Shown here one piece after another: positions 1-64,000 of a stretch of DNA of 64,000 bases. A program made the translations under genes and the position numbers. The notes beneath the pieces were generated by a model, which saw only the letters and a program-made list of their open reading frames with translations, did not search any database and had not been told where the DNA came from. Location of the stretch: assembly GCF_002252755.1 (NCBI RefSeq), contig NZ_NHOY01000069.1:1-64000 (forward strand), in the 5' to 3' direction. The stretch comes from Halorubrum sp. Hd13. Lineage in GTDB: Archaea; Halobacteriota; Halobacteria; Halobacteriales; Haloferacaceae. Every line of letters begins with the position of its first letter. Position 1 is the stretch's first letter.

Positions 1-178
1 CTCACGGCTGCCCCTTTGAGCCCCACCCACACAGCACCGCACCTCTCACCTCCCCAGCCTCGTCGGTGGTCCTCCGCGTTGCTCCGGACCACCGACTCCC
101 TCGCGTGTGCGACTCGCGGCCACCGAGGGCGGCCGCTCGCCGGCGCGCGCCGACCGCGGCGTTCGTTTGTTTATAAAT
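1..178. repeat. Structured intergenic repeat, 3' half (copy A)
   Basis: The 3' half of a repeat family that also occurs at 17431-17795 and 26774-27135; this copy is cut by the window edge. Shared landmarks are CTCACGGCTGCCCCTTTGA at the start, CCTCCCCAGCCTCGTC, a hairpin, ACTCCCTCGC and a GGCGCGC box followed by an AT-rich end near TTTATAAATAG. The hairpin arms here pair GTCGGTGGTCC with GGACCACCGAC, whereas the other copies pair GTCAGTCGCC with GGCGACTGAC, so pairing is kept while bases differ. I see no coding sequence in it. Confidence 0.75.
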
Positions 179-212
179 AGAATCGGTACGGTCGCAGAAT
201 TCGTCGTTCGTC

Positions 213-773
213 TCAGCTCCGGCGCCGCGACAGCAGGCCGTTGCGTCCGATCCGGAACTGCCGGAGCACGGAGAAGCGGTTGACCCACAGCTGGTACGCG
301 CCCGTGAGGGCGAACGCGCCGAGCGAGAGGCTCGTCCAGAGGACCGGGTCGACCGCGGAGACGAGCGGGACGCCGAGCAGCGCCGCGAGGACGACGGTCA
401 GCGACGCGACGCCGAGCGCGCGGTACAGCTCCGACCACGTCACGCCGCCTTTCGCGACGATCTCCGTGTACAGAGACACGTCCCGCGCGTGCCGCGAGAG
501 CTCGATCGTCTGCGTCTCCCGGTCGTACTCGACCACACCCAGCTCCTCCAGCTTCGGCAGGTGCGTCTGGACGAGCGAGGTGTACACGCTCTCGCGGCAC
601 CGCTTCGGCGGCGGGCTCTCGCCCGTCTCGCGGCCCGCCACCAGCGTCGACAGCTCGTGAACCGTCACCACGCCGCCGACGCTCCCGAGCTGTTCGAGGG
701 CGCGCCGACGGCGCTCGTTCGCGAGGATGGCGTACACCTGCTCCGCCGGAAGGACTTCGGTTCTGAGTTTCAT
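213..773 (-). CDS. DUF7344-type winged-helix regulator with two membrane helices
   Basis: A 186-residue protein read from the ATG at 773. An earlier in-frame start (821) would add 16 residues that do not look like this family. Residues about 12-105 form a haloarchaeal winged-helix domain (AILANERRRRALEQL, then LPKLEELGVVEYDRETQTIE as recognition helix and wing). It is followed by two hydrophobic helices (about 120-140 and 145-165) and a basic tail, so it is probably membrane tethered. Such DUF7344 proteins are common haloarchaeal regulators, and this one stands divergently next to the SipW/TasA-like locus, so control of that locus is a reasonable inference. The operator and signal are unknown. 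Confident about the fold class, less so about the role. Confidence 0.75.
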   Translation of the reverse strand: MKLRTEVLPAEQVYAILANERRRRALEQLGSVGGVVTVHELSTLVAGRETGESPPPKRCRESVYTSLVQTHLPKLEELGVVEYDRETQTIELSRHARDVSLYTEIVAKGGVTWSELYRALGVASLTVVLAALLGVPLVSAVDPVLWTSLSLGAFALTGAYQLWVNRFSVLRQFRIGRNGLLSRRRS

Positions 774-1227
774 GAGTGAGGGTCCGACGCTCCGCGCGGC
801 ACGGAGATCGGTCGTTGGCACTACATCTTCCGTTGAGGGGATATGTATGCGCTCGCTACCCGCATTCGGATCGTGTTTCGTGGTACCTCGACCCGGGATT
901 CGGGCCCTCGAAACCGATAGCCCGCGTCCCCGCGAGCCCCGCGCCCTCGCTCCGATCGCCCTCGGCTTCGGGTCCGGTGCGGCAGGCGTCCCGTACCGCC
1001 CGCCGCGGTCGAAGTACGGGGTTCATGTCGCCGTTTTTGCCCAGAGTAGGGACGTCGAACCGCCGATCGAACGCGGCGTTTGACCGCGCGAACCGACCGT
1101 TCCACGGAATCGAACAGATCGTTCGACGGTGACGTGGCTGCGCGTAACTAGGTGGGTATCCCTCGGAGGGGAGAGTAACCGATTCGGTCAGCCCAGCGCG
1201 GACGGGGGGCGAGTCGGGGGAGAAAGC
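774..1227. other. Divergent intergenic region before the surface-fibre locus
   Basis: About 450 bp between the divergent regulator and the first fibre-like gene. It should hold both promoters, but no clear TATA element could be assigned for either. GC-rich open frames cross it on both strands and have no family features. A small hairpin-like TCCCTCGGAGGGGA at about 1158-1171 resembles the TCCCYWCGGGGA hairpins directly upstream of the next two paralogues. Confidence 0.4.
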
Positions 1228-2694
1228 ATGAGCCAAGACACAAACGACACAATCGGACTCTCGCGGCGCAAGCTGCTCGCCGGCCTCGGGGCCGTCGGCG
1301 TGGCCTCCGCGGGCGCGGGACTCGGTACCACGGCGTACTTCAACGACACGGAGACGTTCCAGGGCAACACGCTCACCGCGGGCGAGCTCGACCTGAAGCT
1401 GGACTACCGCGCAACGTACGCGGGCGGGACCGGGCGCATCGACGAGATCAACGGCTGGTATCCGGACTTCGACGTCGTCGAGGAGGAAGAGGGGGTCTAC
1501 CTCATCGGCGAGGCCCCGAGCATCGACGAGCCTGACGCTTGGGAGGACGAAGTCCAGACGCGCGACTTCTGTCTGCCCGACGTGGGACTGGTCAACGGCG
1601 ACGAGATTCCGGTCTTCGTCCTCGATGACGTGAAGCCCGGCGACTGCGGCGAGGTGACGATCAGCCTCCACATCTGTGACAACCCCTCGTGGGTGTGGAT
1701 GAACGGCGAGCTCACCGAGAACGCCCAGAACGGGTACTCGGAGCCCGAGCTGGAGGCGCTCGCGGAGATGGGACTGGATACGGACGACTCCGACGGCGAG
1801 GGTCAACTCGCCGACGCCATCGACGTGACGATGTGGTACGACGAGAACTGTAACAACGTCCTGGACGCCGACGCCGAGGAAGCAGGAGATTCGGTGTGCG
1901 TTCAGCTCGTGATCGACACGTCCGGGTCGATGGGCGGCAGCCGCCTCGACAACACCAAAAGCGGTGCCATACAGCTCGCACAGACAGTCCTCGACGCGAA
2001 CCCCGACAACTTAGTTGGGGTCACCGAGTTCGACAGCAGCGCGGACACCGTTCAGACGCTGACGGACGAGTTCGACGCCGTCGAAGACGCGATTAACGGA
2101 CTGAACGACGGTGGCGGTACCAACGCCCAAGCCGGCGTGGACGAAGGACAGGCCGAACTCGAGAACTGCCCCCCCGACGAACGCGTGATGGTCGTGTTCG
2201 GCGACGGCGATATCAACACCGACGGCCAGGCCGCAAAAGACGCCGGAACCGATATCTACGCGATCGGCGTCGGCAACGCGAGCTTCGATGACCTCGAAGA
2301 CCTCGCCAGCGTACCGCCGGAGGACTACGTGTTCTTCGCCACCGACGACGACGCGATCGAGCAGGTGTTCGGTCAGGTCGCCGAGACGATCACGGTCGGC
2401 GAGGAGATCATCTTCGAGGGTTCGCTCGCGGACGCGATGGCGGAGCTAGAAGCGGGAATCGCGCTCGACGGTAACCGGTCTGTCGAGGGTCGACAGCCCT
2501 ACGAGGGCGGCCTCACCCAATGTATCGGCTTCGAGTGGTGCCTGCCGGCCGAGGTCGGCAACGAGGTCCAGACCGACTCCGTGGCCTTCGACCTCGGCTT
2601 CTACGCCGAGCAGTTCCGGCACAACGGCGACCCGCAGGTGACGTTCAACGGGACGCAGGCGAACAGCACCAGCACCGGAAACGTGTCCCAGTAG
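1228..2694 (+). CDS. SipW-type secreted TasA-like protein with inserted vWA domain
   Basis: A 488-residue protein. The ATG at 1228 follows a purine-rich GGGGGAGAAAGC and puts the signal at the N-terminus. Residues 10-45 form a SipW-dependent signal: an SRRKLL twin-arginine-like start, a hydrophobic stretch, then GTTAYFNDTETF and NTLTAGELDL, the pattern seen in TasA/camelysin proteins. A beta-rich region ends near WYDENCNNV. A von Willebrand A domain follows (about 225-395) with the MIDAS motif DTSGSMG. The TasA-like chain then resumes at GSLADAMAELEAGIALDGN and closes with FDLGFYAEQFRHN. The vWA therefore sits inside a loop of the host fold. Probable surface fibre subunit with a metal-dependent adhesion domain. 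First of five related genes. Function inferred from fold and context. Confidence 0.85.
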   Translation: MSQDTNDTIGLSRRKLLAGLGAVGVASAGAGLGTTAYFNDTETFQGNTLTAGELDLKLDYRATYAGGTGRIDEINGWYPDFDVVEEEEGVYLIGEAPSIDEPDAWEDEVQTRDFCLPDVGLVNGDEIPVFVLDDVKPGDCGEVTISLHICDNPSWVWMNGELTENAQNGYSEPELEALAEMGLDTDDSDGEGQLADAIDVTMWYDENCNNVLDADAEEAGDSVCVQLVIDTSGSMGGSRLDNTKSGAIQLAQTVLDANPDNLVGVTEFDSSADTVQTLTDEFDAVEDAINGLNDGGGTNAQAGVDEGQAELENCPPDERVMVVFGDGDINTDGQAAKDAGTDIYAIGVGNASFDDLEDLASVPPEDYVFFATDDDAIEQVFGQVAETITVGEEIIFEGSLADAMAELEAGIALDGNRSVEGRQPYEGGLTQCIGFEWCLPAEVGNEVQTDSVAFDLGFYAEQFRHNGDPQVTFNGTQANSTSTGNVSQ

Positions 2695-2774
2695 ACACGC
2701 GACTCCGAGCGGGACACCCGCTCCCCCGGGCGACGCTCGCCCGGTTCCCGGTTCGGCGCCTTCGGGCGGCCGAC

Positions 2775-2813
2775 GCGGCGGTTCGCGACCGCCGCCGGGA
2801 GTTCCCTTCGGGG
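2775..2813 (+). promoter_or_regulatory. Twin hairpin leader before second fibre gene
   Basis: Two adjacent inverted repeats end 10 bases before the ATG at 2824. The first pairs GGCGGT (2777-2782) with ACCGCC (2788-2793). The second is TTCCCTTCGGGGA (about 2802-2813). The same pair, with the same spacing to the start codon, precedes the next paralogue at 4248-4287. Nothing comparable lies upstream of other genes in the window. Confidence 0.55.
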
Positions 2814-2823
2814 ATGATACACA

Positions 2824-4179
2824 ATGAACGACGACAAAATCGGACTATCGCGGCGCAAGATGCTGGTCGGACTCGGTGCGGTGGGCGTGGCCTCCGCTGG
2901 CGCGGGCCTCGGCACCACGGCGTACTTCAACGACACGGAGTCATTCAACGGCAACACGCTGACGGCCGGCTCGCTCGACCTGTTCGTCCACGTCGACTAC
3001 TCTGAGGATCAGGGCAGTTACGCGCAGTACTCGACGCCCCCGGGAAGCTTCATCAACGGCAACGTCGTGGGGCAGCTTGACGACGGCGAAATCGTCACGC
3101 AGGAGGGCGAGGGTCTGAGCATTCAGGTCTCCGACCTGAAACCCGGCGACTCCGGTGAGGGCGAGTTCTGTTTCTCGATCGTCGACAACCCCGCGTACAT
3201 GTGGATGTGCGGCGAGGTGACCGCAAACGACGAGAACGGGCAGAATGAGCCCGAGATGGATTCGGGCGACGAAAGCACTGACGTGGGCGAACTCGCCGAC
3301 GCGATGCAGGTGACCGTCTCGTACTGCACCGACGGCGACGAGGATGATGGCGAGGAGATCGTCTCCGGCTCGCTCGCGGACGTGATGAGCGCGCTCGACA
3401 ACGGCGTACCGCTGTCGGGCGACGGAGACGCGGACGCGCCTATCGCGGACCGCCCCGCGTTCGAGGGCGTGGCTGCGCCCTTCGACGACGACAACGAGCC
3501 GGTGATCGCCGAGCAGTGCGTCTGCTTCGAGTGGGAGGTTCCCTTCGAGGTCGGCAACGAGATCCAGAGCGACTCCGTCGAGTTTGACTTCGAGTTCTAC
3601 GCGGTGCAGTCGCGTCACAACGACGGGACGCACAACCCCTGCATCACCTCCCGCGAGGTCGAGGGCTTCGGCAAGTTAGACTACGATGACGCCGACGTAC
3701 TGTGGGCCTCCAAGGCGCGCAACGGCGGCTCCAACACCTTCGAGCTGATCGTGGGCGACGACAACACGAACGCCGACACCGCTGACTACGACTTCGGCGG
3801 CAGCAGCTTCGACGGCGAGCTGACGGTCGCGTACGACGCCGACACCGGCGAAGCGACCCTCGAAATCGCGAACGGTACCACCGCTGACGTCAGCTACGCC
3901 GTCAGCAACGCCGCCGGCGACGTGATCTCCATCGTCGCGCGCGGCGACGACGCGAGCCACCTCGCGAGCGTCTCGAACGTCCGGGTCAACGGGAGCGCCC
4001 CGAGCGGCCCCGACGCGGTCGAAGCCGACGGCGCAGAGACCGTCTCCCTGCTGATCGAGGACGTTGACGCCAGCGCCGACTGGGAACTGACCGCGGACGT
4101 GGCGTTCGAGGGCCTGGACAACGACCCGAGCGCCTCGGACGAGAACCCCGCGGTGTACGTCGAGGTGATCGACGCGTAG
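2824..4179 (+). CDS. SipW-type secreted TasA-like protein with C-terminal beta domain
   Basis: A 451-residue protein. The N-terminus repeats the signal of its neighbour almost exactly (LSRRKMLVGLGAVG, then GTTAYFNDTESF and NTLTAGSLDL). The TasA-like region runs to about residue 265 and ends in VGNEIQSDSVEFDFEFYAV with QSRHN. There is no vWA domain: the chain goes straight from VSYCTDGDEDDGEE to GSLADVMSALDNGVPL, which marks the loop where the paralogues carry theirs. About 185 further residues form a separate beta-rich region (FELIVGDDN, DGELTVAYDADTGEATLEI, ending VYVEVIDA), which looks like an added interaction or anchoring domain. It has many Asp/Glu and no C-terminal membrane anchor. Probable major fibre subunit or adhesin; role inferred. 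Confidence 0.8.
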   Translation: MNDDKIGLSRRKMLVGLGAVGVASAGAGLGTTAYFNDTESFNGNTLTAGSLDLFVHVDYSEDQGSYAQYSTPPGSFINGNVVGQLDDGEIVTQEGEGLSIQVSDLKPGDSGEGEFCFSIVDNPAYMWMCGEVTANDENGQNEPEMDSGDESTDVGELADAMQVTVSYCTDGDEDDGEEIVSGSLADVMSALDNGVPLSGDGDADAPIADRPAFEGVAAPFDDDNEPVIAEQCVCFEWEVPFEVGNEIQSDSVEFDFEFYAVQSRHNDGTHNPCITSREVEGFGKLDYDDADVLWASKARNGGSNTFELIVGDDNTNADTADYDFGGSSFDGELTVAYDADTGEATLEIANGTTADVSYAVSNAAGDVISIVARGDDASHLASVSNVRVNGSAPSGPDAVEADGAETVSLLIEDVDASADWELTADVAFEGLDNDPSASDENPAVYVEVIDA

Positions 4180-4247
4180 GCGAACGCGCCGCGGCGGGGG
4201 GGGGCGCTCCCCCATCACCCACACCGGACCCGCGCGGGCGGCCGGAA

Positions 4248-4287
4248 CGGCGGTTCGACTCCGCCGGTGGGACTTCCCTACGGGGAA
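4248..4287 (+). promoter_or_regulatory. Twin hairpin leader before third fibre gene
   Basis: CGGCGG (4248-4253) pairs with CCGCCG (4261-4266), followed by the perfect inverted repeat TTCCCTACGGGGAA (4274-4287), which ends 8 bases before the ATG at 4296. It matches the arrangement at 2775-2813, with changes that keep the pairing. Possible roles are RNA processing, translation control or partial termination within the operon. Confidence 0.55.
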
Positions 4288-4295
4288 TTACACTC

Positions 4296-6023
4296 ATGGA
4301 AAATAAAGACAACATCGACACGATCGGACTCTCGCGGCGCTCGATCCTCGCCGGCCTCGGCGCGGTCGGGCTGGCGTCGGCGGGCGCGGGCTTAGGCACC
4401 ACGGCGTACTTCAACGACACCGAGTCGTTCGACGGCAACACGCTCACCGCCGGCCAGCTCGACCTCTTGGTCGACTGGCAGCAGACGTACGACTTCGGCG
4501 AGGGCCGCCACTTCGTCAGCGCGCACCCCGACCACGACGGCGACGGCGAGCAGTCGATCGCCGCCGACAACGACGCCGGCCAGATCAGGTACAGCGACTT
4601 CCCGGACGAGACCGACGATGACAGCAACGGAGCGAACATCCCCGTTCTGGACTGCGAGAACATCCCGCCGCTGTCGGAGGCGAAGTTCAACATCGACCCC
4701 GTCACTGGTGAGGAGATGGACAAGCTCGTCCAGCTCACCGACGTGAAGCCCGGCGACTCCGGCGAGATCACCTTCTCGCTGCACCTCTGTGACAACCCCG
4801 GTTACATCTGGATGCAGGCGGGCAACGTCAGCGACGACGGCGGCACCGAAACCGAGCCCGAACTAATCGTCGACCCCGATAACCTCGGCGACCTCGGCGA
4901 CGCCATCCAGGCGACGCTCTGGTACGACGAGGACTGCGACAACGTGTACGACGGCGCGGAGCCGGTCGACATCATGCTCACGCTCGACTTCTCGGGCTCG
5001 ATGCTGTACGACCAGTACGGCGGCGTCGTCAGCGACGACGACATCACCGTCGGCGGGACCACCTACTCCGAGACGACGAAGATCGACCTCGTCGAGCTCG
5101 GCACCCGCCAGTTCGTCAGCTACCTCCAGTCGCAGGGCTCGGACGTTCAGGTCGGCGTCGCGTACTTCGACGGCGATAACGACGGGAACCCGCGCGTGGG
5201 ACTACTTGAGCCTCTGACGGTCGACCTCGACGACGTTGACGCGGCGCTCACCGGGCTCCGTCAGAAGCTCGCGAACGTCGTGAGCGGTCCGACGAACGAC
5301 CCGAACGTCAACGAGGGGGATCCGGACCCGTTCTCCAACGCGAGCAACATCGCGACCGGGACGTACATTGGCGCAGGCGTCGATGTCGCGCAGGAAGAAC
5401 TCACCGACAGCGGCCGGAGTGGCGCGGAAAAGCGCAACATCGTCCTCTCCGACGGTGAGTCGTTCAACGGCTCCGGTGGCTCTTCGTTCGCCTCTCCGGA
5501 AGATGCTGCGACCAGCGCGCGCTTAGGGCCGGGCGGAGAGATTCCCCCGTCGCCGCCTTCAGTCGAAACCGACGTCTACACGATCAACGTCGACGGCAGC
5601 GCCGCCACGCTACAGGCGATGGCGGGTCCGGCCGGCGGGTCGGGCGGCGACCCGACGTTCTTCAACGACGTCAGCGATCCGCTCAACATCCCATCGGTGT
5701 TCGGGAACCTCGCGGCGCAGACCGGACAGGAGAAGGTCATCATGGACGGCTCCCTCGCGGACGTGCTCGACGCGCTCGAGGACGGCGACGGGATTCCGCT
5801 CGACGGGAACCGGTCGACGCCGTACGACGAGTTCGACGACGACCCCGCCGACGCAAACCGCGAGCCGTTCGCGGGCGACGGCGTGATGCACTGCGTCGCG
5901 CTCGAATGGGAACTGCCGTTCGACGTGGGCAACGAGGTCCAGGGCGACACGCTCGGCTTCGACCTCGGCTTCTACACCGAGCAGGCGCGCCACAACGACG
6001 GGGCGGGACCCCAGTCGGCCTGA
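4296..6023 (+). CDS. SipW-type secreted TasA-like protein with inserted vWA domain (larger)
   Basis: A 575-residue protein with the same SipW-type N-terminus (SRRSILAGLGAVGLASAGAG, GTTAYFNDTESFDGNTLTAG). The TasA-like part runs to LWYDEDCDNV, is interrupted by a vWA domain (about 225-475; MIDAS DFSGSM, later TGTYIGAGVDVAQEEL), and resumes at MDGSLADVLDALEDG. It closes with VGNEVQGDTLGFDLGFYTE and QARHN. The insertion point equals that of the first gene, but this vWA is longer, with extra loops rich in Gly, Pro and Ser. Probably secreted and processed by the signal peptidase encoded downstream. The third of three full-length paralogues in tandem. Paralogy is directly visible; adhesive function is inferred. 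Confidence 0.83.
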   Translation: MENKDNIDTIGLSRRSILAGLGAVGLASAGAGLGTTAYFNDTESFDGNTLTAGQLDLLVDWQQTYDFGEGRHFVSAHPDHDGDGEQSIAADNDAGQIRYSDFPDETDDDSNGANIPVLDCENIPPLSEAKFNIDPVTGEEMDKLVQLTDVKPGDSGEITFSLHLCDNPGYIWMQAGNVSDDGGTETEPELIVDPDNLGDLGDAIQATLWYDEDCDNVYDGAEPVDIMLTLDFSGSMLYDQYGGVVSDDDITVGGTTYSETTKIDLVELGTRQFVSYLQSQGSDVQVGVAYFDGDNDGNPRVGLLEPLTVDLDDVDAALTGLRQKLANVVSGPTNDPNVNEGDPDPFSNASNIATGTYIGAGVDVAQEELTDSGRSGAEKRNIVLSDGESFNGSGGSSFASPEDAATSARLGPGGEIPPSPPSVETDVYTINVDGSAATLQAMAGPAGGSGGDPTFFNDVSDPLNIPSVFGNLAAQTGQEKVIMDGSLADVLDALEDGDGIPLDGNRSTPYDEFDDDPADANREPFAGDGVMHCVALEWELPFDVGNEVQGDTLGFDLGFYTEQARHNDGAGPQSA

Positions 6024-6201
6024 TCCGATCGCGGCCGGGACGAACGACCGCCGTTCGCTTCGATGCGATCAGACCGGTATGAGGCCCGTACCGCGCAGGT
6101 ACGGCCGTCGGTCCGCCCGGGTAGGGCGCGCATACATACCAGCGCGGTCAGCGTAGGAGAACCATCGACGACACGGCCGTTCGGAGCCGCAACGACGAAT
6201 A

Positions 6202-6987
6202 ATGACACAAAAGGAATCGAAACTCACGCGGCGGGAGGCACTCGCGGGCGTCGGAGCCGTCGGCTTCGCGACCCTCGGGGCCGCCTCCGGACGGCGAACG
6301 GGAACAGACAGCTGGGGTGAGTATACGGACTACACCTACGCGCAGACCGACCAGCCGTGGGACCTGCTCGTCGGCTGGCGGCGGACCGAGAACGGGATGG
6401 TCGTCGATTCGAGCCCGACGGACGCCGAAGACGACGTCGAGGCGGCCGGAATCCGTCTCGTCGACGTCGACAACGCCCTGCCCCACGACACCGGGACCGC
6501 GAGCGTGGGCCTCCGCTTGGAGGACCCCGCGGGCGTAGCGCCCGACGGCGTCCGGGTGTGGCTGAAGATCGGCCCGGCCCTCGACGGCCCCGACGTGAGC
6601 GCGGTCGACCGCGCGCTCGCCGACCGCATCCGGCTGGAGGTCCGGTACGACACCGGCCTCCTCGGGGTCGGCGCGTGCGCGGGCGCCGAGAGCGACTTCG
6701 CCGGCTACGGCGAGCTGATCGCCGCCGGCACGCTCGCGGAACTCAACGCCGACCCGGTGGCGACGGGGATCGAACTCGATCCCACGCTGCTCGGGAACGG
6801 TTGTCTCACGACCGAGGAGCGCCGCTGTCTGACCTTCACCTGGGAGTTCGACGGGGAGGACGGTAACGCCGGACAGGGCGGTGCCGTCGACTTCGACGTG
6901 CGGTTCGCCGCCGACGAGTGCGGCTCCGAGGGGAACCCCTTCGACCAGAACGAGACGACCGGAGACACCAGTGAGGGGCCACTATGA
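6202..6987 (+). CDS. Divergent TasA-like secreted protein
   Basis: A 261-residue protein starting at the ATG at 6202. The N-terminus has a TRREALAGVGAVGFATLGAA export signal, but the AYFNDTE/NTLTAG block of its upstream neighbours is lost. The middle aligns by motif (GTLAELNADPVATGIELD corresponds to GSLADV..L..G..LDGN). The end, VDFDVRFAADECGSEGNPF, corresponds to the FDLGFYAEQ.RHN close of the paralogues. Conserved Cys residues and an Asn/Thr-rich tail suggest an extracellular product. The last codons overlap the next start (ATGA), so the two are probably translationally coupled. It may be a minor or capping subunit of the presumed fibre; that is inference. Confidence 0.65.
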   Translation: MTQKESKLTRREALAGVGAVGFATLGAASGRRTGTDSWGEYTDYTYAQTDQPWDLLVGWRRTENGMVVDSSPTDAEDDVEAAGIRLVDVDNALPHDTGTASVGLRLEDPAGVAPDGVRVWLKIGPALDGPDVSAVDRALADRIRLEVRYDTGLLGVGACAGAESDFAGYGELIAAGTLAELNADPVATGIELDPTLLGNGCLTTEERRCLTFTWEFDGEDGNAGQGGAVDFDVRFAADECGSEGNPFDQNETTGDTSEGPL

Positions 6988-8435
6988 CCCCCGGAAACGA
7001 CGCGGGACGGCGCCCGAGCCGCCTGAGCCGGCGCCGGCTCCTCGCGAGCATCGGCGGCGTCGGCGCCGTCGGGATGGCGAGCGGCCTCGGGACCGGCGCG
7101 TACCTCTCGGACCGCGAGACGTTCCCGGGCAACGCCTTCGGCGCCGGCGAGGTCGAGCTGGTCGTGGACACCGCGATCTCCGACGGGACCTTCGCGGTCG
7201 ACGTGTCGGGAATTGGACGCGGCCCGGACAAGAGGGCCTCCGACTCGTTTAATGTCGAAGTTCGGACGAACCCCGCCAGGGTCTGGCTCGCGGCGAAGTG
7301 TCCCACGGTCAACGACGACCTTTCGGACGCCCTCGAAGTCGACGTCCGCGTGGACGGGAGTTCGATCACGGGCGGGTTCCGCTCGTTCGCCACGGTCGCT
7401 GCCGAACTCGTCGACGGCGAACGGATCGACACCGGCTGTCTCGATCCCGAGAGTCCGATCGAGGTCGAGGTCTTCGCGGAGCTCCCCGTCGACGCGCCGG
7501 ATTCGCTGTCTGGACAAAACACTTCACTCTCGTTCCGGCTGTACGCCGAGCAGTGTCGCCACGTCTCCGAGGCGGACGCGGCGGGGTCGAACCCCTTCGC
7601 CGACCGGGTCTGTGAGGAGTCGGAGAACGAGTGCCTCGCGTGCGACGACGAGTTCGGGAAGGCGGAATTCGGCGACTCGCCGGTCGCGGTCGGGGACACG
7701 CTCTCGCTGATCGAACTCCCCGCGGGCGCGGACGGTCACGAGATCGCTATCACCGCGGTCGAGACGAAAGACGAGGGGGGCAACGCCGAAACGGTCGGCG
7801 TCGAGTTCACCCTCCAAGACGCCGACGGGAACCCCCGACCGGACATGTGCAAGGTCGAGATCAAGGGCGGGCAAGAGACCGAGTCCTACGAGATCGACCC
7901 GGCGTCTCCGGAGACGGGTAAGATCGTGTTCGCGCCCCTGAAACCCGACAAGGACAAGCGACACGGGATCAGCAACATCGTCGTCTTCGTCTGTTCCGAT
8001 TCGGGCGACGGCGACGACCCCGACGAGGACGAGACGGTCGACTGCGTCGTCTGCGACGACGAGAACGCCTCGCTCGCGACGCTCGACGTCCGCTACCGCG
8101 GCGACGACGAGCCGTCGGTCACCGTCGTCTCGACGAAGGGGGGCACCGGCGGGACGCTCTTCGAGGGCACGGTCGCCGACGGGGACGTGTTCACCCTCGA
8201 CGGGAGCGACGTGACTCGGAGCGGGAACAACGGCAACGGAAACGGCGGCGGCCAGACGGACAGACTCGGTCCGGAGGTCGAGATACGGGTCGAGGGCGGA
8301 GCGACGACCCCGATCCACGTGAGCTGCTCGGAGCTGCTCGCGGTCGGGATGCGGTTCGGACCCGACGACGAGTTCGAGATCGCGGGCGGAACGACCACTG
8401 ACGAGAGACCGATATGCGGCACGGAGGCGAACTGA
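6984..8435 (+). CDS. SipW-type TasA-like protein with DUF7467-like C-terminal domain
   Basis: A 483-residue protein with a recognisable SipW-type N-terminus (SRRRLLASIGGVGAVGMASG, GTGAYLSDRETFPGNAFGAG). A shortened TasA-like region ends in LSFRLYAEQCRHV. Two added domains follow: a beta-rich section at about 215-340 (FGKAEFGDSPVAVGDTLSLIEL), and after DCVVCDDENASLATLDVRY a domain resembling haloarchaeal DUF7467, with LGPEVEIRVEGG, IHVSCSELLAVGM and FEIAGGTTT. A Gly/Asn linker lies near residue 430. Its start overlaps the preceding gene by ATGA and its stop overlaps the signal peptidase start (TGATG), tying these proteins to their presumed processing enzyme. The DUF assignment is from memory of the motif. 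Confidence 0.75.
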   Translation: MTPGNDAGRRPSRLSRRRLLASIGGVGAVGMASGLGTGAYLSDRETFPGNAFGAGEVELVVDTAISDGTFAVDVSGIGRGPDKRASDSFNVEVRTNPARVWLAAKCPTVNDDLSDALEVDVRVDGSSITGGFRSFATVAAELVDGERIDTGCLDPESPIEVEVFAELPVDAPDSLSGQNTSLSFRLYAEQCRHVSEADAAGSNPFADRVCEESENECLACDDEFGKAEFGDSPVAVGDTLSLIELPAGADGHEIAITAVETKDEGGNAETVGVEFTLQDADGNPRPDMCKVEIKGGQETESYEIDPASPETGKIVFAPLKPDKDKRHGISNIVVFVCSDSGDGDDPDEDETVDCVVCDDENASLATLDVRYRGDDEPSVTVVSTKGGTGGTLFEGTVADGDVFTLDGSDVTRSGNNGNGNGGGQTDRLGPEVEIRVEGGATTPIHVSCSELLAVGMRFGPDDEFEIAGGTTTDERPICGTEAN

Positions 8436-9598
8436 TGACACAACTACTCACATCACCACGGACGAAACGCGCGGCGAACGTACTCGGGATCGTCCTACTG
8501 ATCGCGCTCGTCGCGCCGTTCGCGGTGTACGCCGCGCCCGAGATCGTCGGCGCCGACGAGAGCTTCGTCGTGCTCACGGCGAGCATGACGCCCGCCATCG
8601 CGCCGGGCGACGTGGTGATCGTCGCCGATCGCGACCCGACGACGGTCGTCGACGGCGACGTGATCACGTTCATGCGCGGCACGAGCGAGGTGCCGGTGAC
8701 GCACCGCGTGATCGACGTCGTCGGCGAGGGCGGGACCCTCGCCTTCGAGACGATGGGCGACGCGAACGAGGGGCCGGACCCGGGGCTCGTCCCCGCCGGG
8801 AACCTCGTCGGCGTGGTCGCGCTGACGATCCCGTACATCGGGTACGTGATCCAGTTCGCGGGCACGCAGGCCGGATTCGTCGCGCTGGTGCTGCTCCCGT
8901 TCGGCCTGCTCGCGGTCACCGAGGTCTGGTCGATCGTTCGCGGCCGCGAGGAGGCGGACGGGGGGTCGGACGCGCCGGACTCGCCTGACGCGACGGCCGA
9001 CGGAGTCGTCGACGCGGACGCGACCGCGGCGCCCGTCACCGCGGCGTCCGCCGGGACCGACGCGGCAGGCGTCGAGACCGCCGAAACCGACGTGACGCCC
9101 GCAGAGACCGCCGCGACCGGTTCCACGGGAGTCTCCGTCGACGCGGTCGGCGGGGCGGCGGCGGTGTTGCTGGTGTTCGCGCCGTACGCGACCTACGTCG
9201 CGGTCCAGCTCCGCACCGCCGCGGCCATCGCGGTCGCGGTCGCGGCGGCGACGCTGCTGCTCGGCGCGCTCGCGACGTGGGTGCCGGCAAGCGGCGTCCT
9301 CGACCGGAACCGACCGAGCGCTGAGGCGGCGGACGACGACACGGCGAGCGACCGCGCGGAGAGCGGCGATACCGCGGACGACGGGGCGGATGACGACTAC
9401 GTGGCGAGCGCCGAGAGCGGAGCGGAGGGGGCCGAGCGCGGAGCGGAGGGGGCCGAGCGCGGAGCGGAGGGCGACGACGGAACGACTGACCCGGTCGATC
9501 CGTCGGGATCGGTGGCAGTGACGGACGGGTCCGGGGCGCGTCAGTCGCCGTCGACGACCCCACCGTCACAGCCGGACCGCGCCGGGGAGGTGGACTGA
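8435..9598 (+). CDS. Signal peptidase I, archaeal/ER type, with extended C-terminus
   Basis: A 387-residue protein from the ATG at 8435, overlapping the upstream stop by one base. An N-terminal membrane helix is followed by the catalytic serine in TASMTPAIAPGDVVIV and the VTHRVIDVV block, where His replaces the bacterial lysine. This is the archaeal/SEC11 and SipW class. GDANEGPDPGLVP follows, and then a second membrane segment. Beyond the usual end of the family come an acidic Ala/Thr/Glu-rich linker, two more membrane helices (about 235-285) and an acidic tail with a tandem GAEGAER repeat. Position after the SipW-type substrates argues that this is their dedicated peptidase. Class confidence is high; substrate assignment rests on context. 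Confidence 0.88.
   Translation: MTQLLTSPRTKRAANVLGIVLLIALVAPFAVYAAPEIVGADESFVVLTASMTPAIAPGDVVIVADRDPTTVVDGDVITFMRGTSEVPVTHRVIDVVGEGGTLAFETMGDANEGPDPGLVPAGNLVGVVALTIPYIGYVIQFAGTQAGFVALVLLPFGLLAVTEVWSIVRGREEADGGSDAPDSPDATADGVVDADATAAPVTAASAGTDAAGVETAETDVTPAETAATGSTGVSVDAVGGAAAVLLVFAPYATYVAVQLRTAAAIAVAVAAATLLLGALATWVPASGVLDRNRPSAEAADDDTASDRAESGDTADDGADDDYVASAESGAEGAERGAEGAERGAEGDDGTTDPVDPSGSVAVTDGSGARQSPSTTPPSQPDRAGEVD
9415..9475 (+). repeat. 21-bp tandem repeat in signal peptidase tail
   Basis: Nearly three copies of a 21-base unit (around AGCGGAGGGGGCCGAGCGCG) encode repeated GAEGAER in the acidic tail of the signal peptidase. The unit length keeps frame, so copy number could vary without breaking the gene. 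Confidence 0.75.
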
Positions 9599-10182
9599 TG
9601 GCCGTGAACCGCGGCCTCGTCGGCCTCGTCGCCGTCGCGGTGCTGGTGTGGGGAGTCGCCTTCGGCGGCGGCCTCACGCTCGCCGTGCTCACGTCGAACG
9701 CGACCGTGACGACGACGTTCGAAACGGTCGGGGAGTTCGCCCCGATCGAAGCGTCGCCGGACGGCGATCTCGGGACGTCGGCGCTCTCGGTGGAGAACGG
9801 GTCGACCACGACCGTGCCCGTGGACAACTCGACGGAGAACTCGGTGAACGCGAACGCGTCGGCTCACGAGACCGTCTCGGTGCCGCCGGGCAACGAGACC
9901 TCCTCGAACTCGGGGAACGTTTCGGATTCGGGCAACGAAACTGCGCTGCCCGAGACCGAATCGGGTCCGGACGATGAGCTCGCGCCGGACGACGAGCCGA
10001 AGACGGACGATGAGCTCGCGCCGGACGACGAGCCGAAGACGGACGACGAGCCGAAGACGGACGATGAGCCCGCGCCGACGGGAGACGAACCGACGTTCAA
10101 GCGGAACGTTCCGGATCCTGCGGAGAAGGGGTCTGAAACGACCGGTTCTGACGCCGCAGCGTTCGCTCCGACCGGGGTGTGA
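9598..10182 (+). CDS. Sequon-rich, single-helix exported protein of the fibre locus
   Basis: A 194-residue protein. Its ATG shares one base with the signal peptidase stop (TGATG). An N-terminal hydrophobic helix (about 6-30, LVGLVAVAVLVWGVAFGGGL) can serve as signal or anchor. The outside part is short, Ser/Thr/Asn-rich and carries at least seven N-glycosylation sequons (NAT, NGS, NST, NAS, NET twice, NVS). It is followed by an acidic Pro-rich tandem repeat (DDEPKTDDELAP units, about 122-158). No enzyme motif is seen. A heavily glycosylated spacer or membrane-tethered companion of the fibre proteins is plausible but inferred. Confidence 0.7.
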   Translation: MAVNRGLVGLVAVAVLVWGVAFGGGLTLAVLTSNATVTTTFETVGEFAPIEASPDGDLGTSALSVENGSTTTVPVDNSTENSVNANASAHETVSVPPGNETSSNSGNVSDSGNETALPETESGPDDELAPDDEPKTDDELAPDDEPKTDDEPKTDDEPAPTGDEPTFKRNVPDPAEKGSETTGSDAAAFAPTGV

Positions 10183-10184
10183 GC

Positions 10185-10343
10185 GTGAGTTCGCTGATCG
10201 GGCTGCGGGGGTCCGAACCGAAACGCGGCGGTGGGGCGTGCGCTCGCCGGCCTCCGCCCGGGACGAAGCTCGGGGTGCTGCTGTTGTTCCTCGCGCTGTT
10301 CCTGATCCTGCTGCTCGCCGGTCTCGTTCGCGGTATCGGATGA
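10185..10343 (+). CDS. Small membrane protein (52 residues)
   Basis: Begins at a GTG two bases after the upstream stop. It encodes a short basic N-terminal segment (LRGSEPKRGGGACARRPP) followed by one strong membrane helix (KLGVLLLFLALFLILLLAGL) and ends in VRGIG. The tight spacing and clean positive-inside topology support translation as the last gene of the fibre operon. It contains one Cys. No family recognised. Confidence 0.55.
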   Translation: MSSLIGLRGSEPKRGGGACARRPPPGTKLGVLLLFLALFLILLLAGLVRGIG

Positions 10344-10410
10344 ACGCTCCCGGACTCCGGGTTTCGTCGGCGGGGTTATGTACCGGACTGACGAAGTTCT
10401 CCGCAAACGC

Positions 10411-11208
10411 ATGGTCGCTCTCGACGCGTTCGCGTTCGTCTTCGTCGCCGGGCTGATCACGGCCCTCGCGACCGGGATCGGCGCGCTGCCGTTCTTCTTT
10501 TTCGACTCGATCAGCGACCGAGGGAACGTGGCGCTGTGGGGGTTCTCCTCGGGGATCATGCTCTCCGCGTCGCTGTTCGGGCTCGTCCGGGAGGGGCTCG
10601 CCGAGGGGACGCCGGTCGAGATCGGGATCGGCCTGGCCGCGGGCGTCGTCCTGGTCGTCGTCGCGCACGACGTGCTGTTGGACGCCGACATCGACCCGCG
10701 AGAGTACGAGGAGGCGGACTTCAAGAAGCTCGTGTTGATCCTCGGCGTGCTGACCGTCCACAGCTTCCCCGAGGGGGTCGCCGTCGGCGTCTCGTTCGCG
10801 GACCTCGGGCTGGCGGGCGGGGCCTCGCTGTTCGGCTTCGCCGTGCCGCTGCTCGCCGTGTTCATGACGGTCGCGATCTCGATCCACAACGTCCCCGAGG
10901 GGACCGCGATCTCGATTCCGCTGCGGGCGATGGGCGTCTCGAAGTGGAAGATGGTCTGGTGGTCGGTGTTCTCCAGCCTCCCGCAACCGATCGGCGCGGT
11001 CCTCGCCTTCGCGTTCGTCCGGTACGCCCGCGAGTTCCTCCCGTACGGCTTCGGCTTCGCCGCCGGCGCGATGATCTACCTCGTCGCCACCGAGTTCATC
11101 CCGGAGGCGCTCGAGACCGGCGCGGCGCTCCCCCGCGGCGGGAAGCCCGTGCTCGCGGGCGGGATCGCGCTCGGCGTCGTGCTGATGCTCCCGCTCAACT
11201 TCATCTGA
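10411..11208 (+). CDS. ZIP-family metal transporter
   Basis: A 265-residue polytopic protein of the ZIP family, which imports zinc or other divalent metals. The hallmark metal-binding helices are clear: VHSFPEGVAVGVSF and, later, ISIHNVPEGTAISIPL. About eight membrane helices are expected, and the acidic segment DADIDPREYEEADFKK forms a cytoplasmic loop. The ATG at 10411 gives the usual family N-terminus (MVALDAFAFVFVAG). An earlier ATG at 10378 would add 11 residues and cannot be excluded. It stands alone between the fibre locus and convergent thiD. Confidence 0.9.
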   Translation: MVALDAFAFVFVAGLITALATGIGALPFFFFDSISDRGNVALWGFSSGIMLSASLFGLVREGLAEGTPVEIGIGLAAGVVLVVVAHDVLLDADIDPREYEEADFKKLVLILGVLTVHSFPEGVAVGVSFADLGLAGGASLFGFAVPLLAVFMTVAISIHNVPEGTAISIPLRAMGVSKWKMVWWSVFSSLPQPIGAVLAFAFVRYAREFLPYGFGFAAGAMIYLVATEFIPEALETGAALPRGGKPVLAGGIALGVVLMLPLNFI

Positions 11209-11242
11209 GCGCCTCCGGTCGACCGTCGACGGCGCGTTCGAC

Positions 11243-12130
11243 TCACCGACCGTCGTCGAACGCCGTCGGGTTCACCGCGCCCGGCCCGTCGCCCACGTCG
11301 TAGCCGCGGCGGATCGCCGTTCCCATCTCGTCGACCGCGTCCGCGACGGCCCCGCGCAGGGGTTCGCCGCGCGCCAGCCGGGCCGCGATCGCGCTCGACA
11401 GCGCGCAGCCGGAGCCGTGCGTCGCGTCGGTCGCCACGCGGGGGTTCTCGATGCGGACGACGGTCGGGTCGGTCCCCGCCTCGTCGTCGTCGCCCGCCTC
11501 GTCGCCGTCGCCCGCCTCGTCACCCTCCCCTCGGCCGCCGATCACGAGCGTGTCGACGACCCGATCGCCGTCACCGCTCAGGTGTCCGCCCTTCACGAGC
11601 GCGGCGCCGGCCCCGCGGGCGACGAGCTCCCGCCCGGCCGCCTCGGCGTCCGCCGGCGTCTCGACCGGCTCGTCGACGAGGACCGCCGCCTCGTCGGCGT
11701 TCGGGGTGACGAGCGTCGCGCGCTCGATAACCCCCTCGTAGGCCTCCTCGGCGGCCGGCGAGAGCAGCCGGTCGCCGGTCGCCGCGACCATCACCGGGTC
11801 GACGACGACCGGGGCCGAACAGCGGGCGAGCAGCCCGGCCGCGGTCTCGACGATCGGCGCCGTGGCCAGCATCCCCGTCTTCACCGCGCCGACGTCGAAG
11901 TCCTCGATCACGGCGTCGTACTGGCTCGCCACGTGGTCGGCCGGAACGGCGTGGACGTCCTCGACGCCCCGGGTGTTCTGCGCCGTCGTGGCCGTCACGA
12001 CCGCGGTCCCGAAGACGCCGTGGGCCGTCATCGCTTTCAGGTCCGCCTGGATCCCCGCCCCGCCGCCGGCGTCGCTGCCGGCGATCGTCAGCGCGACCGG
12101 CGGGGAGACGGGGTCGCGATCGCGTGCCAT
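11243..12130 (-). CDS. thiD: Hydroxymethylpyrimidine/phosphomethylpyrimidine kinase
   Basis: A 295-residue ribokinase-fold enzyme that phosphorylates HMP and HMP-P in thiamine synthesis. The N-terminal [17 protein letters not shown], the [16 protein letters not shown] block, [13 protein letters not shown] and the C-terminal [14 protein letters not shown] anion hole are all present. It ends after the kinase domain, without the ThiN domain often fused in archaea. An acidic [15 protein letters not shown] insertion (an 18-bp repeat in the DNA, about 11480-11530) lies in a surface loop. The start at 12130 follows a TATA-like CTTAATATTA at a spacing suited to a leaderless transcript. Confidence 0.93.
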
Positions 12131-12215
12131 ATACTGGTTGTACCACTTGGTAATATTAAGTCGTGGCGATCGCCGCCGCCGAACGCCCTTTGCCGTTCGC
12201 CGTCGAACCGGGGGT

Positions 12216-12887
12216 ATGTCGAACGCTCACTCCGACGACGCGGCCGGCGGCGATCCGGCCGACGACCCGACCGAGTCGATCACCGTCTACTCCGACTACG
12301 TCTGCCCGTTCTGCTACCTCGGGCGGCGGTCGCTCGCCGAGTACCGGGAGACGCGCGAGGAGCCGCTCGCGGTCGACTGGCACCCGTTCGACCTCCGTGC
12401 CGGCAAGCGGAACCCCGACGGCACCGTCGACCACGAGGTCGACGACGGGAAGGGCGACGAGTACTACGCGCAGGCCCGCGAGAACGTCCGGCGGCTCCAG
12501 GAGCAGTACGGCGTCGACATGGCTCAGGAGATCGCGACCGACGTCGACTCGCTGCCCGCCCAGCTCGTCTCCGTGCACGTGAAAGAGACCGCCCCCGAGG
12601 CGTGGCCCGCCTTCGACGACGCGGTGTTCGCGGCGCTGTGGCAGGCGGGGCGCGACATCGGCGACCGCGAGGTGCTCGCCGACATCGCGGCGGACGTCGA
12701 GGGGCTCGACGCCGAGGTCGTCGACGTCGCGCTCGGCGACGACGACCTCCGCGAGCGCGTGACCGAGCTGTTCGACGCGGCGCGGCAGCGGGGGATCACC
12801 GGCGTGCCGACGTTCGCCTTCGACGGGCACGCGGCCCGCGGCGCGGTGCCGCCGGAACAGCTCGAACGGCTCGTCGAGGGCGCCTGA
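12216..12887 (+). CDS. DsbA-family oxidoreductase (FrnE-like)
   Basis: A 223-residue thioredoxin-fold protein of the DsbA/FrnE group. After a short acidic N-terminus it has [19 protein letters not shown] with the CPFC redox pair. The cis-proline region [13 protein letters not shown] is present near the end. Without a signal peptide it should act in the cytoplasm, as a protein-disulfide or thiol oxidoreductase. The ATG at 12216 was chosen because the frame upstream runs through the divergent thiD gene. Single gene between thiD and the convergent PAP2 gene. Confidence 0.9.
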
Positions 12888-12888
12888 G

Positions 12889-13728
12889 CTACGCGTCGAC
12901 GGCGGCGGTGTCGCCGCTGATCTCGCCGTCGGCCTCCTCCTCCTCGCCGACGATCCGGCACGAGAGGTAGACGGAGCCGAGCGCGAGCGCGATCCCGCCG
13001 ATCACGTCGGTGAGCCAGTGTATCCCGAGGTACATCGTCGCGATCACCACCGACGTCGAGATCCACACGGCGACCGGCGTCCACAGCGGGTACTCATCGC
13101 GCGTCATGACGGCGAACGCCGCGACGGTCACCGACAGCGACGTGTGAAGCGAGGGAAAGACGTTCGCGGCCTCGTTCACCTCGCTCGTCAGCGCCGTGAA
13201 CTCGGGGTTGTACGTGAAAAGCAGCGACGTCCCGACGTCCAGATTCCGCGGGCCGTGCGCGAACACGACCGTGTAGAGCGCGAGCCCGATCGCGTAGTTG
13301 AGGGCGTACGCGACGAGCAGCCGCCGCAGCGTCTTCGTCCGCGGAAGCGCGATGTACGCGAGGAAGGGGAACGAGAGCAGGAACGCGTATCCGTACACGT
13401 ACACCGACGAGAAGTACATCGTCAGCTCGGGCGTGGCGTACGTCTGCTGTATCCACTCGACGAAGTCCCCCTCGACCGCGTAGATCAGTCCCGTCAGTCG
13501 CAGCCCGAACAGCTCCGAGACCGTCTGGAGCGAGCTCCGGCCGACCGCGCTCGCGAGCAGCACCGCGCAGAGCGCGGCGAACTCCCGCCGCGCGTCCGAC
13601 AGGCGCGACGCGACGTCGTCCCGAAGCCCACGGATTCGACTCGGCCCGATTATTACCGCCGCGGCGACGAGTATCCCGCCGCCCACCCACAGCGCGAGCG
13701 AGCCGAGGACCGACGCGAGCCAGGTCAT
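12889..13728 (-). CDS. PAP2-superfamily membrane phosphatase
   Basis: A 279-residue membrane protein with about six helices. The catalytic PAP2 pieces are in the C-terminal half: NVFPSLHTSLSVTVAAF and MYLGIHWLTDVIGGIALA (two active-site histidines). The layout resembles the AUR1/inositol-phosphotransferase-like PAP2 subgroup, so it may act on lipid phosphates or isoprenoid diphosphates. The tail is acidic. The ATG at 13728 overlaps the stop of the upstream binding-protein gene by four bases (ATGA), so it is the second gene of a two-gene operon. The link to a peptide-binding lipoprotein is unexplained. Confidence 0.85.
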   Translation of the reverse strand: MTWLASVLGSLALWVGGGILVAAAVIIGPSRIRGLRDDVASRLSDARREFAALCAVLLASAVGRSSLQTVSELFGLRLTGLIYAVEGDFVEWIQQTYATPELTMYFSSVYVYGYAFLLSFPFLAYIALPRTKTLRRLLVAYALNYAIGLALYTVVFAHGPRNLDVGTSLLFTYNPEFTALTSEVNEAANVFPSLHTSLSVTVAAFAVMTRDEYPLWTPVAVWISTSVVIATMYLGIHWLTDVIGGIALALGSVYLSCRIVGEEEEADGEISGDTAAVDA

Positions 13729-15608
13729 TCCCCCCTGGACAGCAGGCGTCCTCCCTCGTCGAACCGGTACCCCGCGTCGCGGAACAGCTCCTTCGCCTCG
13801 TCGGTGTCGATAGACCCCGACTCCCCGACGAACGGGTACACGGGATCCGTCTCCCTGTCGTCCCACGAGAGATCGGTCGGCACCCACTCGGAGGAGGCCG
13901 CGAGCGGCGACGCCGCCGGTCGGGCGTACCCGTCGAACGCCTCGTCGATCAGCGTCTCCTTGTCGATCAGCGACGCGATCACGGCCCGGAAGCGCGGGTT
14001 CGACAGGGGTGCCCGCCGCGCGTTGTATCCCACGTGGTAGAACCCGCCGGAGAGCCCGGTCACGAGCCGCGTGTCGGCGTCCCGCCCGATCCGAGGCACC
14101 GCGTCCGGGCCGAGGTTCGAAACGGTCGCGTCCGCGAGCCCGTCGCCGACCGCCGCCACCGCGGCGATGTCCGACGGCGACACCTCGATCCGCAGGCGCT
14201 CGAACGCCGGCTTCCCGCGGAACCGCTCCGGGACTCCCGCCGCGGGATCGGCCTCGTCCCGCGTCGAGTCCGCGCGGGCGAGGAAGTGGTCCGGGTTCCG
14301 ATCGAAGACGACCGATTCCTCCGCCGTCGCCTCGGCGAACCGTATCGGCCCGCTCCCGACCGGGTCCCCGTTGTTCGACACCACCGCCTCGGTCGTCTCC
14401 ACGTCGAACTCGAAGCCGGCGATCGTCGCGACGTCGGTCCGCTCCGACCAGACGTGTTCCGGCAGGATCGGGACCTGGAGCGCCCGGACCGCGACCGCGT
14501 CGTTCACGTCGTCGATCGCGAGCTCGACCCGCCCGTCGCCGACGACCGTCGCCGACCGGACGACCGAGCTCCGGCCGCGGAACCGCGGCGTCGGAACCTC
14601 CGTATCGAGGGACCCCATCGAGGTGTCGCGGAGGAACTCGTAGGTGAACGCCACGTCGCCCGCGGTCACCGGCTCGCCGTCGTGCCACCGGGCGTCTCGG
14701 AGGTCGACGACGACCGTCTCCTCGTCGACCCGTTCCCAGCCCGACGCGAGCCAGGGGATGACCTCCCCGCGGTCGACGAGCGCGAGTTGGTCGTACAGCA
14801 GCGACGTGAAGGTCCCGTCGCGTCGGTACTCGGCCGCGATCGGGTTCCAGTTCTCCGTGATCTGATCGTCGGTCGTGACGAGCCGAAGGACGGCGTCGCC
14901 GTCGGCGGTCTCCTCGTCCGCGGTCTCCTCCTCCGCGGTGGCGTTCTCGGCGGTCCCGGCGTCGCCGTCGTCAGCCGTTCCGTCCGTCGTCTCCGCGCGG
15001 TCCAGTCGCAGGAGCGCGCCGGGCGACAGCGGCTGTCGGTTCGTCCACCCCTCGAACCGATCCTCGCGGACCGCGCTGAGCGGGTCCGGAAACGCGACGA
15101 CGGTGAACGGCTGCAGCTCGCAGAGCGAGCGCTGGAGCTCGGCCACCGCGTCGCGTCGCTCCCGCCCTTCGACCCGTCGCTGGCGTTCGAGCTGGTCGTC
15201 GACGCCGTTGATGTCGGTAAATCCGAACGGGTTCTGGCGGCCGGCCTCGGCGACGAACCGCGAATGGGTGAACGCGTACATCGCGTCCGGGTCGAACGGC
15301 TCCGACTCCAGGAACTGCCCGACGTAGACGTCGAAGCCCTGGTTGATGAGTACCTTCCGCCAGAGGTCGGTCCGGCTCAGGGTGTTGATCCGGGCGTCGA
15401 CCCCCACGGCGTTCAGGTTCTCGGCGAGGTGCCTGGCGATCCGGATCGCGTTCGGGTCCCTGTCGGCCGGCGCCGTGTCGATCTGCAGCGTGAGCTGGGA
15501 GGGCCTGTTGCGCCCCGCGATGTTGCGGGTTCGACCGAGACAGCCGGCGCTCAGAGCCCCCAGACCGATCCCCGCGAGCGCCTCCCGCCGGCTGACGTGG
15601 CGGTTCAT
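13725..15608 (-). CDS. Family-5 substrate-binding lipoprotein, domain order permuted
   Basis: A 627-residue protein with a Tat-type lipoprotein signal (SRREALAGIGLGALSAGC). It belongs to the peptide/nickel-binding SBP family 5 but reads in rotated order. Residues about 35-195 (RIARHLAENLNAVGVDARIN, later FDVYVGQFLESEPFDPDAMY) resemble the usual C-terminal part of the family. An acidic linker follows (about 200-235), then the usual N-terminal part (VLRLVTTDDQITENWNPIAA, WHDGEPVTAGDVAFTYEFL). The chain ends at DEAKELFRDAGYRFDEGG, where the C-terminal part would normally begin. No permease or ATPase genes are adjacent. It overlaps the following PAP2 gene. The family is clear; permutation is judged by motif order. 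Confidence 0.82.
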   Translation of the reverse strand: MNRHVSRREALAGIGLGALSAGCLGRTRNIAGRNRPSQLTLQIDTAPADRDPNAIRIARHLAENLNAVGVDARINTLSRTDLWRKVLINQGFDVYVGQFLESEPFDPDAMYAFTHSRFVAEAGRQNPFGFTDINGVDDQLERQRRVEGRERRDAVAELQRSLCELQPFTVVAFPDPLSAVREDRFEGWTNRQPLSPGALLRLDRAETTDGTADDGDAGTAENATAEEETADEETADGDAVLRLVTTDDQITENWNPIAAEYRRDGTFTSLLYDQLALVDRGEVIPWLASGWERVDEETVVVDLRDARWHDGEPVTAGDVAFTYEFLRDTSMGSLDTEVPTPRFRGRSSVVRSATVVGDGRVELAIDDVNDAVAVRALQVPILPEHVWSERTDVATIAGFEFDVETTEAVVSNNGDPVGSGPIRFAEATAEESVVFDRNPDHFLARADSTRDEADPAAGVPERFRGKPAFERLRIEVSPSDIAAVAAVGDGLADATVSNLGPDAVPRIGRDADTRLVTGLSGGFYHVGYNARRAPLSNPRFRAVIASLIDKETLIDEAFDGYARPAASPLAASSEWVPTDLSWDDRETDPVYPFVGESGSIDTDEAKELFRDAGYRFDEGGRLLSRGE

Positions 15609-15730
15609 TCGTCCCTCACTCTTTCGTCGCCCGCCTATATCTCTTCTGTGGTGGCCTCGTACCGCACCGACCGGCCGATTCGGGGAGTCAGCCCCGATTT
15701 CGGCCTCGATCGCTTCAGACCTCGATCGCT

Positions 15731-16921
15731 TCAGATCACGTCCGCGAGCGGGAGCGCCAGTCCGACCGCCCACGCGAGGAGGCCCGCGACGAGGACGGGT
15801 CGATCGTCCGCCGCGCGCCCGACGGCGACCACCCCGACCGCCGCAAGCAGCGCGATCCGGTGGACGACGAGGGCGGGCGGCACCGCGACGCCGAGCGCGG
15901 CGAAGTCGAGCACGAACCCGGTCCCGAGCCCGGCGGCGACGGCGAGCGCGACCGCCGCCGGGTCGCACTCGCGCGACCGCGCGACTACGAGCGCCGGCAC
16001 CCCGCCCGCGAGGACGAGGTACAGCGGGCCGGCGATCGCCTTCGGGGGAACGCTCGGATACGCGAGTTCCAGCCCGACGCCGGCGGCCCGCACGCCGACG
16101 ACGACGGCGCCGAGAGCGGCCCCGAGCACCGCGGCGTCGGCGTGTTTCGTCGCCTCCCGTCGGGCCCGCCGCGCGAGGTCGACGGCCGCCGCCCGGGTCC
16201 GGCGCCCGAGCAGTGCGCCCGCGACGGTCACGAGTGACGCCAGCTCGATCACCGACAGCCAGCCGTCGCTCCACCCGCCCTCGATCCCGCGGTGCTCCCG
16301 GCGCACCTCGGCGTCGACCCGCCCGTGGATGAACTCGTCTTCCAGCCGGACCGCCGGGTCGTCGATCCCGGGGACCGTGTGGCGGAGCCGGAACCAGTCG
16401 TAGTACTCCTCGTGGGCCTGTATCGCGGTGTACTCACCGTCCGGGGACTCGTACGCCCGAACGTGGTCGCGAACGCCGAGGTACGCCCCGTCGTGGAGCT
16501 CGAACGTCTCCGTCAGCCAGACCCCGCCGGCGGGTCCCTCGACGTAGCCGTACCGCGTCGAGCTGCGGGCGTCGGCCCAGTCGCGCTCGACGAACGCCCG
16601 CACCCGCTCGGCGTCGGCGGTCGTCTCCGACTCGATCCCCTCGGTCTCCTCCCAGTCGGCCTCGGTTCCCCCCTCGATCGCCGCGCGCGTCGTCTCCGCG
16701 TCGGCGTGCACCACGACGTTGATCGCGAGCGTCCGCCCCTCGACCGACGCGCTCCGGCTCGTGTACGGCCACAGCCGGTAGTCGCCGTCGACCGCGATGA
16801 GCGACTCCTCCGGGACCGTCGCCGACGGTTCCCCCGCGGGCGGTCCGGCGAAGGCGCCGGAGAGCGCCAACCCGACCGCGACGACGACGAGGAGTCCGAC
16901 GACCACCGTCGCTCGCTTCAT
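15731..16921 (-). CDS. Polytopic membrane protein with large extracytoplasmic N-domain
   Basis: A 396-residue protein, not assigned to a named family. An N-terminal hydrophobic segment (about 5-25) is followed by some 190 residues outside the membrane (LIAVDGDYRLWPYTSRSAS, FVERDWADARSSTRYGYVEG). These contain many acidic residues. Then come about six membrane helices to the end. The pattern resembles conserved haloarchaeal membrane proteins of unknown role. Directly downstream (15700-15735) the phrase CCTCGATCGCTTCAGA occurs twice in a row, the second copy running into the stop codon. Confidence 0.7.
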   Translation of the reverse strand: MKRATVVVGLLVVVAVGLALSGAFAGPPAGEPSATVPEESLIAVDGDYRLWPYTSRSASVEGRTLAINVVVHADAETTRAAIEGGTEADWEETEGIESETTADAERVRAFVERDWADARSSTRYGYVEGPAGGVWLTETFELHDGAYLGVRDHVRAYESPDGEYTAIQAHEEYYDWFRLRHTVPGIDDPAVRLEDEFIHGRVDAEVRREHRGIEGGWSDGWLSVIELASLVTVAGALLGRRTRAAAVDLARRARREATKHADAAVLGAALGAVVVGVRAAGVGLELAYPSVPPKAIAGPLYLVLAGGVPALVVARSRECDPAAVALAVAAGLGTGFVLDFAALGVAVPPALVVHRIALLAAVGVVAVGRAADDRPVLVAGLLAWAVGLALPLADVI

Positions 16922-17006
16922 GGCCGCTTCGAGGGCGTCCGCATAAAAACGCCTTCGGGTGGGGGCCGGCGCGGTTCGCCCTCCCTCGCACCGGCCGCGA
17001 CCGGCC

Positions 17007-17309
17007 TCACCAGGTCTCGACGAAGCCGTCGCGCACGTCCTCCGCGCAGCCCTCGCAGTCGGGGTGGCCCGCGTCGAAACACGAGGGGCGCCCCTCGGCG
17101 TCGACGGCGACCGCCCGCCGCTCGGCGTGCCGCCGACAGACGATCCGCGCCCGTCCGTCCTCGTCGGTCGGGAGGTCGTACCGCTCCGCCCCCGCGGTGT
17201 CGTCGTCGGGGTCGTCCTTTCCCTCGGTGTACGCCCGCCGCGCCTCCTCGAACTGCTTGCCCGCCTTGCGGAGCTGCTGGCGGATGACGCGTTCGAGTCG
17301 GTCGTCCAT
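17007..17309 (-). CDS. Small conserved haloarchaeal protein with Cys/His cluster
   Basis: A 100-residue acidic protein. An N-terminal basic helix (RLERVIRQQLRKAGKQFEEA) precedes a C-terminal region with IVCRRHAERR, CFDAGHPDCEGC and a final EDVRDGFVETW. The five Cys/His positions suggest a small metal site. It resembles conserved haloarchaeal DUF proteins (DUF7091-like, not certain). The function is unknown. Single gene between the membrane protein and repeat copy B. Confidence 0.65.
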   Translation of the reverse strand: MDDRLERVIRQQLRKAGKQFEEARRAYTEGKDDPDDDTAGAERYDLPTDEDGRARIVCRRHAERRAVAVDAEGRPSCFDAGHPDCEGCAEDVRDGFVETW

Positions 17310-17430
17310 AGGGACCGTACCGGCGCGTCGGATATAGGTCCGTTGGCGAATGCGAGGTTGATCGGTCCGCGGGCGGCGGACCCGTCGTGAGGGGTTCGTA
17401 AATCGTCGCCGTCGCGGTGGACTCCTTAGA

Positions 17431-17795
17431 AGTCCCAGTCTCCCGCTTATAAATAATCGACTGTAGATCTAGAGCGAACACGTCCGAAGCCCCAGCCGTG
17501 AGGTGCACGCACGCTCGCTGCGCTCCTCGTCACTCGCTCCGCTCGTTCCTGCGGTGCTTGCGTCGTCATCAGAACGCTCCGCGTTCTGATTGGCTCACGA
17601 GAGCGGAGCTCTCGTGAACGCCTCCGCGCACCTCACGGCTGCCCCTTTGAGTCCCGCCCCGCACCGCAACCGCACCGCAGCCTCGCGCCTCCCCAGCCTC
17701 GTCAGTCGCCGGAGCGAAGCGACGGCGACTGACTCCCTCGCGCTCGGTTCGCGCCCTCACGGGCGCTCACCGGCGCGCCACCGCCATCGTTTATT
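17431..17795. repeat. Structured intergenic repeat, full copy B
   Basis: It starts with AGTCCCAGTCTCCCGCTTATAA, where the last bases make a TATA-like box. CCCCAGCCGTGAGGTGCACG (from about 17490) pairs with GCGCACCTCACGGCTG (about 17629-17644) to close a large stem. Inside are small palindromes (ATCAGAACGC/GCGTTCTGAT, TCACGAGAGC/GCTCTCGTGA). Then come TGCCCCTTTGAG, CCTCCCCAGCCTC, a 33-base hairpin at 17701-17733, ACTCCCTCGC, GGCGCGC and an AT-rich end. No protein, and no transposase or target duplication, was recognised. Confidence 0.8.
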
Positions 17796-17962
17796 TTCAT
17801 TCGACCCTGATACGTGCGGACGCTTCACGCGGTATCGTTCCACTCGAAACGAAGCCCGCGCGTGGCGTACGGGCGTCTGACGCGGCCGGCCGTCGAAACC
17901 GCGAAACCGCCGGAAGCGGCCCGTCAGCGCGTCGGAGACGACCACTTTCACCGTGGTTGCGG

Positions 17963-17974
17963 GATTTTTAATAC
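17963..17974 (+). promoter_or_regulatory. Probable TATA promoter of rpa3-rpap3
   Basis: GATTTTTAATAC stands about 65 bases before the rpa3 ATG. Transcription would start near 18000 and leave a leader of roughly 35 bases. Assignment is by position and sequence only. Confidence 0.5.
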
Positions 17975-18034
17975 CGTGAGGAACCAATCGCCGTACGCCT
18001 CCCATTGAAACAAGACCGGAGGCGGAGACACCCC

Positions 18035-18961
18035 ATGAGCGAACTGCGACAGGAAGCGGAAGCGATAGCGGAACAGTTCTCGGACCACTTAGACGTGGAC
18101 GCCGACGAGGTCGAGGAGCGGCTGGAGAACCTCGTCAACGAGTACCGCGTCCCCCTCGACGAGGCGCGCCGGAGCGTCACCAACAGCTACCTCGAAGACG
18201 CCGGGATGGAGCGCGACGAGCTCGGCCGCGGCGGCAGCGAGTCCGTCTTGGTCGACGAGATCGACGAGGACGAGCAGTGGGTCGACCTGCGCGTGACGCT
18301 CGTCGACCTCTGGGAGCCCCGCAGCGACTCGATCTCGCAGGTCGGGCTCCTCGGCGACGAGTCGGGCACGATCAAGTTCGTCGCCTTCGAGACCTCCGAC
18401 CTGCCCGAGCTGACGGAGGGGCAGGCGTACGAGCTCTCGAACGTCGTCACCGACGAGTACGAGGGCAGCTACTCGGTGAAGCTCAACCGGACGACTCAAA
18501 TCACCGAGATCGACGAGGAGATCGAGGTCGGCGACAACGCCGACACCGTCGAGGGCGCCTTGGTCGACATCCAGTCCGGCTCCGGGCTGATCAAGCGCTG
18601 TCCCGAGGACGACTGCACGCGCGTCCTCCAGAACGGCCGGTGCTCCGAGCACGGCCAGGTCGAGGGCGAGTTCGACCTCCGGATCAAGGGCGTCCTCGAC
18701 GACGGCGAGACCGTCACCGAGGTCATCTTCGACCGCGAGGCCACCGAGAAGCTCACCGGCATGGGACTCGAGGAGGCCAAGGACATGGCGATGGACGCGC
18801 TCGACACGACTGTCGTCGCCGAGGAGATGGCCGACGACGTGCTCGGACGGTACTACCGCGTCACCGGCCCCACCTTCGGCCGGTACGTCCTGGTCGACGA
18901 GATGGAGGACCCCGGTGCCGTGGACGTCGAGAGCGCGCTGATCGAAGCGAGGTCGATCTAA
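18035..18961 (+). CDS. rpa3: Single-stranded DNA-binding replication protein A (RPA3 type)
   Basis: A 308-residue protein. Residues 1-60 form an acidic helical N-terminus. An OB fold covers about 70-180 (DLRVTLVDLWEPRSDSISQV through YSVKLNRTTQITEI), followed by a zinc finger (KRCPEDDCTRVLQNGRCSEH) and a C-terminal domain (VIFDREATEKLTGMGLEEAK). One OB fold plus a zinc finger and this length fit the haloarchaeal RPA3 class rather than the longer RPA1 or RPA2. It binds single-stranded DNA in replication and repair. The ATG at 18035 was preferred over a TTG ten codons earlier. It is followed after one base by its partner gene, as in the known rpa3-rpap3 operon of Haloferax. Confidence 0.9.
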   Translation: MSELRQEAEAIAEQFSDHLDVDADEVEERLENLVNEYRVPLDEARRSVTNSYLEDAGMERDELGRGGSESVLVDEIDEDEQWVDLRVTLVDLWEPRSDSISQVGLLGDESGTIKFVAFETSDLPELTEGQAYELSNVVTDEYEGSYSVKLNRTTQITEIDEEIEVGDNADTVEGALVDIQSGSGLIKRCPEDDCTRVLQNGRCSEHGQVEGEFDLRIKGVLDDGETVTEVIFDREATEKLTGMGLEEAKDMAMDALDTTVVAEEMADDVLGRYYRVTGPTFGRYVLVDEMEDPGAVDVESALIEARSI

Positions 18962-18962
18962 C

Positions 18963-19625
18963 ATGAGTCAATCCGCACCCACCCGAGAGGTCGCCCGGCG
19001 CGTGTTCGCGAGCGAGTTCAACGACGCCGGCTACACGTTCACCGAGTCCGACGACGAGCGCGCCCCCGTCTACGCGCTCCTCCCGACGGGCGAGTCCTCG
19101 AACCGCGTGTTCTTCGTCGGCACCCTCACCGAGAAGGAGGACGTCGGCGAGGACAGCGAGTACTGGCGCGGCCGCATCGTCGATCCGACGGGCACGTTCT
19201 TCGTGTACGCCGGCCAGTACCAGCCCGAGGCCGCCTCCAAGCTCCGCGACCTGGAGCCGCCCGCCTACGTCGCAGTCGTGGGGAAACCCCGGACGTACGA
19301 GACCGACGACGGCACCGTCCGGGTCTCCGTCCGCCCCGAGTCGATCACCGAGGTCGACGCCGCCACCCGCGACCGCTGGGTCGCCGAGACGGCCACGCGG
19401 ACGATCGAGCGCGTCGCCGCGTTCGACGACGACGGGAACGAGTACGCGCGGATGGCCCGCGAGGAGTACGACCTCGACCCCCAGACGTACAAGGCCGCCG
19501 CGCTGTCGGCGCTGGAGGACCTCGACGAGGGCGACGAACTCGCCGGCGACGCCGCGGACGAGGACCGCGCCGACGGCGACACCGCCGGCGACGCGACGGA
19601 TCCGGCCGGAACGCCGGAGCCCTGA
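18963..19625 (+). CDS. rpap3: RPA3-associated protein (COG3390 type)
   Basis: A 220-residue protein that begins one base after rpa3 ends (TAACATG), so the two are co-expressed. It has an OB-fold-like core with FFVGTLTEKEDVGEDSEYWR, IVDPTGTFFVYAGQYQPEA and PAYVAVVGKPRTYETDDGTV, then a helical part and an acidic tail rich in Asp and Ala. These features match the RPA-associated proteins that form a stable complex with RPA3 in haloarchaea. The tail after residue 185 is low complexity and probably disordered. Confidence 0.88.
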   Translation: MSQSAPTREVARRVFASEFNDAGYTFTESDDERAPVYALLPTGESSNRVFFVGTLTEKEDVGEDSEYWRGRIVDPTGTFFVYAGQYQPEAASKLRDLEPPAYVAVVGKPRTYETDDGTVRVSVRPESITEVDAATRDRWVAETATRTIERVAAFDDDGNEYARMAREEYDLDPQTYKAAALSALEDLDEGDELAGDAADEDRADGDTAGDATDPAGTPEP

Positions 19626-19751
19626 CCGGCGGCGGCCGACCGCCCAGACGGACCGATCGGGCGCTTTAGGTCCGTAACGCCCGCTATTTCCCCCTTTTCG
19701 TGGCACCGTCTGACAAACGCTTAAGTAGATAGCGCGACCACCGTTCCGGCA

Positions 19752-20174
19752 ATGGGCAACAAGAACAAGACGATCTCGTTCCGCGTCAACGAGGACGCGT
19801 TCGAGGCGCTCCGAGACATCGCCGAGGAGCGGGACATCTCGCTGTCGGCGGTGTTCCGGGACTACGTGGACACGCTCGTTGCCCACGACGGACAGGTCCG
19901 CGCCGTCCCGGAGGCGGAGCTCAAGAGCGCGGGCGAGCCCGGCGAGTCGTTCCCCCCGCGCGTCGAGGTCCCGAAGAGCTTCATCCGCGAGCACGAGCGG
20001 CTGGAGCTGGAGGCCGACCACCTCCGCGAACAGCTGGACGAGTACAAGCGGTACGTCAATCACCTCCGCGAGCAGCTCGACGACGACGGGGAGGACGTGA
20101 TCCACCTAGAGGACCTCGACGGCGAGCGCGACGACCGCGGCGAGCGCGACGAACCCTCCTTCCGGCTCGGGTGA
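19752..20174 (+). CDS. Ribbon-helix-helix protein with coiled coil
   Basis: A 140-residue protein. Residues 5-45 look like a ribbon-helix-helix DNA-binding unit (KNKTISFRVNEDAFEALRDI, then SLSAVFRDYVDTL). A long coiled coil with heptad Leu spacing follows (RLELEADHLREQLDEYKRY, VNHLREQLDDDGE), and then a charged tail. It probably forms a dimer that binds DNA; targets are unknown. The TATA-like CGCTTAAGTAG about 35 bases before the ATG at 19752 gives a nearly leaderless transcript. Such proteins are widespread in haloarchaea, but I do not know an established name. Confidence 0.7.
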   Translation: MGNKNKTISFRVNEDAFEALRDIAEERDISLSAVFRDYVDTLVAHDGQVRAVPEAELKSAGEPGESFPPRVEVPKSFIREHERLELEADHLREQLDEYKRYVNHLREQLDDDGEDVIHLEDLDGERDDRGERDEPSFRLG

Positions 20175-20509
20175 TCTGCCGCCCCGACGGCCGCCGTCTT
20201 CGCCCCGACCGATCCCGCCGAGCCGCGGCGTCGCCTCCGGCCGCCGGTTCCGCTCCGATCGATCCCGCCGAGCCGCGGCGTCGATCTCTCGGAAAACCTT
20301 CCCGTTTGTCCGTTACTGTTCGTGGAAACCGCCGAGTCGACGAAAATATTGCCGCCCCTGACGAGATTTGTTCAAAAACGTCCGGTTCTCTGGGAATCTG
20401 ATGGACAGTTTCTCAGCGCGCCCACCGATTTCTGATTATAATAAACTATGTACGAAAACGATATTACCCGGGCGGCGAACCGTTCTGACATGAACAGGTG
20501 GGTTCCACG
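20175..20509. other. Intergenic region upstream of pdhA with 23-bp direct repeat
   Basis: A 23-base unit (GATCCCGCCGAGCCGCGGCG plus TCG) occurs at 20211-20233 and again at 20261-20283, exactly 50 bases apart. Downstream the region turns AT-rich, with GATTATAATAAAC at about 20433-20445 as the likely TATA region of the pdh operon. No gene seen. Confidence 0.6.
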
Positions 20510-21613
20510 GTGAGCGTATTCGACAGGGCGTACGACGACCCGGTCCGCGTGATCGACGAGGACGGCGAGGTCGTCGGCGACGTCCCCGATCTCGACGACG
20601 GGGAACTCGTCGAGATGTACCGGCACATGCGGCTCGCGCGTCACTTCGACGGCCGGGCGGTGAGCCTCCAGCGACAGGGGCGGATGGGGACGTACCCGCC
20701 GCTGTCGGGACAAGAGGGGGCTCAGATCGGTTCCGCGACGGCGCTCGCCGAAGACGACTGGATCGTTCCCTCGTACCGCGAGCACGGCGCGGCCCTGGTC
20801 CACGGGCTCCCGCTGAAACAGACCCTCCTCTACTGGATGGGCCACGAGTCCGGCAACAAGGCGCCGGCGGACGTCAACGTCTTCCCGGTCGCCGTCCCCA
20901 TCGCGTCGCAGGTGCCCCACGCCACGGGCGCGGCGTGGGCCGCGAAGCTCCGCGGGAGCGACGAGGCCTTCCTCTGTTACTTCGGCGACGGCGCGACCAG
21001 CGAGGGCGACTTCCACGAGGGCGTCAACTTCGCCGGCGTGTTCGACACGCCGACCGTCTTCTTCTGTAACAACAACCAGTGGGCGATCTCCGTGCCCCGC
21101 GAGCGGCAGACCCGGAGCGCGACGCTGGCGCAGAAGGCGGAGGCGTACGGGATCGACGGCGTGCAGGTCGACGGGATGGACCCGCTGGCGGTGTACGGCG
21201 TCACGACGGCCGCACTGGAGAAGGCGCGCGACCCGGAGACGGACCGGCCGCGCCCGACGCTGATCGAGGCGGTGCAGTACCGGTTCGGCGCGCACACGAC
21301 CGCCGACGACCCCACCGTCTACCGCGACGACGACGAGGTCGAGCGCTGGAAGGCGAAGGACCCGATCCCGCGGCTGGAGGCGTACCTCCGCTCGGAGGGG
21401 ATCCTCGACGACGAGCGGGTCGCGGAGATCGAGGCCGCGATCGAGGAGCGCGTCGCCGACGCGATCGACGCGGCGGAGGCGGCCGCGCGGCCGGACCCGA
21501 GCGAGCTGTTCGAGCACGCGTACGCGGAGCTCCCGCCCGAGCTGGAGCGGCAGTACGAGGAGTTCGCGGCGTTGCGGGAGACGCGCGGCGACGAAGCGTT
21601 CCTGGAGGAGTAA
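20510..21613 (+). CDS. pdhA: Pyruvate dehydrogenase-type E1 component, alpha subunit
   Basis: A 367-residue E1 alpha subunit of a 2-oxoacid dehydrogenase complex. It decarboxylates pyruvate or a branched-chain 2-oxoacid with ThDP, together with E1 beta. Visible are MRLARHFDGRAVSLQRQGRM, the ThDP/Mg site GDGATSEGDFHEGVNFAG with NNNQWAISVP, and RFGAHTTADDPTVYR near the phosphorylation-loop region. The GTG at 20510 gives the usual haloarchaeal N-terminus (MSVFDR) behind a GGTGGG element. A GTG four codons upstream is possible. First of four genes in complex order. The true substrate in haloarchaea is debated, because pyruvate is oxidised by a ferredoxin oxidoreductase. Confidence 0.93.
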   Translation: MSVFDRAYDDPVRVIDEDGEVVGDVPDLDDGELVEMYRHMRLARHFDGRAVSLQRQGRMGTYPPLSGQEGAQIGSATALAEDDWIVPSYREHGAALVHGLPLKQTLLYWMGHESGNKAPADVNVFPVAVPIASQVPHATGAAWAAKLRGSDEAFLCYFGDGATSEGDFHEGVNFAGVFDTPTVFFCNNNQWAISVPRERQTRSATLAQKAEAYGIDGVQVDGMDPLAVYGVTTAALEKARDPETDRPRPTLIEAVQYRFGAHTTADDPTVYRDDDEVERWKAKDPIPRLEAYLRSEGILDDERVAEIEAAIEERVADAIDAAEAAARPDPSELFEHAYAELPPELERQYEEFAALRETRGDEAFLEE

Positions 21614-22600
21614 ATGAGCGACACACAGAACCTCACCGTCGTACAGGCGGTACGTGACGGGTTGTACAGCGAGATGCGCGAGGACGACGACGTCCTCGTG
21701 CTCGGGCAGGACGTCGGGAAGAACGGCGGCGTCTTCCGGGCGACCGAGGGCCTCTACGACGAGTTCGGCGGCGACCGCGTCGTCGACACCCCGCTGGCGG
21801 AGTCGGGCATCGTCGGCTGCGCGGTCGGCATGGCCGCGATGGGGCTCCGCCCGGTCCCGGAGATCCAGTTCTCGGGGTTCATGTACCCCGGCTTCGACCA
21901 GATCGTCTCCCACATGGCGCGGTTCCGCGCCCGGAGCCGGGGCCGGTTCACCCTCCCGATGACCCTGCGCGCCCCCTACGGCGGGGGGATCCGCGCGCCG
22001 GAGCACCACTCGGAGTCGAAGGAGGCGTTCTACGCCCACGAGGCCGGCCTCAAGGTCGCCATCCCCTCGACGCCGTACGACGCGAAGGGGCTGCTCGCGG
22101 CGTCGATCCGCGATCCCGACCCGGTCGTCTTCCTCGAACCGAAGCTCATCTACCGCGCCTTCCGCGACGAGGTGCCCGAGGAGCCGTACACGGTGCCCCT
22201 CGGCGAGGCCGCGACCCGCCGCGAGGGCGACGACGTGGCGGTGTTCACCTACGGCGCCATGACGCGTCCGACGCTGGAGGCCGCCGAGAGCCTCGCCGAG
22301 GAGGGGATCGAGTGCGAGGTCGTCGACCTCCGCACCGTCTCTCCGCTGGACCGCGAGGCGATCGTCGACGCGTTCGAGCGCACCGGTCGCGCGGCCGTCG
22401 TCCACGAGGCGCCGAAGACGGGCGGGCTCGCCGGCGAGATCACGGCGATCATCCAGGAGGAGGCGCTGTTGTACCAGGAGGCGCCCGTGAAGCGCGTCAC
22501 CGGATTCGACGTGCCCTACCCGCTGTACGCGCTGGAGGACTACTACCTCCCGACCGCGGCGCGGATCGAGGACGGCATTCTGGAGGCGGTCGAGTTTTAA
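21614..22600 (+). CDS. pdhB: 2-oxoacid dehydrogenase E1 component, beta subunit
   Basis: A 328-residue E1 beta subunit. It directly follows E1 alpha (TAAATG, no gap). The transketolase-like pyrimidine domain shows VLVLGQDVGKNGGVFRATEG and DTPLAESGIVGCAVGMA, and the C-terminal domain shows VVDLRTVSPLDREAIVDAF and VVHEAPKTGGLAGEI. It forms the heterotetramer that holds ThDP. Length and motifs are complete. Confidence 0.94.
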   Translation: MSDTQNLTVVQAVRDGLYSEMREDDDVLVLGQDVGKNGGVFRATEGLYDEFGGDRVVDTPLAESGIVGCAVGMAAMGLRPVPEIQFSGFMYPGFDQIVSHMARFRARSRGRFTLPMTLRAPYGGGIRAPEHHSESKEAFYAHEAGLKVAIPSTPYDAKGLLAASIRDPDPVVFLEPKLIYRAFRDEVPEEPYTVPLGEAATRREGDDVAVFTYGAMTRPTLEAAESLAEEGIECEVVDLRTVSPLDREAIVDAFERTGRAAVVHEAPKTGGLAGEITAIIQEEALLYQEAPVKRVTGFDVPYPLYALEDYYLPTAARIEDGILEAVEF

Positions 22601-22648
22601 GATGGCTCCCGCGGAGATCCACCACATGACAGTCCCGGAGGTCGACGC

Positions 22649-24328
22649 ATGACGGTCGAGGAGTTCAGACTGCCGGACGTCGGCGAGGGCGTCGCGGAGG
22701 GCGAGTTGGTGTCGTGGCTCGTCGCCCCCGGCGACCGCGTCGAGGAGGACCAGCCGGTCGCGGAGGTCGAGACCGACAAGGCGCTCGTCGAGGTCCCGTC
22801 GAGCTACGACGGGACCGTCGAGGAGCTGTTCGTCGAGGAGGGGGAGATGGTCCCGGTCGGCGACGTGATCATCTCGTTCCGCGTTGACGGCGCGGAGGCG
22901 GACGCGGACGACTCCGGCTCCGCCGACGAGGGGGCCGTCGACGAGACGAGCCCCGACGCGAGCGAACCGGAAGCGGCAGACGAGTCGGCGCCGGCAGACG
23001 AGTCGGCGCCGGCAGACGAGTCGGCGCCGGCAGACGAGTCGGCGCCGGCGACCTCGTCCGGCCGGACGTTCGCGCCGCCGTCGGCCCGTCGGCTCGCCCG
23101 CGAGCTGGGCGTCGACGTCGCGGCCGTCGACGGGAGCGGTCCCGGCGGCCGCGTCACCGAGGCCAACGTGAGAGCGCACGCCGAGGCAGCCGACGAAGAC
23201 GCCGCGAGCGGCGGCGGCGACGCGCCCGAACCGCGGCCCGCGCCGACCCCGACAGATGTCGACTCCGGCGACCGGAAGTCCGCCGTGCGCAAGCGCGGCG
23301 AGGGGGGCACCGCCGAGCCCTCGGTGACCGCCGATGCCGGGTCGGCGCCCGAGCCGGCCGGTCGCGACACGACGCTCGCGACGCCGGCGACCCGGAAGCT
23401 CGCCCGCGACCTCGACGTCGACATCGACGATGTGCCGACCGACGAGACCCGTGACGGCGAGGCGTTCGTCACGGGCGAGGACGTGCAGGCGTACGCGGAC
23501 GCCCCGGAGTCGGAGACGGCCGAACCGGAACCCACGCCCGAACCGGTCGACGTCGACGCGGGCGCGGAGCCCGCCGCGAGCGATACCGCCGCCGACCGGG
23601 CCGCCGCCGCGACCGAGACGGGCGCGTCCGCCGGCGACGAGACCGTTCCCTACCGGGGCGTGCGCCGCACCATCGGGGAGCAGATGGAGCGGTCGAAGTT
23701 CACCGCGCCGCACGTCACCCACCACGACACCGCCGAGGTCGACGCCCTCGTGGCGGCGCGCGAGGAGCTGAAGCCGAAGGCGGACGCCGAGGAGGTGAAG
23801 CTCACCTACATGCCGTTCGTGATGAAGGCGATCGTCGCGGGGCTGAAAGAGCACCCCTATCTCAACAGCGAACTGCGCGAGGACGACGGAGAGATCGTTT
23901 TGAAAAAGGAGTACAACCTCGGGATCGCGGTCGCGACCGACGCCGGGCTGATGGTCCCCGTCGTCGACGACGTCGACGAGAAGGGGATCTTCGAACTGGC
24001 CGCGGAGGTTCGCGACCTCGCCTCCCGCGCCCGCGATCGCAAGCTCAAGCCCGCCGAGATGAAGGGGAGCACGTTCAGCGTCACCAACTTCGGCGCCATC
24101 GGCGGCGAGTTCGCCACGCCGATCATCAACTACCCAGAGACCGCGATCCTCGGGCTCGGCGCCATCGAGGAGCGCCCCGTCGTCCGCGACGGCGAGGTCG
24201 TCCCGGCGCCGACGTTACCGCTGTCGCTGTCGATCGACCACCGCGTCGTCGACGGCGCGGTGGCGGCCGAGTTCGCGAACACCGTAATGGAACACCTTGA
24301 ACAACCGCTGCTGCTGTTGACTCAATAA
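22649..24328 (+). CDS. pdhC: Dihydrolipoamide acyltransferase E2 with two E3-binding domains
   Basis: A 559-residue E2 core. A lipoyl domain occupies residues 1-80 (VETDKALVEVPSSYDGTVEE, lysine in the DKA turn). A linker holds a fourfold DESAPA repeat. The first peripheral subunit-binding domain is at about 143-175 (PPSARRLARELGVDVAAVDG). A second linker leads to another at about 243-280 (TPATRKLARDLDVDIDDVPT). The catalytic acyltransferase domain follows (VPYRGVRRTIGEQMERSKF) and closes with SIDHRVVDGAVAAEF, which holds the catalytic His. Two binding domains, where one is usual, is worth noting. Its stop overlaps the E3 start by one base (TAATG). Confidence 0.93.
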   Translation: MTVEEFRLPDVGEGVAEGELVSWLVAPGDRVEEDQPVAEVETDKALVEVPSSYDGTVEELFVEEGEMVPVGDVIISFRVDGAEADADDSGSADEGAVDETSPDASEPEAADESAPADESAPADESAPADESAPATSSGRTFAPPSARRLARELGVDVAAVDGSGPGGRVTEANVRAHAEAADEDAASGGGDAPEPRPAPTPTDVDSGDRKSAVRKRGEGGTAEPSVTADAGSAPEPAGRDTTLATPATRKLARDLDVDIDDVPTDETRDGEAFVTGEDVQAYADAPESETAEPEPTPEPVDVDAGAEPAASDTAADRAAAATETGASAGDETVPYRGVRRTIGEQMERSKFTAPHVTHHDTAEVDALVAAREELKPKADAEEVKLTYMPFVMKAIVAGLKEHPYLNSELREDDGEIVLKKEYNLGIAVATDAGLMVPVVDDVDEKGIFELAAEVRDLASRARDRKLKPAEMKGSTFSVTNFGAIGGEFATPIINYPETAILGLGAIEERPVVRDGEVVPAPTLPLSLSIDHRVVDGAVAAEFANTVMEHLEQPLLLLTQ

Positions 24329-25755
24329 TGGTCGTCGGAGACATCGCAACCGGAACGGAGGTACTGGTGATCGGCGGCGGACCGGGCGGCTACGTCGCCG
24401 CCATCCGCGCCGCACAGGAGGGGCTCGACACGACGCTCGTCGAGCGCGACGCGTACGGCGGCGCCTGTCTGAACCGCGGCTGTATCCCCTCGAAGGCGCT
24501 GATCACGGGGAGCGGGCTCGCTCACGAGGCGGGCAACGCGGAGTTCATGGGCGTCCACGCGGACCCCGCCGTCGACATGGGGAAGATGGTCGAGTGGAAG
24601 GACGGCGTGGTCGATCAGCTGACGAGCGGCGTCGAGAAGCTCTGTAAGGCGAACGGCGTCAACCTCGTGCCCGGGACCGCCTCCTTCGTCGACGAGCACA
24701 CGGCCCGCGTCGCGCACGGCGGCGAGGGGCAGGGCTCCGAGTCGATCGAGTTCGAGCACGCGGTCGTCGCCACGGGCTCCCGCCCGATCCAGATCCCCGG
24801 CTTCGACTTCGCCGAGGACCACGTTTGGACCTCCGCCGACGCGCTCGACGCCGACACGGTCCCGGACCGACTCGGGATCGTCGGCGGCGGCTACATCGGG
24901 ATGGAGCTGGCGACCGCGTACGCGAAGCTCGGCGCCGACGTGACGGTCGTCGAGATGCTGGACGACATCCTCGACCCGTACGAGGACGACGTGAAGCGGA
25001 TCGTCCGCAAGCGCGCCGAGGAGCTCGGCGTCGAGTTCGGCTTCGGCGAGGGCGCGAGCGAGTGGTCGGAGGCCGCCGACGGCGGCTACCTCCTCCACAC
25101 GGAGACGGACGAGGGCGAGGAGTCGAGGTACGGCGTCGACAAGATCCTCGTCGCGGTCGGCCGCCGACCCGTCACCGACGGGCTCGACCCGGAGAACGCC
25201 GGGATCGAGACGGACGACCGCGGGTTCATCGAGACGGACGACCGGACGCGGAGCGCGGTCGACCACGTCCACGCCGTCGGCGACGTGGCGGGCGAGCCGA
25301 TGCTCGCGCACGCGGCCTCGAAGGAGGGGATCGTCGCCGCCGAGGTGATCGCCGGCGAGCCGGCCGCGCTCGACCAGCAGGCGATCCCCGCGGCCGTCTT
25401 CACCGACCCCGAGATCGGGACGGTGGGACTGACCGAGAGCGAGGCCGAGGCGGAGGGGTTCGACCCGGTCGTCGGCGAGATGCCGTTCAACGCCTCCGGC
25501 CGCGCGATGACGACGGGTCACACCGAGGGGTTCGTCCGGCTCGTCGCCGACGGGGAGACCGGCTTCGTGCTCGGCGGGCAGATCGTCGGGCCGGAGGCCT
25601 CCGAGCTGGTCGCCGAGGTCGCGCTCGCCATCGAGATGGGCGCGACGCTGGAGGACGTGGCGGCGACGGTCCACACGCACCCCACGCTCGCGGAGGCGGT
25701 GATGGAGGCCGCGGAGAACGCCCGCGGACAGGCGATCCACACGCTGAACCGGTAG
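24328..25755 (+). CDS. lpdA: Dihydrolipoamide dehydrogenase (E3)
   Basis: A 475-residue flavoprotein that reoxidises the lipoyl groups of E2 and passes electrons to NAD. The FAD-binding start VIGGGPGGYVAAIRAAQ is followed by the redox disulfide GGACLNRGCIPSKAL. The NAD site is GIVGGGYIGMELATAYAKLG, the second FAD motif VDHVHAVGDVAGEPMLAHAA, and the dimer interface carries the HTHPTLAEAV catalytic His. Last gene of the four-gene operon. Confidence 0.95.
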   Translation: MVVGDIATGTEVLVIGGGPGGYVAAIRAAQEGLDTTLVERDAYGGACLNRGCIPSKALITGSGLAHEAGNAEFMGVHADPAVDMGKMVEWKDGVVDQLTSGVEKLCKANGVNLVPGTASFVDEHTARVAHGGEGQGSESIEFEHAVVATGSRPIQIPGFDFAEDHVWTSADALDADTVPDRLGIVGGGYIGMELATAYAKLGADVTVVEMLDDILDPYEDDVKRIVRKRAEELGVEFGFGEGASEWSEAADGGYLLHTETDEGEESRYGVDKILVAVGRRPVTDGLDPENAGIETDDRGFIETDDRTRSAVDHVHAVGDVAGEPMLAHAASKEGIVAAEVIAGEPAALDQQAIPAAVFTDPEIGTVGLTESEAEAEGFDPVVGEMPFNASGRAMTTGHTEGFVRLVADGETGFVLGGQIVGPEASELVAEVALAIEMGATLEDVAATVHTHPTLAEAVMEAAENARGQAIHTLNR

Positions 25756-25796
25756 GAGCGAGGCGTCCGAGCGGACGCCGATCGCGCGGTTCCGTT

Positions 25797-25994
25797 TCAG
25801 GGAGACGCGTCGTAGCCCGCCTCGCTCACCGCGGCCACGAGCGCGTCCGGATCCGCGTCGCCCTCGACGGTCGCGGACGCGCTCTCGCGGTCGGCGGTCG
25901 CTCCTTCGACGCCGGCGACGCCCTCCAGCGCTTCCTCGACGCTCTGCTCGCAGTGGTCACACGACATCCCTTCGACGGTGAGCGTTCGGCTCAT
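25797..25994 (-). CDS. copZ: Heavy-metal-associated domain protein (copper chaperone)
   Basis: A 65-residue single HMA domain with VEGMSCDHCEQSVEEALEGV; the CDHC pair binds Cu(I). It ends with the typical VSEAGYDASP. Divergently transcribed from the Lrp-TRASH regulator, with CopA just beyond. By analogy with the Halobacterium copper system (VNG0702H chaperone, VNG1179C regulator, YvgX ATPase) it should hand copper to CopA. Confidence 0.88.
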   Translation of the reverse strand: MSRTLTVEGMSCDHCEQSVEEALEGVAGVEGATADRESASATVEGDADPDALVAAVSEAGYDASP

Positions 25995-26066
25995 GGTACC
26001 CGCTCGTACGTGTGGGAGACGTTTTTCGCTTGTCGCTTCGCGACCGGGGATATCTGTTCATTCTGA

Positions 26067-26081
26067 CTTCGGAATCCGAAG
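26067..26081. promoter_or_regulatory. Palindrome between copZ and its regulator
   Basis: CTTCGGAATCCGAAG is a perfect 15-base palindrome in the 132-base space between the divergent starts at 25994 and 26127. Position and symmetry make it a candidate operator for the Lrp-TRASH regulator. A shorter palindrome, GATTCGAATC, lies upstream of copA near 27200. Confidence 0.45.
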
Positions 26082-26126
26082 CGAATCCGGGTAACTGTCT
26101 TGTATCGCGAGGCCGTCTCTCGCGAC

Positions 26127-26726
26127 ATGAGAGACCTCGACGAGACGGACTTGGAGATCCTCTCGCTGCTGGCCGAGGACGCCCGGCGCCCGTACAGCGA
26201 GATCGGCGACCGCGTGGGGCTCTCGGGGCCGGCGGTCTCGGACCGCGTCACGCGGCTGCAGGAGACCGGCGTCATCGAGGGGTTCACGGTCGACGTCGAC
26301 CGCACGAAACTGCGGGCCGGCGTCCCCGTGCTGATCGACGTGGAGCTGCCGCCGAACCGCCCCGAGGCGCTCGGCGCGGCGCGGGACCGCGTCCGCGAGG
26401 CCGACGCCGTCGAGCACGTGTTCGTCACGGCCGAGGGCGATCTGCGCGTGTACGGTCGGGTCGAGGGGCGGAACGTCCGGGAGTGGGTGCAGGGGCTGCT
26501 CGAGGGGGTCGCCGTCGAGGAGTACGCGGTCACGCTGGTCGACGAGTTCGAGTGGACGCCGTCGATCGAGGGCGTGGAGTTCGCGCTGACCTGCGCGGAG
26601 TGTTCCAACACCGTCGATAGCGAGGGCGAGACGGCCCGAATAGACGGCGACGTCTATCACTTCTGTTGCCCGTCCTGCCTGTCGCGGTTCCGAGAGCGAT
26701 ACCAGCGGCTGGAGGAAGGGGCGTGA
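26127..26726 (+). CDS. Lrp/AsnC-type regulator with C-terminal TRASH metal domain
   Basis: A 199-residue regulator. An AsnC-type winged helix-turn-helix forms the N-terminus (DLEILSLLAEDARRPYSEIG, then SGPAVSDRVTRLQETGVIEG), followed by a Lrp-like ligand/oligomerisation part. The end is a TRASH domain with treble-clef cysteines (LTCAECSNTVDSEG, YHFCCPSCLSRFRERY), which senses metal. The same architecture belongs to Halobacterium VNG1179C, known to activate the copper ATPase gene. The ATG at 26127 was chosen over an upstream start because it begins the conserved domain (MRDLDETDLEIL). Lies between copZ and copA. Confidence 0.9.
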   Translation: MRDLDETDLEILSLLAEDARRPYSEIGDRVGLSGPAVSDRVTRLQETGVIEGFTVDVDRTKLRAGVPVLIDVELPPNRPEALGAARDRVREADAVEHVFVTAEGDLRVYGRVEGRNVREWVQGLLEGVAVEEYAVTLVDEFEWTPSIEGVEFALTCAECSNTVDSEGETARIDGDVYHFCCPSCLSRFRERYQRLEEGA

Positions 26727-26773
26727 TAGGGTGCATGAGCGGGTGACCGCGGATCGTCGGTGAACGCCTGCGA

Positions 26774-27135
26774 CGTCCCAGTCGCTCGTTTATAAGTGAT
26801 TGCTGATGGTGGAGCGGCGGTGAACGCCTCCAAAGCCCCAGCCGTGAGGGAGACGCACGCTCGCTGCGGTCCTCAGTCACTCGTTTCACTCGCTCTTGCG
26901 GTCCTTACGTCGCCTGCGTCTCCCTCACGGCTGCCCCTTTGATTCCCAACCCGCACCGCAACCGCGCCTCACGCCTCCCCAGCCTCGTCAGTCGCCGTCG
27001 CTTCGCTCCGGCGACTGACTCCCTCGCACGCGCTCTCGCCGGCGGCGTAGCCGCCGGCTGTCAGAGGGACCTTCGGTCCCTCGCTACTCGCGCCCTGCGG
27101 GCGCTCGGAGGCGCGCGCCATCGTACTCCATTTAA
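26774..27135. repeat. Structured intergenic repeat, full copy C
   Basis: Same order as copy B: GTCCCAGTCGCTCGTTTATAA, then CCCCAGCCGTGAGGGAGACG (about 26836), which pairs with GCGTCTCCCTCACGGCTG (about 26917-26934). TGCCCCTTTGA, CCTCCCCAGCCTCGTC, a 33-base hairpin at 26987-27019, ACTCCCTCGC, small palindromes (GCCGGCGG/CCGCCGGC, AGGGACC/GGTCCCT, GCGCCC/GGGCGC), GGCGCGCGCC and an AT-rich end follow. The 33-base hairpin is the exact reverse complement of that in copy B. Confidence 0.8.
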
Positions 27136-27278
27136 ATAAACATCGTCGATCGCTTCGGTTTCTCGTCTCTCCGATTTCTCGGACACGATGGTCGCTTTGG
27201 ATTCGAATCTTTCGACCCGGCTAAACCCCCGATATCGAAGCAGAAAACCGCCTAAGGGAGGGACACGTAGTAGTAGAC

Positions 27279-29996
27279 ATGCCAGCGAGAACAGCCCACC
27301 TGAACGTCACGGGCATGTCCTGCGCCAACTGCTCGGCGACGATCGAGGACGCCCTCGCGGACCTCGACGGGGTGGTCTCGGCGAACGCCAACTACGCCAC
27401 CGACGAGAGCGCCGTCGAGTACGACCCCGAGGAGGCGTCGCTCGGCGAGATCTACGCGGCGATCGAGTCGGCCGGCTACGGCGCGGTCAGCGAGACCGTC
27501 ACCGTGGCGATCGCGGACATGTCCTGTGCGAACTGCGCGGAGGCCAACGCGGAGGCCCTCGAATCGACGCCCGGCGTGATCGAGGCGACGGTGAACTACG
27601 CGACCGACGAGGCGCAGATCAGGTACAACCCCGCGGACGCCTCGCGCTCCGACCTCTACGACGCGATCGAGTCGGCGGGGTACTCGCCGGTCCGCGAAGG
27701 GGAGGGCGACGCGAGCGGGACCGACGCGACGGACGGTGAATCGAGCGGCGACGCCGGGCAGGACGCCCGCGACGCGGCCCGCGAGGAGGAGATCAGCAGA
27801 CAGCTCCGCCTGACCCTCTTCGGGGCGGCGCTCGCGGCGCCGCTGCTGCTGTTCATGGCGGACCACCTCCTGCTCGACGGGGCGCTGTTCCCGGAGACCG
27901 TCTTCGGGGTCTCGATCGGGTGGGTCCAGTTCCTGCTCGCGACGCCCGTCCAGGTCGTCCTCGGCCGCCCGTTCTACGAGAACTCCTATAAGGCGCTCGT
28001 GACCAACGGGCGCGCCAACATGGACGTGCTGATCGCGCTCGGCTCCACGACCGCGTACGCCTACTCGGTCGCGGTCCTCGCCGGGCTCGTCGCCGGGAGC
28101 CTCTACTTCGACACGGCGGCGCTCATCCTCGTGTTCATCACGCTCGGTAACTACCTCGAGGCCCGCTCGAAGGGGCAGGCCGGCGAGGCGCTCCGGAAGC
28201 TCCTGGAGATGGAGGCCGATCGGGCCACCCTCGTCGACAGAGCGGCGTCGGAGACGCCGCATGCAGACGGCGAAGCCGTCGACGAGGACGGGACCGAGCG
28301 GGAGGTCCCCGTCGACGAGGTCGCGGTCGGCGACCGGATGAAGGTCCGCCCGGGCGAGAAGGTCCCGACCGACGGCGTCGTCGTCGACGGGCAGAGCGCG
28401 GTCGACGAGTCGATGGTGACCGGCGAGTCCGTCCCGGTCGAGAAGGGCGAGGGCGACGAGGTGATCGGCTCGACGATCAACGAGAACGGCGTGCTCGTGG
28501 TCGAGGCGACCAAGGTCGGCGCCGACACCGCCTTGCAGGGGATCGTCCGGACCGTCAAAGAGGCGCAGTCGCGCCAGCCCGAGATCCAGAACCTCGCCGA
28601 CCGGATCTCCGCGTACTTCGTCCCGGCGGTCATCGTCAACGCCCTGCTGTGGGGGATCGTCTGGTTCCTCTTCCCCGAGACGCTTGCCGGGTTCGTGAAC
28701 GCGCTCCCGCTGTGGGGGCTCGTCGCGGGCGGCCCGGCGGTCGCGGGCGGCGCCGTCTCGATCTCCGAGTTCGCGATCGTCGTGTTCGCCTCCGCGGTGC
28801 TCATCGCCTGTCCCTGCGCGCTCGGGCTGGCGACGCCCGCAGCGACGATGGTCGGCACCACCATCGGCGCCGGCCACGGCGTCCTGTTCAAGGGCGGCGA
28901 CGTGCTCGAACGCGCCAAGGACGTCGACACCGTCGTCTTCGACAAGACCGGGACGCTCACCGAGGGCGCGATGGAGCTGACCGACGTGGTCGCGTTCGAC
29001 CGCGACGGGGAGCCCGTCCCCGACGGCGGCGCGGCGCGGCACGTCGACCCCGACGACGACCTCGGGGACTCCGACGGCGACCGCGACGCGGAACGCGAGG
29101 TGCTCCGGACCGCCGCGATCGCCGAGCGCGGCAGCGAGCACCCGCTCGCCCGCGCCATCGTCGAGGGCGCCCGCGAGCGCGGCCTGGAGGTCCCCGAGCC
29201 GGACGACTTCGAGAACGTCCCCGGTCACGGGGTGCGCGCGACCGTCGAGGGCGAGGCGGTCCTCGTCGGAAACCGCAAGCTACTGGCCGACGAGGGGGTC
29301 GACGCCTCGTCCGCCGCCGAGACGATGGAGCGCCTCGAAGGCGAGGGGAAGACGGCGATGCTCGTCGCTCGCGTGCCCGCTGGCACGAGCGGCGGCGACC
29401 TGATCGGCGTCGTCGCCGACGCCGACACGGTCAAGCCGAGCGCCGCCGACGCCGTGGCGGCCCTCCGCGACCGCGGCATCGACGTGATGATGATCACCGG
29501 CGACAACGAGCGCACCGCCCGCGCCGTCGCCGAACGGGTGGGTATCGACCCCGAGAACGTCCGGGCGGGCGTCCTGCCCGAGGACAAGTCCGACGCCGTC
29601 GAGGCGATCCAAGACGAGGGCCGGCAGGCGATGATGGTCGGCGACGGCGTCAACGACGCGCCGGCGCTCGCGGTCGCGCACGTCGGCACCGCCATCGGGA
29701 GCGGTACCGACGTGGCGATCGAGGCCGCGGACGTGACGCTGATGCGCGACGACCCCCTCGACGTGGTGAAGGCGATCCGCGTCTCGGACGCGACCCTCCA
29801 GAAGATCAAACAAAACCTCGTGTGGGCGCTCGGCTACAACACGCTGATGATTCCGCTGGCCTCGCTCGGCCTGCTTCAGCCCGCGCTGGCCGCGGGGGCG
29901 ATGGCGCTCTCCAGCGTGAGCGTGCTGACGAACAGCCTGCTGTTTCGGCGGTACGAGCCCGACCGCGACTACCGGCTGCTCGGCCGGCTGCGGTAG
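27279..29996 (+). CDS. copA: Copper-exporting P1B-type ATPase
   Basis: A 905-residue P-type ATPase. Two N-terminal HMA domains carry the Cu-binding pairs [17 protein letters not shown] and [17 protein letters not shown]. Eight membrane helices are expected. The ion-path motif [11 protein letters not shown] is near residue 510. Phosphorylation occurs at Asp in [10 protein letters not shown] (about residue 555), the nucleotide site includes [10 protein letters not shown], and the hinge is [18 protein letters not shown]. Exports Cu(I) for detoxification. Third member of the copper module, separated from the regulator gene by repeat copy C. Confidence 0.95.
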
Positions 29997-30262
29997 TCGC
30001 CGTCGCGGACGCCGTTTTCAGCGCGGCACCGTCGTCCTCGGCCGAACGCCGTTTCCAGCGCGGCACGTCCGACCCCGATTGAACGGCATCCCTCTCTGTG
30101 CTATTTTGATATAGCATCATGGAATTTACCACGTGGTCGACCCTCGATTCGCCGCTCTCAGGAACCGACCCGTTTCCGGCACCTGAGCCGTCTCTCCTTG
30201 GCGTTCGTCGGTTCCCGACCGCGATCGACCGGCTTTTTCCTCGCCGTACCGTTCGATCAGGT
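29997..30262. other. Intergenic region with 20-bp direct repeat
   Basis: 266 bp. Near-identical units GCCGTTTTCAGCGCGGCAC and GCCGTTTCCAGCGCGGCAC lie about 38 bases apart near 30010-30067. An AT-rich CTATTTTGATATAGCATC at about 30101-30118 may be a promoter. No other feature seen. Confidence 0.5.
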
Positions 30263-30589
30263 ATGGCCGACGAGTTCGATCCCGAGAAGTTCGAGGACAA
30301 GTACGCCCACTACTTCCAGGAGCTCCAGCGCGCGTACAAGAACGCGTTCAACCACATGAACGAGCGCCGCGACTCCCAGCTGATCCACGGGATCGACCAG
30401 ACGATCCTCAACGAGTCCGAGCCGTTCTACGAGGACGGCGAGTTCTACGTCGAACTCCCCGAGAACCCGCGCGATCGGATGGAGGGCGTCCTCGTCGACG
30501 ACGAGACGTTCGAGGAGACGCTAGACGAGTACGTCGAGCGGATCGAAACGGAGCTCCACCGGACGTTTCAGGTCGACCGGCCGGAGTAG
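30263..30589 (+). CDS. Conserved haloarchaeal protein, DUF5783 family
   Basis: A 108-residue, strongly acidic, helical protein (FDPEKFEDKYAHYFQELQRA, YKNAFNHMNERRDSQLIHGI). It fits the haloarchaeal DUF5783 family and its usual length. The start at 30263 omits 48 upstream codons of non-family sequence. No catalytic motif is seen; function unknown. Confidence 0.8.
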   Translation: MADEFDPEKFEDKYAHYFQELQRAYKNAFNHMNERRDSQLIHGIDQTILNESEPFYEDGEFYVELPENPRDRMEGVLVDDETFEETLDEYVERIETELHRTFQVDRPE

Positions 30590-30684
30590 CGATCGCGGCC
30601 GGCTCGTCGTTCGAGACGTCGGTTCTCGCGGTTCGAGTCCGGTCGAACCAAAGGCATAAGCCCGCCGACCGCCAAATCACTGGC

Positions 30685-31062
30685 ATGAGCACGGACACAG
30701 CCGACGCGGAAAACGAGCTTCGCGAGCGGATCACGAACTTCCTGCGGCGCAACTTCCCGCAGATTCAGATGCACGGCGGGAGCGCCGCGATCAGCCACCT
30801 CGACCGCGAGAACGGCGAGGTCACGATCCAGCTCGGGGGCGCCTGCTCCGGCTGCGGTATCTCGCCGATGACGATCCAGGCGATCAAGTCCCGGATGGTC
30901 AAGGAGATCCCGGAGATCGAGACGGTCCACGCCGACACCGGCATGGACTCCGGCGCCGACGGCGACCTCGGCGGCACCAGCAGCGACGGCATGTCCCCGT
31001 CGTTCCCCGGTGAGACGACCGACGACGGCGGCGACGACGAAGGCCCGCAGGCCCCGTTCTGA
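30685..31062 (+). CDS. NifU C-terminal domain protein (Fe-S scaffold)
   Basis: A 125-residue protein whose residues 10-85 form a NifU-type domain with FLRRNFPQIQMHGG and GACSGCGISPMTIQAIKSRM. The CSGC cysteines can carry an iron-sulfur cluster for transfer to client proteins. The remaining 40 residues are an acidic, Gly/Ser-rich tail. It stands alone; a TATA-like AGGCATAAG lies about 30 bases upstream. Confidence 0.9.
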   Translation: MSTDTADAENELRERITNFLRRNFPQIQMHGGSAAISHLDRENGEVTIQLGGACSGCGISPMTIQAIKSRMVKEIPEIETVHADTGMDSGADGDLGGTSSDGMSPSFPGETTDDGGDDEGPQAPF

Positions 31063-31252
31063 AGCCGGTCCCGGTACCTCTCGACTCTCCCTCTTCTCGC
31101 GATTTCGACGCCGGAGCGGCTCGCCTCTCCATTGCTCGCCGTAGCGCCATCGCTTATGAATAAATCGGATATCGCTATATCAACTTTCTCAGGACCGGTC
31201 AGGCGCACCGCGACTGAAGCCTTTTTGCCCCCGGCCATCGTGGACGGTTCCT

Positions 31253-31672
31253 ATGCACCACCGGGAAGTCGAGACGACGGCGGAGTACGTGGCTCGATTC
31301 GAGACCGGCGCCGACTGGCGAGAGGAGATCGAGGACCTCGCCCGCGCGGAAGACGTCGAGGCGGGCTGGTTCACGGCGCTCGGCGCCGTGCAGGACGCGG
31401 ACGTCTGGTTCTACGACCAGGAGGACACCGAGTACCAGTCCGTGACCTTCGACGAGCCGCTGGAGGTCGCCGCCTGCGTCGGGAACGTCTCGCTGCTCGA
31501 CGGCGAGGTGTTCGCGCACACCCACGCCGTGCTGTCGCGGCCGAGCGGACAGGCGCTCGCCGGGCACCTCGACTCCGGGACGGTCTGGGCGGGCGAGTGT
31601 CACCTGCGGGCGTTCGACGAGCCGCTGGAGCGGTCCCACGACGCGGTCACCGACCTCGACTTATGGCTGTGA
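31253..31672 (+). CDS. PPC (DUF296) domain protein
   Basis: A 139-residue single PPC domain. EAGWFTALGAVQDADVWFYD, VGNVSLLDGEVFAHTHAVLS and LDSGTVWAGECHLRAF match the family, including the His positions that bind metal in prokaryotic members. Often called a DNA-binding protein by likeness to plant AT-hook proteins, but its biochemical role in archaea is not established. It ends 16 bases before the polymerase gene and may be co-transcribed with it. An AT-rich promoter-like stretch lies near 31150-31185. Confidence 0.85.
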   Translation: MHHREVETTAEYVARFETGADWREEIEDLARAEDVEAGWFTALGAVQDADVWFYDQEDTEYQSVTFDEPLEVAACVGNVSLLDGEVFAHTHAVLSRPSGQALAGHLDSGTVWAGECHLRAFDEPLERSHDAVTDLDLWL

Positions 31673-31688
31673 GGCGGATCTCGCGGCG

Positions 31689-34600
31689 ATGAGGCCCGAC
31701 GACGAGCGGTACTTCGCCCGGATCGAAGACAGGCTCGACGAGGCGCTGGCGCTCGCGGAGACGGCGAAGGGACAGGGGTACGACCCGGAGCCCGAGGTAG
31801 AGATCCCCGTCGCTCGCGACATGGCCGACCGGGTCGAGAACATCCTCGGCATCGACGGCGTCGCGGAGCGCGTCCGCGAGCTGGAAGGTGAGATGTCCCG
31901 CGAGGAGGCGGCGCTGGAACTCGTCACCGACTTCGTCGAGGGGACGGTCGGCGACTACGACTCCCGCGCCGGGAAAGTCGAGGGCGCGGTCCGGACCGCG
32001 GTCGCTCTCCTCACCGAGGGCGTCGTCGCCGCGCCGATCGAGGGGATCGACCGCGTCGAACTGCTGGAGAACGACGACGGCACCGAGTTCGTCAACGTCT
32101 ACTACGCCGGGCCGATCCGGTCGGCGGGCGGGACCGCGCAGGCGCTTTCCGTCCTCGTCGCCGACTACGCCCGGTCGCTGCTGGGCATCGACGAGTACAA
32201 GCCGCGCGACGTGGAGGTCGAGCGCTACGCCGAGGAGATCGCCCTCTACGACAAGGAGACCGGGCTCCAGTACACGCCGAAGGACAAGGAGTCGAAGTTC
32301 ATCGCGGAGCACATCCCCATCATGCTCGACGGGGAGGCGACGAGCGACGAGGAGGTCTCCGGCTTCCGCGACCTCGAACGGGTCGACACGAACTCGGCGC
32401 GCGGCGGGATGTGCCTCGTCGCCGCCGAGGGGATCGCCCTGAAGGCCCCGAAGATACAGCGGTACACCCGCGACCTCGACGAGGTCGACTGGCCGTGGCT
32501 CCAGGACCTGATCGACGGGACGATCGGGAAAGACGGCTCCGGCGAGAGCGACGCCGACGCATCGGCGGACGACGGTTCGGAGGCCCCGGACGGCGAATCG
32601 GGAGGGGAGGGCGACGACAGCGACGCCGAGAGCGACGAGGGAGGCGTCGAAACGGCGGGAGACGAACCCGACGGTCCGCCCCGGGCGAAACCCTCCCAGA
32701 AGTTCCTCCGGGACCTGATCGCGGGCCGCCCGGTGTTCACCCACCCGAGCGAGGCGGGCGGGTTCCGGCTCCGGTACGGTCGCGCGAGAAACCACGGGTT
32801 CGCGACCGGCGGGGTCCACCCGGCGACGATGCACCTCGTCGACGACTTCCTCGCGGCCGGGACGCAGATCAAGACGGAGCGCCCGGGCAAGGCCCACGGG
32901 GTCGTCCCCGTCGACTCCATCGAGGGGCCGACGGTCCGGCTCGCCAACGGCGAGGTCCGACGCATCGACGACCCGGAGGAGGCGAAGGAGGTCCGCAACG
33001 GCGTCGAGAAGGTGCTCGACCTCGGCGAGTACCTCGTCAACTACGGGGAGTTCGTCGAGAACAACCACCCGCTCGCGCCCGCCTCCTACGTGTACGAGTG
33101 GTGGGTGAAGGAGTTCGCCGACGCCGGCGCCGACGTACAGGCGATGGCGGACGACCCCCACGTCGACCTCGAACGCCCCGACGCCGACGAGGCGCTCGCG
33201 TGGGCGCGCGAGTACGACTGCCCGCTCCACCCGGAGTACACCTACCTCTGGCACGACGTGTCGGTCGCGGCGTTCGAGGCCCTCGCCGAGGCGGTCGCCG
33301 ACGGCGACGTGGTCGAGGGCGTCCTCGCGATCGAGTGCACGGAGGCGACGCGGACGGCGTTGGAGGCGCTGCTGGTCGAGCACGCCGCGACGCCCGACGC
33401 CCTCCGAATCCCGACGTGGCGCCCGCTCGCGCGGTCGCTCGGAGTCGACGACGGCCTCCGGAAGACGTGGGACGACGGGGACCTCTCGGCGGCGGCCCGC
33501 GAGTGGGACGGCGGCGAGAACGCGGTGAAAGCCGTCAACGAGGTCGCGCCGTTCGAGATACGGGAGCGCGCGCCCACTCGGATCGGCAACCGGATGGGTC
33601 GCCCCGAGAAGTCGGAGAGCCGCGACCTCTCCCCGGCGGTCCACACGCTGTTCCCGATCAACGAGGCCGGCGGCCCCCAGCGCGACGTCGCCGAGGCCGC
33701 GAGCGTGATGGACGACTCGGGCCACCGCGGCCGGCTGGAGCTCCAGGTGTCGGACCGGGTCTGCCCCGACTGCGGCGAGCACACCTACAAGGCCCGGTGT
33801 CCGGACTGCGAGGTCCACACCGAGCCCCACTACGAGTGCAACGACTGCGGGACCGTCTGCGAGCCCGACGAGGCCGGCCGCGTCGAGTGCCCGCGCTGCG
33901 AGTGGGAGGTGCGGGCGGCGACGTATCAAGAGGTCGACGTAAACGACGCATATCGCTCCGCGCTGGAGACCGTCGGCGAGCGCGAGGCCTCCTTCGAGAT
34001 CCTCAAAGGAGTCCAGGGGCTCACCTCGCGGAACAAGACGCCGGAGCCGATGGAGAAGGGAATCCTCCGCGCGAAGAACGGCGTCACGTCGTTCAAGGAC
34101 GGCACCGTCAGGTACGACATGACGGACCTCCCGGTCACGTCGGTCCGGCCCGAGGAGCTGGACGTCACCGCCGACCACCTCCGGGAGATCGGCTACGAGA
34201 CCGACATCGACGGCGAGCCCCTGCGCCACGACGACCAGCTCGTGGAGCTCCGGGTGCAGGACATCGTCCTCTCGGACGGCGCCGCGGAGCACATGCTCCG
34301 GACCGCCGACTTCGTCGACGACCTCCTCGAGCAGTTCTACGGCCTCCCCCGCTTCTACGAGGTGAACGAGCGCGACGACCTCGTCGGCGAGCTCGTCTTC
34401 GGGATGGCGCCCCACACGAGTGCGGCAACTGTCGGAAGGGTGGTAGGATTCACGTCGGCCGCCGTCGGATACGCTCATCCGTACTTCCACGCCGCGAAAC
34501 GGCGGAACTGCTTCCATCCGGAGACGAAGATATGGTTTGAGGACGAGACGGGTCAGTTGCGATACGATAGCATCGACGACTTCGTCGAGACGTACCTCGA

Positions 34601-36806
34601 TCAGTCCGATGTCGATTTCGACGACTTCGGGACAGCGATTGGCGAGTTGGAGGGGGTCGACGGAAATCTGTCCGTGCCCGCGGTAACTGCTGATGGAGAG
34701 CGAGTCTCTCGTCCAGTAGAGGCGGTCAGCAAACACGAAGCCCCGGATCATCTGGTACGGATCCGCACGGTATCCGGCCGCTCGATAACCGTCACTCCGG
34801 ATCACGGGGTCCACGTATACGACGGAGAGCAGGACGAAATCGTCGGTACGGAAGCACGAGACCTCGACACGACCGACAAACTGGTCATTCCCGATTCGAT
34901 CGGGCGCGACGACACCAGTCGGGACCCACAGCGGTTCGATCTACTCGCCGAGTTCATTCGATCCGAGGCGGTCCCGACCGACCGTCTCATGATCAAGGGC
35001 TTGGACAAAGACCGACTGTACGAGCTCTTCGAGGACGCGTTCGCGGACGACTGGGAGGGACAGTTCTATCCGCTCAAGAGTATGACGGAGGTGTTCGGCA
35101 CGAACAAGAAGACGCTGAGCAACTACTTGTACCGAGAGAGCTTCCCTGCGTCGTATCTCCAGCGGTGTTTCTCCTCGCTCGACGATCTCCTCGCGTTCGT
35201 TCCCGAAGACGTGACGCTCGGCATGAAACGCGATCGCACCGAGATCGATCGGGTTGTCGATCTCAACGAGCGCGTCGCGACGGTACTCGGCTACTACGCA
35301 GCCGAGGGCTTCGCCCGCGAACAGGAAACTCCGAAGGGAGCGATCCACCAGACGACCATCTGTGGCACCGAAGCGGAAGCGAGGGAGTTCTTCCTCGACG
35401 CTCTGCGTGATGAGTTCGGCGTAGACCCGTACGAAGAGAACCATGCGAAAGTCACAGTTTCGGGCCGTCTTCTGCGTGCCTTCTTCGACTCGGTACTCGA
35501 TGCCGGCGTATACGCAGAGACGAAGCGCGTTCCGAATCCGATCCTTGACGCACCCGAAGCGATCGTCGGTGCGTACCTGAGCGGGTACTTCAGCGGTGAC
35601 GGTGGGGTCGATAAGGGATCCCTCCGAATCACGGCCACGACTGTGAGCGAGGAGCTTCGGGAGGACCTGATCGCGCTCCTCAGGCGGCTTGATATCCACG
35701 CCACGGTCGATCGACCGGAGCGCGTCCGACTCCACGAGAAGTTCCCCGAGTTCTACGACGAGAGCGATAAGCGGCTGACTTCACAGACATACGTCATTGC
35801 AGTCTCGTCACATGATGCCATCCGATTTTCCGAAATTGCCGGCTTCCACCTCTCTCGAAAGAACGACCGGCTGATGGAGAACGTCTCGTCTGTCGAGCCG
35901 TACGCACCGAAGGTGTCTGACGGCGGATCCGGAGAGTACCTCGTCGAGAACGTCGACGAAGTAGAGATCGTCGAAAGCGACGTTGAGAACGTGTACTGTC
36001 TCACCGTCGAAGAGACACATTCGCTCGTTGCGAACGATCTGTCGGTCGATCAATGCGATGGTGACGAGGATTGTGTGATGCTGCTCATGGACGGACTTCT
36101 CAACTTCTCGAAAGAGTTTCTGCCCGACCAACGCGGCGGCCGCATGGATGCACCCTTGGTCATGTCCTCGCGGATCGACCCCTCCGAGATCGACGACGAG
36201 GCGCACAACATGGACATCGTGCGCGAGTACCCGCGCGAGTTCTACGAGGCGACGCTGGAGCTGACCGACCCGGAGGAGCTGGAAGACCGGATCCAGCTCG
36301 GCGAGGACACGCTCGGGACCGACGAGGAGTACCACGGGTTCGACCACACTCACGACACGACGGACATCGCGATGGGGCCGGACCTGTCGGCGTACAAGAC
36401 GCTCGGCGACATGATGGAGAAGATGGACGCGCAGCTGGCGCTCGCTCGGAAGATCCGCGCGGTCGACGAGACCGACGTGGCCGAGCGGGTCATCGAGTAC
36501 CACTTCCTGCCGGACATCATCGGGAACCTCCGCGCGTTCTCGCGGCAGGAGACGCGGTGTCTCGACTGCGGCGAGAAGTACCGTCGGATGCCCCTCTCGG
36601 GCGACTGCCGCGAGTGCGGCGGGCGCGTGAACCTCACCGTCCACCAGGGGTCGGTGAACAAGTACGTCGACACCGCCATCGAGGTCGCCGACCGGTTCGG
36701 CTGCCGGCCCTACACGAAACAGCGACTGAAGGTGTTAGAGGAGTCGCTCGAATCGATCTTCGAAGACGACACGAACAAGCAGTCCGGTATCGCGGACTTC
36801 ATGTGA
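31689..36806 (+). CDS. polC: DNA polymerase D large subunit (DP2) with intein
   Basis: A 1705-residue precursor: about 1190 residues of polymerase plus a 515-residue intein (941-1455). DP2 is the catalytic subunit of archaeal family-D replicative polymerase. Seen are the N-terminal DP2 region ([20 protein letters not shown]), an acidic haloarchaeal insertion (about 279-335), a zinc-ribbon cluster ([34 protein letters not shown]), the catalytic [20 protein letters not shown], which carries the metal-binding [13 protein letters not shown] is split by the intein, and a C-terminal zinc ribbon ([20 protein letters not shown]). The gene for the small exonuclease subunit DP1 is not in this window. 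Intein splicing is needed to rebuild the active site. Confidence 0.95.
   Translation: [1705 protein letters not shown]
34509..36053 (+). other. Intein with LAGLIDADG endonuclease in polC
   Basis: In-frame element of 515 codons between AAKRRN and CDGDEDC of DP2. It starts with Cys ([10 protein letters not shown], block A), has [20 protein letters not shown] as block B, two LAGLIDADG-type helices ([11 protein letters not shown] near residue 1199 and [15 protein letters not shown] near 1292), and [15 protein letters not shown] at the end. The last two residues are Asp-Gln, followed by Cys, rather than the usual His-Asn. Glutamine-ending DP2 inteins are known from Pyrococcus abyssi and do splice. 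A/T-ending codons are much more common here than in the surrounding gene. Confidence 0.93.
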
Positions 36807-37057
36807 CGGTCGCGGCCGCGGCACGCGTGCCGCCGCAGCGCGGGACGCAACGGCACGCGTCCGGTCCCGCCGGGAAGGGGGGCTCCCGGCGGCGGACCGG
36901 GGGATGACATCGGCAGGGTTCTCGGGTGACTTCCAAGTGAGTGTGCCTCTCGCCGAGCGGGCGGGGTGGAAGTCATCTGTATTTGCGTCTCCGCACACTT
37001 GTTCGGCAGGCATGGTATGGCATGTCACTGAACTGGACCGAGGAACCGGTCCGCTCC
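36807..37057. other. Intergenic region with inverted repeats
   Basis: The space between convergent polC and the aldolase gene. TGACTTCCA (about 36928-36936) pairs with TGGAAGTCA (about 36966-36974), and AGTGTGC pairs with a downstream GCACACT near 36990. On the minus strand an open frame reads CGDANTDDFHPARSARGTLT, which looks protein-like but has no start or family I can name. It may be a remnant of an insertion-sequence end or a structured RNA; not resolved. Confidence 0.35.
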
Positions 37058-37702
37058 TCAGCCGTCGCTCCGCGCCTCCTCGACGACTTGCGTGAACTCT
37101 CGGGCGGTCTCGGTGATCTCGTCGTAGTCGCCGCGCTCGGCCGCGTCGTAGTCGACGAGGGCGCCGCCGGCGCCGACCGCGAACGCGCCGGCCTCGACGT
37201 AGTCGCCGGCGTTGTCCGGGCTGACGCCGCCGGTCGGCATCATCGGGATCTGGCCGAGCGGGCCCTTCATCGCTCCGAGGTGGGACGGGCCGACGGTCTT
37301 CGCGGGGAACACCTTCACGAAGTCGGCGCCGGCCTCGTAGCCGCGGATCGCCTCCGTCGGGGTCATCACGCCGGGCGCCGTCACGGCGCCGTAGCGGTTG
37401 CAGGTCTCGATCACGTCCTCGTGGAGGCTCGGCGAGACGACGAACTCCGCGCCGGCCATCAGCGTGGTCCGGGCGGTCTCGCTGTCTAGGACGGTACCGG
37501 TACCGACGACCACCTCGTCGCCGAACGACCCCGTCACTTCGCGGAGCTTCTCGGCGACGCCGGGCGTGTCCGCGGTGATCTCGACGGCGGTGACCCCGCC
37601 CTCGCGGAGCGCCTCCGTGATCCCGATGAGCTGGTCGGCCTCGACTCCGCGCAGCACCGCGACGACGCCGGTGTCGGCGAGCCGCGAGAGCGTCTCGTTC
37701 AT
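37058..37702 (-). CDS. kdgA: 2-keto-3-deoxy-6-phosphogluconate (KDPG) aldolase
   Basis: A 214-residue class I aldolase of the KDPG/KHG family, which splits KDPG to pyruvate and glyceraldehyde 3-phosphate in the semiphosphorylative Entner-Doudoroff route of haloarchaea. VVAVLRGVEADQLIGITEAL, VEITADTPG, VVGTGTVLDSETA and the Schiff-base lysine region ADFVKVFPAKTVGPSHL are present, as is MPTGGVSPDNAGDYVEAGA. The ATG at 37702 gives the family N-terminus; eight extra upstream codons are unlikely. Single gene. Confidence 0.92.
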   Translation of the reverse strand: MNETLSRLADTGVVAVLRGVEADQLIGITEALREGGVTAVEITADTPGVAEKLREVTGSFGDEVVVGTGTVLDSETARTTLMAGAEFVVSPSLHEDVIETCNRYGAVTAPGVMTPTEAIRGYEAGADFVKVFPAKTVGPSHLGAMKGPLGQIPMMPTGGVSPDNAGDYVEAGAFAVGAGGALVDYDAAERGDYDEITETAREFTQVVEEARSDG

Positions 37703-37906
37703 ACGCCCCGGTTCCTCACCGGGCACTTAAATCCGCGTGGAGGCGGTCGCGGCCGCACGGCGGTCGTCGGCTTCCGTCACGCCCGAACCATGCGAGCGAT
37801 CGACACGAAATCGCCGGCGATCGGGTGCGATCGGGGGTGACTACCGCCGAAACGGCCGCGGAGAAACACTACCCTTTTGACCCTGCTGTCGGTAACGAAC
37901 GGTATA

Positions 37907-40096
37907 ATGGGCCGACGCAAGAAGATCGTTCAAGAGTGCGAGCGGCTGATGGACAGCCCGGAGAACATCCGGAACATCGCCATCGCCGCCCACGTCGACC
38001 ACGGCAAGACGACCCTCTCCGACAATCTGCTGGCCGGCGCCGGCATGATCTCCCAGGACACCGCGGGCGAACAGCTCGCGATGGACACGAAGGAGGACGA
38101 GCAGGAGCGCGGTATCACCATCGACGCGGCGAACGTCTCGATGACGCACGAGTACGAGGACACGAACCACCTCGTCAACCTCATCGACACGCCCGGCCAC
38201 GTCGACTTCGGGGGCGACGTCACCCGCGCGATGCGCGCGGTCGACGGCGCACTGGTCGTCGTCGACGCCGTCGAGGGCGCGATGCCCCAGACCGAGACGG
38301 TGCTCCGGCAGGCGCTTCGCGAGGGCGTGAAGCCGGCGCTGTTCATCAACAAGGTCGACCGCCTCATCTCCGAGCTCCAAGAGGGGCCCCAGGAGATGCA
38401 GGAGCGGCTGATGTCCGTCATCGCCGACGTCAACGAGCTCATTCGCGGGATGGCCGAGAACATGGACGACATCCCCGAGGACTGGACCGTCTCCGTCGAG
38501 GGCGGCACCGTCGGCTTCGGCTCCGCGCTGTACAAGTGGGGCGTCTCGATGCCGTCGATGCAGCGGACCGGTATGGACTTCGGCGACATCATGGACCTTG
38601 AGAAGGCCGACAAACGCGACGAGCTCCACGAGCGCACGCCGCTGTCGAACGTCGTGCTCGACATGGTCTGTGAGCACTTCCCGAACCCGGTCGACGCACA
38701 GCCCCGTCGTGTCCCGCGCATCTGGCGCGGTGACGCCGACTCTGAGCTGGCCGACACGATGCGGATGGTCGACGAGGACGGCGAGGTCGTCTTCATGGTC
38801 ACCGACATCTCGATGGACCCGCACGCGGGCGAGATCGCGACGGGCCGCGTCTTCTCCGGCACGCTGGAGAAGGGCCAGGAGCTGTACGTCTCCGGCACCG
38901 CGGGCAAGAACCGCATCCAGAGCGTCGGCCTCTTCATGGGGTCGGAGCGCGAGGAGGTGGAGCACGTCCCGGCCGGTAACATCGCGTCCGTCACCGGGCT
39001 GCGAGACGCCATCGCCGGCTCCACGGTCTCCTCCGTCGAGATGACCCCGTTCGAGTCGATCGAGCACATCTCCGAGCCGGTCATCACGAAGTCCGTCGAG
39101 GCGCAGAACATGGACGACCTGCCGAAGCTCATCGAGACGCTCCAGCAGGTCGCGAAGGAGGACCCGACGATCCAGATCGAGATCAACGAGGACACGGGCG
39201 AGCACCTCATCAGCGGGCAGGGCGAGCTCCACCTCGAAGTGATCACCCAGCGGATCCGCGACAACCAGGGGATCCCGGTCATCACCGGCGAACCGATCGT
39301 CGTCTTCCGCGAGCAGCCCCAGGAGGCGTCCCGCGAGGTCGAGGGGGTCTCGCCGAACCGCCACAACAAGTTCTACATCACCGTCCAGCCGATGGATCAA
39401 GACATCGTCGACGCCATCCAGCTCGGCGAGGTCTCGATGGACATGCCCGAACTGGAGCGCCGCGAGGCGCTGCAGGAGGCCGGCATGGACAAGGACACCT
39501 CCCAGAACGTCGAGGACATCCACCGGACGAACATCCTCATCGACGACACGAAGGGGATTCAGCACCTCAACGAGACGATGGAGCTCGTCTTAGAGGGCCT
39601 CCAGGAGGCGCTCGACGACGGCCCGCTCGCCGCCGAGCCGGTCCAGGGGTCGCTGTTCCGCCTGCACGACGCGAAGCTCCACGAGGACACCATCCACCGC
39701 GGGCCCGCGCAGGTCATCCCCGCCGTCCGCGACGCGGTCCACCGCGCGCTGATCGACGGCGAGGTCCGCCTGCTGGAGCCGATCCAGGACGTCCGGATCG
39801 ACGTGCCCTCGGAGCACATGGGCGCCGCGTCCGGCGAGATCCAGGGCCGCCGCGGCCGCGTCGACGACATGTACCAGGAGGGCGACCTCATGGTCGTCGA
39901 GGGCATCGCGCCCGTCGAGGAGATGATCGGCTTCTCCTCCGACATCCGCTCGGCCACCGAGGGCCGCGCCTCGTGGAACACCGAGAACGCGGGCTTCCGC
40001 GTCCTCGTCGACAACCTCCAGCGCGAGAAGATAATGGAGATCCGCGAGCGCAAGGGGATGAAGCTGGAACTGCCGCAGTCGATCGACTACTTCTAA
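37907..40096 (+). CDS. fusA: Translation elongation factor EF-2
   Basis: A 729-residue GTPase that drives ribosomal translocation. G motifs are [23 protein letters not shown] and INKVDRLI. The domain IV loop [13 protein letters not shown] contains His at about residue 597, the position modified to diphthamide. C-terminal [16 protein letters not shown] is typical of haloarchaeal EF-2. The ATG at 37907 follows GGTATA without room for a long leader. Single gene here, not joined to EF-1 alpha. Confidence 0.97.
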
Positions 40097-40235
40097 GCGT
40101 CGGTCGGCCCGCGGTCGCGGTTTTCTTCGGTTAAGGGGTCTTCTTCGGTTTGGGGGTCTTCTTCGATTTTGCGGCGTTTCCTCGCGACCGAGAGAGCCGT
40201 CTCGCCGAATCCGGATCGGATTCTCGCGGCCGCAG
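40097..40235. other. Short intergenic region with TCTTCTTCG repeat
   Basis: Between the convergent EF-2 gene and the 40925-40236 gene. GGTCTTCTTCGGTTT-like units of about 18 bases occur roughly three times near 40120-40175. A T-rich stretch in this position could help end transcription from both sides. Confidence 0.45.
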
Positions 40236-40925
40236 TCACCCGACGAAGGTGACCGTCTCGGTTATCTCGCACCGGAGGGTCCCGACCTCGATCCGACCGC
40301 CGATCCCCCGTAGCCACGTTTTCCGTACCGGAACGGTAACGTTCGACTCCATCGTCGCGGTCGCTCCGGTCCCGTCGCCGTCGGCGGGCCCCGAGTAGTT
40401 CAGGATCGGATTCACGGCTCCTCGGCCGCTCCCCGGCTCGAACGCGTGGCGGATCTCGGTGCGTCCGGACACGTCCCCGTCCGTCGTGTCCCCGTAGGCG
40501 TTGGCGTTCGAGAAGAAGACCGTTCCCGAACCGTCCCCGTTCAGTCTGAGACGGAGCGAGAGGCGCGGTCGTCCGAGGGCGTAGTTCCAGTCCCGACTGT
40601 CGTCGTCCACGGTCGCCTCGTAGCTGACGATGCGGAGCCCGCCGTCGTGGAACCGGTCGGAGCCGTCGTTCGGTCCCTGCACCGTCAGTACGAGGGTCGC
40701 GTCGACGCCCTCGCCGGCGAATCGATCGGTGTCCTCGTCGATGATCGCCCAGTCTCCGTGCCCGCCCTCGACGGGAGGGCCCCACGAGGGCGATTCGTCC
40801 GGCGATCCGGTCGTTTCCATCGCCAGATCCGCCCCGATCAATCCCGCCATCGCGAGCGCGACGTACTTCAGAACCGGCCGCCTGTCGGTGGCGGTCGGAC
40901 CCGATCCTCTGTCGGTGGAGGGCAT
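40236..40925 (-). CDS. Membrane-anchored or secreted protein of unknown function
   Basis: A 229-residue protein. A hydrophobic segment at about 18-36 (VLKYVALAMAGLIGADLAM) follows a basic RR pair and should act as signal or anchor. The rest is predicted extracellular and beta-rich, with an acidic HGDWAIIDEDTDRFAGEG region, repeated VTVP/TVTFV strands and a sequon-like NVT. It has no catalytic motif and no family I recognise. Single gene, convergent with EF-2. Confidence 0.6.
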   Translation of the reverse strand: MPSTDRGSGPTATDRRPVLKYVALAMAGLIGADLAMETTGSPDESPSWGPPVEGGHGDWAIIDEDTDRFAGEGVDATLVLTVQGPNDGSDRFHDGGLRIVSYEATVDDDSRDWNYALGRPRLSLRLRLNGDGSGTVFFSNANAYGDTTDGDVSGRTEIRHAFEPGSGRGAVNPILNYSGPADGDGTGATATMESNVTVPVRKTWLRGIGGRIEVGTLRCEITETVTFVG

Positions 40926-41133
40926 CAGCGCGGACGATACCGCTGCCGTCCGAAAATGTCTTTTGCCTGTTTCGAGACTGAAACGCCCACCGTACCCGCG
41001 GATCTCGACCGAACACGTCTCTCCCCGTCGAACCGTCCCCGCCGCCCCCGTGCGGTTCGTTCACACGGAGGCGGGCGAGGCAACGCCTGCCATCGCCGAA
41101 GGCTTATACCCGATCCCCCGACTCCTTTCGGGT

Positions 41134-41280
41134 ATGCAGACGGGCACGACTCCCGCTCGGCGCATCGCGACGGAGCCACCAAGCGACCGCTCCGCGTCGC
41201 CGACAGGACCGTGCCGGATCGCGATCGCAGGAGTAATTGCTCCACCCGCCTCGGCGCGCCGCACGGAGGTGGCGGCGTGA
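41134..41280 (+). CDS. Leader ORF upstream of ACT-homoserine dehydrogenase operon
   Basis: A 48-codon frame starting at an ATG about 27 bases after a TATA-like GGCTTATAC (41101-41109), so the transcript would be leaderless and translation would begin here. It ends in GTGA, sharing four bases with the GTG start of the ACT gene. The ACT gene overlaps the next gene in exactly the same way. The peptide has six Thr and four Ile (TGTTPARRIATE, RIAIAGVIAPP). A regulatory leader peptide or a coupling ORF fits, but there is no protein family to support it. Confidence 0.5.
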   Translation: MQTGTTPARRIATEPPSDRSASPTGPCRIAIAGVIAPPASARRTEVAA

Positions 41281-41867
41281 GCGACGACCGCGACGGCGCT
41301 CCCGAGGAGGCGGCGGACGACGACGCCAGCCCCGACGGGGGGCACGCCTCGGCGACGCCGTCGACGCACACGGTGCGGCTCGAACTCGTCGACGAGCCCG
41401 GACAGCTGCTCGCCGCCCTCCGGCCGATCGCCGACAACGGCGGGAACCTCCTCTCGATCTACCACGAGCGGGGGAACAAGACGCCCCGGGGCCGAATCCC
41501 GGTCGAGGTCGACTTCGAGGCGACGCAAGAGCGCTTCGAGGGGATCGTCGAGGCGCTCCGGAGCGAGGGCGTGAACGTGATGCAGGCGGGGACGGAGCGG
41601 TACGCCGAGGAGGTGACGCTGCTCCTGTTCGGCCACCTCATCGACACCGACCTCTCCGACACGCTCTCCCGGATCGAGGCCTGCGCGTCGGCGTCGGTCG
41701 CCGACGTGTCGCTCGCGGCGCCGCAGGGGACCGAGGAGGCGTCGAGCGCTCGGCTCCGCCTGGAGGCCCGCGCCGGCGAGACGGAGGCCGCGCTCGCGGC
41801 GGTCCGGGAGCTGGCCGAGGAGAAGGAGCTGCGCCTGGTCGAGCCGCTCACGGGGGTGGAGGCGTGA
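41277..41867 (+). CDS. ACT-domain amino-acid-binding protein
   Basis: A 196-residue protein starting at GTG 41277, preceded by the purine-rich GGAGGTGG. After an acidic N-terminus comes an ACT domain (HTVRLELVDEPGQLLAALRP, GNLLSIYHERGNKTPRGRIP) and a second ACT-like half with EEVTLLLFGHLIDTDLSDTL. ACT domains bind amino acids and confer feedback control. It overlaps the homoserine dehydrogenase gene (GTGA), which itself lacks an ACT domain, so this protein probably serves as a separate regulatory subunit for it. The gene pair is common in haloarchaea. Confidence 0.87.
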   Translation: MSDDRDGAPEEAADDDASPDGGHASATPSTHTVRLELVDEPGQLLAALRPIADNGGNLLSIYHERGNKTPRGRIPVEVDFEATQERFEGIVEALRSEGVNVMQAGTERYAEEVTLLLFGHLIDTDLSDTLSRIEACASASVADVSLAAPQGTEEASSARLRLEARAGETEAALAAVRELAEEKELRLVEPLTGVEA

Positions 41868-42850
41868 GACTCGCCGTCATCGGCGCGGGCGCGGTCGGGC
41901 GCTCCGTCGTCGACCTCGCGAGCGAGTACGGCCACGAGGTCGTCGCCGTCGCGGACTCCTCGACGGCGGTCGTCGCGGACGGGACGGGCGGCCGGGACGC
42001 CGGCGTCGACCCCGACGCCGTGGTGGCCCGGAAGGCGGAGCGGGGGATCGTCGGCGACGCCGACCCCGCGGACGCGCTGGCGGCCGACTACGACGTCCTC
42101 GTCGAGGCGACGCCGACGACGCTGGGCGACGCTGAGCCCGGCTTCTCGCACGTGACTCGCGCCTTGGAGCGCGACCGCCACGCCGTGCTCGCGAACAAGG
42201 GCCCGGTCGCGGAGCGCTTCGGCGACCTGCGGGCGGCCGTCGCCGACAGCGCGGGCGAGATCCGGTTCGAGGCCACAGTCGGCGGCGCGATTCCGGCGGT
42301 CTCGACCGTCGAGGACATCGAGCCCGGCCACGTCACGGCGGTGCGCGGCGTGCTCAACGGGACGGCCAACTTCATCCTCACGCGGATGGCCGCGGAGGGG
42401 CTCGACTACGAGCACGTGCTCGCGGAGGCGCAGGACCTCGGCGTCGCCGAGGCGGACCCCTCCTTCGACGTCGACGGGACCGACGCGGCGCTGAAGTGCG
42501 TCATCCTCGCGAACGTGCTCTCGTTCGGCGCGGCCGACGACCCGGCCGACGCTCGCGAGTTCACGCTCGAGGACGCCGACGTCTCCGGGATCCGCGACGT
42601 CCCCGGCTCGGCGCTCCGGCTCGCCGCCGAGGACGGCCGGACGGTCCGGCTCATCGGCGAGGCGACCGGCGAGACGGTCCGGGTCGCCCCGCGGCTCGTC
42701 CCCGAGAACGGGACGCTCGCGGTCTCGGGCACCCAGAACATCGTCCAGATCGAGACCTCGCACGCGGGTCGGCTCAACATCTCGGGACGCGGCGCCGGCG
42801 GCCCGGAGACCGCCAGCGCGGTGCTCGGGGATGTCGGGCGACTGGAGTAG
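41864..42850 (+). CDS. hom: Homoserine dehydrogenase
   Basis: A 328-residue NAD(P)-dependent enzyme that reduces aspartate semialdehyde to homoserine for threonine, isoleucine and methionine synthesis. The Rossmann start is LAVIGAGAVGRSVVDLA. The catalytic part shows VLANKGPVAERF, FEATVGGAIPAVSTVEDI and VLNGTANFILTRMAAEGLDY, then AEADPSFDVDGTDAALK. It starts at GTG 41864 inside the end of the ACT gene. It is shorter than bacterial enzymes because the regulatory domain is encoded separately upstream. Confidence 0.93.
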   Translation: MRLAVIGAGAVGRSVVDLASEYGHEVVAVADSSTAVVADGTGGRDAGVDPDAVVARKAERGIVGDADPADALAADYDVLVEATPTTLGDAEPGFSHVTRALERDRHAVLANKGPVAERFGDLRAAVADSAGEIRFEATVGGAIPAVSTVEDIEPGHVTAVRGVLNGTANFILTRMAAEGLDYEHVLAEAQDLGVAEADPSFDVDGTDAALKCVILANVLSFGAADDPADAREFTLEDADVSGIRDVPGSALRLAAEDGRTVRLIGEATGETVRVAPRLVPENGTLAVSGTQNIVQIETSHAGRLNISGRGAGGPETASAVLGDVGRLE

Positions 42851-43054
42851 CGATTTTCACCCCGTTTCGGGGGACGACCGACCCTCTCGCAGTCGAACCG
42901 CGTGACCGGGACCCCTACCGTGTGTCCCGCTGACGTGCCCCGCGTTGTCGAGAATCGCCTGACTGCGTCGCGATGGCCTGTGAACCGTATCGAAACCGTT
43001 TTAGTGGAATCAACCGAAACTTACTCACAGAGCGCCTTAGCGCGTGATTACCCC

Positions 43055-44320
43055 ATGAGTGACAAACCGCACCAGAACCTGGCCATTATCGGCCACGTCG
43101 ACCACGGCAAGAGTACGCTCGTGGGTCGCCTCCTCTTCGAGACGGGGAGCGTCCCCGAGCACGTAATCGAGCAGCACCGCGAGGAAGCCGAAGAGAAGGG
43201 CAAGGGCGGCTTCGAGTTCGCCTACGTGATGGACAACCTCGCCGAGGAGCGCGAGCGCGGCGTCACGATCGACATCGCCCACCAGGAGTTCGACACGGAC
43301 AACTACTACTTCACCATCGTCGACTGCCCGGGCCACCGTGACTTCGTGAAGAACATGATCACGGGCGCCTCGCAGGCCGACAACGCGGTGCTCGTCGTCG
43401 CGGCCGACGACGGCGTCGCGCCCCAGACCCGAGAGCACGTGTTCCTGGCCCGCACGCTGGGCATCAACGAGCTCATCATCGGCGTCAACAAGATGGACCT
43501 GGTCGACTACCAGGAGTCCACCTACAACGAGGTCATCGAGGAGGTCAAGAACCTGCTCAACCAGGTCCGCTTCGCGACCGACGACACGACATTCGTGCCG
43601 ATCTCCGCGTTCGAGGGCGACAACGTCTCCGAGGACTCCGAGAACACTCCCTGGTACGACGGCCCCACCCTGCTGGAGTCGCTCAACGACCTGCCGGAGT
43701 CCGAGCCGCCGACGGACGCGCCGCTCCGACTCCCCATCCAGGACGTGTACACCATCTCTGGTATCGGGACCGTCCCCGTGGGACGCGTCGAGACCGGGAT
43801 CCTCAACACCGGCGACAACGTCTCCTTCCAGCCGTCCGACGTGGGCGGCGAGGTGAAGACGGTCGAGATGCACCACGAAGAGGTGCCCAAGGCCGAGCCC
43901 GGCGACAACGTCGGGTTCAACGTCCGCGGCATCGGCAAGGACGACATCCGTCGCGGCGACGTCTGTGGCCCCGCCGACGACCCGCCGAGCGTCGCCGAGA
44001 CGTTCAAGGCGCAGGTCGTCGTCATGCAGCACCCGTCGGTCATCACGGCCGGGTACACGCCCGTCTTCCACGCCCACACGGCGCAGGTCGCCTGTACGAT
44101 CGAGTCGATCGACCAGAAGATCGACCCGTCGTCCGGTGAGGTCGCCGAGGAGAACCCGGACTTCATCAAGTCCGGCGACGCCGCGGTCGTCACCGTGCGC
44201 CCGCAAAAGCCGCTCAGCATCGAGCCGTCCGGCGAGATCCCGGAACTCGGCAGCTTCGCCATCCGCGACATGGGTCAGACCATCGCGGCCGGCAAGGTGC
44301 TCGAAGTCAACGAGCGATAA
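43055..44320 (+). CDS. tuf: Translation elongation factor EF-1 alpha
   Basis: A 421-residue GTPase that delivers aminoacyl-tRNA to the ribosome. G motifs are [27 protein letters not shown] and NKMDLVDYQ. Domains II and III follow with [20 protein letters not shown] and [16 protein letters not shown]. The ATG at 43055 gives the family start ([19 protein letters not shown]). It is followed after three bases by the S10 gene, the standard archaeal pair. Upstream, CCGTTTTAGTGG near 43000 may be the promoter. Confidence 0.97.
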
Positions 44321-44323
44321 TCG

Positions 44324-44632
44324 ATGCAGCAGGCACGCGTCCGCCTCGCCGGCACGAGCCCCGAGGACCTCGACGACATCTGCGACGACGTCCGCGAGAT
44401 CGCGGACTCGACGGGGGTCGCCCTGTCGGGCCCGATCCCGCTGCCGACGAAGACGCTCGAGATCCCGTCGCGAAAGTCCCCGGACGGTGAGGGGACGGCG
44501 ACGTGGGAGCACTGGGAGATGCGCGTCCACAAGCGTCTGATCGACATCGACGCCGACGAACGCGCGCTCCGCCAGCTCATGCGCGTCCAAGTGCCGAACG
44601 ACGTCAGCATCGAGATCGTTCTCGAAGACTAA
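44324..44632 (+). CDS. rpsJ: 30S ribosomal protein S10
   Basis: A 102-residue S10 with [40 protein letters not shown] and [20 protein letters not shown]. Standard archaeal length and position directly after EF-1 alpha. It takes part in decoding-site assembly of the small subunit. Confidence 0.97.
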
Positions 44633-44709
44633 GCGCTAGGGCGTATTTCGCTCTCTCCGCATTTTCTACCGCCGCCAGCGACGGCGCCGCGGTCTCCTCT
44701 CCACTCGCG

Positions 44710-45270
44710 TCACCGAACGTCCAGCAGTCCGGCTCGTCCCGAGAGGAGGCCGCAGAACGCGCCGACGGCGTGAGCGATCAGCGCGACGCCGGGCGCCGCG
44801 GTCGTCACGGTGAGCGCGACGGCGGCGAGCCCGAACAGCGCGAACTGCGCGCGCGGCGGGAGCCGCAGTCGGTCGAACAGCGTCGCGGTCACGACGTTGC
44901 CGGCGAGAAGGTAGCCGCCGAGCGCGAAGACGGCGCCGCTCAGCCCCAACACGGCGGTCGGCGGACCGATCAGCCCGCCGAGCATCACCTGCGCGATCCC
45001 GGCGACCGCCCCGGTCGTCACCACGAACGCGTGGAACCGCAGTCGCGTCGTCCGGCGCTCGACGAGGGGGCCGACGAGGAGCAGCGCGAGGCCGTTCGCC
45101 AGCAGGTGGCCGACCGACCCGTGCGCGTATACGCTGGTGACGACCGTCCAGGGCGCCAGCGAGAGCGGGGTCGACAGCGCGAGGAGCCCGGCGAGGCCGA
45201 CGAGGCGCAGTGCGCCCTGCACGACTCCGACGAGCGCGGCGGCCGCGAGGGTTTCCAAGGTGGCCCGCAT
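44710..45270 (-). CDS. Rhomboid-family intramembrane serine protease
   Basis: A 186-residue membrane protein with about six helices. TSVYAHGSVGHLLANGLALL is the conserved HxxxHxxxN-like region, VLGLSGAVFALGGYLLAGN holds the catalytic Ser (GLSG), and ALIAHAVGAFCGLLSGR holds the partner His. It cleaves transmembrane segments of other proteins; the substrate is unknown. Convergent with rpsJ. Confidence 0.9.
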   Translation of the reverse strand: MRATLETLAAAALVGVVQGALRLVGLAGLLALSTPLSLAPWTVVTSVYAHGSVGHLLANGLALLLVGPLVERRTTRLRFHAFVVTTGAVAGIAQVMLGGLIGPPTAVLGLSGAVFALGGYLLAGNVVTATLFDRLRLPPRAQFALFGLAAVALTVTTAAPGVALIAHAVGAFCGLLSGRAGLLDVR

Positions 45271-45328
45271 CGACGGGACTTCACGCCGGACCGACTTAAG
45301 CGCGGCCGCGTCGGTCGGATCGCGTCGG

Positions 45329-45601
45329 TCAGATCACGTCGTCCGGAGCGTGAGCCGCCGCCATGCGGTCGGCCTCGGCCGCGTACCGTTCGCGTTCGGC
45401 GGGGTCGTCGACGCTCCCGACGTTCTCCGGGTCGGCGTCGACCGCGGCGGTGGTGTCCCGGACGTCGGTGAAGGAGGTGAGGGCGCGCTCCTTCCGGAAG
45501 TAGCGTTTGCCGTCGGGCGTGGCGTAAGTGAGGATCACCATGTTCTGCTCGTCGTCGGAGTACGTCCGCTCGACGAGCCACATTCGGACGGAGTCGGACA
45601 T
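45329..45601 (-). CDS. Small conserved haloarchaeal protein
   Basis: A 90-residue acidic protein beginning SDSVRMWLVERTYSDDEQNM, with a short beta core (VILTYATPDGKRYFRKE) and an Ala/Asp-rich helical tail ending APDDVI. It looks like a conserved haloarchaeal family without an assigned role. An upstream GATATTTTGATAG could contain its promoter. No metal or catalytic motif seen. Confidence 0.65.
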   Translation of the reverse strand: MSDSVRMWLVERTYSDDEQNMVILTYATPDGKRYFRKERALTSFTDVRDTTAAVDADPENVGSVDDPAERERYAAEADRMAAAHAPDDVI

Positions 45602-45722
45602 GTGTGATATTTTGATAGACGCACAAAAGCGCTTTTCGGCAGTCGGCAGTTCGCGGGAACGCGGTCCGGTCCGTCCCGTGGCGGCGGTCGCACACGGTCG
45701 CCGAACCGTCAGCGTTATATGT

Positions 45723-45738
45723 TTTAGGGCAACCTAAA
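45723..45738. promoter_or_regulatory. Iron-box operator 1
   Basis: TTTAGGGCAACCTAAA, with perfect arms TTTAGG/CCTAAA around four bases. It stands directly after a TATA-like GTTATATG (45714-45721) and ends 7 bases before an ATG at 45746, so a bound repressor would cover the transcription start. The arms equal those of the DtxR/IdeR iron box. Confidence 0.85.
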
Positions 45739-45745
45739 TCAACGC

Positions 45746-45835
45746 ATGACCGTCGAACGGCGCCTCGAACGCCCGCGGACCGGTGAGAGAGCCGGTCGGT
45801 TCCGAACGGCCCGACGCCGGGGGTCGCGGCCGTGA
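45746..45835 (+). CDS. Leader ORF upstream of flippase gene
   Basis: A 29-codon ATG frame about 27 bases after the TATA-like box, so it is the first start on a leaderless transcript. The peptide is very Arg-rich (MTVERRLERPRTGERAGRFR...). It ends in GTGA and shares four bases with the GTG start of the flippase gene. The arrangement is the same as at 41134-41280. It could be an upstream coupling ORF or the mis-framed true N-terminus of the flippase. Confidence 0.4.
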   Translation: MTVERRLERPRTGERAGRFRTARRRGSRP

Positions 45836-47019
45836 CCGAGGCCGGCCTCCGGGCGCGGCTCCGCGCCGAGCTCTCGCGGAAGCGACTCACCCTCGTCGGG
45901 ACGCTCTTCGTCGTCGGGCTCAGCGCGGCGATCATCGCTCGGAGCCTCGACGCGGACGCGGTGGTCGGCGCGGTGACGGCGGCGGACACGACGCTCCTCG
46001 CCGCCGCGCTCGGCGTCTACCTGCTCTCGTGGCCGCTCAGGGGGCGGCGGTACGGCGACGTGCTCGCGGCGATGGGCCGGCGCTGCCGGACCGGCTTCCT
46101 CACGGCGACCGTGTTCGCCAGCCAGACCGCGAACCTCGCCGTTCCGGCGCGGGCCGGGGACGGCGTCCGCGCGTACCTGCTCAAGGAGCGCCGGGACGTG
46201 CCGTACCCGACCGGCGTCGCCTCGCTGGCCGTCGAGCGCGCGTTCGACCTCGTGGCGATCGGCGCCCTGGGCGGCGTCGCGCTCGCGCTCCTGTTTCTGA
46301 CCGGTCGGTCGCCCGGGTCGGGAGCGTCCGTCGGCGCCGTCGCGCCGTCGACCGCGCTCGCGGCCGCGGCCGGTATCGCGGTCGTCGCCGCGGTGCTCTC
46401 GGTCGCGACCGTCGCGGTCGCCCGGAGCGACCGGCGGTTCGGCCGCGCGCTCCGCGACCGCGTATCCGGATCGCGACTCGCGGGGGCCGTCGACGCCGCC
46501 GTCCGGTTCGGCGCGTCCGTCCGCGTCGTCGCCGCCGATCCCCGGCGCCTCGGCGCGGTGTTCCTCTGGAGCCTCGGGATCTGGGCGCTCGACGTCCTCA
46601 CGGCGGTGCTCGTGCTCGCCGCGCTCGTGGGCGGACTCGGCGGGCCCGTCCCGGCGCCGACGCTGCTCGTCGTCGGGACGCTCGCGGTCAGCGTCGGCAA
46701 CCTCGCGAAGGTGCTCCCGCTCTCGCAGGGCGGGATCGGGCTGTACGAGGCGGCGTTCACCGGCCTCGTCGTGAGCGCGACCGGGCTGCCCGTCGAGACG
46801 GCGCTCGCGGCGGCGATCCTCGACCACGCGCTGAAGAACGCCGTCACGCTCGCCGGCGGCGGAGTCGCGGCGCTCGCGCTCGGCCTCTCGCCGACGGCCG
46901 GGCCGACGACGGGCGACGAGCCGGCTCCCCCGGCGAAGGCCGACGGGGGAATCCCCGCTGACGGACCGGAAGCGGCCGACGAGGGAGAGTCGCCGAGCGC
47001 CGGACCGCCAGATTTTTAG
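45832..47019 (+). CDS. Lysylphosphatidylglycerol synthase TM-region/UPF0104 flippase-like protein
   Basis: A 395-residue membrane protein with about eight helices (LTLVGTLFVVGLSAAIIA, YLLSWPLRGRRYGDVLAAMG, ASQTANLAVPARAGDGVRAY, VEVA-like RAFDLVAIGALGGVALALL). It belongs to the UPF0104/YbhN group found with glycosylation gene clusters (AglD-like C-terminal region) and probably moves or modifies lipid-linked sugars. The start is GTG 45832, coupled to the leader ORF. The stop codon TAG (47017-47019) lies inside iron-box operator 2. Low-complexity acidic tail of about 35 residues. Substrate unknown. Confidence 0.8.
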   Translation: MTEAGLRARLRAELSRKRLTLVGTLFVVGLSAAIIARSLDADAVVGAVTAADTTLLAAALGVYLLSWPLRGRRYGDVLAAMGRRCRTGFLTATVFASQTANLAVPARAGDGVRAYLLKERRDVPYPTGVASLAVERAFDLVAIGALGGVALALLFLTGRSPGSGASVGAVAPSTALAAAAGIAVVAAVLSVATVAVARSDRRFGRALRDRVSGSRLAGAVDAAVRFGASVRVVAADPRRLGAVFLWSLGIWALDVLTAVLVLAALVGGLGGPVPAPTLLVVGTLAVSVGNLAKVLPLSQGGIGLYEAAFTGLVVSATGLPVETALAAAILDHALKNAVTLAGGGVAALALGLSPTAGPTTGDEPAPPAKADGGIPADGPEAADEGESPSAGPPDF

Positions 47020-47030
47020 GTTAGCCTAAA
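47015..47030. promoter_or_regulatory. Iron-box operator 2
   Basis: TTTAGGTTAGCCTAAA, overlapping the stop codon of the flippase gene and ending 11 bases before the ATG at 47042. The GATTTTTAGG that contains it may double as TATA element. It is identical in all 16 bases to operator 3. Confidence 0.88.
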
Positions 47031-47041
47031 AACCTCGGTGT

Positions 47042-48223
47042 ATGGAAAAACGCCGCTCAGCCGCCGCGAGCGGGGACATCTGCGTGATCGTCCCTACGAT
47101 CCGAGAGTACGAGTGCCTCCGCGAGTACGTCGCGAACGCCCGAGAGCACGGGTTCGACGTCTCCCGGCTCCACTTCGTGCTCGTCACAGAGGACTTCTGT
47201 GACGTCGACGAGATGCGCGCGATGCTGGACGACCTCGACGTCTCCGGCGAAGTGTTCGACGGCAGCCGCCGCGAGGAGTGGTACGAGGCCAACGGCGTCG
47301 CGGAGTACGGCCACGTCGTCCCGGCCGCCAGCCACGCCGAGACGAGCTTCGGACTGCTCTACATGTGGGCCGACGACGCCTTCGAGTACGGCCTGTTCAT
47401 CGACGACGACACGCTCCCGCACGACGACGAGGACTACTTCGGGCGCCACATGGAGAACCTCGCGTTCGAGGGTTCGATCGAGTCCGTCGGCTCCGACGAG
47501 AGCTGGGTGAACGTCCTCTATCAGAACGCCGACGAGCACGGGCTCTACCCCCGCGGCTACCCGTACTCGGCGATGGACGAGACGGTCGAAACGGGCACGG
47601 CCGAGATCGAGGCGGGCGAGGTCGTCGCCTCGCAGGGACTGTGGACGAACGTCCCCGACCTCGACGCGGTCCGGATCCTGATGGACGGCGACTTGGAGGG
47701 CCAGGCGCAGACCCGGACGACCGCCGACGACTTCGGCGGGGACTTCGTCGCCGCGCGCGGCAACTACCTCACCGTCTGCTCGATGAACCTTGCGTTCCGC
47801 CGCGAGGTGATCCCCGCGTTCTACCAGCTCCCGATGGACGACAACGAGTGGGACGTGGGCCGCTTCGACGACATCTGGAGCGGCGTGTTCCTCAAGCGCG
47901 CCTGCGACGTGCTCGGCAAGCGGATCTACAACGGCCGGCCCCTCTGCGAGCACAACAAAGCCGCCCGCTCGACGTTCGACGACCTCCACAACGAGGTCGC
48001 CGGGCTGGAGCTGAACGAGCACCTCTGGGAGCTCATCGACGACGCGGGGGCGGACGCCGGCGACTACGCCGCCGTGTACGCCGCGATGGCCGACCGACTG
48101 GCCGACGGCGAGTTCGAGGAGTACCGGAACGGTGCGTTCTTCACCCACGTCGGCGAACACATGCGCGATTGGCTCGACTGCCTCGACGCGATCCGCCGGG
48201 CGCCGGCGGTCGCGGACGACTGA
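47042..48223 (+). CDS. Reversibly-glycosylated-polypeptide-like glycosyltransferase (GT75-like)
   Basis: A 393-residue soluble protein of the RGP/UDP-arabinopyranose-mutase-like group, often labelled alpha-1,4-glucan-protein synthase in haloarchaea. ICVIVPTIREYECLREYVAN forms the nucleotide-sugar-binding start, LFIDDDTLPHDDEDYF the DDD motif, and AARGNYLTVCSMNLAFRRE the acceptor region. It should handle a UDP-sugar in the cytoplasm, either rearranging it or self-glycosylating. Leaderless from iron-box operator 2, so probably made under iron limitation. Followed by operator 3 and the iron-binding protein gene. Confidence 0.82.
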   Translation: MEKRRSAAASGDICVIVPTIREYECLREYVANAREHGFDVSRLHFVLVTEDFCDVDEMRAMLDDLDVSGEVFDGSRREEWYEANGVAEYGHVVPAASHAETSFGLLYMWADDAFEYGLFIDDDTLPHDDEDYFGRHMENLAFEGSIESVGSDESWVNVLYQNADEHGLYPRGYPYSAMDETVETGTAEIEAGEVVASQGLWTNVPDLDAVRILMDGDLEGQAQTRTTADDFGGDFVAARGNYLTVCSMNLAFRREVIPAFYQLPMDDNEWDVGRFDDIWSGVFLKRACDVLGKRIYNGRPLCEHNKAARSTFDDLHNEVAGLELNEHLWELIDDAGADAGDYAAVYAAMADRLADGEFEEYRNGAFFTHVGEHMRDWLDCLDAIRRAPAVADD

Positions 48224-48242
48224 ACCGACACCACTAAGTCGA

Positions 48243-48258
48243 TTTAGGTTAGCCTAAA
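48243..48258. promoter_or_regulatory. Iron-box operator 3
   Basis: TTTAGGTTAGCCTAAA ends four bases before the ATG at 48263. CTAAGTCGATTTAGG just upstream holds the presumed promoter. It directly precedes an iron-type substrate-binding protein gene, which is the best support that these sites respond to iron. Confidence 0.9.
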
Positions 48259-48262
48259 ACAC

Positions 48263-49396
48263 ATGACTCAGCACTTCTCAGACGACGTGGACCGCCGGCG
48301 GTTCCTCGCGGCGACGGGCGCCCTCGGCGCGGCCGGGATCGCGGGTTGCATGGGCGGCGACGACGGCGACGGTGACGGCGACGGCGACGCCGAGGGGTCG
48401 ATCGGACAGATCGGCTCCGGCCGCGCGGGGCGCGGGGCCCCCGGCGGCACCCCCATCGCCGAGATGCCCGACCTGGAGGGCGAGCTCACGGTCTACTCCG
48501 GCCGCGGGGAGTTCCTCGTCGGCGAGCTCGTCGAGTACATCGACGACCAGTACGACGGCTTCGACCTGACCGTCAGGTACGGCGGCTCCACCGACCTCGT
48601 CAACCAGATCGCCAACGAGGGCGACGGGTCGCCGGCCGACGTGTTCTACTCGGTGAACGCCGGGTCGCTCGGCGCGCTGGCCGACGAGGGACGCACGCAG
48701 GCGCTTCCCTCGGAGATCACCGATATGATCCGATCGGAGTTCCGCACCGAGCAGTGGATCGGCACGTCCGGTCGCGCCCGCACCGTTCCGTACAACACCG
48801 AGGAGTTCTCCGAGGGGGACCTCCCCGACGACGTCATGGCCTACCCGGAGGAGTTCGCCGGCACCCTCGGCTGGGCGCCCTCGTACGGCTCCTGTCAGGC
48901 CTTCGTCACCGCGATGCGGCTCATCGAGGGCGAGGAGGCGACGCTCGACTGGCTGGAGTCTGTCGTCGAGTCAGGCATCAGCAGCTACCCCGACGAGTTC
49001 GCCGCCTGTCAGGCGATCGCCGACGGCGAGATCGACGCGGCGTTCACGAACCACTACTACATTCAGCGCGTCCTCGACGGCAACCCCGACGCGTCGATCG
49101 GCACCGCGTTCACGAGCGGCGACGCCGGCGCGGTGTTCAACGTCGCCGGCGCCGCGGTCATCGACACGGCGAGCGACGCGACCCTCGCCCAGAACTTCGT
49201 CCGCCACCTGCTGTCGGCCGAGGCGCAGGACTACTTCGCCCGGACGACGTTCGAGTACCCCCTCATCCCCGACGTGGAGCCGATCGGGGACCTCCCCTCG
49301 ATCGACGAGCTCGACGTCCCCGACATCGACCTGACGCAGCTGTCCGACCTCGAACCGACGATCGACCTCATGCGCGAGGCCGGCGTCGAGGTGTAG
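48263..49396 (+). CDS. Iron(III)-type ABC transporter substrate-binding lipoprotein
   Basis: A 377-residue protein with a Tat lipoprotein signal (DRRRFLAATGALGAAGIAGC), a Gly/Asp linker, then a family-1/6-type binding fold: LTVYSGRGEFLVGELVEYID, VRYGGSTDLVNQIANEGDGS, PADVFYSVNAGSLGALADEG, FAGTLGWAPSYGSCQAFVTA and TNHYYIQRVLDG. The pattern is that of FbpA/thiB-like ferric-iron binders. It captures iron outside the membrane and should serve the permease at 54980. Followed after 16 bases by the GT39-like gene in the same transcript. Confidence 0.87.
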   Translation: MTQHFSDDVDRRRFLAATGALGAAGIAGCMGGDDGDGDGDGDAEGSIGQIGSGRAGRGAPGGTPIAEMPDLEGELTVYSGRGEFLVGELVEYIDDQYDGFDLTVRYGGSTDLVNQIANEGDGSPADVFYSVNAGSLGALADEGRTQALPSEITDMIRSEFRTEQWIGTSGRARTVPYNTEEFSEGDLPDDVMAYPEEFAGTLGWAPSYGSCQAFVTAMRLIEGEEATLDWLESVVESGISSYPDEFAACQAIADGEIDAAFTNHYYIQRVLDGNPDASIGTAFTSGDAGAVFNVAGAAVIDTASDATLAQNFVRHLLSAEAQDYFARTTFEYPLIPDVEPIGDLPSIDELDVPDIDLTQLSDLEPTIDLMREAGVEV

Positions 49397-49412
49397 GTCC
49401 GCGCCGCCGCCC

Positions 49413-51647
49413 GTGGCCTCTCCTCCGGCCCTCCGCCGTCCCCGCCGGCTCGCCCGCCGCCTCGCGAGCGGCGCCCGCGTCCGGCTGGCCGAGGCGGACC
49501 GCCTGACGCTGGCGGCCGCCCTCCTCACCGCCGCGACGGGGGCGGTCACCTTCCTCGTCGCCGCGACGCTGTTCCGCTACCACTCCGTCAACCACGACGA
49601 GGCGGTGTACCTCACGCAGGCCGCGCTGCTGCTCTCCGGCCAGCTCGAGATCCACGCCGGCGCGCTGGCCGACGCCGTCCAGCCGTGGTTCTTCATCGAG
49701 GACGGCGGGCGGCTCTACCCGAAGTACAACCCCGTCCCCGCCGCGATGTACGCCGTCTCGATGGCGCTGTTCGGCGAGCCGCGGGTGACGCTCGCGGCGG
49801 TCGCCGCCGGTAACGCGGCGCTCGTGTACCTGCTCGGGTCGACGATATTCGAGCGGCGGGTGGGTCTTGCCGCCGCCGTCTGCTTCGTCGCCTCGCCGCT
49901 GGCGCTCGTCACCTCCTCGGTGTTCCTCCCGTACGCGCCGACGACGTTCCTGAACCTCCTGTTCGCGGTCGCGTATCTCCGGAGCGTCCGCGACCGGTCG
50001 CTCCCGCTCGCGGGGCTCGCGGGCGTCGCGATCGGGCTCGCCTTCTTCGCCCGGCCGTACACGGCGGTGCTGTTCGCGGCGCCGTTCATCCTGCACGCGC
50101 TCGTCCGGACCGTCGCCGCGGTCAGGGCGGTCGTCGCGACCCGAGAGGTCGTCGCGGTCCGGGACGTCGGGAGTCCGTCGCTCCGGCTCCCCGGCACGGT
50201 CCGTCGCCACGGCCTCACCGCCCTGTTCGGGACGCTGTTCGTCGGGGTCACCCTCGCGTACAACCTCCGGATGACCGGCTCCCCGCTGACCTTCCCCTAC
50301 GAGGCGTTCGCGCCGATGGACGGCCCCGGATTCGGCGAGCGCCGGATCCTCGGCCACAGCGAGGAGTACACGCCCGAACTGGCGCTTCGATCGAACGGAT
50401 ATGCGCTGTGGTACCTCGCCACGCGGTGGGTCGTCGCCGGGCCGCTCGGGACGCTGCTCGCGCTCGCCGGCGGCGGACTGGCGGCGCGCGGGTGGCTGTC
50501 GGGGCGGGGCGCGCTCGGGTCCGGTGGCGACGCTCGATTCGAGCGCACCGCCGGAGTCTTGGTCGCCGGCGTCGCCGGCTCCGTCGTCGTCGGCAACCTC
50601 TTCTTCTGGGGGACGAACAACCTCCTCGCGACGCTCTCGGATCCGACGGACGGGCTGGTCGCCGGCTTCGGGCCGTTCTACCACTTCGACCTCCTCGTCC
50701 CGCTGTCGCTCTTCGCCGGCGTCGCCGTCGTCGCCGGCGGGCGGGGGCTCTCCCGGCTCCGCGCGCGGCTCGCGTCCCGCGTCACGCCGGGAACCGCGCG
50801 GGCGGTCGTCGCCGCGCTCGCCGTCATCGCGGTCCTCGGCGGGGCGCTCGGCGCGGCGGCCGCGGCCGAGGCGCCGCTCGACCGGCACGCGTCGCACGCC
50901 GAGAAGTACGAGACGGCCTACGCGCCGATCGAGACGGCCGAGTTCGACGACGACCTCGTGTTCGTCCCCACGCCGTACGGCGAGTGGCTCGGCCACCCGT
51001 TTCAGGCGCTCCGGAACGAGCCCGGGCTGGACGGGCCGGTCGTGTACGCGCTCGACCGCGACCCGGTCGAGGACTTCGCGGTGATCGACGCGTACCCCGA
51101 CCGCGAGTTCCACCGCTACGCGTACCGGGGCGAGTGGACGCCGGACCCGACCCGGCACGTCACCCCGAAGCTCGAACCGCTCGACGTCCGGGAGGGGTCG
51201 CGGGTCGGCGCGGAGACGACCGTCGGCGTGCCCGACCGCGTCCAGCGCGCGGTCGTTCGACTGGAGACCGCGCGCGGCGACGGGGACGCCGAGTACGGCG
51301 TGCGCGATCCCGACGGCTCGCTGACGGTCGACTGGTCGCTGACGCCCGCCGGCGCGCGGTTGGCCGGCGCGCCGAACGCGACCGCCCCGATCGACCCCGC
51401 GGGCGACGAGGTGATCGTGACGGTGACGCTCGTCGACCCCGCGGGCTCGACGTTCACCTACCGGCAGGAGGCGACGGTCCGGGCGACGGACGAGGGGACG
51501 GTCGAGGCGATCTGGCCCCCGGAGCGCTCCGTCTGCCGGCTCGCGGTCGCGTGCGGATCGGAGGAGACGTATCTGCCCGACGACCCGGACGCCCACGCCG
51601 AGTGGGTTGCCTTCGAGACGGACGCCGAAGCGAGCGAGGCAACGTGA
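49413..51647 (+). CDS. GT39-like membrane glycosyltransferase
   Basis: A 744-residue protein with about ten membrane helices in the first 490 residues and a soluble C-terminal domain of 250 residues. The first outer loop has NHDEAVYLTQAALLLSG with the acidic pair typical of PMT/ArnT-type enzymes, which take sugar from a lipid carrier. YPKYNPVPAAMYAVSMALFG and GLAFFARPYTAVLFAAPF are further family landmarks. Start is GTG 49413. Likely transfers a sugar to a surface glycan or protein outside the cell. In one operon with an iron-binding protein, which is unusual for this enzyme class. Confidence 0.8.
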   Translation: MASPPALRRPRRLARRLASGARVRLAEADRLTLAAALLTAATGAVTFLVAATLFRYHSVNHDEAVYLTQAALLLSGQLEIHAGALADAVQPWFFIEDGGRLYPKYNPVPAAMYAVSMALFGEPRVTLAAVAAGNAALVYLLGSTIFERRVGLAAAVCFVASPLALVTSSVFLPYAPTTFLNLLFAVAYLRSVRDRSLPLAGLAGVAIGLAFFARPYTAVLFAAPFILHALVRTVAAVRAVVATREVVAVRDVGSPSLRLPGTVRRHGLTALFGTLFVGVTLAYNLRMTGSPLTFPYEAFAPMDGPGFGERRILGHSEEYTPELALRSNGYALWYLATRWVVAGPLGTLLALAGGGLAARGWLSGRGALGSGGDARFERTAGVLVAGVAGSVVVGNLFFWGTNNLLATLSDPTDGLVAGFGPFYHFDLLVPLSLFAGVAVVAGGRGLSRLRARLASRVTPGTARAVVAALAVIAVLGGALGAAAAAEAPLDRHASHAEKYETAYAPIETAEFDDDLVFVPTPYGEWLGHPFQALRNEPGLDGPVVYALDRDPVEDFAVIDAYPDREFHRYAYRGEWTPDPTRHVTPKLEPLDVREGSRVGAETTVGVPDRVQRAVVRLETARGDGDAEYGVRDPDGSLTVDWSLTPAGARLAGAPNATAPIDPAGDEVIVTVTLVDPAGSTFTYRQEATVRATDEGTVEAIWPPERSVCRLAVACGSEETYLPDDPDAHAEWVAFETDAEASEAT

Positions 51648-51768
51648 GCTGACCGCTTATAATTCGTGGCCGTCGCTCGCGGTTTCGAAAACGCCGCCGG
51701 CGGCGGTCCGCTGTGCCCACAGCGTCCGTCCGGACCGCCGTCCGGCGTCCGCGACGCTCTGCGCGGCC
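51648..51768. other. Short convergent intergenic region
   Basis: 121 bases between the convergent GT39-like and GT2 genes. GCTTATAATTCG near 51655 is promoter-like but faces no gene. No clear terminator hairpin was found. Confidence 0.4.
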
Positions 51769-52614
51769 TCAGAGCCGCCGCAGCCGCTCTTCGACGCACA
51801 CCGTCACGATCGACTTGGCGATGGCGGCGCCGCCCTCGATCGGGTCGAGCTTCGTCTCGCCGAGGCGCTCGGCGTAGTCGATCGGGCGCTCGCGCACGTC
51901 GCGGCCGCGCATCAGCGGGCGGATGAGGAGCTCGGCGGAGAGGCCGGTGTTCTCGGTCCACTCGATGCCCTCGACGACGTCGCGGCGGTACGCGCGCATC
52001 CCGGTGGTGGTGTCGCGGACGCGCTCGCCCATCAGGACCGACGCGAGGAGCGCGAACGCGTGGTTGCCGAGGCGATTGAACGCCGGCATCGCCTTCGCGC
52101 CGTGGTAGAGCCGGTCGCCGCTGACGACGTCGGCGCCGTCGTTGATCGCCTCGAGGAACTCCGGGAGCGCCTCCATCGGGTAGGTGTCGTCGCAGTCGGT
52201 CGTGACGACGACCGGACGGTCGGGCGCGAGGATCGCCTCGCGGACGGCGACGCCGTATCCCTGCGGCTCCTGCTCGATCACCGTCGCGCCGTGCTCGCGG
52301 GCGATCTCCGGGGTCCGGTCCGAGGAGCCGTCGACGCAGACGACCTCGGCGCGTCCGCCGGTGACCTCGTCGATGTCGTCGAGGACCGTCGCGATCGCCT
52401 CCTCTTCGTTGTACGTCCCCATCACGACGCTGACGTCGTCGAAGGTGTAGTGCTCGGCGTCGTCGGCGGCGGTCGCCGTGTCGCCGTTGGAGGTCGCGTC
52501 GCCGTCGGCGGTCGCCGCGTCGCCGTCGGGGGTCGCATCGCCGTCTGTCGCCGCATCGTCCCCCGTCTCGTCGACCTCGGCGGCCGACCCGTTCGCGCTG
52601 AGTGATCCGCTCAT
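51769..52614 (-). CDS. AglJ-like dolichyl-phosphate hexosyltransferase (GT2)
   Basis: A 281-residue GT2 enzyme. About 55 N-terminal residues are a repeated Asp/Gly/Ala-rich stretch (DGDATPDGDAATADGDATSN). The catalytic domain has VSVVMGTYNEEEAIATVLDD, VVCVDGSSDRTPEIAREHGA, VVTTDCDDTYPMEALPEFLE (acidic metal site) and TTTGMRAYRRDVVEGIEW. This resembles haloarchaeal AglJ, which loads the first sugar on dolichol phosphate for N-glycosylation. It has no obvious membrane helices. Iron-box operator 4 lies 34 bases upstream. Confidence 0.85.
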   Translation of the reverse strand: MSGSLSANGSAAEVDETGDDAATDGDATPDGDAATADGDATSNGDTATAADDAEHYTFDDVSVVMGTYNEEEAIATVLDDIDEVTGGRAEVVCVDGSSDRTPEIAREHGATVIEQEPQGYGVAVREAILAPDRPVVVTTDCDDTYPMEALPEFLEAINDGADVVSGDRLYHGAKAMPAFNRLGNHAFALLASVLMGERVRDTTTGMRAYRRDVVEGIEWTENTGLSAELLIRPLMRGRDVRERPIDYAERLGETKLDPIEGGAAIAKSIVTVCVEERLRRL

Positions 52615-52647
52615 TACCTCGTACGGGTCGCCCCACCCACTTGAGCT

Positions 52648-52663
52648 TTTAGGTTTGCCTAAA
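52648..52663. promoter_or_regulatory. Iron-box operator 4
   Basis: TTTAGGTTTGCCTAAA lies between the end of the GMC dehydrogenase gene and the start of the minus-strand AglJ-like gene, which it should control. Arms are perfect. Confidence 0.85.
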
Positions 52664-52669
52664 ACAGAG

Positions 52670-54304
52670 TCAGAACCGGCGCTCGACGTCGTCGGCGACG
52701 CGCAGCGCCAGCGCGGCGATCGTGAGCGTGGGGTTCATCGCGCCGCCCGTGGGGAACACCGAGCTGGACGCGATCCAGCAGTTGTCCAGGTCGTGGGTTC
52801 GGCAGTCGGCGTCGACGACGCCCGCCTCGGGGTCGTCGCTCATGCGGGTCGTGCCCATGTGATGGTAGGCGGGGCCGGTCGCGTCGGGGCCGGCGACCCA
52901 CTCGATCTCCGCGCCCAGCTCCTCGAGGACCGACCGCTGGATCTCGTTGGCGCGCTCGACGGTCCGGAGCGCCCGGTCGCCGACGCGCCAGTGGATCTCC
53001 GGGACCGGGTTGCCGTGACCGTCGGTGCGGTCGGAATCGAGCGTCACGTAGCTGTCCGACCGGGGGAGCTGCTCGACGAGTCCGCCCATCGCCACGTGAG
53101 TGCCGTAGCCGTCGCGGAGCCGCTCTAAGAGGGCGTCCCCCCAGTCGTCGCCGGTCAGCGCCATCTCGACGGGCGAGGGCCCGGCGTAGTTGAAGAACTC
53201 CAGCTTGAACGGGGCGGTCTGCGCGTCGGCCTCGTCGTAGAACTGGTCGCAGGCGCTGGTGTAGAACCCGACGTGGTTCTGGCGCGTCGGCTCGTCGAGG
53301 GTGCCGCCGACGCCCGCGAACAGGTGGTCCATGAAGAACTTCCCGACCGTCCCGCTGGAGTTCGCCAGGCCGTCGGGGTAGTCGTCGGACTCCGAGAGGA
53401 GGAGGAGCCGCGGCGTCTCCACGCCGCCGCAGGCGACGACGAACGCGTCGGCCGCCTGCCTGTGCTCCTCGCCGTCTGGCGTCGCGTACACCGCGGCCGT
53501 GACGCGGTCGGCGTCGTGCTCCAGCCGCTGGACGGGCGCGCGGTCGATCACGGTCGCGCCCCGCTCCTCCGCGCGCTCGGCGTGGACGGTCGCGTCGTAC
53601 TTCGCGCCCGCCGGGCAGACGGGCTGGCAGGTGCCGTAGCCGACGCAGGCGGAGCGGTCGTCGTACGGCTCCGAGTTGCGCGCGTTCGGCACCGAGTGCA
53701 TGTCGATCCCCAGCTCCTCGCACGCCTCCGCGAACAGCGAGTCGCTGTAGGAGGGCTCGAACGCCGGCATCGGGTGCGGCTCCTCGCGCGGCGGCGCGTA
53801 GGGGTTGTCCGAGGCGCCGGCGACGCCCAGCTCGCGCTCGGCCTCGGCGTAGTACGGCCGGAGGTCGGCGTAGTCGATCGGCCAGTCCGCGCCGACGCCG
53901 CGCGCCGTCTCGGAGGCGAAGTCGTCCTCGTGGAGCCGCATCACCATCCCCTGCCAGTGGAGCGTCGACCCGCCGACCCCCTTGACGCGGGCGTGGTTCA
54001 ACGGGTAGAACCGCTCGCCGGCGTTGCTGTAGGCGTCGCGCTCGCCGCCGCCGCCCCACACGTCGGGCCGGTCGTAACTCGGGCGGATCGCCCGCTCCTG
54101 CCGCGCGAGTCGGTCGGCGGGGTCGAATCGGGGCCCCGCGTCGAGGACCACGATCTCGCGGTCCGCGGCCAGCCGGTCGGCGACGAGCGCGCCCGCGGGA
54201 CCGGCGCCGACGACGCAGACGTCCGCGTTCGCGACGGGGGATCGGTCGATGTCGCGGACCGCCTCGCGATCGGTCCCTCCCCCTCGGGCGTCGCCCGCGC
54301 TCAT
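52670..54304 (-). CDS. GMC-family FAD-dependent dehydrogenase, large subunit
   Basis: A 544-residue flavoprotein like the large subunit of gluconate-2-/FAD-dependent sugar dehydrogenases. The FAD motif is ADVCVVGAGPAGALVADRLA. A conserved VGGSTLHWQGMVMRLHEDDF follows, a Cys cluster (SACVGYGTCQPVCPAGAKYD) resembles the [3Fe-4S] region of bacterial FAD-GDH, and the C-terminal catalytic His/Asn region has YHHMGTTRMSDDPEAGVVDA. It overlaps its small-subunit gene (ATGA). Probably oxidises a sugar or alcohol and passes electrons to the membrane chain. Substrate unknown. Confidence 0.87.
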   Translation of the reverse strand: MSAGDARGGGTDREAVRDIDRSPVANADVCVVGAGPAGALVADRLAADREIVVLDAGPRFDPADRLARQERAIRPSYDRPDVWGGGGERDAYSNAGERFYPLNHARVKGVGGSTLHWQGMVMRLHEDDFASETARGVGADWPIDYADLRPYYAEAERELGVAGASDNPYAPPREEPHPMPAFEPSYSDSLFAEACEELGIDMHSVPNARNSEPYDDRSACVGYGTCQPVCPAGAKYDATVHAERAEERGATVIDRAPVQRLEHDADRVTAAVYATPDGEEHRQAADAFVVACGGVETPRLLLLSESDDYPDGLANSSGTVGKFFMDHLFAGVGGTLDEPTRQNHVGFYTSACDQFYDEADAQTAPFKLEFFNYAGPSPVEMALTGDDWGDALLERLRDGYGTHVAMGGLVEQLPRSDSYVTLDSDRTDGHGNPVPEIHWRVGDRALRTVERANEIQRSVLEELGAEIEWVAGPDATGPAYHHMGTTRMSDDPEAGVVDADCRTHDLDNCWIASSSVFPTGGAMNPTLTIAALALRVADDVERRF

Positions 54305-54864
54305 CGCGGTCCCCGCCGGTAGCTCTCGGTCCCGCCGGGGTGTCCCTGCGGGTTCTCCAGTCCGACCAACTCCCCGCCCGTCGGCGAGGCGTACAGCCCC
54401 AAGAGCAGTTCGTTGACGACGTAGTAGCGCACCCGCTCCGCGAGCGTCCCGTCCGGGTCCTCCGCCGCCGTGTCGGCGCCGACCTCTCGGAGGAGCCTGT
54501 CGCGGTCGCGCTCGGTGAGATCCGCGACCGGCGCGCCGTGCCACGAGCGGGCGGCCGCGTCGAGTTCGCCGACCGCGGCTCGAACCCCCTCCGCGTGGGT
54601 CGACCCGTCGAGGCGCCCGTCGAGGAAGCCACCGACGAACGCCTCGACGCCGTCGATCTCGCTCGGATAGAGGACCGTCGCGACCGCGGTCATCGACGCC
54701 CGGACGACGGCCTCGTCGGGGAGGCTGTCGCCCCCCTCGCCGCCGTCGGCCGCGTCCCCCCCGGCTCCGGGACCGTCGCTCGTCCGCCGGGCCGCGAGGG
54801 CGACCCCCCCGGTCGCGCCGACGGCGGCCAGCGCGGCCACCGCGTCGCGACGCGTCAGTTCCAT
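54301..54864 (-). CDS. Gluconate 2-dehydrogenase subunit 3-type protein
   Basis: A 187-residue protein with a twin-arginine-like start (MELTRRDAVAALAAVGATGG) and a helical remainder (VVRASMTAVATVLYPSEIDG, VEAFVGGFLDGRLDGSTHAE, YYVVNELLLGLYASPTGGEL). It matches the small subunit that accompanies GMC dehydrogenases and carries them through the Tat pathway. First gene of the pair; leaderless from operator 5. No cytochrome subunit is encoded nearby. Confidence 0.85.
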   Translation of the reverse strand: MELTRRDAVAALAAVGATGGVALAARRTSDGPGAGGDAADGGEGGDSLPDEAVVRASMTAVATVLYPSEIDGVEAFVGGFLDGRLDGSTHAEGVRAAVGELDAAARSWHGAPVADLTERDRDRLLREVGADTAAEDPDGTLAERVRYYVVNELLLGLYASPTGGELVGLENPQGHPGGTESYRRGPR

Positions 54865-54870
54865 ATTCGG

Positions 54871-54886
54871 TTTAGGCCTCCCTAAA
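54871..54886. promoter_or_regulatory. Iron-box operator 5
   Basis: TTTAGGCCTCCCTAAA with perfect arms. It lies 6 bases upstream of the minus-strand start at 54864 and just after a TATA-like GATATAATAG on that strand. The divergent permease starts at 54980, so the site may serve both directions. Confidence 0.87.
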
Positions 54887-54979
54887 CTATTATATCCGTC
54901 GGACCCGATCGACGACCGAACCGGAACTGCTAACGGTCGGTGCCACGTCCCTCCGATAACGCACCCCGTCTCCCGGACC

Positions 54980-56590
54980 ATGAGCCTGACACGCCGGATC
55001 CGCGATTTCCTGACCGACGGCGACGGCCGCCTCCCGCCGGGACTGACCCTCCTGTCCGCGGCGATCGCCGCGACGATGATGTTCCCGCTCGCGTGGCTGG
55101 TGATCGAGGCCGTCACCGTCGAGCGAGCGCGGGCGATGGACCTCCTGTTCAGCGCCGGGACCGCCGAGGTGCTGCTCAACAGCCTGCTGCTAATGGGCGG
55201 CGTCACGGCGTTCTCGATCCTGTTGGGGGTCCCGCTGGCGTATCTCACCGCTCGCACCGACCTCCCCTTCCGTCGGTTCTGGTCGGTCGCCGCCGCGCTC
55301 CCGCTCGTCGTGCCGAGCTACGTCGGCGCGTTCGCGTTCGTCTCCGCGTTCGGCCCCCGAGGCGAGTTCCACGACGTGCTCGCGCCGCTGGGGGTCGAGC
55401 GCGTCCCGGAGATATACGGGCTCTCGGGGACGATCCTCGTCATCACCCTGTACACGTACCCGTACGTCTACCTGACGACGCGAGCGGCTCTCCTCTCGTT
55501 CGACACGACGCTGATCGAGGCGGCCCGCACGCTGAACCACGGTCGGATCGGGGCGTTCCGCCGGGTGACGCTCCCCGTGATCCGGCCGGCGATCGCCGCC
55601 GGGTCGCTGCTGGCGGCGCTGTACGCGGTCTCCGACTTCGGCACGCCCTCTATCATGCGGCTGCCGGTGTTCACCCGGCAGATATACGTCGAGTACAACG
55701 CGTTCGGCCGGGACTACGCCGCGCTGCTCTCCCTCCAACTGCTCGGGGTCGTGCTCGTCGTGCTCGCGTTGGAGTGGCTGGTCCGGTCGGACCGGGACGC
55801 CCACGGCGACGACGCGGGCACCACCGACCGACCGGTGAGCCTCGGCCGGTGGCGGTGGCCGGCGACGCTGTTGCCCGCGTCGGTGGCCGGGGTCGCGCTC
55901 CTCGTCCCGCTCTGGATCCTCCTGTTGTGGCTCGTGCGCTCGGAGGCCGGCCGGCGCCCCTCGATGGCGTTCGAGCCGATCCAGGTCGTCAACAGCGTCT
56001 CGGTCGCCGCCGCCGCCGCGGTCGCCGCCGCGCTGGCGGCGATCCCCGTCGCGTACTTCGCCGCGAACCACGACTCGCCGCTCGCGACGCTGTTCGAGCG
56101 GGCCACGTACGTGGGGTTCGCCGTGCCCGGGATCGTGTTAGCGCTCGCGCTGGTCTACTTCGGCTCCGGGTACGTCCCGTGGATCTACCAGACCCTCCCG
56201 CTGCTCGTGTTCGCGTACGTCGTCCGCTTCCTGCCGCAGGTGGTCGGCTCGACGCGGACCGCGATCCTCGGGGTCGACCCCACGCTCGTCGAGGCCGGCC
56301 GGACCCTCGGCGAGTCCTCGATGGGGGCGTTCCGCCGCGTGACGTTCCCGCTCACGCGGTCCGGGATCGTCGCCGGCGCCGCCCTCGTCTTCCTCACGAC
56401 GATGAAGGAGCTGCCCGTGACGCTCATTCTCCGTCCCTCCGGGTTCGAGACGATCGTCACGCAGATCTGGCGCGCGCAGGAGGACGCCCTGTACCAGTAC
56501 GCGGTCGTCCCAACGCTCATCCTGCTCGTCATCTCCGGGCTCTCGATGGTCGTCATCCTCGCGCAGGAGGGCGGCAGAGAGGGGCTCTGA
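54980..56590 (+). CDS. Iron-type ABC transporter permease (two fused permease domains)
   Basis: A 536-residue membrane protein with about twelve helices and two copies of the binding-protein-dependent permease domain. The two EAA loops are EAARTLNHGRIGAFRRVTLP (near 180-200) and EAGRTLGESSMGAFRRVTFP (near 435-455). This double form is the FbpB type of ferric-iron importers. It should work with the binding protein at 48263, and it shares an iron box with the divergent GMC pair. No ATPase gene is found in this window, so the energising subunit must lie elsewhere. Confidence 0.88.
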   Translation: MSLTRRIRDFLTDGDGRLPPGLTLLSAAIAATMMFPLAWLVIEAVTVERARAMDLLFSAGTAEVLLNSLLLMGGVTAFSILLGVPLAYLTARTDLPFRRFWSVAAALPLVVPSYVGAFAFVSAFGPRGEFHDVLAPLGVERVPEIYGLSGTILVITLYTYPYVYLTTRAALLSFDTTLIEAARTLNHGRIGAFRRVTLPVIRPAIAAGSLLAALYAVSDFGTPSIMRLPVFTRQIYVEYNAFGRDYAALLSLQLLGVVLVVLALEWLVRSDRDAHGDDAGTTDRPVSLGRWRWPATLLPASVAGVALLVPLWILLLWLVRSEAGRRPSMAFEPIQVVNSVSVAAAAAVAAALAAIPVAYFAANHDSPLATLFERATYVGFAVPGIVLALALVYFGSGYVPWIYQTLPLLVFAYVVRFLPQVVGSTRTAILGVDPTLVEAGRTLGESSMGAFRRVTFPLTRSGIVAGAALVFLTTMKELPVTLILRPSGFETIVTQIWRAQEDALYQYAVVPTLILLVISGLSMVVILAQEGGREGL

Positions 56591-56668
56591 GCGCGGACGG
56601 AGAGCGGGATCGCGGGAGCGACGCGGATCGACCGACGCGTACTTACCGGCCCGCGTCGACTCGCGTGT

Positions 56669-57601
56669 ATGCTCGATGACTCGACCGTGCTGGTCACGGG
56701 CGGCGCGGGGCTCGTCGGAAGCCACCTCGCGGCCCGGCTCCTCGACCGCGGCGCGACCGTCCGCGTCGCCGACGACCTCTCGAAGGGCGACCGCGACCGG
56801 GTCCCCGACGGCGCCGACTTCGTCGAGGCCGATCTGACCGAGCCGGGTGACGTCGCCGAGGCGGTCACCGGCGACCTCGATACCGTCTTCCACTTCGCCG
56901 CGTACACCGACACGAACTACGACGACGATCGGGAGCTGTTCGAGGACAACACGGCGATGACGTACAACGTCCTCGAACGCATGCACGAGGTCGACGTCGA
57001 CCGGCTCGCGTTCACCTCCTCCTCGACGGTGTACGGCGAGGCGCCCCGCCCGACGCCCGAAGATCACGGTCCCCTCGAACCGATCTCCATCTACGGCTCC
57101 TCGAAGCTCGCCGACGAGGCGCTGATCTCCACGCACGCCCACTCGTACGGGGTGCAGTCGTGGGTGTTCCGCTTCGCGAACATCGTCGGCCCGCACCAGC
57201 GCGGCAACGTGATCCCCGACTTCATCCAGAAGCTCGACGACGACCCTACGAGTCTGGAGATCCTCGGCGACGGCCGGCAGGAGAAGTCGTACATGCACGT
57301 CTCGGAGTGCGTCGACGCCATCCAGTACGTCGTCGAGCGCGCCGACGAGGACCTAAACGTCTACAACCTCGGCACCCGGACGACCACCTCGGTCACCGAC
57401 ATCGCCGACATCGTCGCCGACGAGCTCGGCGTCGACCCCGACTACGCGTACACCGGCGGGGACCGCGGCTGGACCGGGGACGTGCCGAAGATGCGCCTCT
57501 CCATCGAACGGCTCGTCGACCTCGGCTGGGAGCCGTCGATCGAGAGCGACGAGGCGGTCCGGCGGAGCGCGCGCGAACTGATCGACGAGATCGTGGAATA
57601 G
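56669..57601 (+). CDS. NAD-dependent nucleotide-sugar epimerase/dehydratase
   Basis: A 310-residue extended short-chain reductase. VLVTGGAGLVGSHLAARLLD binds NAD. The Ser-Tyr-Lys catalytic set is in FTSSSTVYGEAPRP and SIYGSSKLADEALI. RFANIVGPHQRGNVIPDFIQ and GRQEKSYMHVSECVDAIQYV are typical of UDP-glucose 4-epimerase-like proteins. It makes a sugar donor for surface glycans. No iron box precedes it. Its role with the adjacent glycosylation genes is inferred. Confidence 0.87.
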   Translation: MLDDSTVLVTGGAGLVGSHLAARLLDRGATVRVADDLSKGDRDRVPDGADFVEADLTEPGDVAEAVTGDLDTVFHFAAYTDTNYDDDRELFEDNTAMTYNVLERMHEVDVDRLAFTSSSTVYGEAPRPTPEDHGPLEPISIYGSSKLADEALISTHAHSYGVQSWVFRFANIVGPHQRGNVIPDFIQKLDDDPTSLEILGDGRQEKSYMHVSECVDAIQYVVERADEDLNVYNLGTRTTTSVTDIADIVADELGVDPDYAYTGGDRGWTGDVPKMRLSIERLVDLGWEPSIESDEAVRRSARELIDEIVE

Positions 57602-57724
57602 CGAGTAATCGCTTCGGCTCCGTCGAAATATTCAGTCGATGGTGGGTCGTTGAGATGATGCTGAATACAGGGCGCGAATGCAGCACGTATCCGGTCCTGT
57701 TCACCAGTCAGCCCAGCCAGCACG

Positions 57725-58396
57725 TCAGTCCAGGACGAACGGGAAAGCCAGCTGTCCCGTCGCGGTTCGTGAGCGCCGACCGACAATTCTCGGTTCGCTC
57801 AGTTCCGCTTCGAACTCGGCGTAGAGTTCCTCGGCGGGATGGCTCGATAGCGGCCTGACGACGAAATTGAGGGCGACGTTCGCCTCGCCCGGTGCACTCG
57901 AACGTCCGGCTGGTGGTTTGCCGAGGTCGTCAGCATCGATAACCGTCCAGCCAGTGAGGTCTCTATCGAGGGTGAATGTCGGGGTATTCCCGGTGGCTGG
58001 CGAGCGGAGGTAAACGTTCGCGTCGAAACCGCTCCCATCGACGGCGGGAGCGCGCAAGCATAGAGTCAGGCGGTCCGTGCGTAGCCCCTTCCGGTGGTGG
58101 ACAACGACGTGGAAGGGAATCCACTCAGGGGGCGATTCCGGGGTTGCGGGCAGGGGCACGTCTTGACGAAGCATGAAAGACACATCGGGGTCGTCGTCGT
58201 CCCCAAATACAAGATGGCGTTCCCGACCGCCCATCTGGATCAGTTCGTGCGGTGTTCCGAAGGTCTGTTCGGACGCGCGTGGCATCCGGGTTAGACAACC
58301 GGCCAGGGCGAGTGTGCCGGCGCTTGCCGTTCCGGCAAGGAACTGTCGCCGTCCGAGTCCGCCTGAATCGGTTTCTGGAGTTGCCTTAGTGGTCAT
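57725..58396 (-). CDS. Tat lipoprotein of unknown function
   Basis: A 223-residue protein with a clear Tat lipoprotein signal (GLGRRQFLAGTASAGTLALA, then GC at the lipobox). The mature part is beta-rich (FHVVVHHRKGLRTDRLTLCL, NVALNFVVRPLSSH, GQLAFPFVLD) with no enzyme motif. A TATA-like CTTTATATTTC on the minus strand lies about 65 bases upstream. Codon use is less GC-biased than in the core genes. No family recognised. Confidence 0.65.
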   Translation of the reverse strand: MTTKATPETDSGGLGRRQFLAGTASAGTLALAGCLTRMPRASEQTFGTPHELIQMGGRERHLVFGDDDDPDVSFMLRQDVPLPATPESPPEWIPFHVVVHHRKGLRTDRLTLCLRAPAVDGSGFDANVYLRSPATGNTPTFTLDRDLTGWTVIDADDLGKPPAGRSSAPGEANVALNFVVRPLSSHPAEELYAEFEAELSEPRIVGRRSRTATGQLAFPFVLD

Positions 58397-58697
58397 GGTG
58401 AGCTATCGCTCTCAACTGAAGAGAGAGTAGATGCAGCATATACGACGAGCAGAAATATAAAGATAGGTTGACATTCCATCGCACTGCTCCTTGCTATTAG
58501 CACAGATATATAGCCAGGTCACCAGCAAGGGCCCATCTCTGTGATTGGTCGTTGTGGCGGTTCTTAACCGGAATAACCGATAGCGTCGTGATAGATGTAG
58601 CCTCTATAGCTTGTATGCGACAGTCTTGCAGATTCGATACCTGTCAGAAGTCACCTTGCAAGATACACAGTGCTTATTCAGCATTCGTTGGCTACGG
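58397..58697. other. AT-rich intergenic region in accessory stretch
   Basis: About 300 bases of clearly lower GC (for example AGAAATATAAAGATAGG, CACAGATATATAGCC). It holds the promoter of the lipoprotein gene to the left. No family-like protein or RNA was found in the remainder. Confidence 0.5.
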
Positions 58698-59270
58698 TTA
58701 GTTCGGCTCTGGCACCTGGCTGTCGGGAAACTGTTCAGCGAGATTTTTCGTTCCGATCGTTACGGTCCAGTCGGTTGGATCGTTGTGTTCACCCTTCTGG
58801 ATGGCACGAATACGGACACCAGAGTCGGTCGGATTCACTTGGATGCCGTCTCCGAACTGTAAGCGGTTGAATCGCTCCCGTGAAACGTCGAGGTGTCCGA
58901 AGTCGCTCTCCAACAACGACAGATTGGCCGTTTCGACACTCGACAGACCGACCAGAAATCTCACGCCAGTAAAACGCTCTTGGAGCGCTCGAAACGTCTC
59001 GTCAGAAACCGCCACGTCGGTTGCAGTCCGCACGATATCGGGATACTCCTCCGGTTCCCACCCGAAGATTCGACTCTGACCATCCGACCACAACCAACAG
59101 AGGTCCGCGACGTATCCCTGCACGCGGTCGGTTGCCCACTGGACCTTGATACCTTTGTACGAAAGGAACGCGGGTTCTGATCGAGACAGGACATCCAGAC
59201 AGCCACTTGTCGAACCGAGACCGGCGAGTCCAAGGGTAGAAATAATGAACATTCTCCGGGAGTGGTTCAT
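58698..59270 (-). CDS. Lipoprotein of unknown function
   Basis: A 190-residue protein with a lipoprotein-type signal (HSRRMFIISTLGLAGLGSTS, then GC). The mature part contains VQGYVADLCWLWSDGQSRIF, FGWEPEEYPDIVRTATDVAV and LSLLESDFGHLDVSRERFNR. No known domain was recognised. The ATG at 59270 was chosen because it places the signal at the N-terminus. AT-richer than most neighbours; accessory gene. Confidence 0.6.
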   Translation of the reverse strand: MNHSRRMFIISTLGLAGLGSTSGCLDVLSRSEPAFLSYKGIKVQWATDRVQGYVADLCWLWSDGQSRIFGWEPEEYPDIVRTATDVAVSDETFRALQERFTGVRFLVGLSSVETANLSLLESDFGHLDVSRERFNRLQFGDGIQVNPTDSGVRIRAIQKGEHNDPTDWTVTIGTKNLAEQFPDSQVPEPN

Positions 59271-59510
59271 GATCTGTTGTCCTACTGTTTGGAGGTGAGA
59301 GAGAATGAGCATTCCGGGTCAACCCGAAACGAAGGGGCATAACTGAACCGGTACCTCGAATGACGGGGCCGATCTGCTGAACTCACGCTCTGTATCTCGT
59401 ACCTCACTACTGACAAAAACTGGGGAGATCTCGTAGGCGCTGCTGAACACACAGCGCATAGTCAGAAGGTGAGTCGAAGCACGACGGTTTGCAGCGGTGA
59501 ACGTCATGTG
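59271..59510. other. Intergenic region in accessory stretch
   Basis: 240 bases of moderate GC between two minus-strand genes. Nothing with a recognisable family or RNA shape was found. Confidence 0.4.
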
Positions 59511-59933
59511 TCACATCGTCGGGCGGGGCCCGTCTATAGCACCACCGGCCTCTCTCCAAGCGTTGAAGCCACCTTCGATGTTTGCAACCCGGGTCAGTCC
59601 CATCTCTTTGGCACGCTGTGCGGCGAGTAATGATCGGCTCCCGATTGCACAAACGAAGACAAACTCGGAGTCGTCACCGAATTCGCTGATAAAGTAGGGA
59701 CTCTCGGGATCGATGTGGAATTCCAGCATCCCTCTCGGTGCGTGCACCGCGCCCGGTATCTCGCCGTGTTCGAGATATTCAGACGTGTCGCGAACGTCGA
59801 CGAACGTAACGCCATCATCACCGAACCGTTTTATACCATCCGCTGTCGAATACGTTTTGACCTCCTCGGCTGCTTCGCTAATCAGTTGCTTGTAGCCCTT
59901 GCTGATTCCGGTTGATTTGTGCTCTTTATCCAT
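59511..59933 (-). CDS. Rhodanese-domain protein
   Basis: A 140-residue single rhodanese domain. VTFVDVRDTSEYLEHGEIPG and AVHAPRGMLEFHIDPESPYF lead to the active-site loop FVCAIGSRSLLAAQRAKEMG, where Cys is the sulfur carrier, then VANIEGGFNAWREAGGAIDG. The ATG at 59933 is preferred; an upstream TTG adds two residues. Sulfur transfer or cyanide detoxification is typical for the family, but the acceptor is unknown. Divergent from the SnoaL-like gene. Confidence 0.88.
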   Translation of the reverse strand: MDKEHKSTGISKGYKQLISEAAEEVKTYSTADGIKRFGDDGVTFVDVRDTSEYLEHGEIPGAVHAPRGMLEFHIDPESPYFISEFGDDSEFVFVCAIGSRSLLAAQRAKEMGLTRVANIEGGFNAWREAGGAIDGPRPTM

Positions 59934-60078
59934 AATCAATCATTATGTATTGGGGTTAAGAGGTATTAACTGTATCAGTACGTCAGATCTCCGTCTATCA
60001 AAGGCGGCTCAGTCGTTTAGGATAGCAGACACGAGCGGCCGACGAAGGGATATCTCGGCGCCACACGTAGAGGTACAT

Positions 60079-60498
60079 ATGGAACCGAATCCTAGGACTG
60101 TTGTTGAACGGATCATTGTGGCGCAGAACGACCACGATCTGGAGGGAATGTTGGAGTGGTTTGCACCAGACTACCGGACGGAGACGCCTGTACACCCGGA
60201 ACGAAACTTCACCGGCAGTGATCAGGTACGCGAGACTTGGGAGACGGTCTTCCGAACGACACCAGATTTCAAAGTAGATGTTCTGAATCTCGTTGAGCAC
60301 GGAGATACCGTCTGGACCGAGCTTCGGCACTCGGGAACACAGATTAACGGAACGCGAATCGACAAGCGGGGAGTCATCATCTTCGGTGTCGAGGACGGCC
60401 TGTTGGTTCGCGGACGGGTCTACCTTGAGCAGTCAGAATCGGGGGACCAGACGTGGCAGGAACTCTACGAGGTCACGAGCGAAAACAGCACGAACTGA
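60079..60498 (+). CDS. SnoaL-like (NTF2-fold) protein
   Basis: A 139-residue protein. RTVVERIIVAQNDHDLEGML, WFAPDYRTETPVHPERNFTG, DQVRETWETVFRTTPDFKVD and HGDTVWTELRHSGTQINGTR follow the SnoaL/ketosteroid-isomerase-like pattern. The ATG at 60079 is placed after AGAGGTACAT. Members serve as small-molecule isomerases or cyclases or bind ligands; nothing here decides which. Confidence 0.8.
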   Translation: MEPNPRTVVERIIVAQNDHDLEGMLEWFAPDYRTETPVHPERNFTGSDQVRETWETVFRTTPDFKVDVLNLVEHGDTVWTELRHSGTQINGTRIDKRGVIIFGVEDGLLVRGRVYLEQSESGDQTWQELYEVTSENSTN

Positions 60499-60915
60499 AC
60501 GTACCACAGAATGTACTTGAAAATTGGTAGCGCCACCTGCAGCCAGTTCGCGTCGATTATCGGTTTGAGCAATTTAGGGCGCGTATCTTACAGATGTCCC
60601 TGTCACTCCCAAACTTTGTTACTAATTACCAATATAGAGTTGTGTATTGGGCGGCCACTCCCGTGATTGGACGAGTGACAGCCTGTCTGGTGTACTCGGC
60701 GGTTCCCGGGGGCGGTCGGAGGAGCCACCAGCCATGACCGACACACCATCGGACTACCGACCGGACGTATCGAACGCCGACCAAGCCTCGGTCACCTCGA
60801 CCCACAAGGACCGGGCGAGTCGAGGAGCACGACCGAGGATCGATGGCGACCGACCGACGCGCTCCGCACCCGCGCGGGGCAGACACCATCGCGTCGCCAT
60901 CAGGAGGACCGATCA
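60499..60915. other. Intergenic region before the fibre-like gene
   Basis: 417 bases. The left part (to about 60640) is AT-rich, with TTACTAATTACCAATATAG. From 60734 to 60928 an ATG frame of 64 codons (starting MTDTPSDYRPDVSNADQ, very Arg-rich later) overlaps the next gene start. It could be a small gene or a decayed reading frame; I do not call it. AGGAGGACC (60902-60910) is a strong ribosome-binding site for the gene at 60916. Confidence 0.5.
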
Positions 60916-62769
60916 ATGGCGACAATAAAAGGGACAGTCACCGACGCCAGCGGGACCGGCATCCAAGACGCCACCGTCACCATCACCGAATCCGGATCCG
61001 ACACGCTCGAAGGCGAAACGACGACCGACGCGAGCGGCGAGTACAGCGCCAACGTGGCAGCCGACACCTACGACGTGCGAGCGAGCAAGTTCGGCTACGA
61101 GCCGGTCGAGAAACCCAGTCTCGTCGTCAACTCCGGAGCCACTGTGACCGTAGACCTGTCGACGAGTCGTGTCGAGTACAAGATCCGCGGGCAGTTCACC
61201 AACACCTACGGTATCGGCGTCTTGGGGCGTAACACCGCCGCCAGCGGCCTGCCCATCGGCGTGCTGGGGGCCGCCCCGAACGCCAGCGACGGCTACGGAC
61301 TGGCGACGCCCGACGACACCCTCGTCGAAGGCGACCTTGACGCCACCAGCGGCCACACGTTAACCGTCGCTGGGGACCGAGTTATGCGGCTGGCACCGGC
61401 GGGAACGGACACGAACGACAGCGGCGTCACCTACGGTATCGGTGGCAGCGTGGTCGGCGGGTACGTCGGTAACGACGTGAACGGGACACTCGGGGCGATG
61501 ATCGGCGGGGGCGGCGGGGCCACGACGAAGGATTCGTCGGGAAGGGTGCTCGCGGGGCCCAACGAAGTGACCGACCGCTTCGGCACAGTCGGAGGGGGGT
61601 CGAACAACCGGGCCGGCAACGCCCAATCGGGCACCGAAGACGCCATGTACGCGACCGTCAGCGGGGGCAACACAAATACCGCCAGCCACCGGGGCGCGAC
61701 CGTTGCCGGGGGCGTGGGCAACACCGCTAGCGGCGGCGACGCGACCGTCAGCGGCGGAACCCGGAACACCGCAAGCGCTAATTCGGCGACCGTCGCTGGG
61801 GGATTAAATAACACCGCAAGCGCTAACTCGGCGACTGTCGCCGGGGGGTTAAATAACACTGCAAGCGCTAACTCGGCGACCGTCGCCGGGGGAAATCAGA
61901 ACACCGCAAGCGATAACTTGGCGACCGTCGGCGGGGGCTTAAATAACATCACCAGCGGTTCCCAGTCGACCGTCGCCGGGGGATTCAGCAACACCGCAAG
62001 CGGTCGGCAGTCGACCGTCGGAGGGGGTTACTTTAACGATGCTCGTGGTACAAATAGCACGGTGGGCGGTGGTGGAGCCAACCGCACCGGCAAGTCGGGA
62101 ACGTCGAAAGGGGAGTTCGCGACAGTCCCGGGTGGGCAAAATGCTGTCGCCAGAGAGAACTACTCGTTCGCCGCCGGCCGGCAGGCCGAGGCGTTCGCCC
62201 AGGGGGCGTTCGTCTGGGGGGACAGCAGTACCGATACCGTCCAGTCCCTGACCGACGACGAGGTCGTCTTCCAGGCCGGCGGCGGGGCCGTCGTCTGGAC
62301 CACCAGTGACTTCAGCAGCGGCGTCGAACTCGCCCCGGGGGACAGCTCTTGGAGTTCGGTCAGTTCTCGCTCCGCCAAGTCCGCGATCCAGCCGGTTGAC
62401 CCCGGAGAGGTGCTGGCCGGCGTTGAGGCCCTCGAGGTCAGTACCTGGGAGTACGACACCCGAGAGGGGGTCACCCACATGGGCCCAATGGCCGCGGACT
62501 TCGAAGAGGCGTTCGGTCTGGGAGGGGATCCCGAGCGGATCAGCACTGTCGACGCCGACGGCGTGCTGTTCGCCGCCCTCCAGGGGTTGTCGGACAAACT
62601 CGACGAGAAACAGGAGCGGATTGACGACCTCGAAGACGAAAGCGAACGCAAGAATGACCGGATCGACACGCTGGAGGAGGAGAACGAGCGACTTCACGAC
62701 CGCCTCGCCACGGTCGAAGACCACCTTGGCCTCACTGGGACCACCGACCGCGCGCCTGAAGACGACTAA
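60916..62769 (+). CDS. Fibre/adhesin-like protein with YadA-type repeats and S74 chaperone domain
   Basis: A 617-residue protein. Residues 3-80 are a carboxypeptidase-regulatory-like beta domain (VTDASGTGIQDATVTITESG). The middle (about 220-400) has some eleven 14-residue units of the form ATVAGGLNNTASAN, as in trimeric YadA heads. Then comes a region like phage tail-fibre ends and a peptidase S74/endosialidase chaperone domain: SSRSAKSAIQPVDP keeps the catalytic Ser483 and Lys488, followed by YDTREGVTHMGPMAADFEEA. A coiled coil ends the chain (KQERIDDLEDESERKNDRID). S74 domains trimerise the fibre and cut themselves off. There is no signal peptide. It may be a viral tail-fibre relic or a surface adhesin. 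A strong Shine-Dalgarno precedes the ATG. Confidence 0.82.
   Translation: MATIKGTVTDASGTGIQDATVTITESGSDTLEGETTTDASGEYSANVAADTYDVRASKFGYEPVEKPSLVVNSGATVTVDLSTSRVEYKIRGQFTNTYGIGVLGRNTAASGLPIGVLGAAPNASDGYGLATPDDTLVEGDLDATSGHTLTVAGDRVMRLAPAGTDTNDSGVTYGIGGSVVGGYVGNDVNGTLGAMIGGGGGATTKDSSGRVLAGPNEVTDRFGTVGGGSNNRAGNAQSGTEDAMYATVSGGNTNTASHRGATVAGGVGNTASGGDATVSGGTRNTASANSATVAGGLNNTASANSATVAGGLNNTASANSATVAGGNQNTASDNLATVGGGLNNITSGSQSTVAGGFSNTASGRQSTVGGGYFNDARGTNSTVGGGGANRTGKSGTSKGEFATVPGGQNAVARENYSFAAGRQAEAFAQGAFVWGDSSTDTVQSLTDDEVVFQAGGGAVVWTTSDFSSGVELAPGDSSWSSVSSRSAKSAIQPVDPGEVLAGVEALEVSTWEYDTREGVTHMGPMAADFEEAFGLGGDPERISTVDADGVLFAALQGLSDKLDEKQERIDDLEDESERKNDRIDTLEEENERLHDRLATVEDHLGLTGTTDRAPEDD
61640..62060 (+). 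repeat. 42-bp tandem repeats coding the YadA-like head
   Basis: Degenerate 42-base units, most alike at 61767-61890 (AACACCGCAAGCGCTAAYTC phrases), code for repeated TVAGGLNNTASANSA. Copy number could change in frame by slippage or recombination. Confidence 0.85.
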
Positions 62770-62875
62770 CTGCTGGATCCACGCTCTGTATCGGTCACGC
62801 CATTCATCTCAGCTCCTACTGATTTCAATAGGGCCGTTACAGTACTGCTCGTTGCTGCTGACGCAATGGGGTCTC

Positions 62876-62985
62876 GAAAGCCCCAGTTGCTCGTTTCTAA
62901 TTCAGTACCGGCACGGCAACCACCTCCAGAGCCACGGTAGCGAGGGCGGCGCACGCTCGCCGCGCACTTCGGTCGTCTGCGTCGC
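62876..62985. repeat. Structured intergenic repeat, 5' half (copy D)
   Basis: A degenerate copy of the first third of the repeat: AGCCCCAGTTGCTCGTTTCTAA corresponds to GTCCCAGTCGCTCGTTTATAA. It is followed by CCTCCAGAGCC and GCGCACGCTCGCCGCG in the same order as in copy C. The TGCCCCTTTGA part and the 33-base hairpin are absent. It separates the accessory stretch from argS. Confidence 0.55.
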
Positions 62986-63042
62986 TCACTCTCCCCGAGC
63001 CGCTTCGGAAGGCCCTTTTAACTCCCCCGACGAACGGACGGT

Positions 63043-64000
63043 ATGTTCAGGCAGTTCCGGTCGGAGGTGGCCGACGCGCTCGGCGACGCCCTCGCCTCGC
63101 TCGACCTCCCGACCGACGACCTCGGCATCGAACGCCCGCCCGACGACATGGACGCGACGCTCGCCTCCAGCGTCGCCTTCCGGCTCGCGGGCGAGGTCGG
63201 CGACGCGCCGCCGAACGTCGCGGGCGAGGTCGCCGCCGCGGTCGACATCGCCGGCTACGACTACCTCGATTCGGTCGACACCGCCGGCCCGTACGTCAAC
63301 TTCCACGCCGGCGAGCGCTACCTCGTCGACGCGCTCGACGCGGCCGCCGCCGACGCCGGCTACGGCGCGCTCCCCGACCGGGACACGTCGGTCGTCGTCG
63401 AACACACCAGCGCGAACCCGACCGGGCCGGTCCACGTCGGCCGCGCCCGCAACCCGATCGTCGGCGACGCGGTCGCGAACCTCATGGAGTACGCCGGCTA
63501 CGACGTCGACCGCCACTACTACGTCAACGACGCGGGCCGGCAGATGGCCGTGTTCACGTGGGCGTACGAGCGGTTCGACGAGTCGGACCTCGACGCCGAG
63601 CCCGCCCGCGACCGCGCCGAGTACGACCTCGTCCGCTACTACCGGAAGGGGAACGCCTTCTTAGAGGAGGCCGAGCCCGCCGCGGTCGACGCCGCGGAGA
63701 AGGAAATCTCCGGGATCCTCCAGGGGCTCGAAGACGGCGACGAGGAGACGTACGAGCGCGTCGGCGAGGTCGTCGACACCGTGCTCGGCGGGATGAAGGA
63801 GTGCCTCGCGCGGCTCCCGGCGGAGTTCGACGAGTTCGTCAAGGAGACGCGGTTCATGCGCGACGGCTCCACCGACGACATCGCCGCGCGGCTCAAAGAG
63901 ACCGAGCAGGCCGTCTACGAGGAGGACGCCTGGCAGTTAGAGCTCGACGAGTGGGGGATCGAGAAGAACCTCGTCTTCCTTCGCTCGGACGACACCAGCC
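63043..64000 (+). CDS. argS: Arginyl-tRNA synthetase (5' part)
   Basis: The first 319 codons of a class I synthetase; the window ends before the stop. The N-terminal tRNA-binding domain ([20 protein letters not shown]) precedes the signature [20 protein letters not shown] with the HVGR form of HIGH, then [20 protein letters not shown]. It charges tRNA-Arg. The TATA-like CCCTTTTAACTC lies about 30 bases before the ATG at 63043, which suits a leaderless transcript. Core gene with normal high GC. Confidence 0.96.

Follow-up and report, generated by a model that had tools for sequence, protein, structure and literature searches.

The 64,000-nucleotide stretch of Halorubrum sp. Hd13 DNA that we analysed, referred to as the window, contains a row of three tandem TasA-like biofilm-fibre genes on the plus strand. 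The features of the locus are given below; the term host denotes the TasA-like domain of each protein, with or without a nested vWA domain.

213..821, minus strand: divergent upstream gene for a DUF7344 winged-helix-type protein (PF24035, 5.7e-26)
1228..2694, plus strand: gene 1, SipW-dependent TasA-like subunit with a nested vWA (host residues 37-210 and about 396-467)
1897..2400, plus strand: nested vWA of gene 1, residues 224-391 (PF00092, fold match, MIDAS D-T-S-G-S ... T ... D)
2746..2814, plus strand: in front of gene 2, tRNA-like element with T-arm and possible acceptor stem, plus a small hairpin
2824..4179, plus strand: gene 2, TasA-like subunit without insert (host, residues 34-267), plus a C-terminal domain
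3319..3366, plus strand: short 16-residue loop of gene 2, equivalent to the vWA site of genes 1 and 3
4210..4286, plus strand: in front of gene 3, tRNA-like element with T-arm and possible acceptor stem, plus a small hairpin
4296..6023, plus strand: gene 3, SipW-dependent TasA-like subunit with a longer nested vWA (host residues 38-216 and about 481-568)
4953..5735, plus strand: nested vWA of gene 3, residues 220-480 (fold match, PF00092 9.8e-4, MIDAS D-F-S-G-S ... T ... D)
6202..6987, plus strand: gene 4, divergent protein, TasA-like in its C-terminal half (host profile 1.3e-9)
6984..8435, plus strand: gene 5, SipW-signal protein with a divergent host domain and a C-terminal DUF7467 (TIGR04088, PF24269, host profile)
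8414..9598, plus strand: SipW-type signal peptidase I (TIGR02228 6.7e-29, above cut-off)

The open reading frame of gene 1 opens at position 1129, and the start typical of the family (MSQDTND) is at 1228. SipW-type signals scoring above the TIGR04088 cut-off were found in genes 1, 2 and 3 (E 1e-7 to 1.6e-7), whose signal regions are near-identical, and in gene 5 (4.6e-4; PF24269 1.6e-7, host profile 3.8e-10); the same model gave no match to gene 4. The C-terminal domain of gene 2 matches choice-of-anchor W weakly. The peptidase encoded at the end of the row also matches NF046067, the Bacillus SipW model, at 1.9e-28, which is under the cut-off of that model, and it likely processes the products of genes 1-3 and 5. 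The divergent DUF7344 gene may encode a regulator. A scan for bacterial promoters and terminators gave no match, as can be expected in an archaeon. Each of the two intercistronic elements contains a T-arm. ARAGORN identified no tRNA anywhere in the window, so that the elements are not complete tRNAs in which D and anticodon arms are present, nor did they match the Rfam tRNA family. The pairing of their acceptor stems is hardly above that of shuffled partners, and therefore we claim the T-arm alone. A pair count made on rows that had been selected for pairing is left out of the evidence in favour of a less biased one.

The products of genes 1 and 3 are interrupted by a vWA domain at the same junction, located between a strand ending in WYDE(N/D)C(N/D)N and a strand leading into GSLAD, and gene 2 runs directly across this point. 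Both observations had been made in the earlier note, and they are borne out by a host-domain profile, which matched gene 2 without a break (residues 34-267, profile 1-225); in genes 1 and 3 the match is split into two parts on either side of the vWA (gene 1, 37-243 and 358-467; gene 3, 38-247 and 469-568). Counted from the first W up to the G of GSL, the stretch measures 195 aa in gene 1 and 276 aa in gene 3, against only 16 aa in gene 2; the two vWA domains differ in length, as that note had also stated. It had named predicted structures as the test that could refute nesting; in the AlphaFold models the vWA is located between host strands 199-204 and 394-399 of gene 1, and between host strands 205-210 and 481-486 of gene 3, i.e. 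within one fold and not at a terminus. The nesting is not due to chance, because a vWA occupies the same loop in about 114 of 261 non-redundant family members; four others contain a beta-propeller there. Loop vWAs were assigned by profile HMM. Motif scoring had mislabelled L078_11018 as a vWA member, and the profile HMM was used in its place.

The vWA of gene 1 is recognised by Pfam (PF00092, 1.2e-17). The corresponding Pfam score of gene 3 is weak and below cut-off, but its fold is clear. The gene 1 domain aligned with the vWA of Mfa5 with a VIA Z of 25.5 over 171 residues, and the best VIA Z for gene 3 was 20.9 over 183 residues, again with the Mfa5 vWA, equalled by that of PTMP1, a protein of the mussel byssus. 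The MIDAS (D-x-S-x-S ... T ... D), noticed previously as DTSGSMG and DFSGSM, is complete in both genes, all five residues being present also in gene 3, and in 103 of 111 loop vWAs of relatives. The presence of the MIDAS suggests that the two vWAs would be metal-dependent binding heads. vWA domains also function in chelatases and intracellular complexes.

By profile, the best PDB relative of the host domain is TasA, at a value (0.0059) nearly equalled by chance matches to Ig domains. Much stronger scores were obtained via short archaeal cargos, which match the host profile at 3e-39 (hhalign) and TasA at 2.9e-5; single-sequence PDB searches with these cargos returned no relative. At the level of sequence profiles, the host is homologous to TasA over the whole mature domain, weakly when compared directly and strongly through the intermediate profile. 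The models of genes 1 and 3 are beta-rich, but the structural-search lists were filled by vWA matches, and we therefore make no structure-based claim on the host fold. Hosts of the type found in genes 1-3 contain an N-terminal assembly strand motif, YFNDTE..F..N.LTAG, and a C-terminal strand motif, NEIQ.DSV.FDLGFYAEQ. These are kept in 111 and 92, respectively, of 115 vWA members, and because of this conservation in-line incorporation of vWA members into a filament is possible. Residues 21-50 are disordered in the AlphaFold monomer model of gene 1; the donor strand of TasA is disordered before assembly (PMC10151520). The carrier matched no sortase-pilus or pilin family in Pfam at E values up to 1, and has a SipW-type signal instead.

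The computations show the nesting, the vWA fold with its MIDAS and the homology to TasA, as well as how relatives use the loop and that modules were exchanged (see below). The reading that we favour, and consider probable, is that genes 1-3 encode modular donor-strand-exchange fibre subunits that display MIDAS adhesin modules. According to this model, they would be TasA/camelysin-type subunits of haloarchaea that leave the cell by means of a SipW-type signal and are cleaved by the SipW-like peptidase encoded alongside. Once outside, they would probably polymerise through donor-strand exchange, the N-terminal strand of one subunit completing the next one beside its C-terminal strand. In genes 1 and 3 the TasA-like domain would be the carrier, and the loop vWA with its intact MIDAS a metal-dependent binding head on the fibre; gene 2 would be an old paralogue that lacks the insert and has a C-terminal domain in place of a vWA. 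Such vWA-bearing fibres are likely an archaeal counterpart of bacterial adhesive pili. Polymerisation, binding, the ligand and the tip or shaft position of the subunits are what we infer.

Regarding this position, vWA subunits might be present only at fibre ends, as tip adhesins or initiators in one copy per fibre like Mfa5 or SpaC, on a shaft of insert-free subunits, instead of all along the fibre, where the earlier note had placed them. Pilus tip protein Mfa5 is indeed the best fold match of both vWAs (tied with PTMP1 for gene 3), the vWA-bearing type IV pilin PilB is believed to be tip-located (PMC8179133), and a large head could conceivably impede packing in the shaft. However, a pure cap could lose one of its assembly strands, as exemplified by TapA, which is unable to receive a donor strand (PMC10151520), whereas vWA members have kept both the donor and the C-terminal motif. 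In addition, many loci encode several vWA members, and here two of the three main genes have one. We regard a restriction to fibre ends as rather unlikely. It is more doubtful still that the proteins are single SipW-processed surface proteins, for instance S-layer-associated sensors or metal binders, having only the TasA-like domain in common with fibre subunits. Many members do have large C-terminal domains, and SipW-type signals indicate an export route and not polymerisation, assembly being our inference; on the other hand, the homology to TasA extends across the whole domain, the donor-strand motif is conserved, and tandem paralogues are accompanied by a dedicated peptidase, as in Bacillus.

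The evolution of the inserts was analysed in separate trees of the host domain and the vWA, the check proposed in the earlier note. The trees conflict, showing that the vWA was exchanged and its host retained. Among orthologues, hosts that are 80-89% identical have vWAs that are only 41-52% identical; identity drops at the loop, where there is a breakpoint in the DNA. The vWA of L146 falls within the vWA clade of another host (support 100), but its own host is placed elsewhere (100/99), the alternative being rejected in a smaller AU test (p-AU 2.7e-9). Judged by these alignments and trees, the vWA has been replaced by recombination and the carrier kept. Without any exchange, the gene 1 vWA would have to evolve much faster than the host that carries it, driven by diversifying selection. 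Rapid evolution is possible for adhesin heads, and the identities of host and vWA are correlated overall (r 0.86). Nevertheless, we consider this quite improbable, given that the L146 type of vWA is found in unrelated hosts, that vWAs of gene-1-type hosts do not form one clade (rejected, p-AU 3e-8), and that at equal host divergence the identity to the vWA of the window is about 79% for L050 and about 46% for L044.

The earlier note had offered two origins for the trio: one insertion followed by duplication and one loss, or a tolerant loop. The results favour the latter, as the site contains a vWA, a beta-propeller or nothing, and vWA modules were exchanged between hosts. Genes 1, 2 and 3 represent three old host lineages that are not each other's closest relatives, and the lineage of gene 2 is a separate clade without a vWA in this loop that is spread over many genera. 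The locus is also present in H. sodomense, and H. saccharovorum has members of the gene 1 and gene 2 types. The host tree is unrooted, since rooting with distant archaeal cargos was defeated by long branches. A grouping of the insert clade plus the gene 2 group was not rejected by the AU test, which also improved on the quick-search tree, and hence we assign gene 2 no fixed deep position. A single insertion, followed by duplication of the vWA gene on the spot and loss in gene 2, would agree with the tandem order and near-identical signal regions, and the unfixed root leaves room for a much older loss on the gene 2 branch, but a single clade for the trio was rejected in two AU tests (p-AU 5e-4 and 5.9e-7) and gene 2 lies within an insert-free clade spanning many genera, which makes this scenario highly improbable. 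Read from its occupants, the loop acts as a socket, the domain in it having been exchanged between species.

More tentatively, and as a possibility only, the donor-strand-exchange model may be extended to a haloarchaeal TasA-type plug-in display. Heads (vWA, beta-propeller) would be exchanged between species at one loop acting as a recombination socket and other domains would occupy other loops; differently headed subunits of one operon would be combined in one fibre, and tRNA-like elements between the cistrons, acting as cleavage sites, would separate the mRNAs and set their ratios. A search of the open-access literature, with subscription papers mostly outside its reach, returned no paper on vWA-bearing haloarchaeal TasA-like proteins. 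With this system, the notion of a "modular pilin" would be carried over to archaeal TasA-type fibres; the system is also a concrete candidate, and a widespread one, for the adhesive fibres of haloarchaeal biofilms. A domain-accepting loop in a presumed polymerising subunit makes cargo tolerance of the fibre directly testable, and the same system allows one to ask whether archaea vary their adhesins by head swaps between species.

Among known systems, Bacillus subtilis TasA (5OF1, 8AUR; PMC9674648) resembles genes 1-3 in its SipW-type signal, the dedicated SipW peptidase in its locus, the homologous domain detected by profile, and the N-terminal donor-strand and C-terminal strand motifs. It differs in having neither an inserted vWA nor a C-terminal domain, and polymerisation of the haloarchaeal proteins is presumed. 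Donor-strand fibres related to TasA have been reported for an archaeon, as cited in PMC9715654 and PMC9674648; the likeness is by description, and the passages on these fibres mention no vWA insert. PilB of Streptococcus sanguinis (PMC8179133) is similar in outline, in that a polymerising module bears a MIDAS vWA head, probably an adhesin, but its carrier fold is unrelated and its vWA is appended C-terminally, whereas those of genes 1 and 3 are nested in a loop. Tip adhesins Mfa5, SpaC and PitA have vWAs that rank with the nearest in fold (Mfa5, Z 25.5 and 20.9), but their carrier domains, which gave no such Pfam family hit here, and their assembly route are different. Finally, Bacillus cereus TasA and CalY, which are SipW-processed paralogues of one genomic region, co-assemble into heterofilaments (PMC13082335). 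The text searched contains no mention of a von Willebrand domain, a point of difference from our proteins; by analogy, TasA-CalY could serve as a model for the sharing of one fibre by genes 1-3.

The window forms the start of a 68-kb contig in a haloarchaeal genome of 3.8 Mb, and the nearest named relative found was Halorubrum xinjiangense (87% identity for gene 1). The locus contains the following genes:

1228-2694 (+): gene 1, SipW-type signal, related to genes 2 and 3
2824-4179 (+): gene 2, SipW-type signal, related to genes 1 and 3
4296-6023 (+): gene 3, SipW-type signal, related to genes 1 and 2
6202-6987: gene 4, downstream of genes 1-3, divergent host-like protein
8414-9598: SipW-type signal peptidase, downstream of genes 1-3
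downstream of genes 1-3: gene 5, SipW-signal protein with DUF7467
downstream of genes 1-3: small acidic protein, hydrophobic stretch at its N-terminal end

The only SipW-signal genes detected in the Hd13 genome were the four of this locus. The gene 4 product (window 6202-6987), which is TasA-like in its C-terminal half and has neither a SipW-type signal nor a donor-strand motif, might act as a terminal or anchoring subunit.

Gene 2 matches the profile of the TasA-like host domain without interruption; in genes 1 and 3 the match is split in two, with a vWA domain between the pieces. Genes 1 and 3 were modelled with AlphaFold2 from 60 and 58 relatives respectively (pTM 0.80 and 0.74; mean pLDDT 82.9 in each case). 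The gene 1 model puts the vWA between host strands 199-204 and 394-399, the gene 3 model between strands 205-210 and 481-486. Because more host strands come after it, the vWA is internal and not terminal, and the earlier note's proposal that it lies within one host fold is supported by both profile and models. The modelled vWA folds are secure. The gene 1 domain matches the vWA of Mfa5, a tip protein of Porphyromonas pili, at Z 25.5. The gene 3 domain matches it at Z 20.9, equalled by the vWA of mussel byssus protein PTMP1. Of 111 loop vWAs, 103 have all five MIDAS residues, which suggests that the site is maintained by selection. An acidic WYDxDCDN motif, resembling a calcium-binding loop, precedes the insert in relatives as well as in gene 1 (codons 203-210) and gene 3 (codons 209-216); it was matched in 107/115 vWA members versus 8/123 insert-free ones.

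The same note had offered two histories for the insert, a tolerant loop that takes adhesion domains or a single insertion with later duplication and one loss. The tolerant loop is favoured by the 261 non-redundant family members, drawn from 50 fetched regions and 69 named loci, in which this one site holds a vWA, a beta-propeller-like domain or no insert. Loop lengths are bimodal. The vWA profile detected a loop vWA in 111 of the 261, and three more divergent inserts are vWAs by motif. By motif scoring, C-terminal extensions are rare alongside a loop vWA (114/117 short) and occur in 87/123 insert-free members. About nine members carry another domain after the GSL helix. Other arrangements, by locus of the relatives (L-numbers), are:

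L058:8625-10415(-), L084:6396-8144(-), L094:9612-11360(+), L128:833-2569(+): beta-propeller-like repeat domain in the vWA loop (best Pfam match 9.9e-6, slightly under that family's cut-off)
L038:10538-12346(+), L063:6381-8147(-), L138:10688-12442(+), L153:9837-11588(+): C-terminal vWA, not in the loop
L047:10624-13005(+): choice-of-anchor L domain (3.2e-61) in the host fold, before the vWA loop

Separate host and vWA trees conflict, indicating that vWA modules were exchanged between hosts. The L146 vWA groups with type C vWAs and its host with L052 (alternative rejected, p-AU 2.7e-9), and a single clade for the vWAs of gene-1-type hosts was rejected (p-AU 3e-8), whereas their hosts do group. 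Host and vWA identities are correlated across all pairs (r 0.86). Two kinds of outlier pair nevertheless show vWA replacement: vWAs 41-52% identical on hosts 80-89% identical, and vWAs 60-68% identical on hosts about 40% identical. Along gene 1, DNA identity holds mostly around 85-95% as far as the WYDE codons, then drops to about 50-70%; past GSLAD it is again 90% or more. The right-hand breakpoint is less sharp because identity recovers gradually there. A comparable break between host and vWA was not seen in gene 3.

A single insertion followed by duplication and one loss within the trio is not supported: one clade of genes 1, 2 and 3 gave p-AU 5e-4 and 5.9e-7 in two tests, and in a 52-row tree the three types separate, each in several genera. 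Grouping genes 1 and 3 alone was not rejected (p-AU 0.125). Among the fetched loci, 11 others share the order 1-2-3, some of them coming from the same species. The trio therefore constitutes an old set of distinct paralogues. In the unrooted family tree, loop-vWA rows and other insert types all lie on one side of one branch and gene 2 lies opposite, among insert-free rows; an ancient insert loss may have occurred on gene 2's branch.

Genes 2 and 3 are each preceded by a tRNA-like element. A conserved T-arm comes first, then a small hairpin, after which comes the start codon. The two elements are:

2746-2814: element of gene 2, T-arm GGCGG-TTCGCGA-CCGCC
4210-4286: element of gene 3, T-arm GGCGG-TTCGACT-CCGCC

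No T-arm was found upstream of gene 1. Within L035-L153, roughly half of the family genes have the element upstream, and a T-arm precedes 107/136 internal versus 23/123 first cistrons of the family (Fisher 5e-23; background 0.8% of random 150-nt windows). The three outer T-stem pairs are standard in 103/106 elements (loop and two inner pairs being fixed by definition) and covary, alternating between GC, AU, CG and GU. Candidate acceptor stems of the elements pair little better than shuffled partners do. Neither ARAGORN nor Rfam called a tRNA at the elements. In Haloferax, RNase P and tRNase Z cleave engineered tRNA-like elements (PMC4946936), so the elements of this family may separate cistrons as putative processing sites of these enzymes.

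Sequence comparison links the host to TasA. A profile built from 27 insert-free haloarchaeal hosts had TasA as its best PDB match, a weak one (E 0.0059) covering most of the domain. As an intermediate we used short SipW cargos taken from the phylum's other lineages; they are mainly open frames of 200-300 aa and too short for such an insert. Aligned with two short haloarchaeal cargos they match the haloarchaeal host at 3e-39, and their own profile has TasA as sole PDB match (2.9e-5). TasA assembles by donor-strand exchange, in which a flexible strand at the N-terminus pairs with one at the C-terminus (PMC9674648, PMC10151520). The N-terminal donor-strand motif is present in 111/115 vWA members and the C-terminal strand motif in 92/115, and the gene 1 monomer model shows disorder at residues 21-50. 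From this mechanism, the kept motifs and the disorder we infer that the proteins of genes 1-3 polymerise. Most likely, the products of genes 1 and 3 would be TasA-type fibre subunits, each a carrier that displays a MIDAS binding head. The nearest vWA relatives, together with PilB (PMC8179133), suggest placement at the fibre tip; retention of both assembly strands would also allow placement in the shaft. Surface sugars and S-layer or matrix proteins are guesses at the ligand.

Public annotation labels such proteins by signal or vWA domain only. In the mostly open-access literature searched, we found neither the combination of vWA head, TasA-like fibre and modular subunit, nor one loop taking different domains, nor exchange of the head. 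Each singly is already known: vWA heads on pili, TasA-like archaeal fibres and modular pilins.

Follow-up and report, generated by a model that had tools for sequence, protein, structure and literature searches.

A conserved leader ORF coupled to the ACT-hom genes of haloarchaea and a candidate threonine-sensing codon block in Haloferacaceae

In Halorubrum sp. Hd13, a short open reading frame lies between a TATA-like box and an ACT-domain gene, which in turn is followed by the homoserine dehydrogenase gene hom. What does such an ORF contribute to the expression of the two genes, and do its codons matter? We studied this question at a locus within a 64,000 nt stretch of DNA (contig NZ_NHOY01000069.1, in the following called the window). 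The original prediction had placed ribosome entry at this leader ORF (uORF), followed by reinitiation at the ACT gene, and had suggested that stalling on its Thr and Ile codons could act as an attenuator-like control. Direct reading of the sequence confirmed the elements on which this suggestion was built, with correct coordinates and counts for the box, the ATG, the 48 codons, the GTGA leading into the ACT gene, the GTGA leading into hom, the six Thr and the four Ile. The elements of the locus are:

41104-41108, + strand: TATA-like box TTATA, read from the sequence, its first T 30 nt upstream of the leader ATG
41134..41280, + strand: putatively leaderless leader ORF (uORF) of 48 codons with its ATG at 41134-41136; architecture conserved in 210 of 220 loci
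41265-41269, + strand: SD-like GGAGG within the uORF, 7 nt upstream of the ACT GTG
41277..41867, + strand: ACT-domain gene, 196 aa, predicted tandem ACT; its start overlaps the uORF stop by GTGA
41864..42850, + strand: homoserine dehydrogenase gene (hom); its start overlaps the ACT stop by GTGA

The uORF encodes the peptide MQTGTTPARRIATEPPSDRSASPTGPCRIAIAGVIAPPASARRTEVAA, and its stop codon (TGA, 41278-41280) lies within the GTGA shared with the ACT start codon (GTG at 41277). The ACT stop codon (TGA, 41865-41867) is joined to the hom start (GTG at 41864) in the same way. Together with the SD-like GGAGG in the upstream ORF, the stop/start overlap gives the uORF-ACT junction the anatomy of termination-reinitiation. 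The spacing of 30 nt from TTATA to ATG, which is also kept in the genus loci, suggests that the uORF is leaderless, i.e., that the transcript begins with its ATG or immediately beside it. Pfam matches were obtained for the ACT protein (ACT, PF01842, 1.7e-6) and for Hom (Homoserine_dh, PF00742, 5.9e-48), and the 48-aa peptide matched no Pfam family up to E = 1. Structure prediction yielded a tandem ACT arrangement (mean pLDDT 78.8, pTM 0.51), and among its Foldseek matches were SerB2 ACT domains and a GcvR-like protein as well as regulatory subunits of aspartokinase, with query TM-scores <0.5 and an uncertain relative placement of the domains. The ACT protein may be the feedback subunit of the ACT-less Hom.

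The leader ORF pattern as such is not above chance in one genome. Within the window, box-spaced ATG ORFs abutting a gene start were found for 3 of 49 genes, compared to 0, 1 and 1 for the pseudo-starts AGT, GAT and GTA; in 400 kb of a congeneric chromosome with 331 crudely called genes, there were five such ATG ORFs and 2, 2 and 7 for the same pseudo-starts. The window contains two more very short boxed ORFs, at 20490-20513 (MNRWVPR) and 22626-22652 (MTVPEVDA), which overlap by 4 nt with the genes that begin at 20510 and 22649, respectively; their frequency in the single genome is likewise not above chance.

A different picture emerged when relatives were compared. From same-genus and order-wide genomes, 80 named loci and further family loci, 238 ACT-hom loci were assembled, yielding 220 non-redundant haloarchaeal loci after removal of 18 duplicates. 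This survey covers ACT homologs other than the weakest (families f2, f3, f9, f11, f12 and f15 among the matches), and L183, with 10 bases, was dropped. An automated caller detected a boxed ATG opening a short ORF that ends at the ACT start in 210 of the 220 loci, compared to 52, 36 and 50 for the pseudo-starts AGT, GAT and GTA, a comparison that does not amount to a P value as the loci are related. The overlap of the coupled ORFs measured 4 nt in 158 cases, 8 nt in 33, 0 nt in 15, -1 in three and 11 in one. At a few loci (L034, L059, L061), inspection by eye shows a compact ORF where the caller gives a longer one. Among the ten loci missed by the caller, four are coupled on inspection (L038, L048 and L084 with weak boxes, and L169), L229 and L232 show the overlap but lack a box, the ACT gene of L041 and L114 appears to be directly leaderless instead, and the remaining two have frame-shifted uORFs (L145, L188). 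In L145, a run contains six instead of seven C, possibly due to a sequencing error, and L188 is also shifted by a small length change; either sequencing error or decay may lie behind these shifts. The conservation in 210 of 220 loci, set against 36-52 for the pseudo-starts, argues that a ribosome-delivering leader ORF at this position is real and old.

This architecture agrees with published work on Haloferax. A study of overlapping gene pairs (PMC6728339) reports that the downstream gene needed translation of the upstream gene in nine of nine tested pairs, and that SD motifs have no role for initiation at 5′ UTRs in Haloferax, with ample haloarchaeal use of such motifs at overlapping pairs. 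Leaderless transcripts make up 72% of the protein-coding transcripts of H. volcanii, according to another study (PMC4983044). From the published coupling in Haloferax and the conserved architecture, we infer that the uORF is the ribosome entry site for ACT-hom, and that it very probably delivers ribosomes by termination-reinitiation. The part of the original prediction that concerned ribosome entry at the leader ORF and reinitiation at ACT thus gains support, from the conserved box, ATG and overlap and from what the cited Haloferax work reports.

Looking specifically at the main locus of the window's genus (n = 44; L001-L034, L139-L147 and L187), the uORF ends on a 4-nt overlap in 43 loci, despite lengths of 17 to 67 codons. 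The original prediction, which loss of the frame in relatives would have refuted, thus withstood this check: frame and overlap are kept, with a variable ORF length. The first ~24 codons are conserved at the nucleotide level, including the third positions (32 genus rows of at least 30 codons), with codons 3, 5, 14, 19 and 20 each represented by one single codon in 32 of 32 rows. This conservation of third positions points to a nucleic acid element as much as to a peptide or to codons. The underlying genus alignment comprises 33 of 34 rows, with the missing L007 covered by another comparison. The second half of the genus uORFs is unalignable by eye, and the distance from the conserved core (see below) to the ACT start ranges from 38 to 128 nt. 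In the unalignable tail, Thr still accounts for 12.2% of the codons in frame, compared to 5.4 and 2.1% off frame. Isoleucine as a control amino acid was rejected for this genus: it accounts for 30 of 1510 codons in 33 uORFs and for 2.0% in frame versus 0.7 and 0.7% off frame in the unaligned tail, and three of the four Ile of the window fall into the unconserved part.

The core of the uORF in the Haloferacaceae, the family of the window's genus, is a rare Thr codon:

41203..41205, + strand: conserved rare Thr codon ACA, codon 24 of the uORF (core); ACA-ACA or ATT-ACA-ATT-ATT in other genera

ACA occupies codon 23 or 24 in all 41 genus uORFs of at least 30 codons. Throughout the family, codons 22-29 contain ACA in 109 of the 119 loci with a uORF of at least 30 codons, with 157 occurrences in frame and 5 off frame; due to the shared ancestry of the loci, these core counts, like the Thr counts below, do not represent independent events. 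Uncounted here are uORFs shorter than 30 codons, and L188 was included manually in its shifted frame. In 20 of 22 groups, at least 80% of the loci had ACA; for the next codon, CCG, this was true of 13 groups. One of these groups, L172, belongs to g28; with this assignment, all loci are positive in 19 of 21 genera, and the core is missing or incomplete in g28, a genus containing Halobellus (5/13), and in g39 (0/2). By eye, it is also absent from the short uORFs L027 and L187 of the window's genus, from g37 (L149, L150) and from short uORFs elsewhere. Hence, conservation of the codon for the end product (Thr ACA) is confined to Haloferacaceae uORFs of at least 30 codons; g39, most of g28, the short uORFs and most other families lack it. 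One uORF outside the Haloferacaceae, L040 of family f8, is Thr-rich with 47 codons, a Thr-Thr-Thr run and ACA at codons 25 and 28.

The block occurs as a single ACA (Halorubrum), as ACA-ACA, as ACA-ACA-ACA or, in g46 and g48, as ATT-ACA-ATT-ATT (Ile-Thr-Ile-Ile); g27 encodes Ile-Thr-Ile-Ile as well, but some of its Ile codons differ. A congener uses ACA for 44 of 2293 Thr codons (1.9%) and ATT for 40 of 1281 Ile codons (3.1%) in 64 long acidic ORFs, and six genes of the window use ACA for 3 of 134 Thr. Outside Halorubrum, the long uORFs are also rich in Thr. In 23 of them, Thr reaches 16.9% of the codons versus 6.5% in their ACT genes, with ACA providing 48 of 139 Thr codons versus 9 of 250, and in 65 of them Thr accounts for 15.5% in frame versus 6.3 and 9.5% off frame. 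The Haloferacaceae uORFs are long in most genera and recognizable across genera by an N-terminus of the type M-x-T-G-T...T-E....

The sequences on both sides of the block can form an RNA helix, proposed here as P1:

41143..41148, + strand: 5′ strand of the proposed RNA helix P1, GGCACG; covariation across genera, weak in the window's genus
41210..41215, + strand: 3′ strand of the proposed RNA helix P1, CGTGCC; covariation across genera

Nucleotides 4-27 of the uORF pair with the 27 nt after the block, with a duplex energy of -22.05 kcal/mol for own pairs versus -17.68 kcal/mol for pairs mixed between genera. In a permutation test on the 104 loci with an ACA core (19 genera, g28 and g39 left out), none of 50,000 permutations was as good, and again none of 50,000 when the three strongest genera were removed. 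This matched-versus-mismatched permutation replaced an alignment-based covariation analysis over all genera, dropped because the helix slips in register. Four other segment pairs gave no such helix signal. When the 3′ segment was reversed as a control, a weak signal was obtained (323 of 20,000), and part of the helix effect may therefore reflect composition; reversing both segments leaves the complementarity identical and is no control. In 6 of 20 groups, the duplex was not below both medians, P1 pairing in Halorubrum itself was no better than in shuffled sequences (z 0.10), and the RNA of the window folded no better than shuffles (z -0.09). Double changes within this genus were found for two helix pairs only, in one sequence each.

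Translational attenuation by exposing the ACT SD was modeled without a consistent effect: folding with a stalled ribosome gave no uniform change in SD accessibility, which was above that of the free RNA in 13 of 20 groups and above that with a ribosome at an earlier position in 10 of 20. Scans with bacterial-type consensus sequences, which are not archaeal, found no intrinsic terminator in 40900-43100 and no sigma-70-type promoter; given this type of terminator consensus, we make no claim of E. coli-type transcription attenuation.

Upstream of the TATA-like box, the genus loci share a further element:

41077..41102, + strand: conserved block immediately 5′ of the TATA box, GAGGCAACGCCTGCCATCGCCGAAGG; BRE, with a candidate regulator site

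Most positions of this ~26-nt block reach an identity of 90% or more across 33 genus loci. The 13-mer GGCAACGNCTGCC taken from it has exactly two copies in its own genome, and a pattern search there gave these 2 exact and 30 one-mismatch hits compared to 121 for the reversed-pattern control, revealing no regulon.

Outside the long Haloferacaceae form, the uORF measures 6-18 codons in 82 of the 91 other coupled loci. The constant features across families are the box, the ATG, the short ORF and the overlap, frequently accompanied by a GGAGGTGA-like motif ahead of the ACT start, and the short peptides look unrelated between families. Of 70 different uORF peptides no longer than 18 aa, 54 contain at least one Thr and 11 contain Thr-Thr; their Thr content of 10.1% exceeds the 6.5% of ACT genes in a comparison that is not position-matched, and early codons are biased. 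A Thr attenuator general to haloarchaea is not supported, as the ORFs outside the Haloferacaceae are mostly short and unrelated and no common block was seen. The stalling on Thr and Ile proposed by the original prediction therefore fails as a general property, and for Ile also in the window's genus; what stands is the conserved in-frame block of rare Thr codons in Haloferacaceae, which fits Thr sensing, with Ile-Thr-Ile-Ile in three genera. Apparent second copies of ACT-hom, each with its own short, unrelated, leaderless coupled uORF, were seen at L043 (identical to L096), L044, L080 and L121 and in Haloferax at L089 and L091.

Similar leaders precede another gene of the pathway. In 12 of 12 Haloferacaceae genomes, a boxed leaderless uORF runs into the start of the aspartokinase gene lysC (L368-L379; L374 in the genome of the window), with an overlap of 10 nt in 11 genomes and of 1 nt in L379. 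These peptides are unrelated to the hom uORF and contain Thr at 12 of 267 codons, so that Thr enrichment is not general to such ORFs. At ilvB (L248-L261), an ATGA-coupled ORF is present in 12 of 14 genomes, with a box in only two, downstream of a conserved promoter palindrome (GTAGGGG...CCCCTAC type) and in a leader that is C/A-rich by eye; enrichment of Ile, Val or Leu was not seen by eye in these ORFs. Boxed coupled uORFs were absent from pheS (14 loci), thrC (13; L291 at a contig end left out) and thrB (13; L322 at a contig end left out), and the one case in 12 thrS loci belongs to a gene that also looks directly leaderless. An ATG with its own box is found for thrB in 12 of 13, for thrC in 10 of 13 and for thrS in 11 of 12 loci, so that most of these genes look directly leaderless, in contrast to hom and lysC with their uORFs, a distribution that favors the mechanism proposed below.

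We propose the following mechanism for the Haloferacaceae. Transcription would begin at or beside the uORF ATG, and ribosomes would load on this leaderless start, terminate within GTGA, and reinitiate, first at ACT with its internal GGAGG/GTG and then at hom. The availability of Thr-tRNA would set the speed of passage through the ACA/ATT block and thus the number of ribosomes reaching ACT-hom, yielding a leader-peptide attenuator that acts through coupling. Stalling, a response to threonine and its direction are the steps that we infer, on the basis of the architecture, its conservation, the codon block and the helix covariation observed here. The chance that the Thr block makes ribosome delivery dependent on threonyl-tRNA comes close to even without reaching it. 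Simple stalling would lower hom expression on starvation, which is the wrong sign; therefore, either the helix inverts the response or the leader has another role, e.g., adjusting the levels of ACT and Hom to the translation capacity.

The main competing explanation is that the uORF only brings ribosomes to the reinitiation site, with peptide and codons irrelevant and the A/C-rich core being an unstructured stretch that eases their passage. We consider this quite possible, if clearly below even. It is consistent with the short uORFs of other families, which have unrelated peptides and the same box and overlap, with the two loci in which a directly leaderless ACT gene takes their place, with the lysC uORFs lacking Thr enrichment, and with the C/A-rich leaders of the ilvB uORFs; the core could indeed be an unstructured A/C-rich loop. 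Yet it leaves unexplained why a long ORF with an in-frame rare Thr codon is kept in ~20 genera (109/119 loci), why ACA-ACA is swapped for Ile-Thr-Ile-Ile, again only Thr and Ile, and why the Thr bias is restricted to the reading frame.

Other explanations place the function outside the codons. The first 80 nt might constitute a structured RNA or DNA element, such as a protein or ligand site or a transcribed operator, to which the reading frame would be secondary; third positions that are conserved in the genus as much as the first and second, and the helix covariation between genera, would suit such an element. We regard it as unlikely, since 43 of 44 genus loci preserve the frame over 17-67 codons, the in-frame Thr bias reaches into the unalignable tail, and Rfam gave no match up to E = 1 in 40000-43200. 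Threonine control by a transcription factor bound at the block upstream of the TATA box, with a leader lacking any sensing role, is compatible with coupling and draws on the strong conservation of those ~26 nt in the genus, but it accounts for neither the codon block nor the helix, and the two exact genomic copies of the 13-mer reveal no regulon, making it quite improbable. That the uORF encodes a small functional protein is very improbable: its N-terminal part is recognizable between genera, but it lacks a Pfam match, has very unequal lengths, differs entirely in peptide in other families and is replaced by uORFs of 6-9 codons in the same position. Our best explanation, to which we give slightly less than even odds from the sequence comparisons, is a coupling uORF with threonine-sensing codons in the Haloferacaceae, i.e., a candidate archaeal leader-peptide attenuator.

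Control by amino acids through the position of a ribosome on a leader ORF is a textbook mechanism of bacteria. Like the E. coli thrL/thr operon attenuator, the present system has a short ORF before a homoserine-pathway operon, candidate Thr (in some genera Ile) control codons and an RNA helix around them. Unlike thrL, it is archaeal and leaderless, it overlaps the start of the next gene and no terminator was found; a rare-codon block of one to four Thr, with a putative role in stalling, stands in place of the long Thr/Ile run.

With the termination-reinitiation pairs of H. volcanii, as described in PMC6728339, it shares the NTGA overlap, the SD-like motif in the upstream ORF and the expected dependence of the downstream gene, the difference being that the upstream ORF is a tiny leaderless leader and not a protein gene. 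A review on ribosome-delivering short uORFs (PMC12548453) describes a similar proposal, in which a short ORF drives translation of the overlapping gene; the uORF studied here differs in being archaeal, deeply conserved at one operon and, in a single family, equipped with a block of Thr codons. Haloarchaeal leaders with short ORFs are also known from the 5′ UTRs of 150-250 nt in H. volcanii, but among the 16 entries of Table 2 in PMC4983044, some named only hypothetical, none is named hom or lysC, and the leaders described here probably start at the uORF itself. A literature search, with most subscription papers beyond its reach, found no case of archaeal amino-acid leader-peptide control, and passages of PMC11456600 and PMC12482152 mention neither such control nor a hom leader. 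Hence, coupling is already known in kind, and the leaderless leader with its family-conserved rare Thr block would be new, if sensing holds. Tentatively, and with some doubt, the uORF could be the first archaeal leader-peptide attenuator, in which rare Thr (ACA) and Ile (ATT) codons would sense charged tRNA and set ACT-hom translation via the helix and obligatory termination-reinitiation, and it would then belong with other haloarchaeal leaderless leader ORFs in a broader class that stands at committed biosynthetic steps (hom, lysC).

Haloferax is genetically tractable, and the proposal is thus directly testable. If confirmed, it would give a role to an easily overlooked class of leader ORFs, at hom, at lysC and perhaps at ilvB, and it would mean that archaea with leaderless mRNAs use the leader logic of bacteria without a 5′ UTR.
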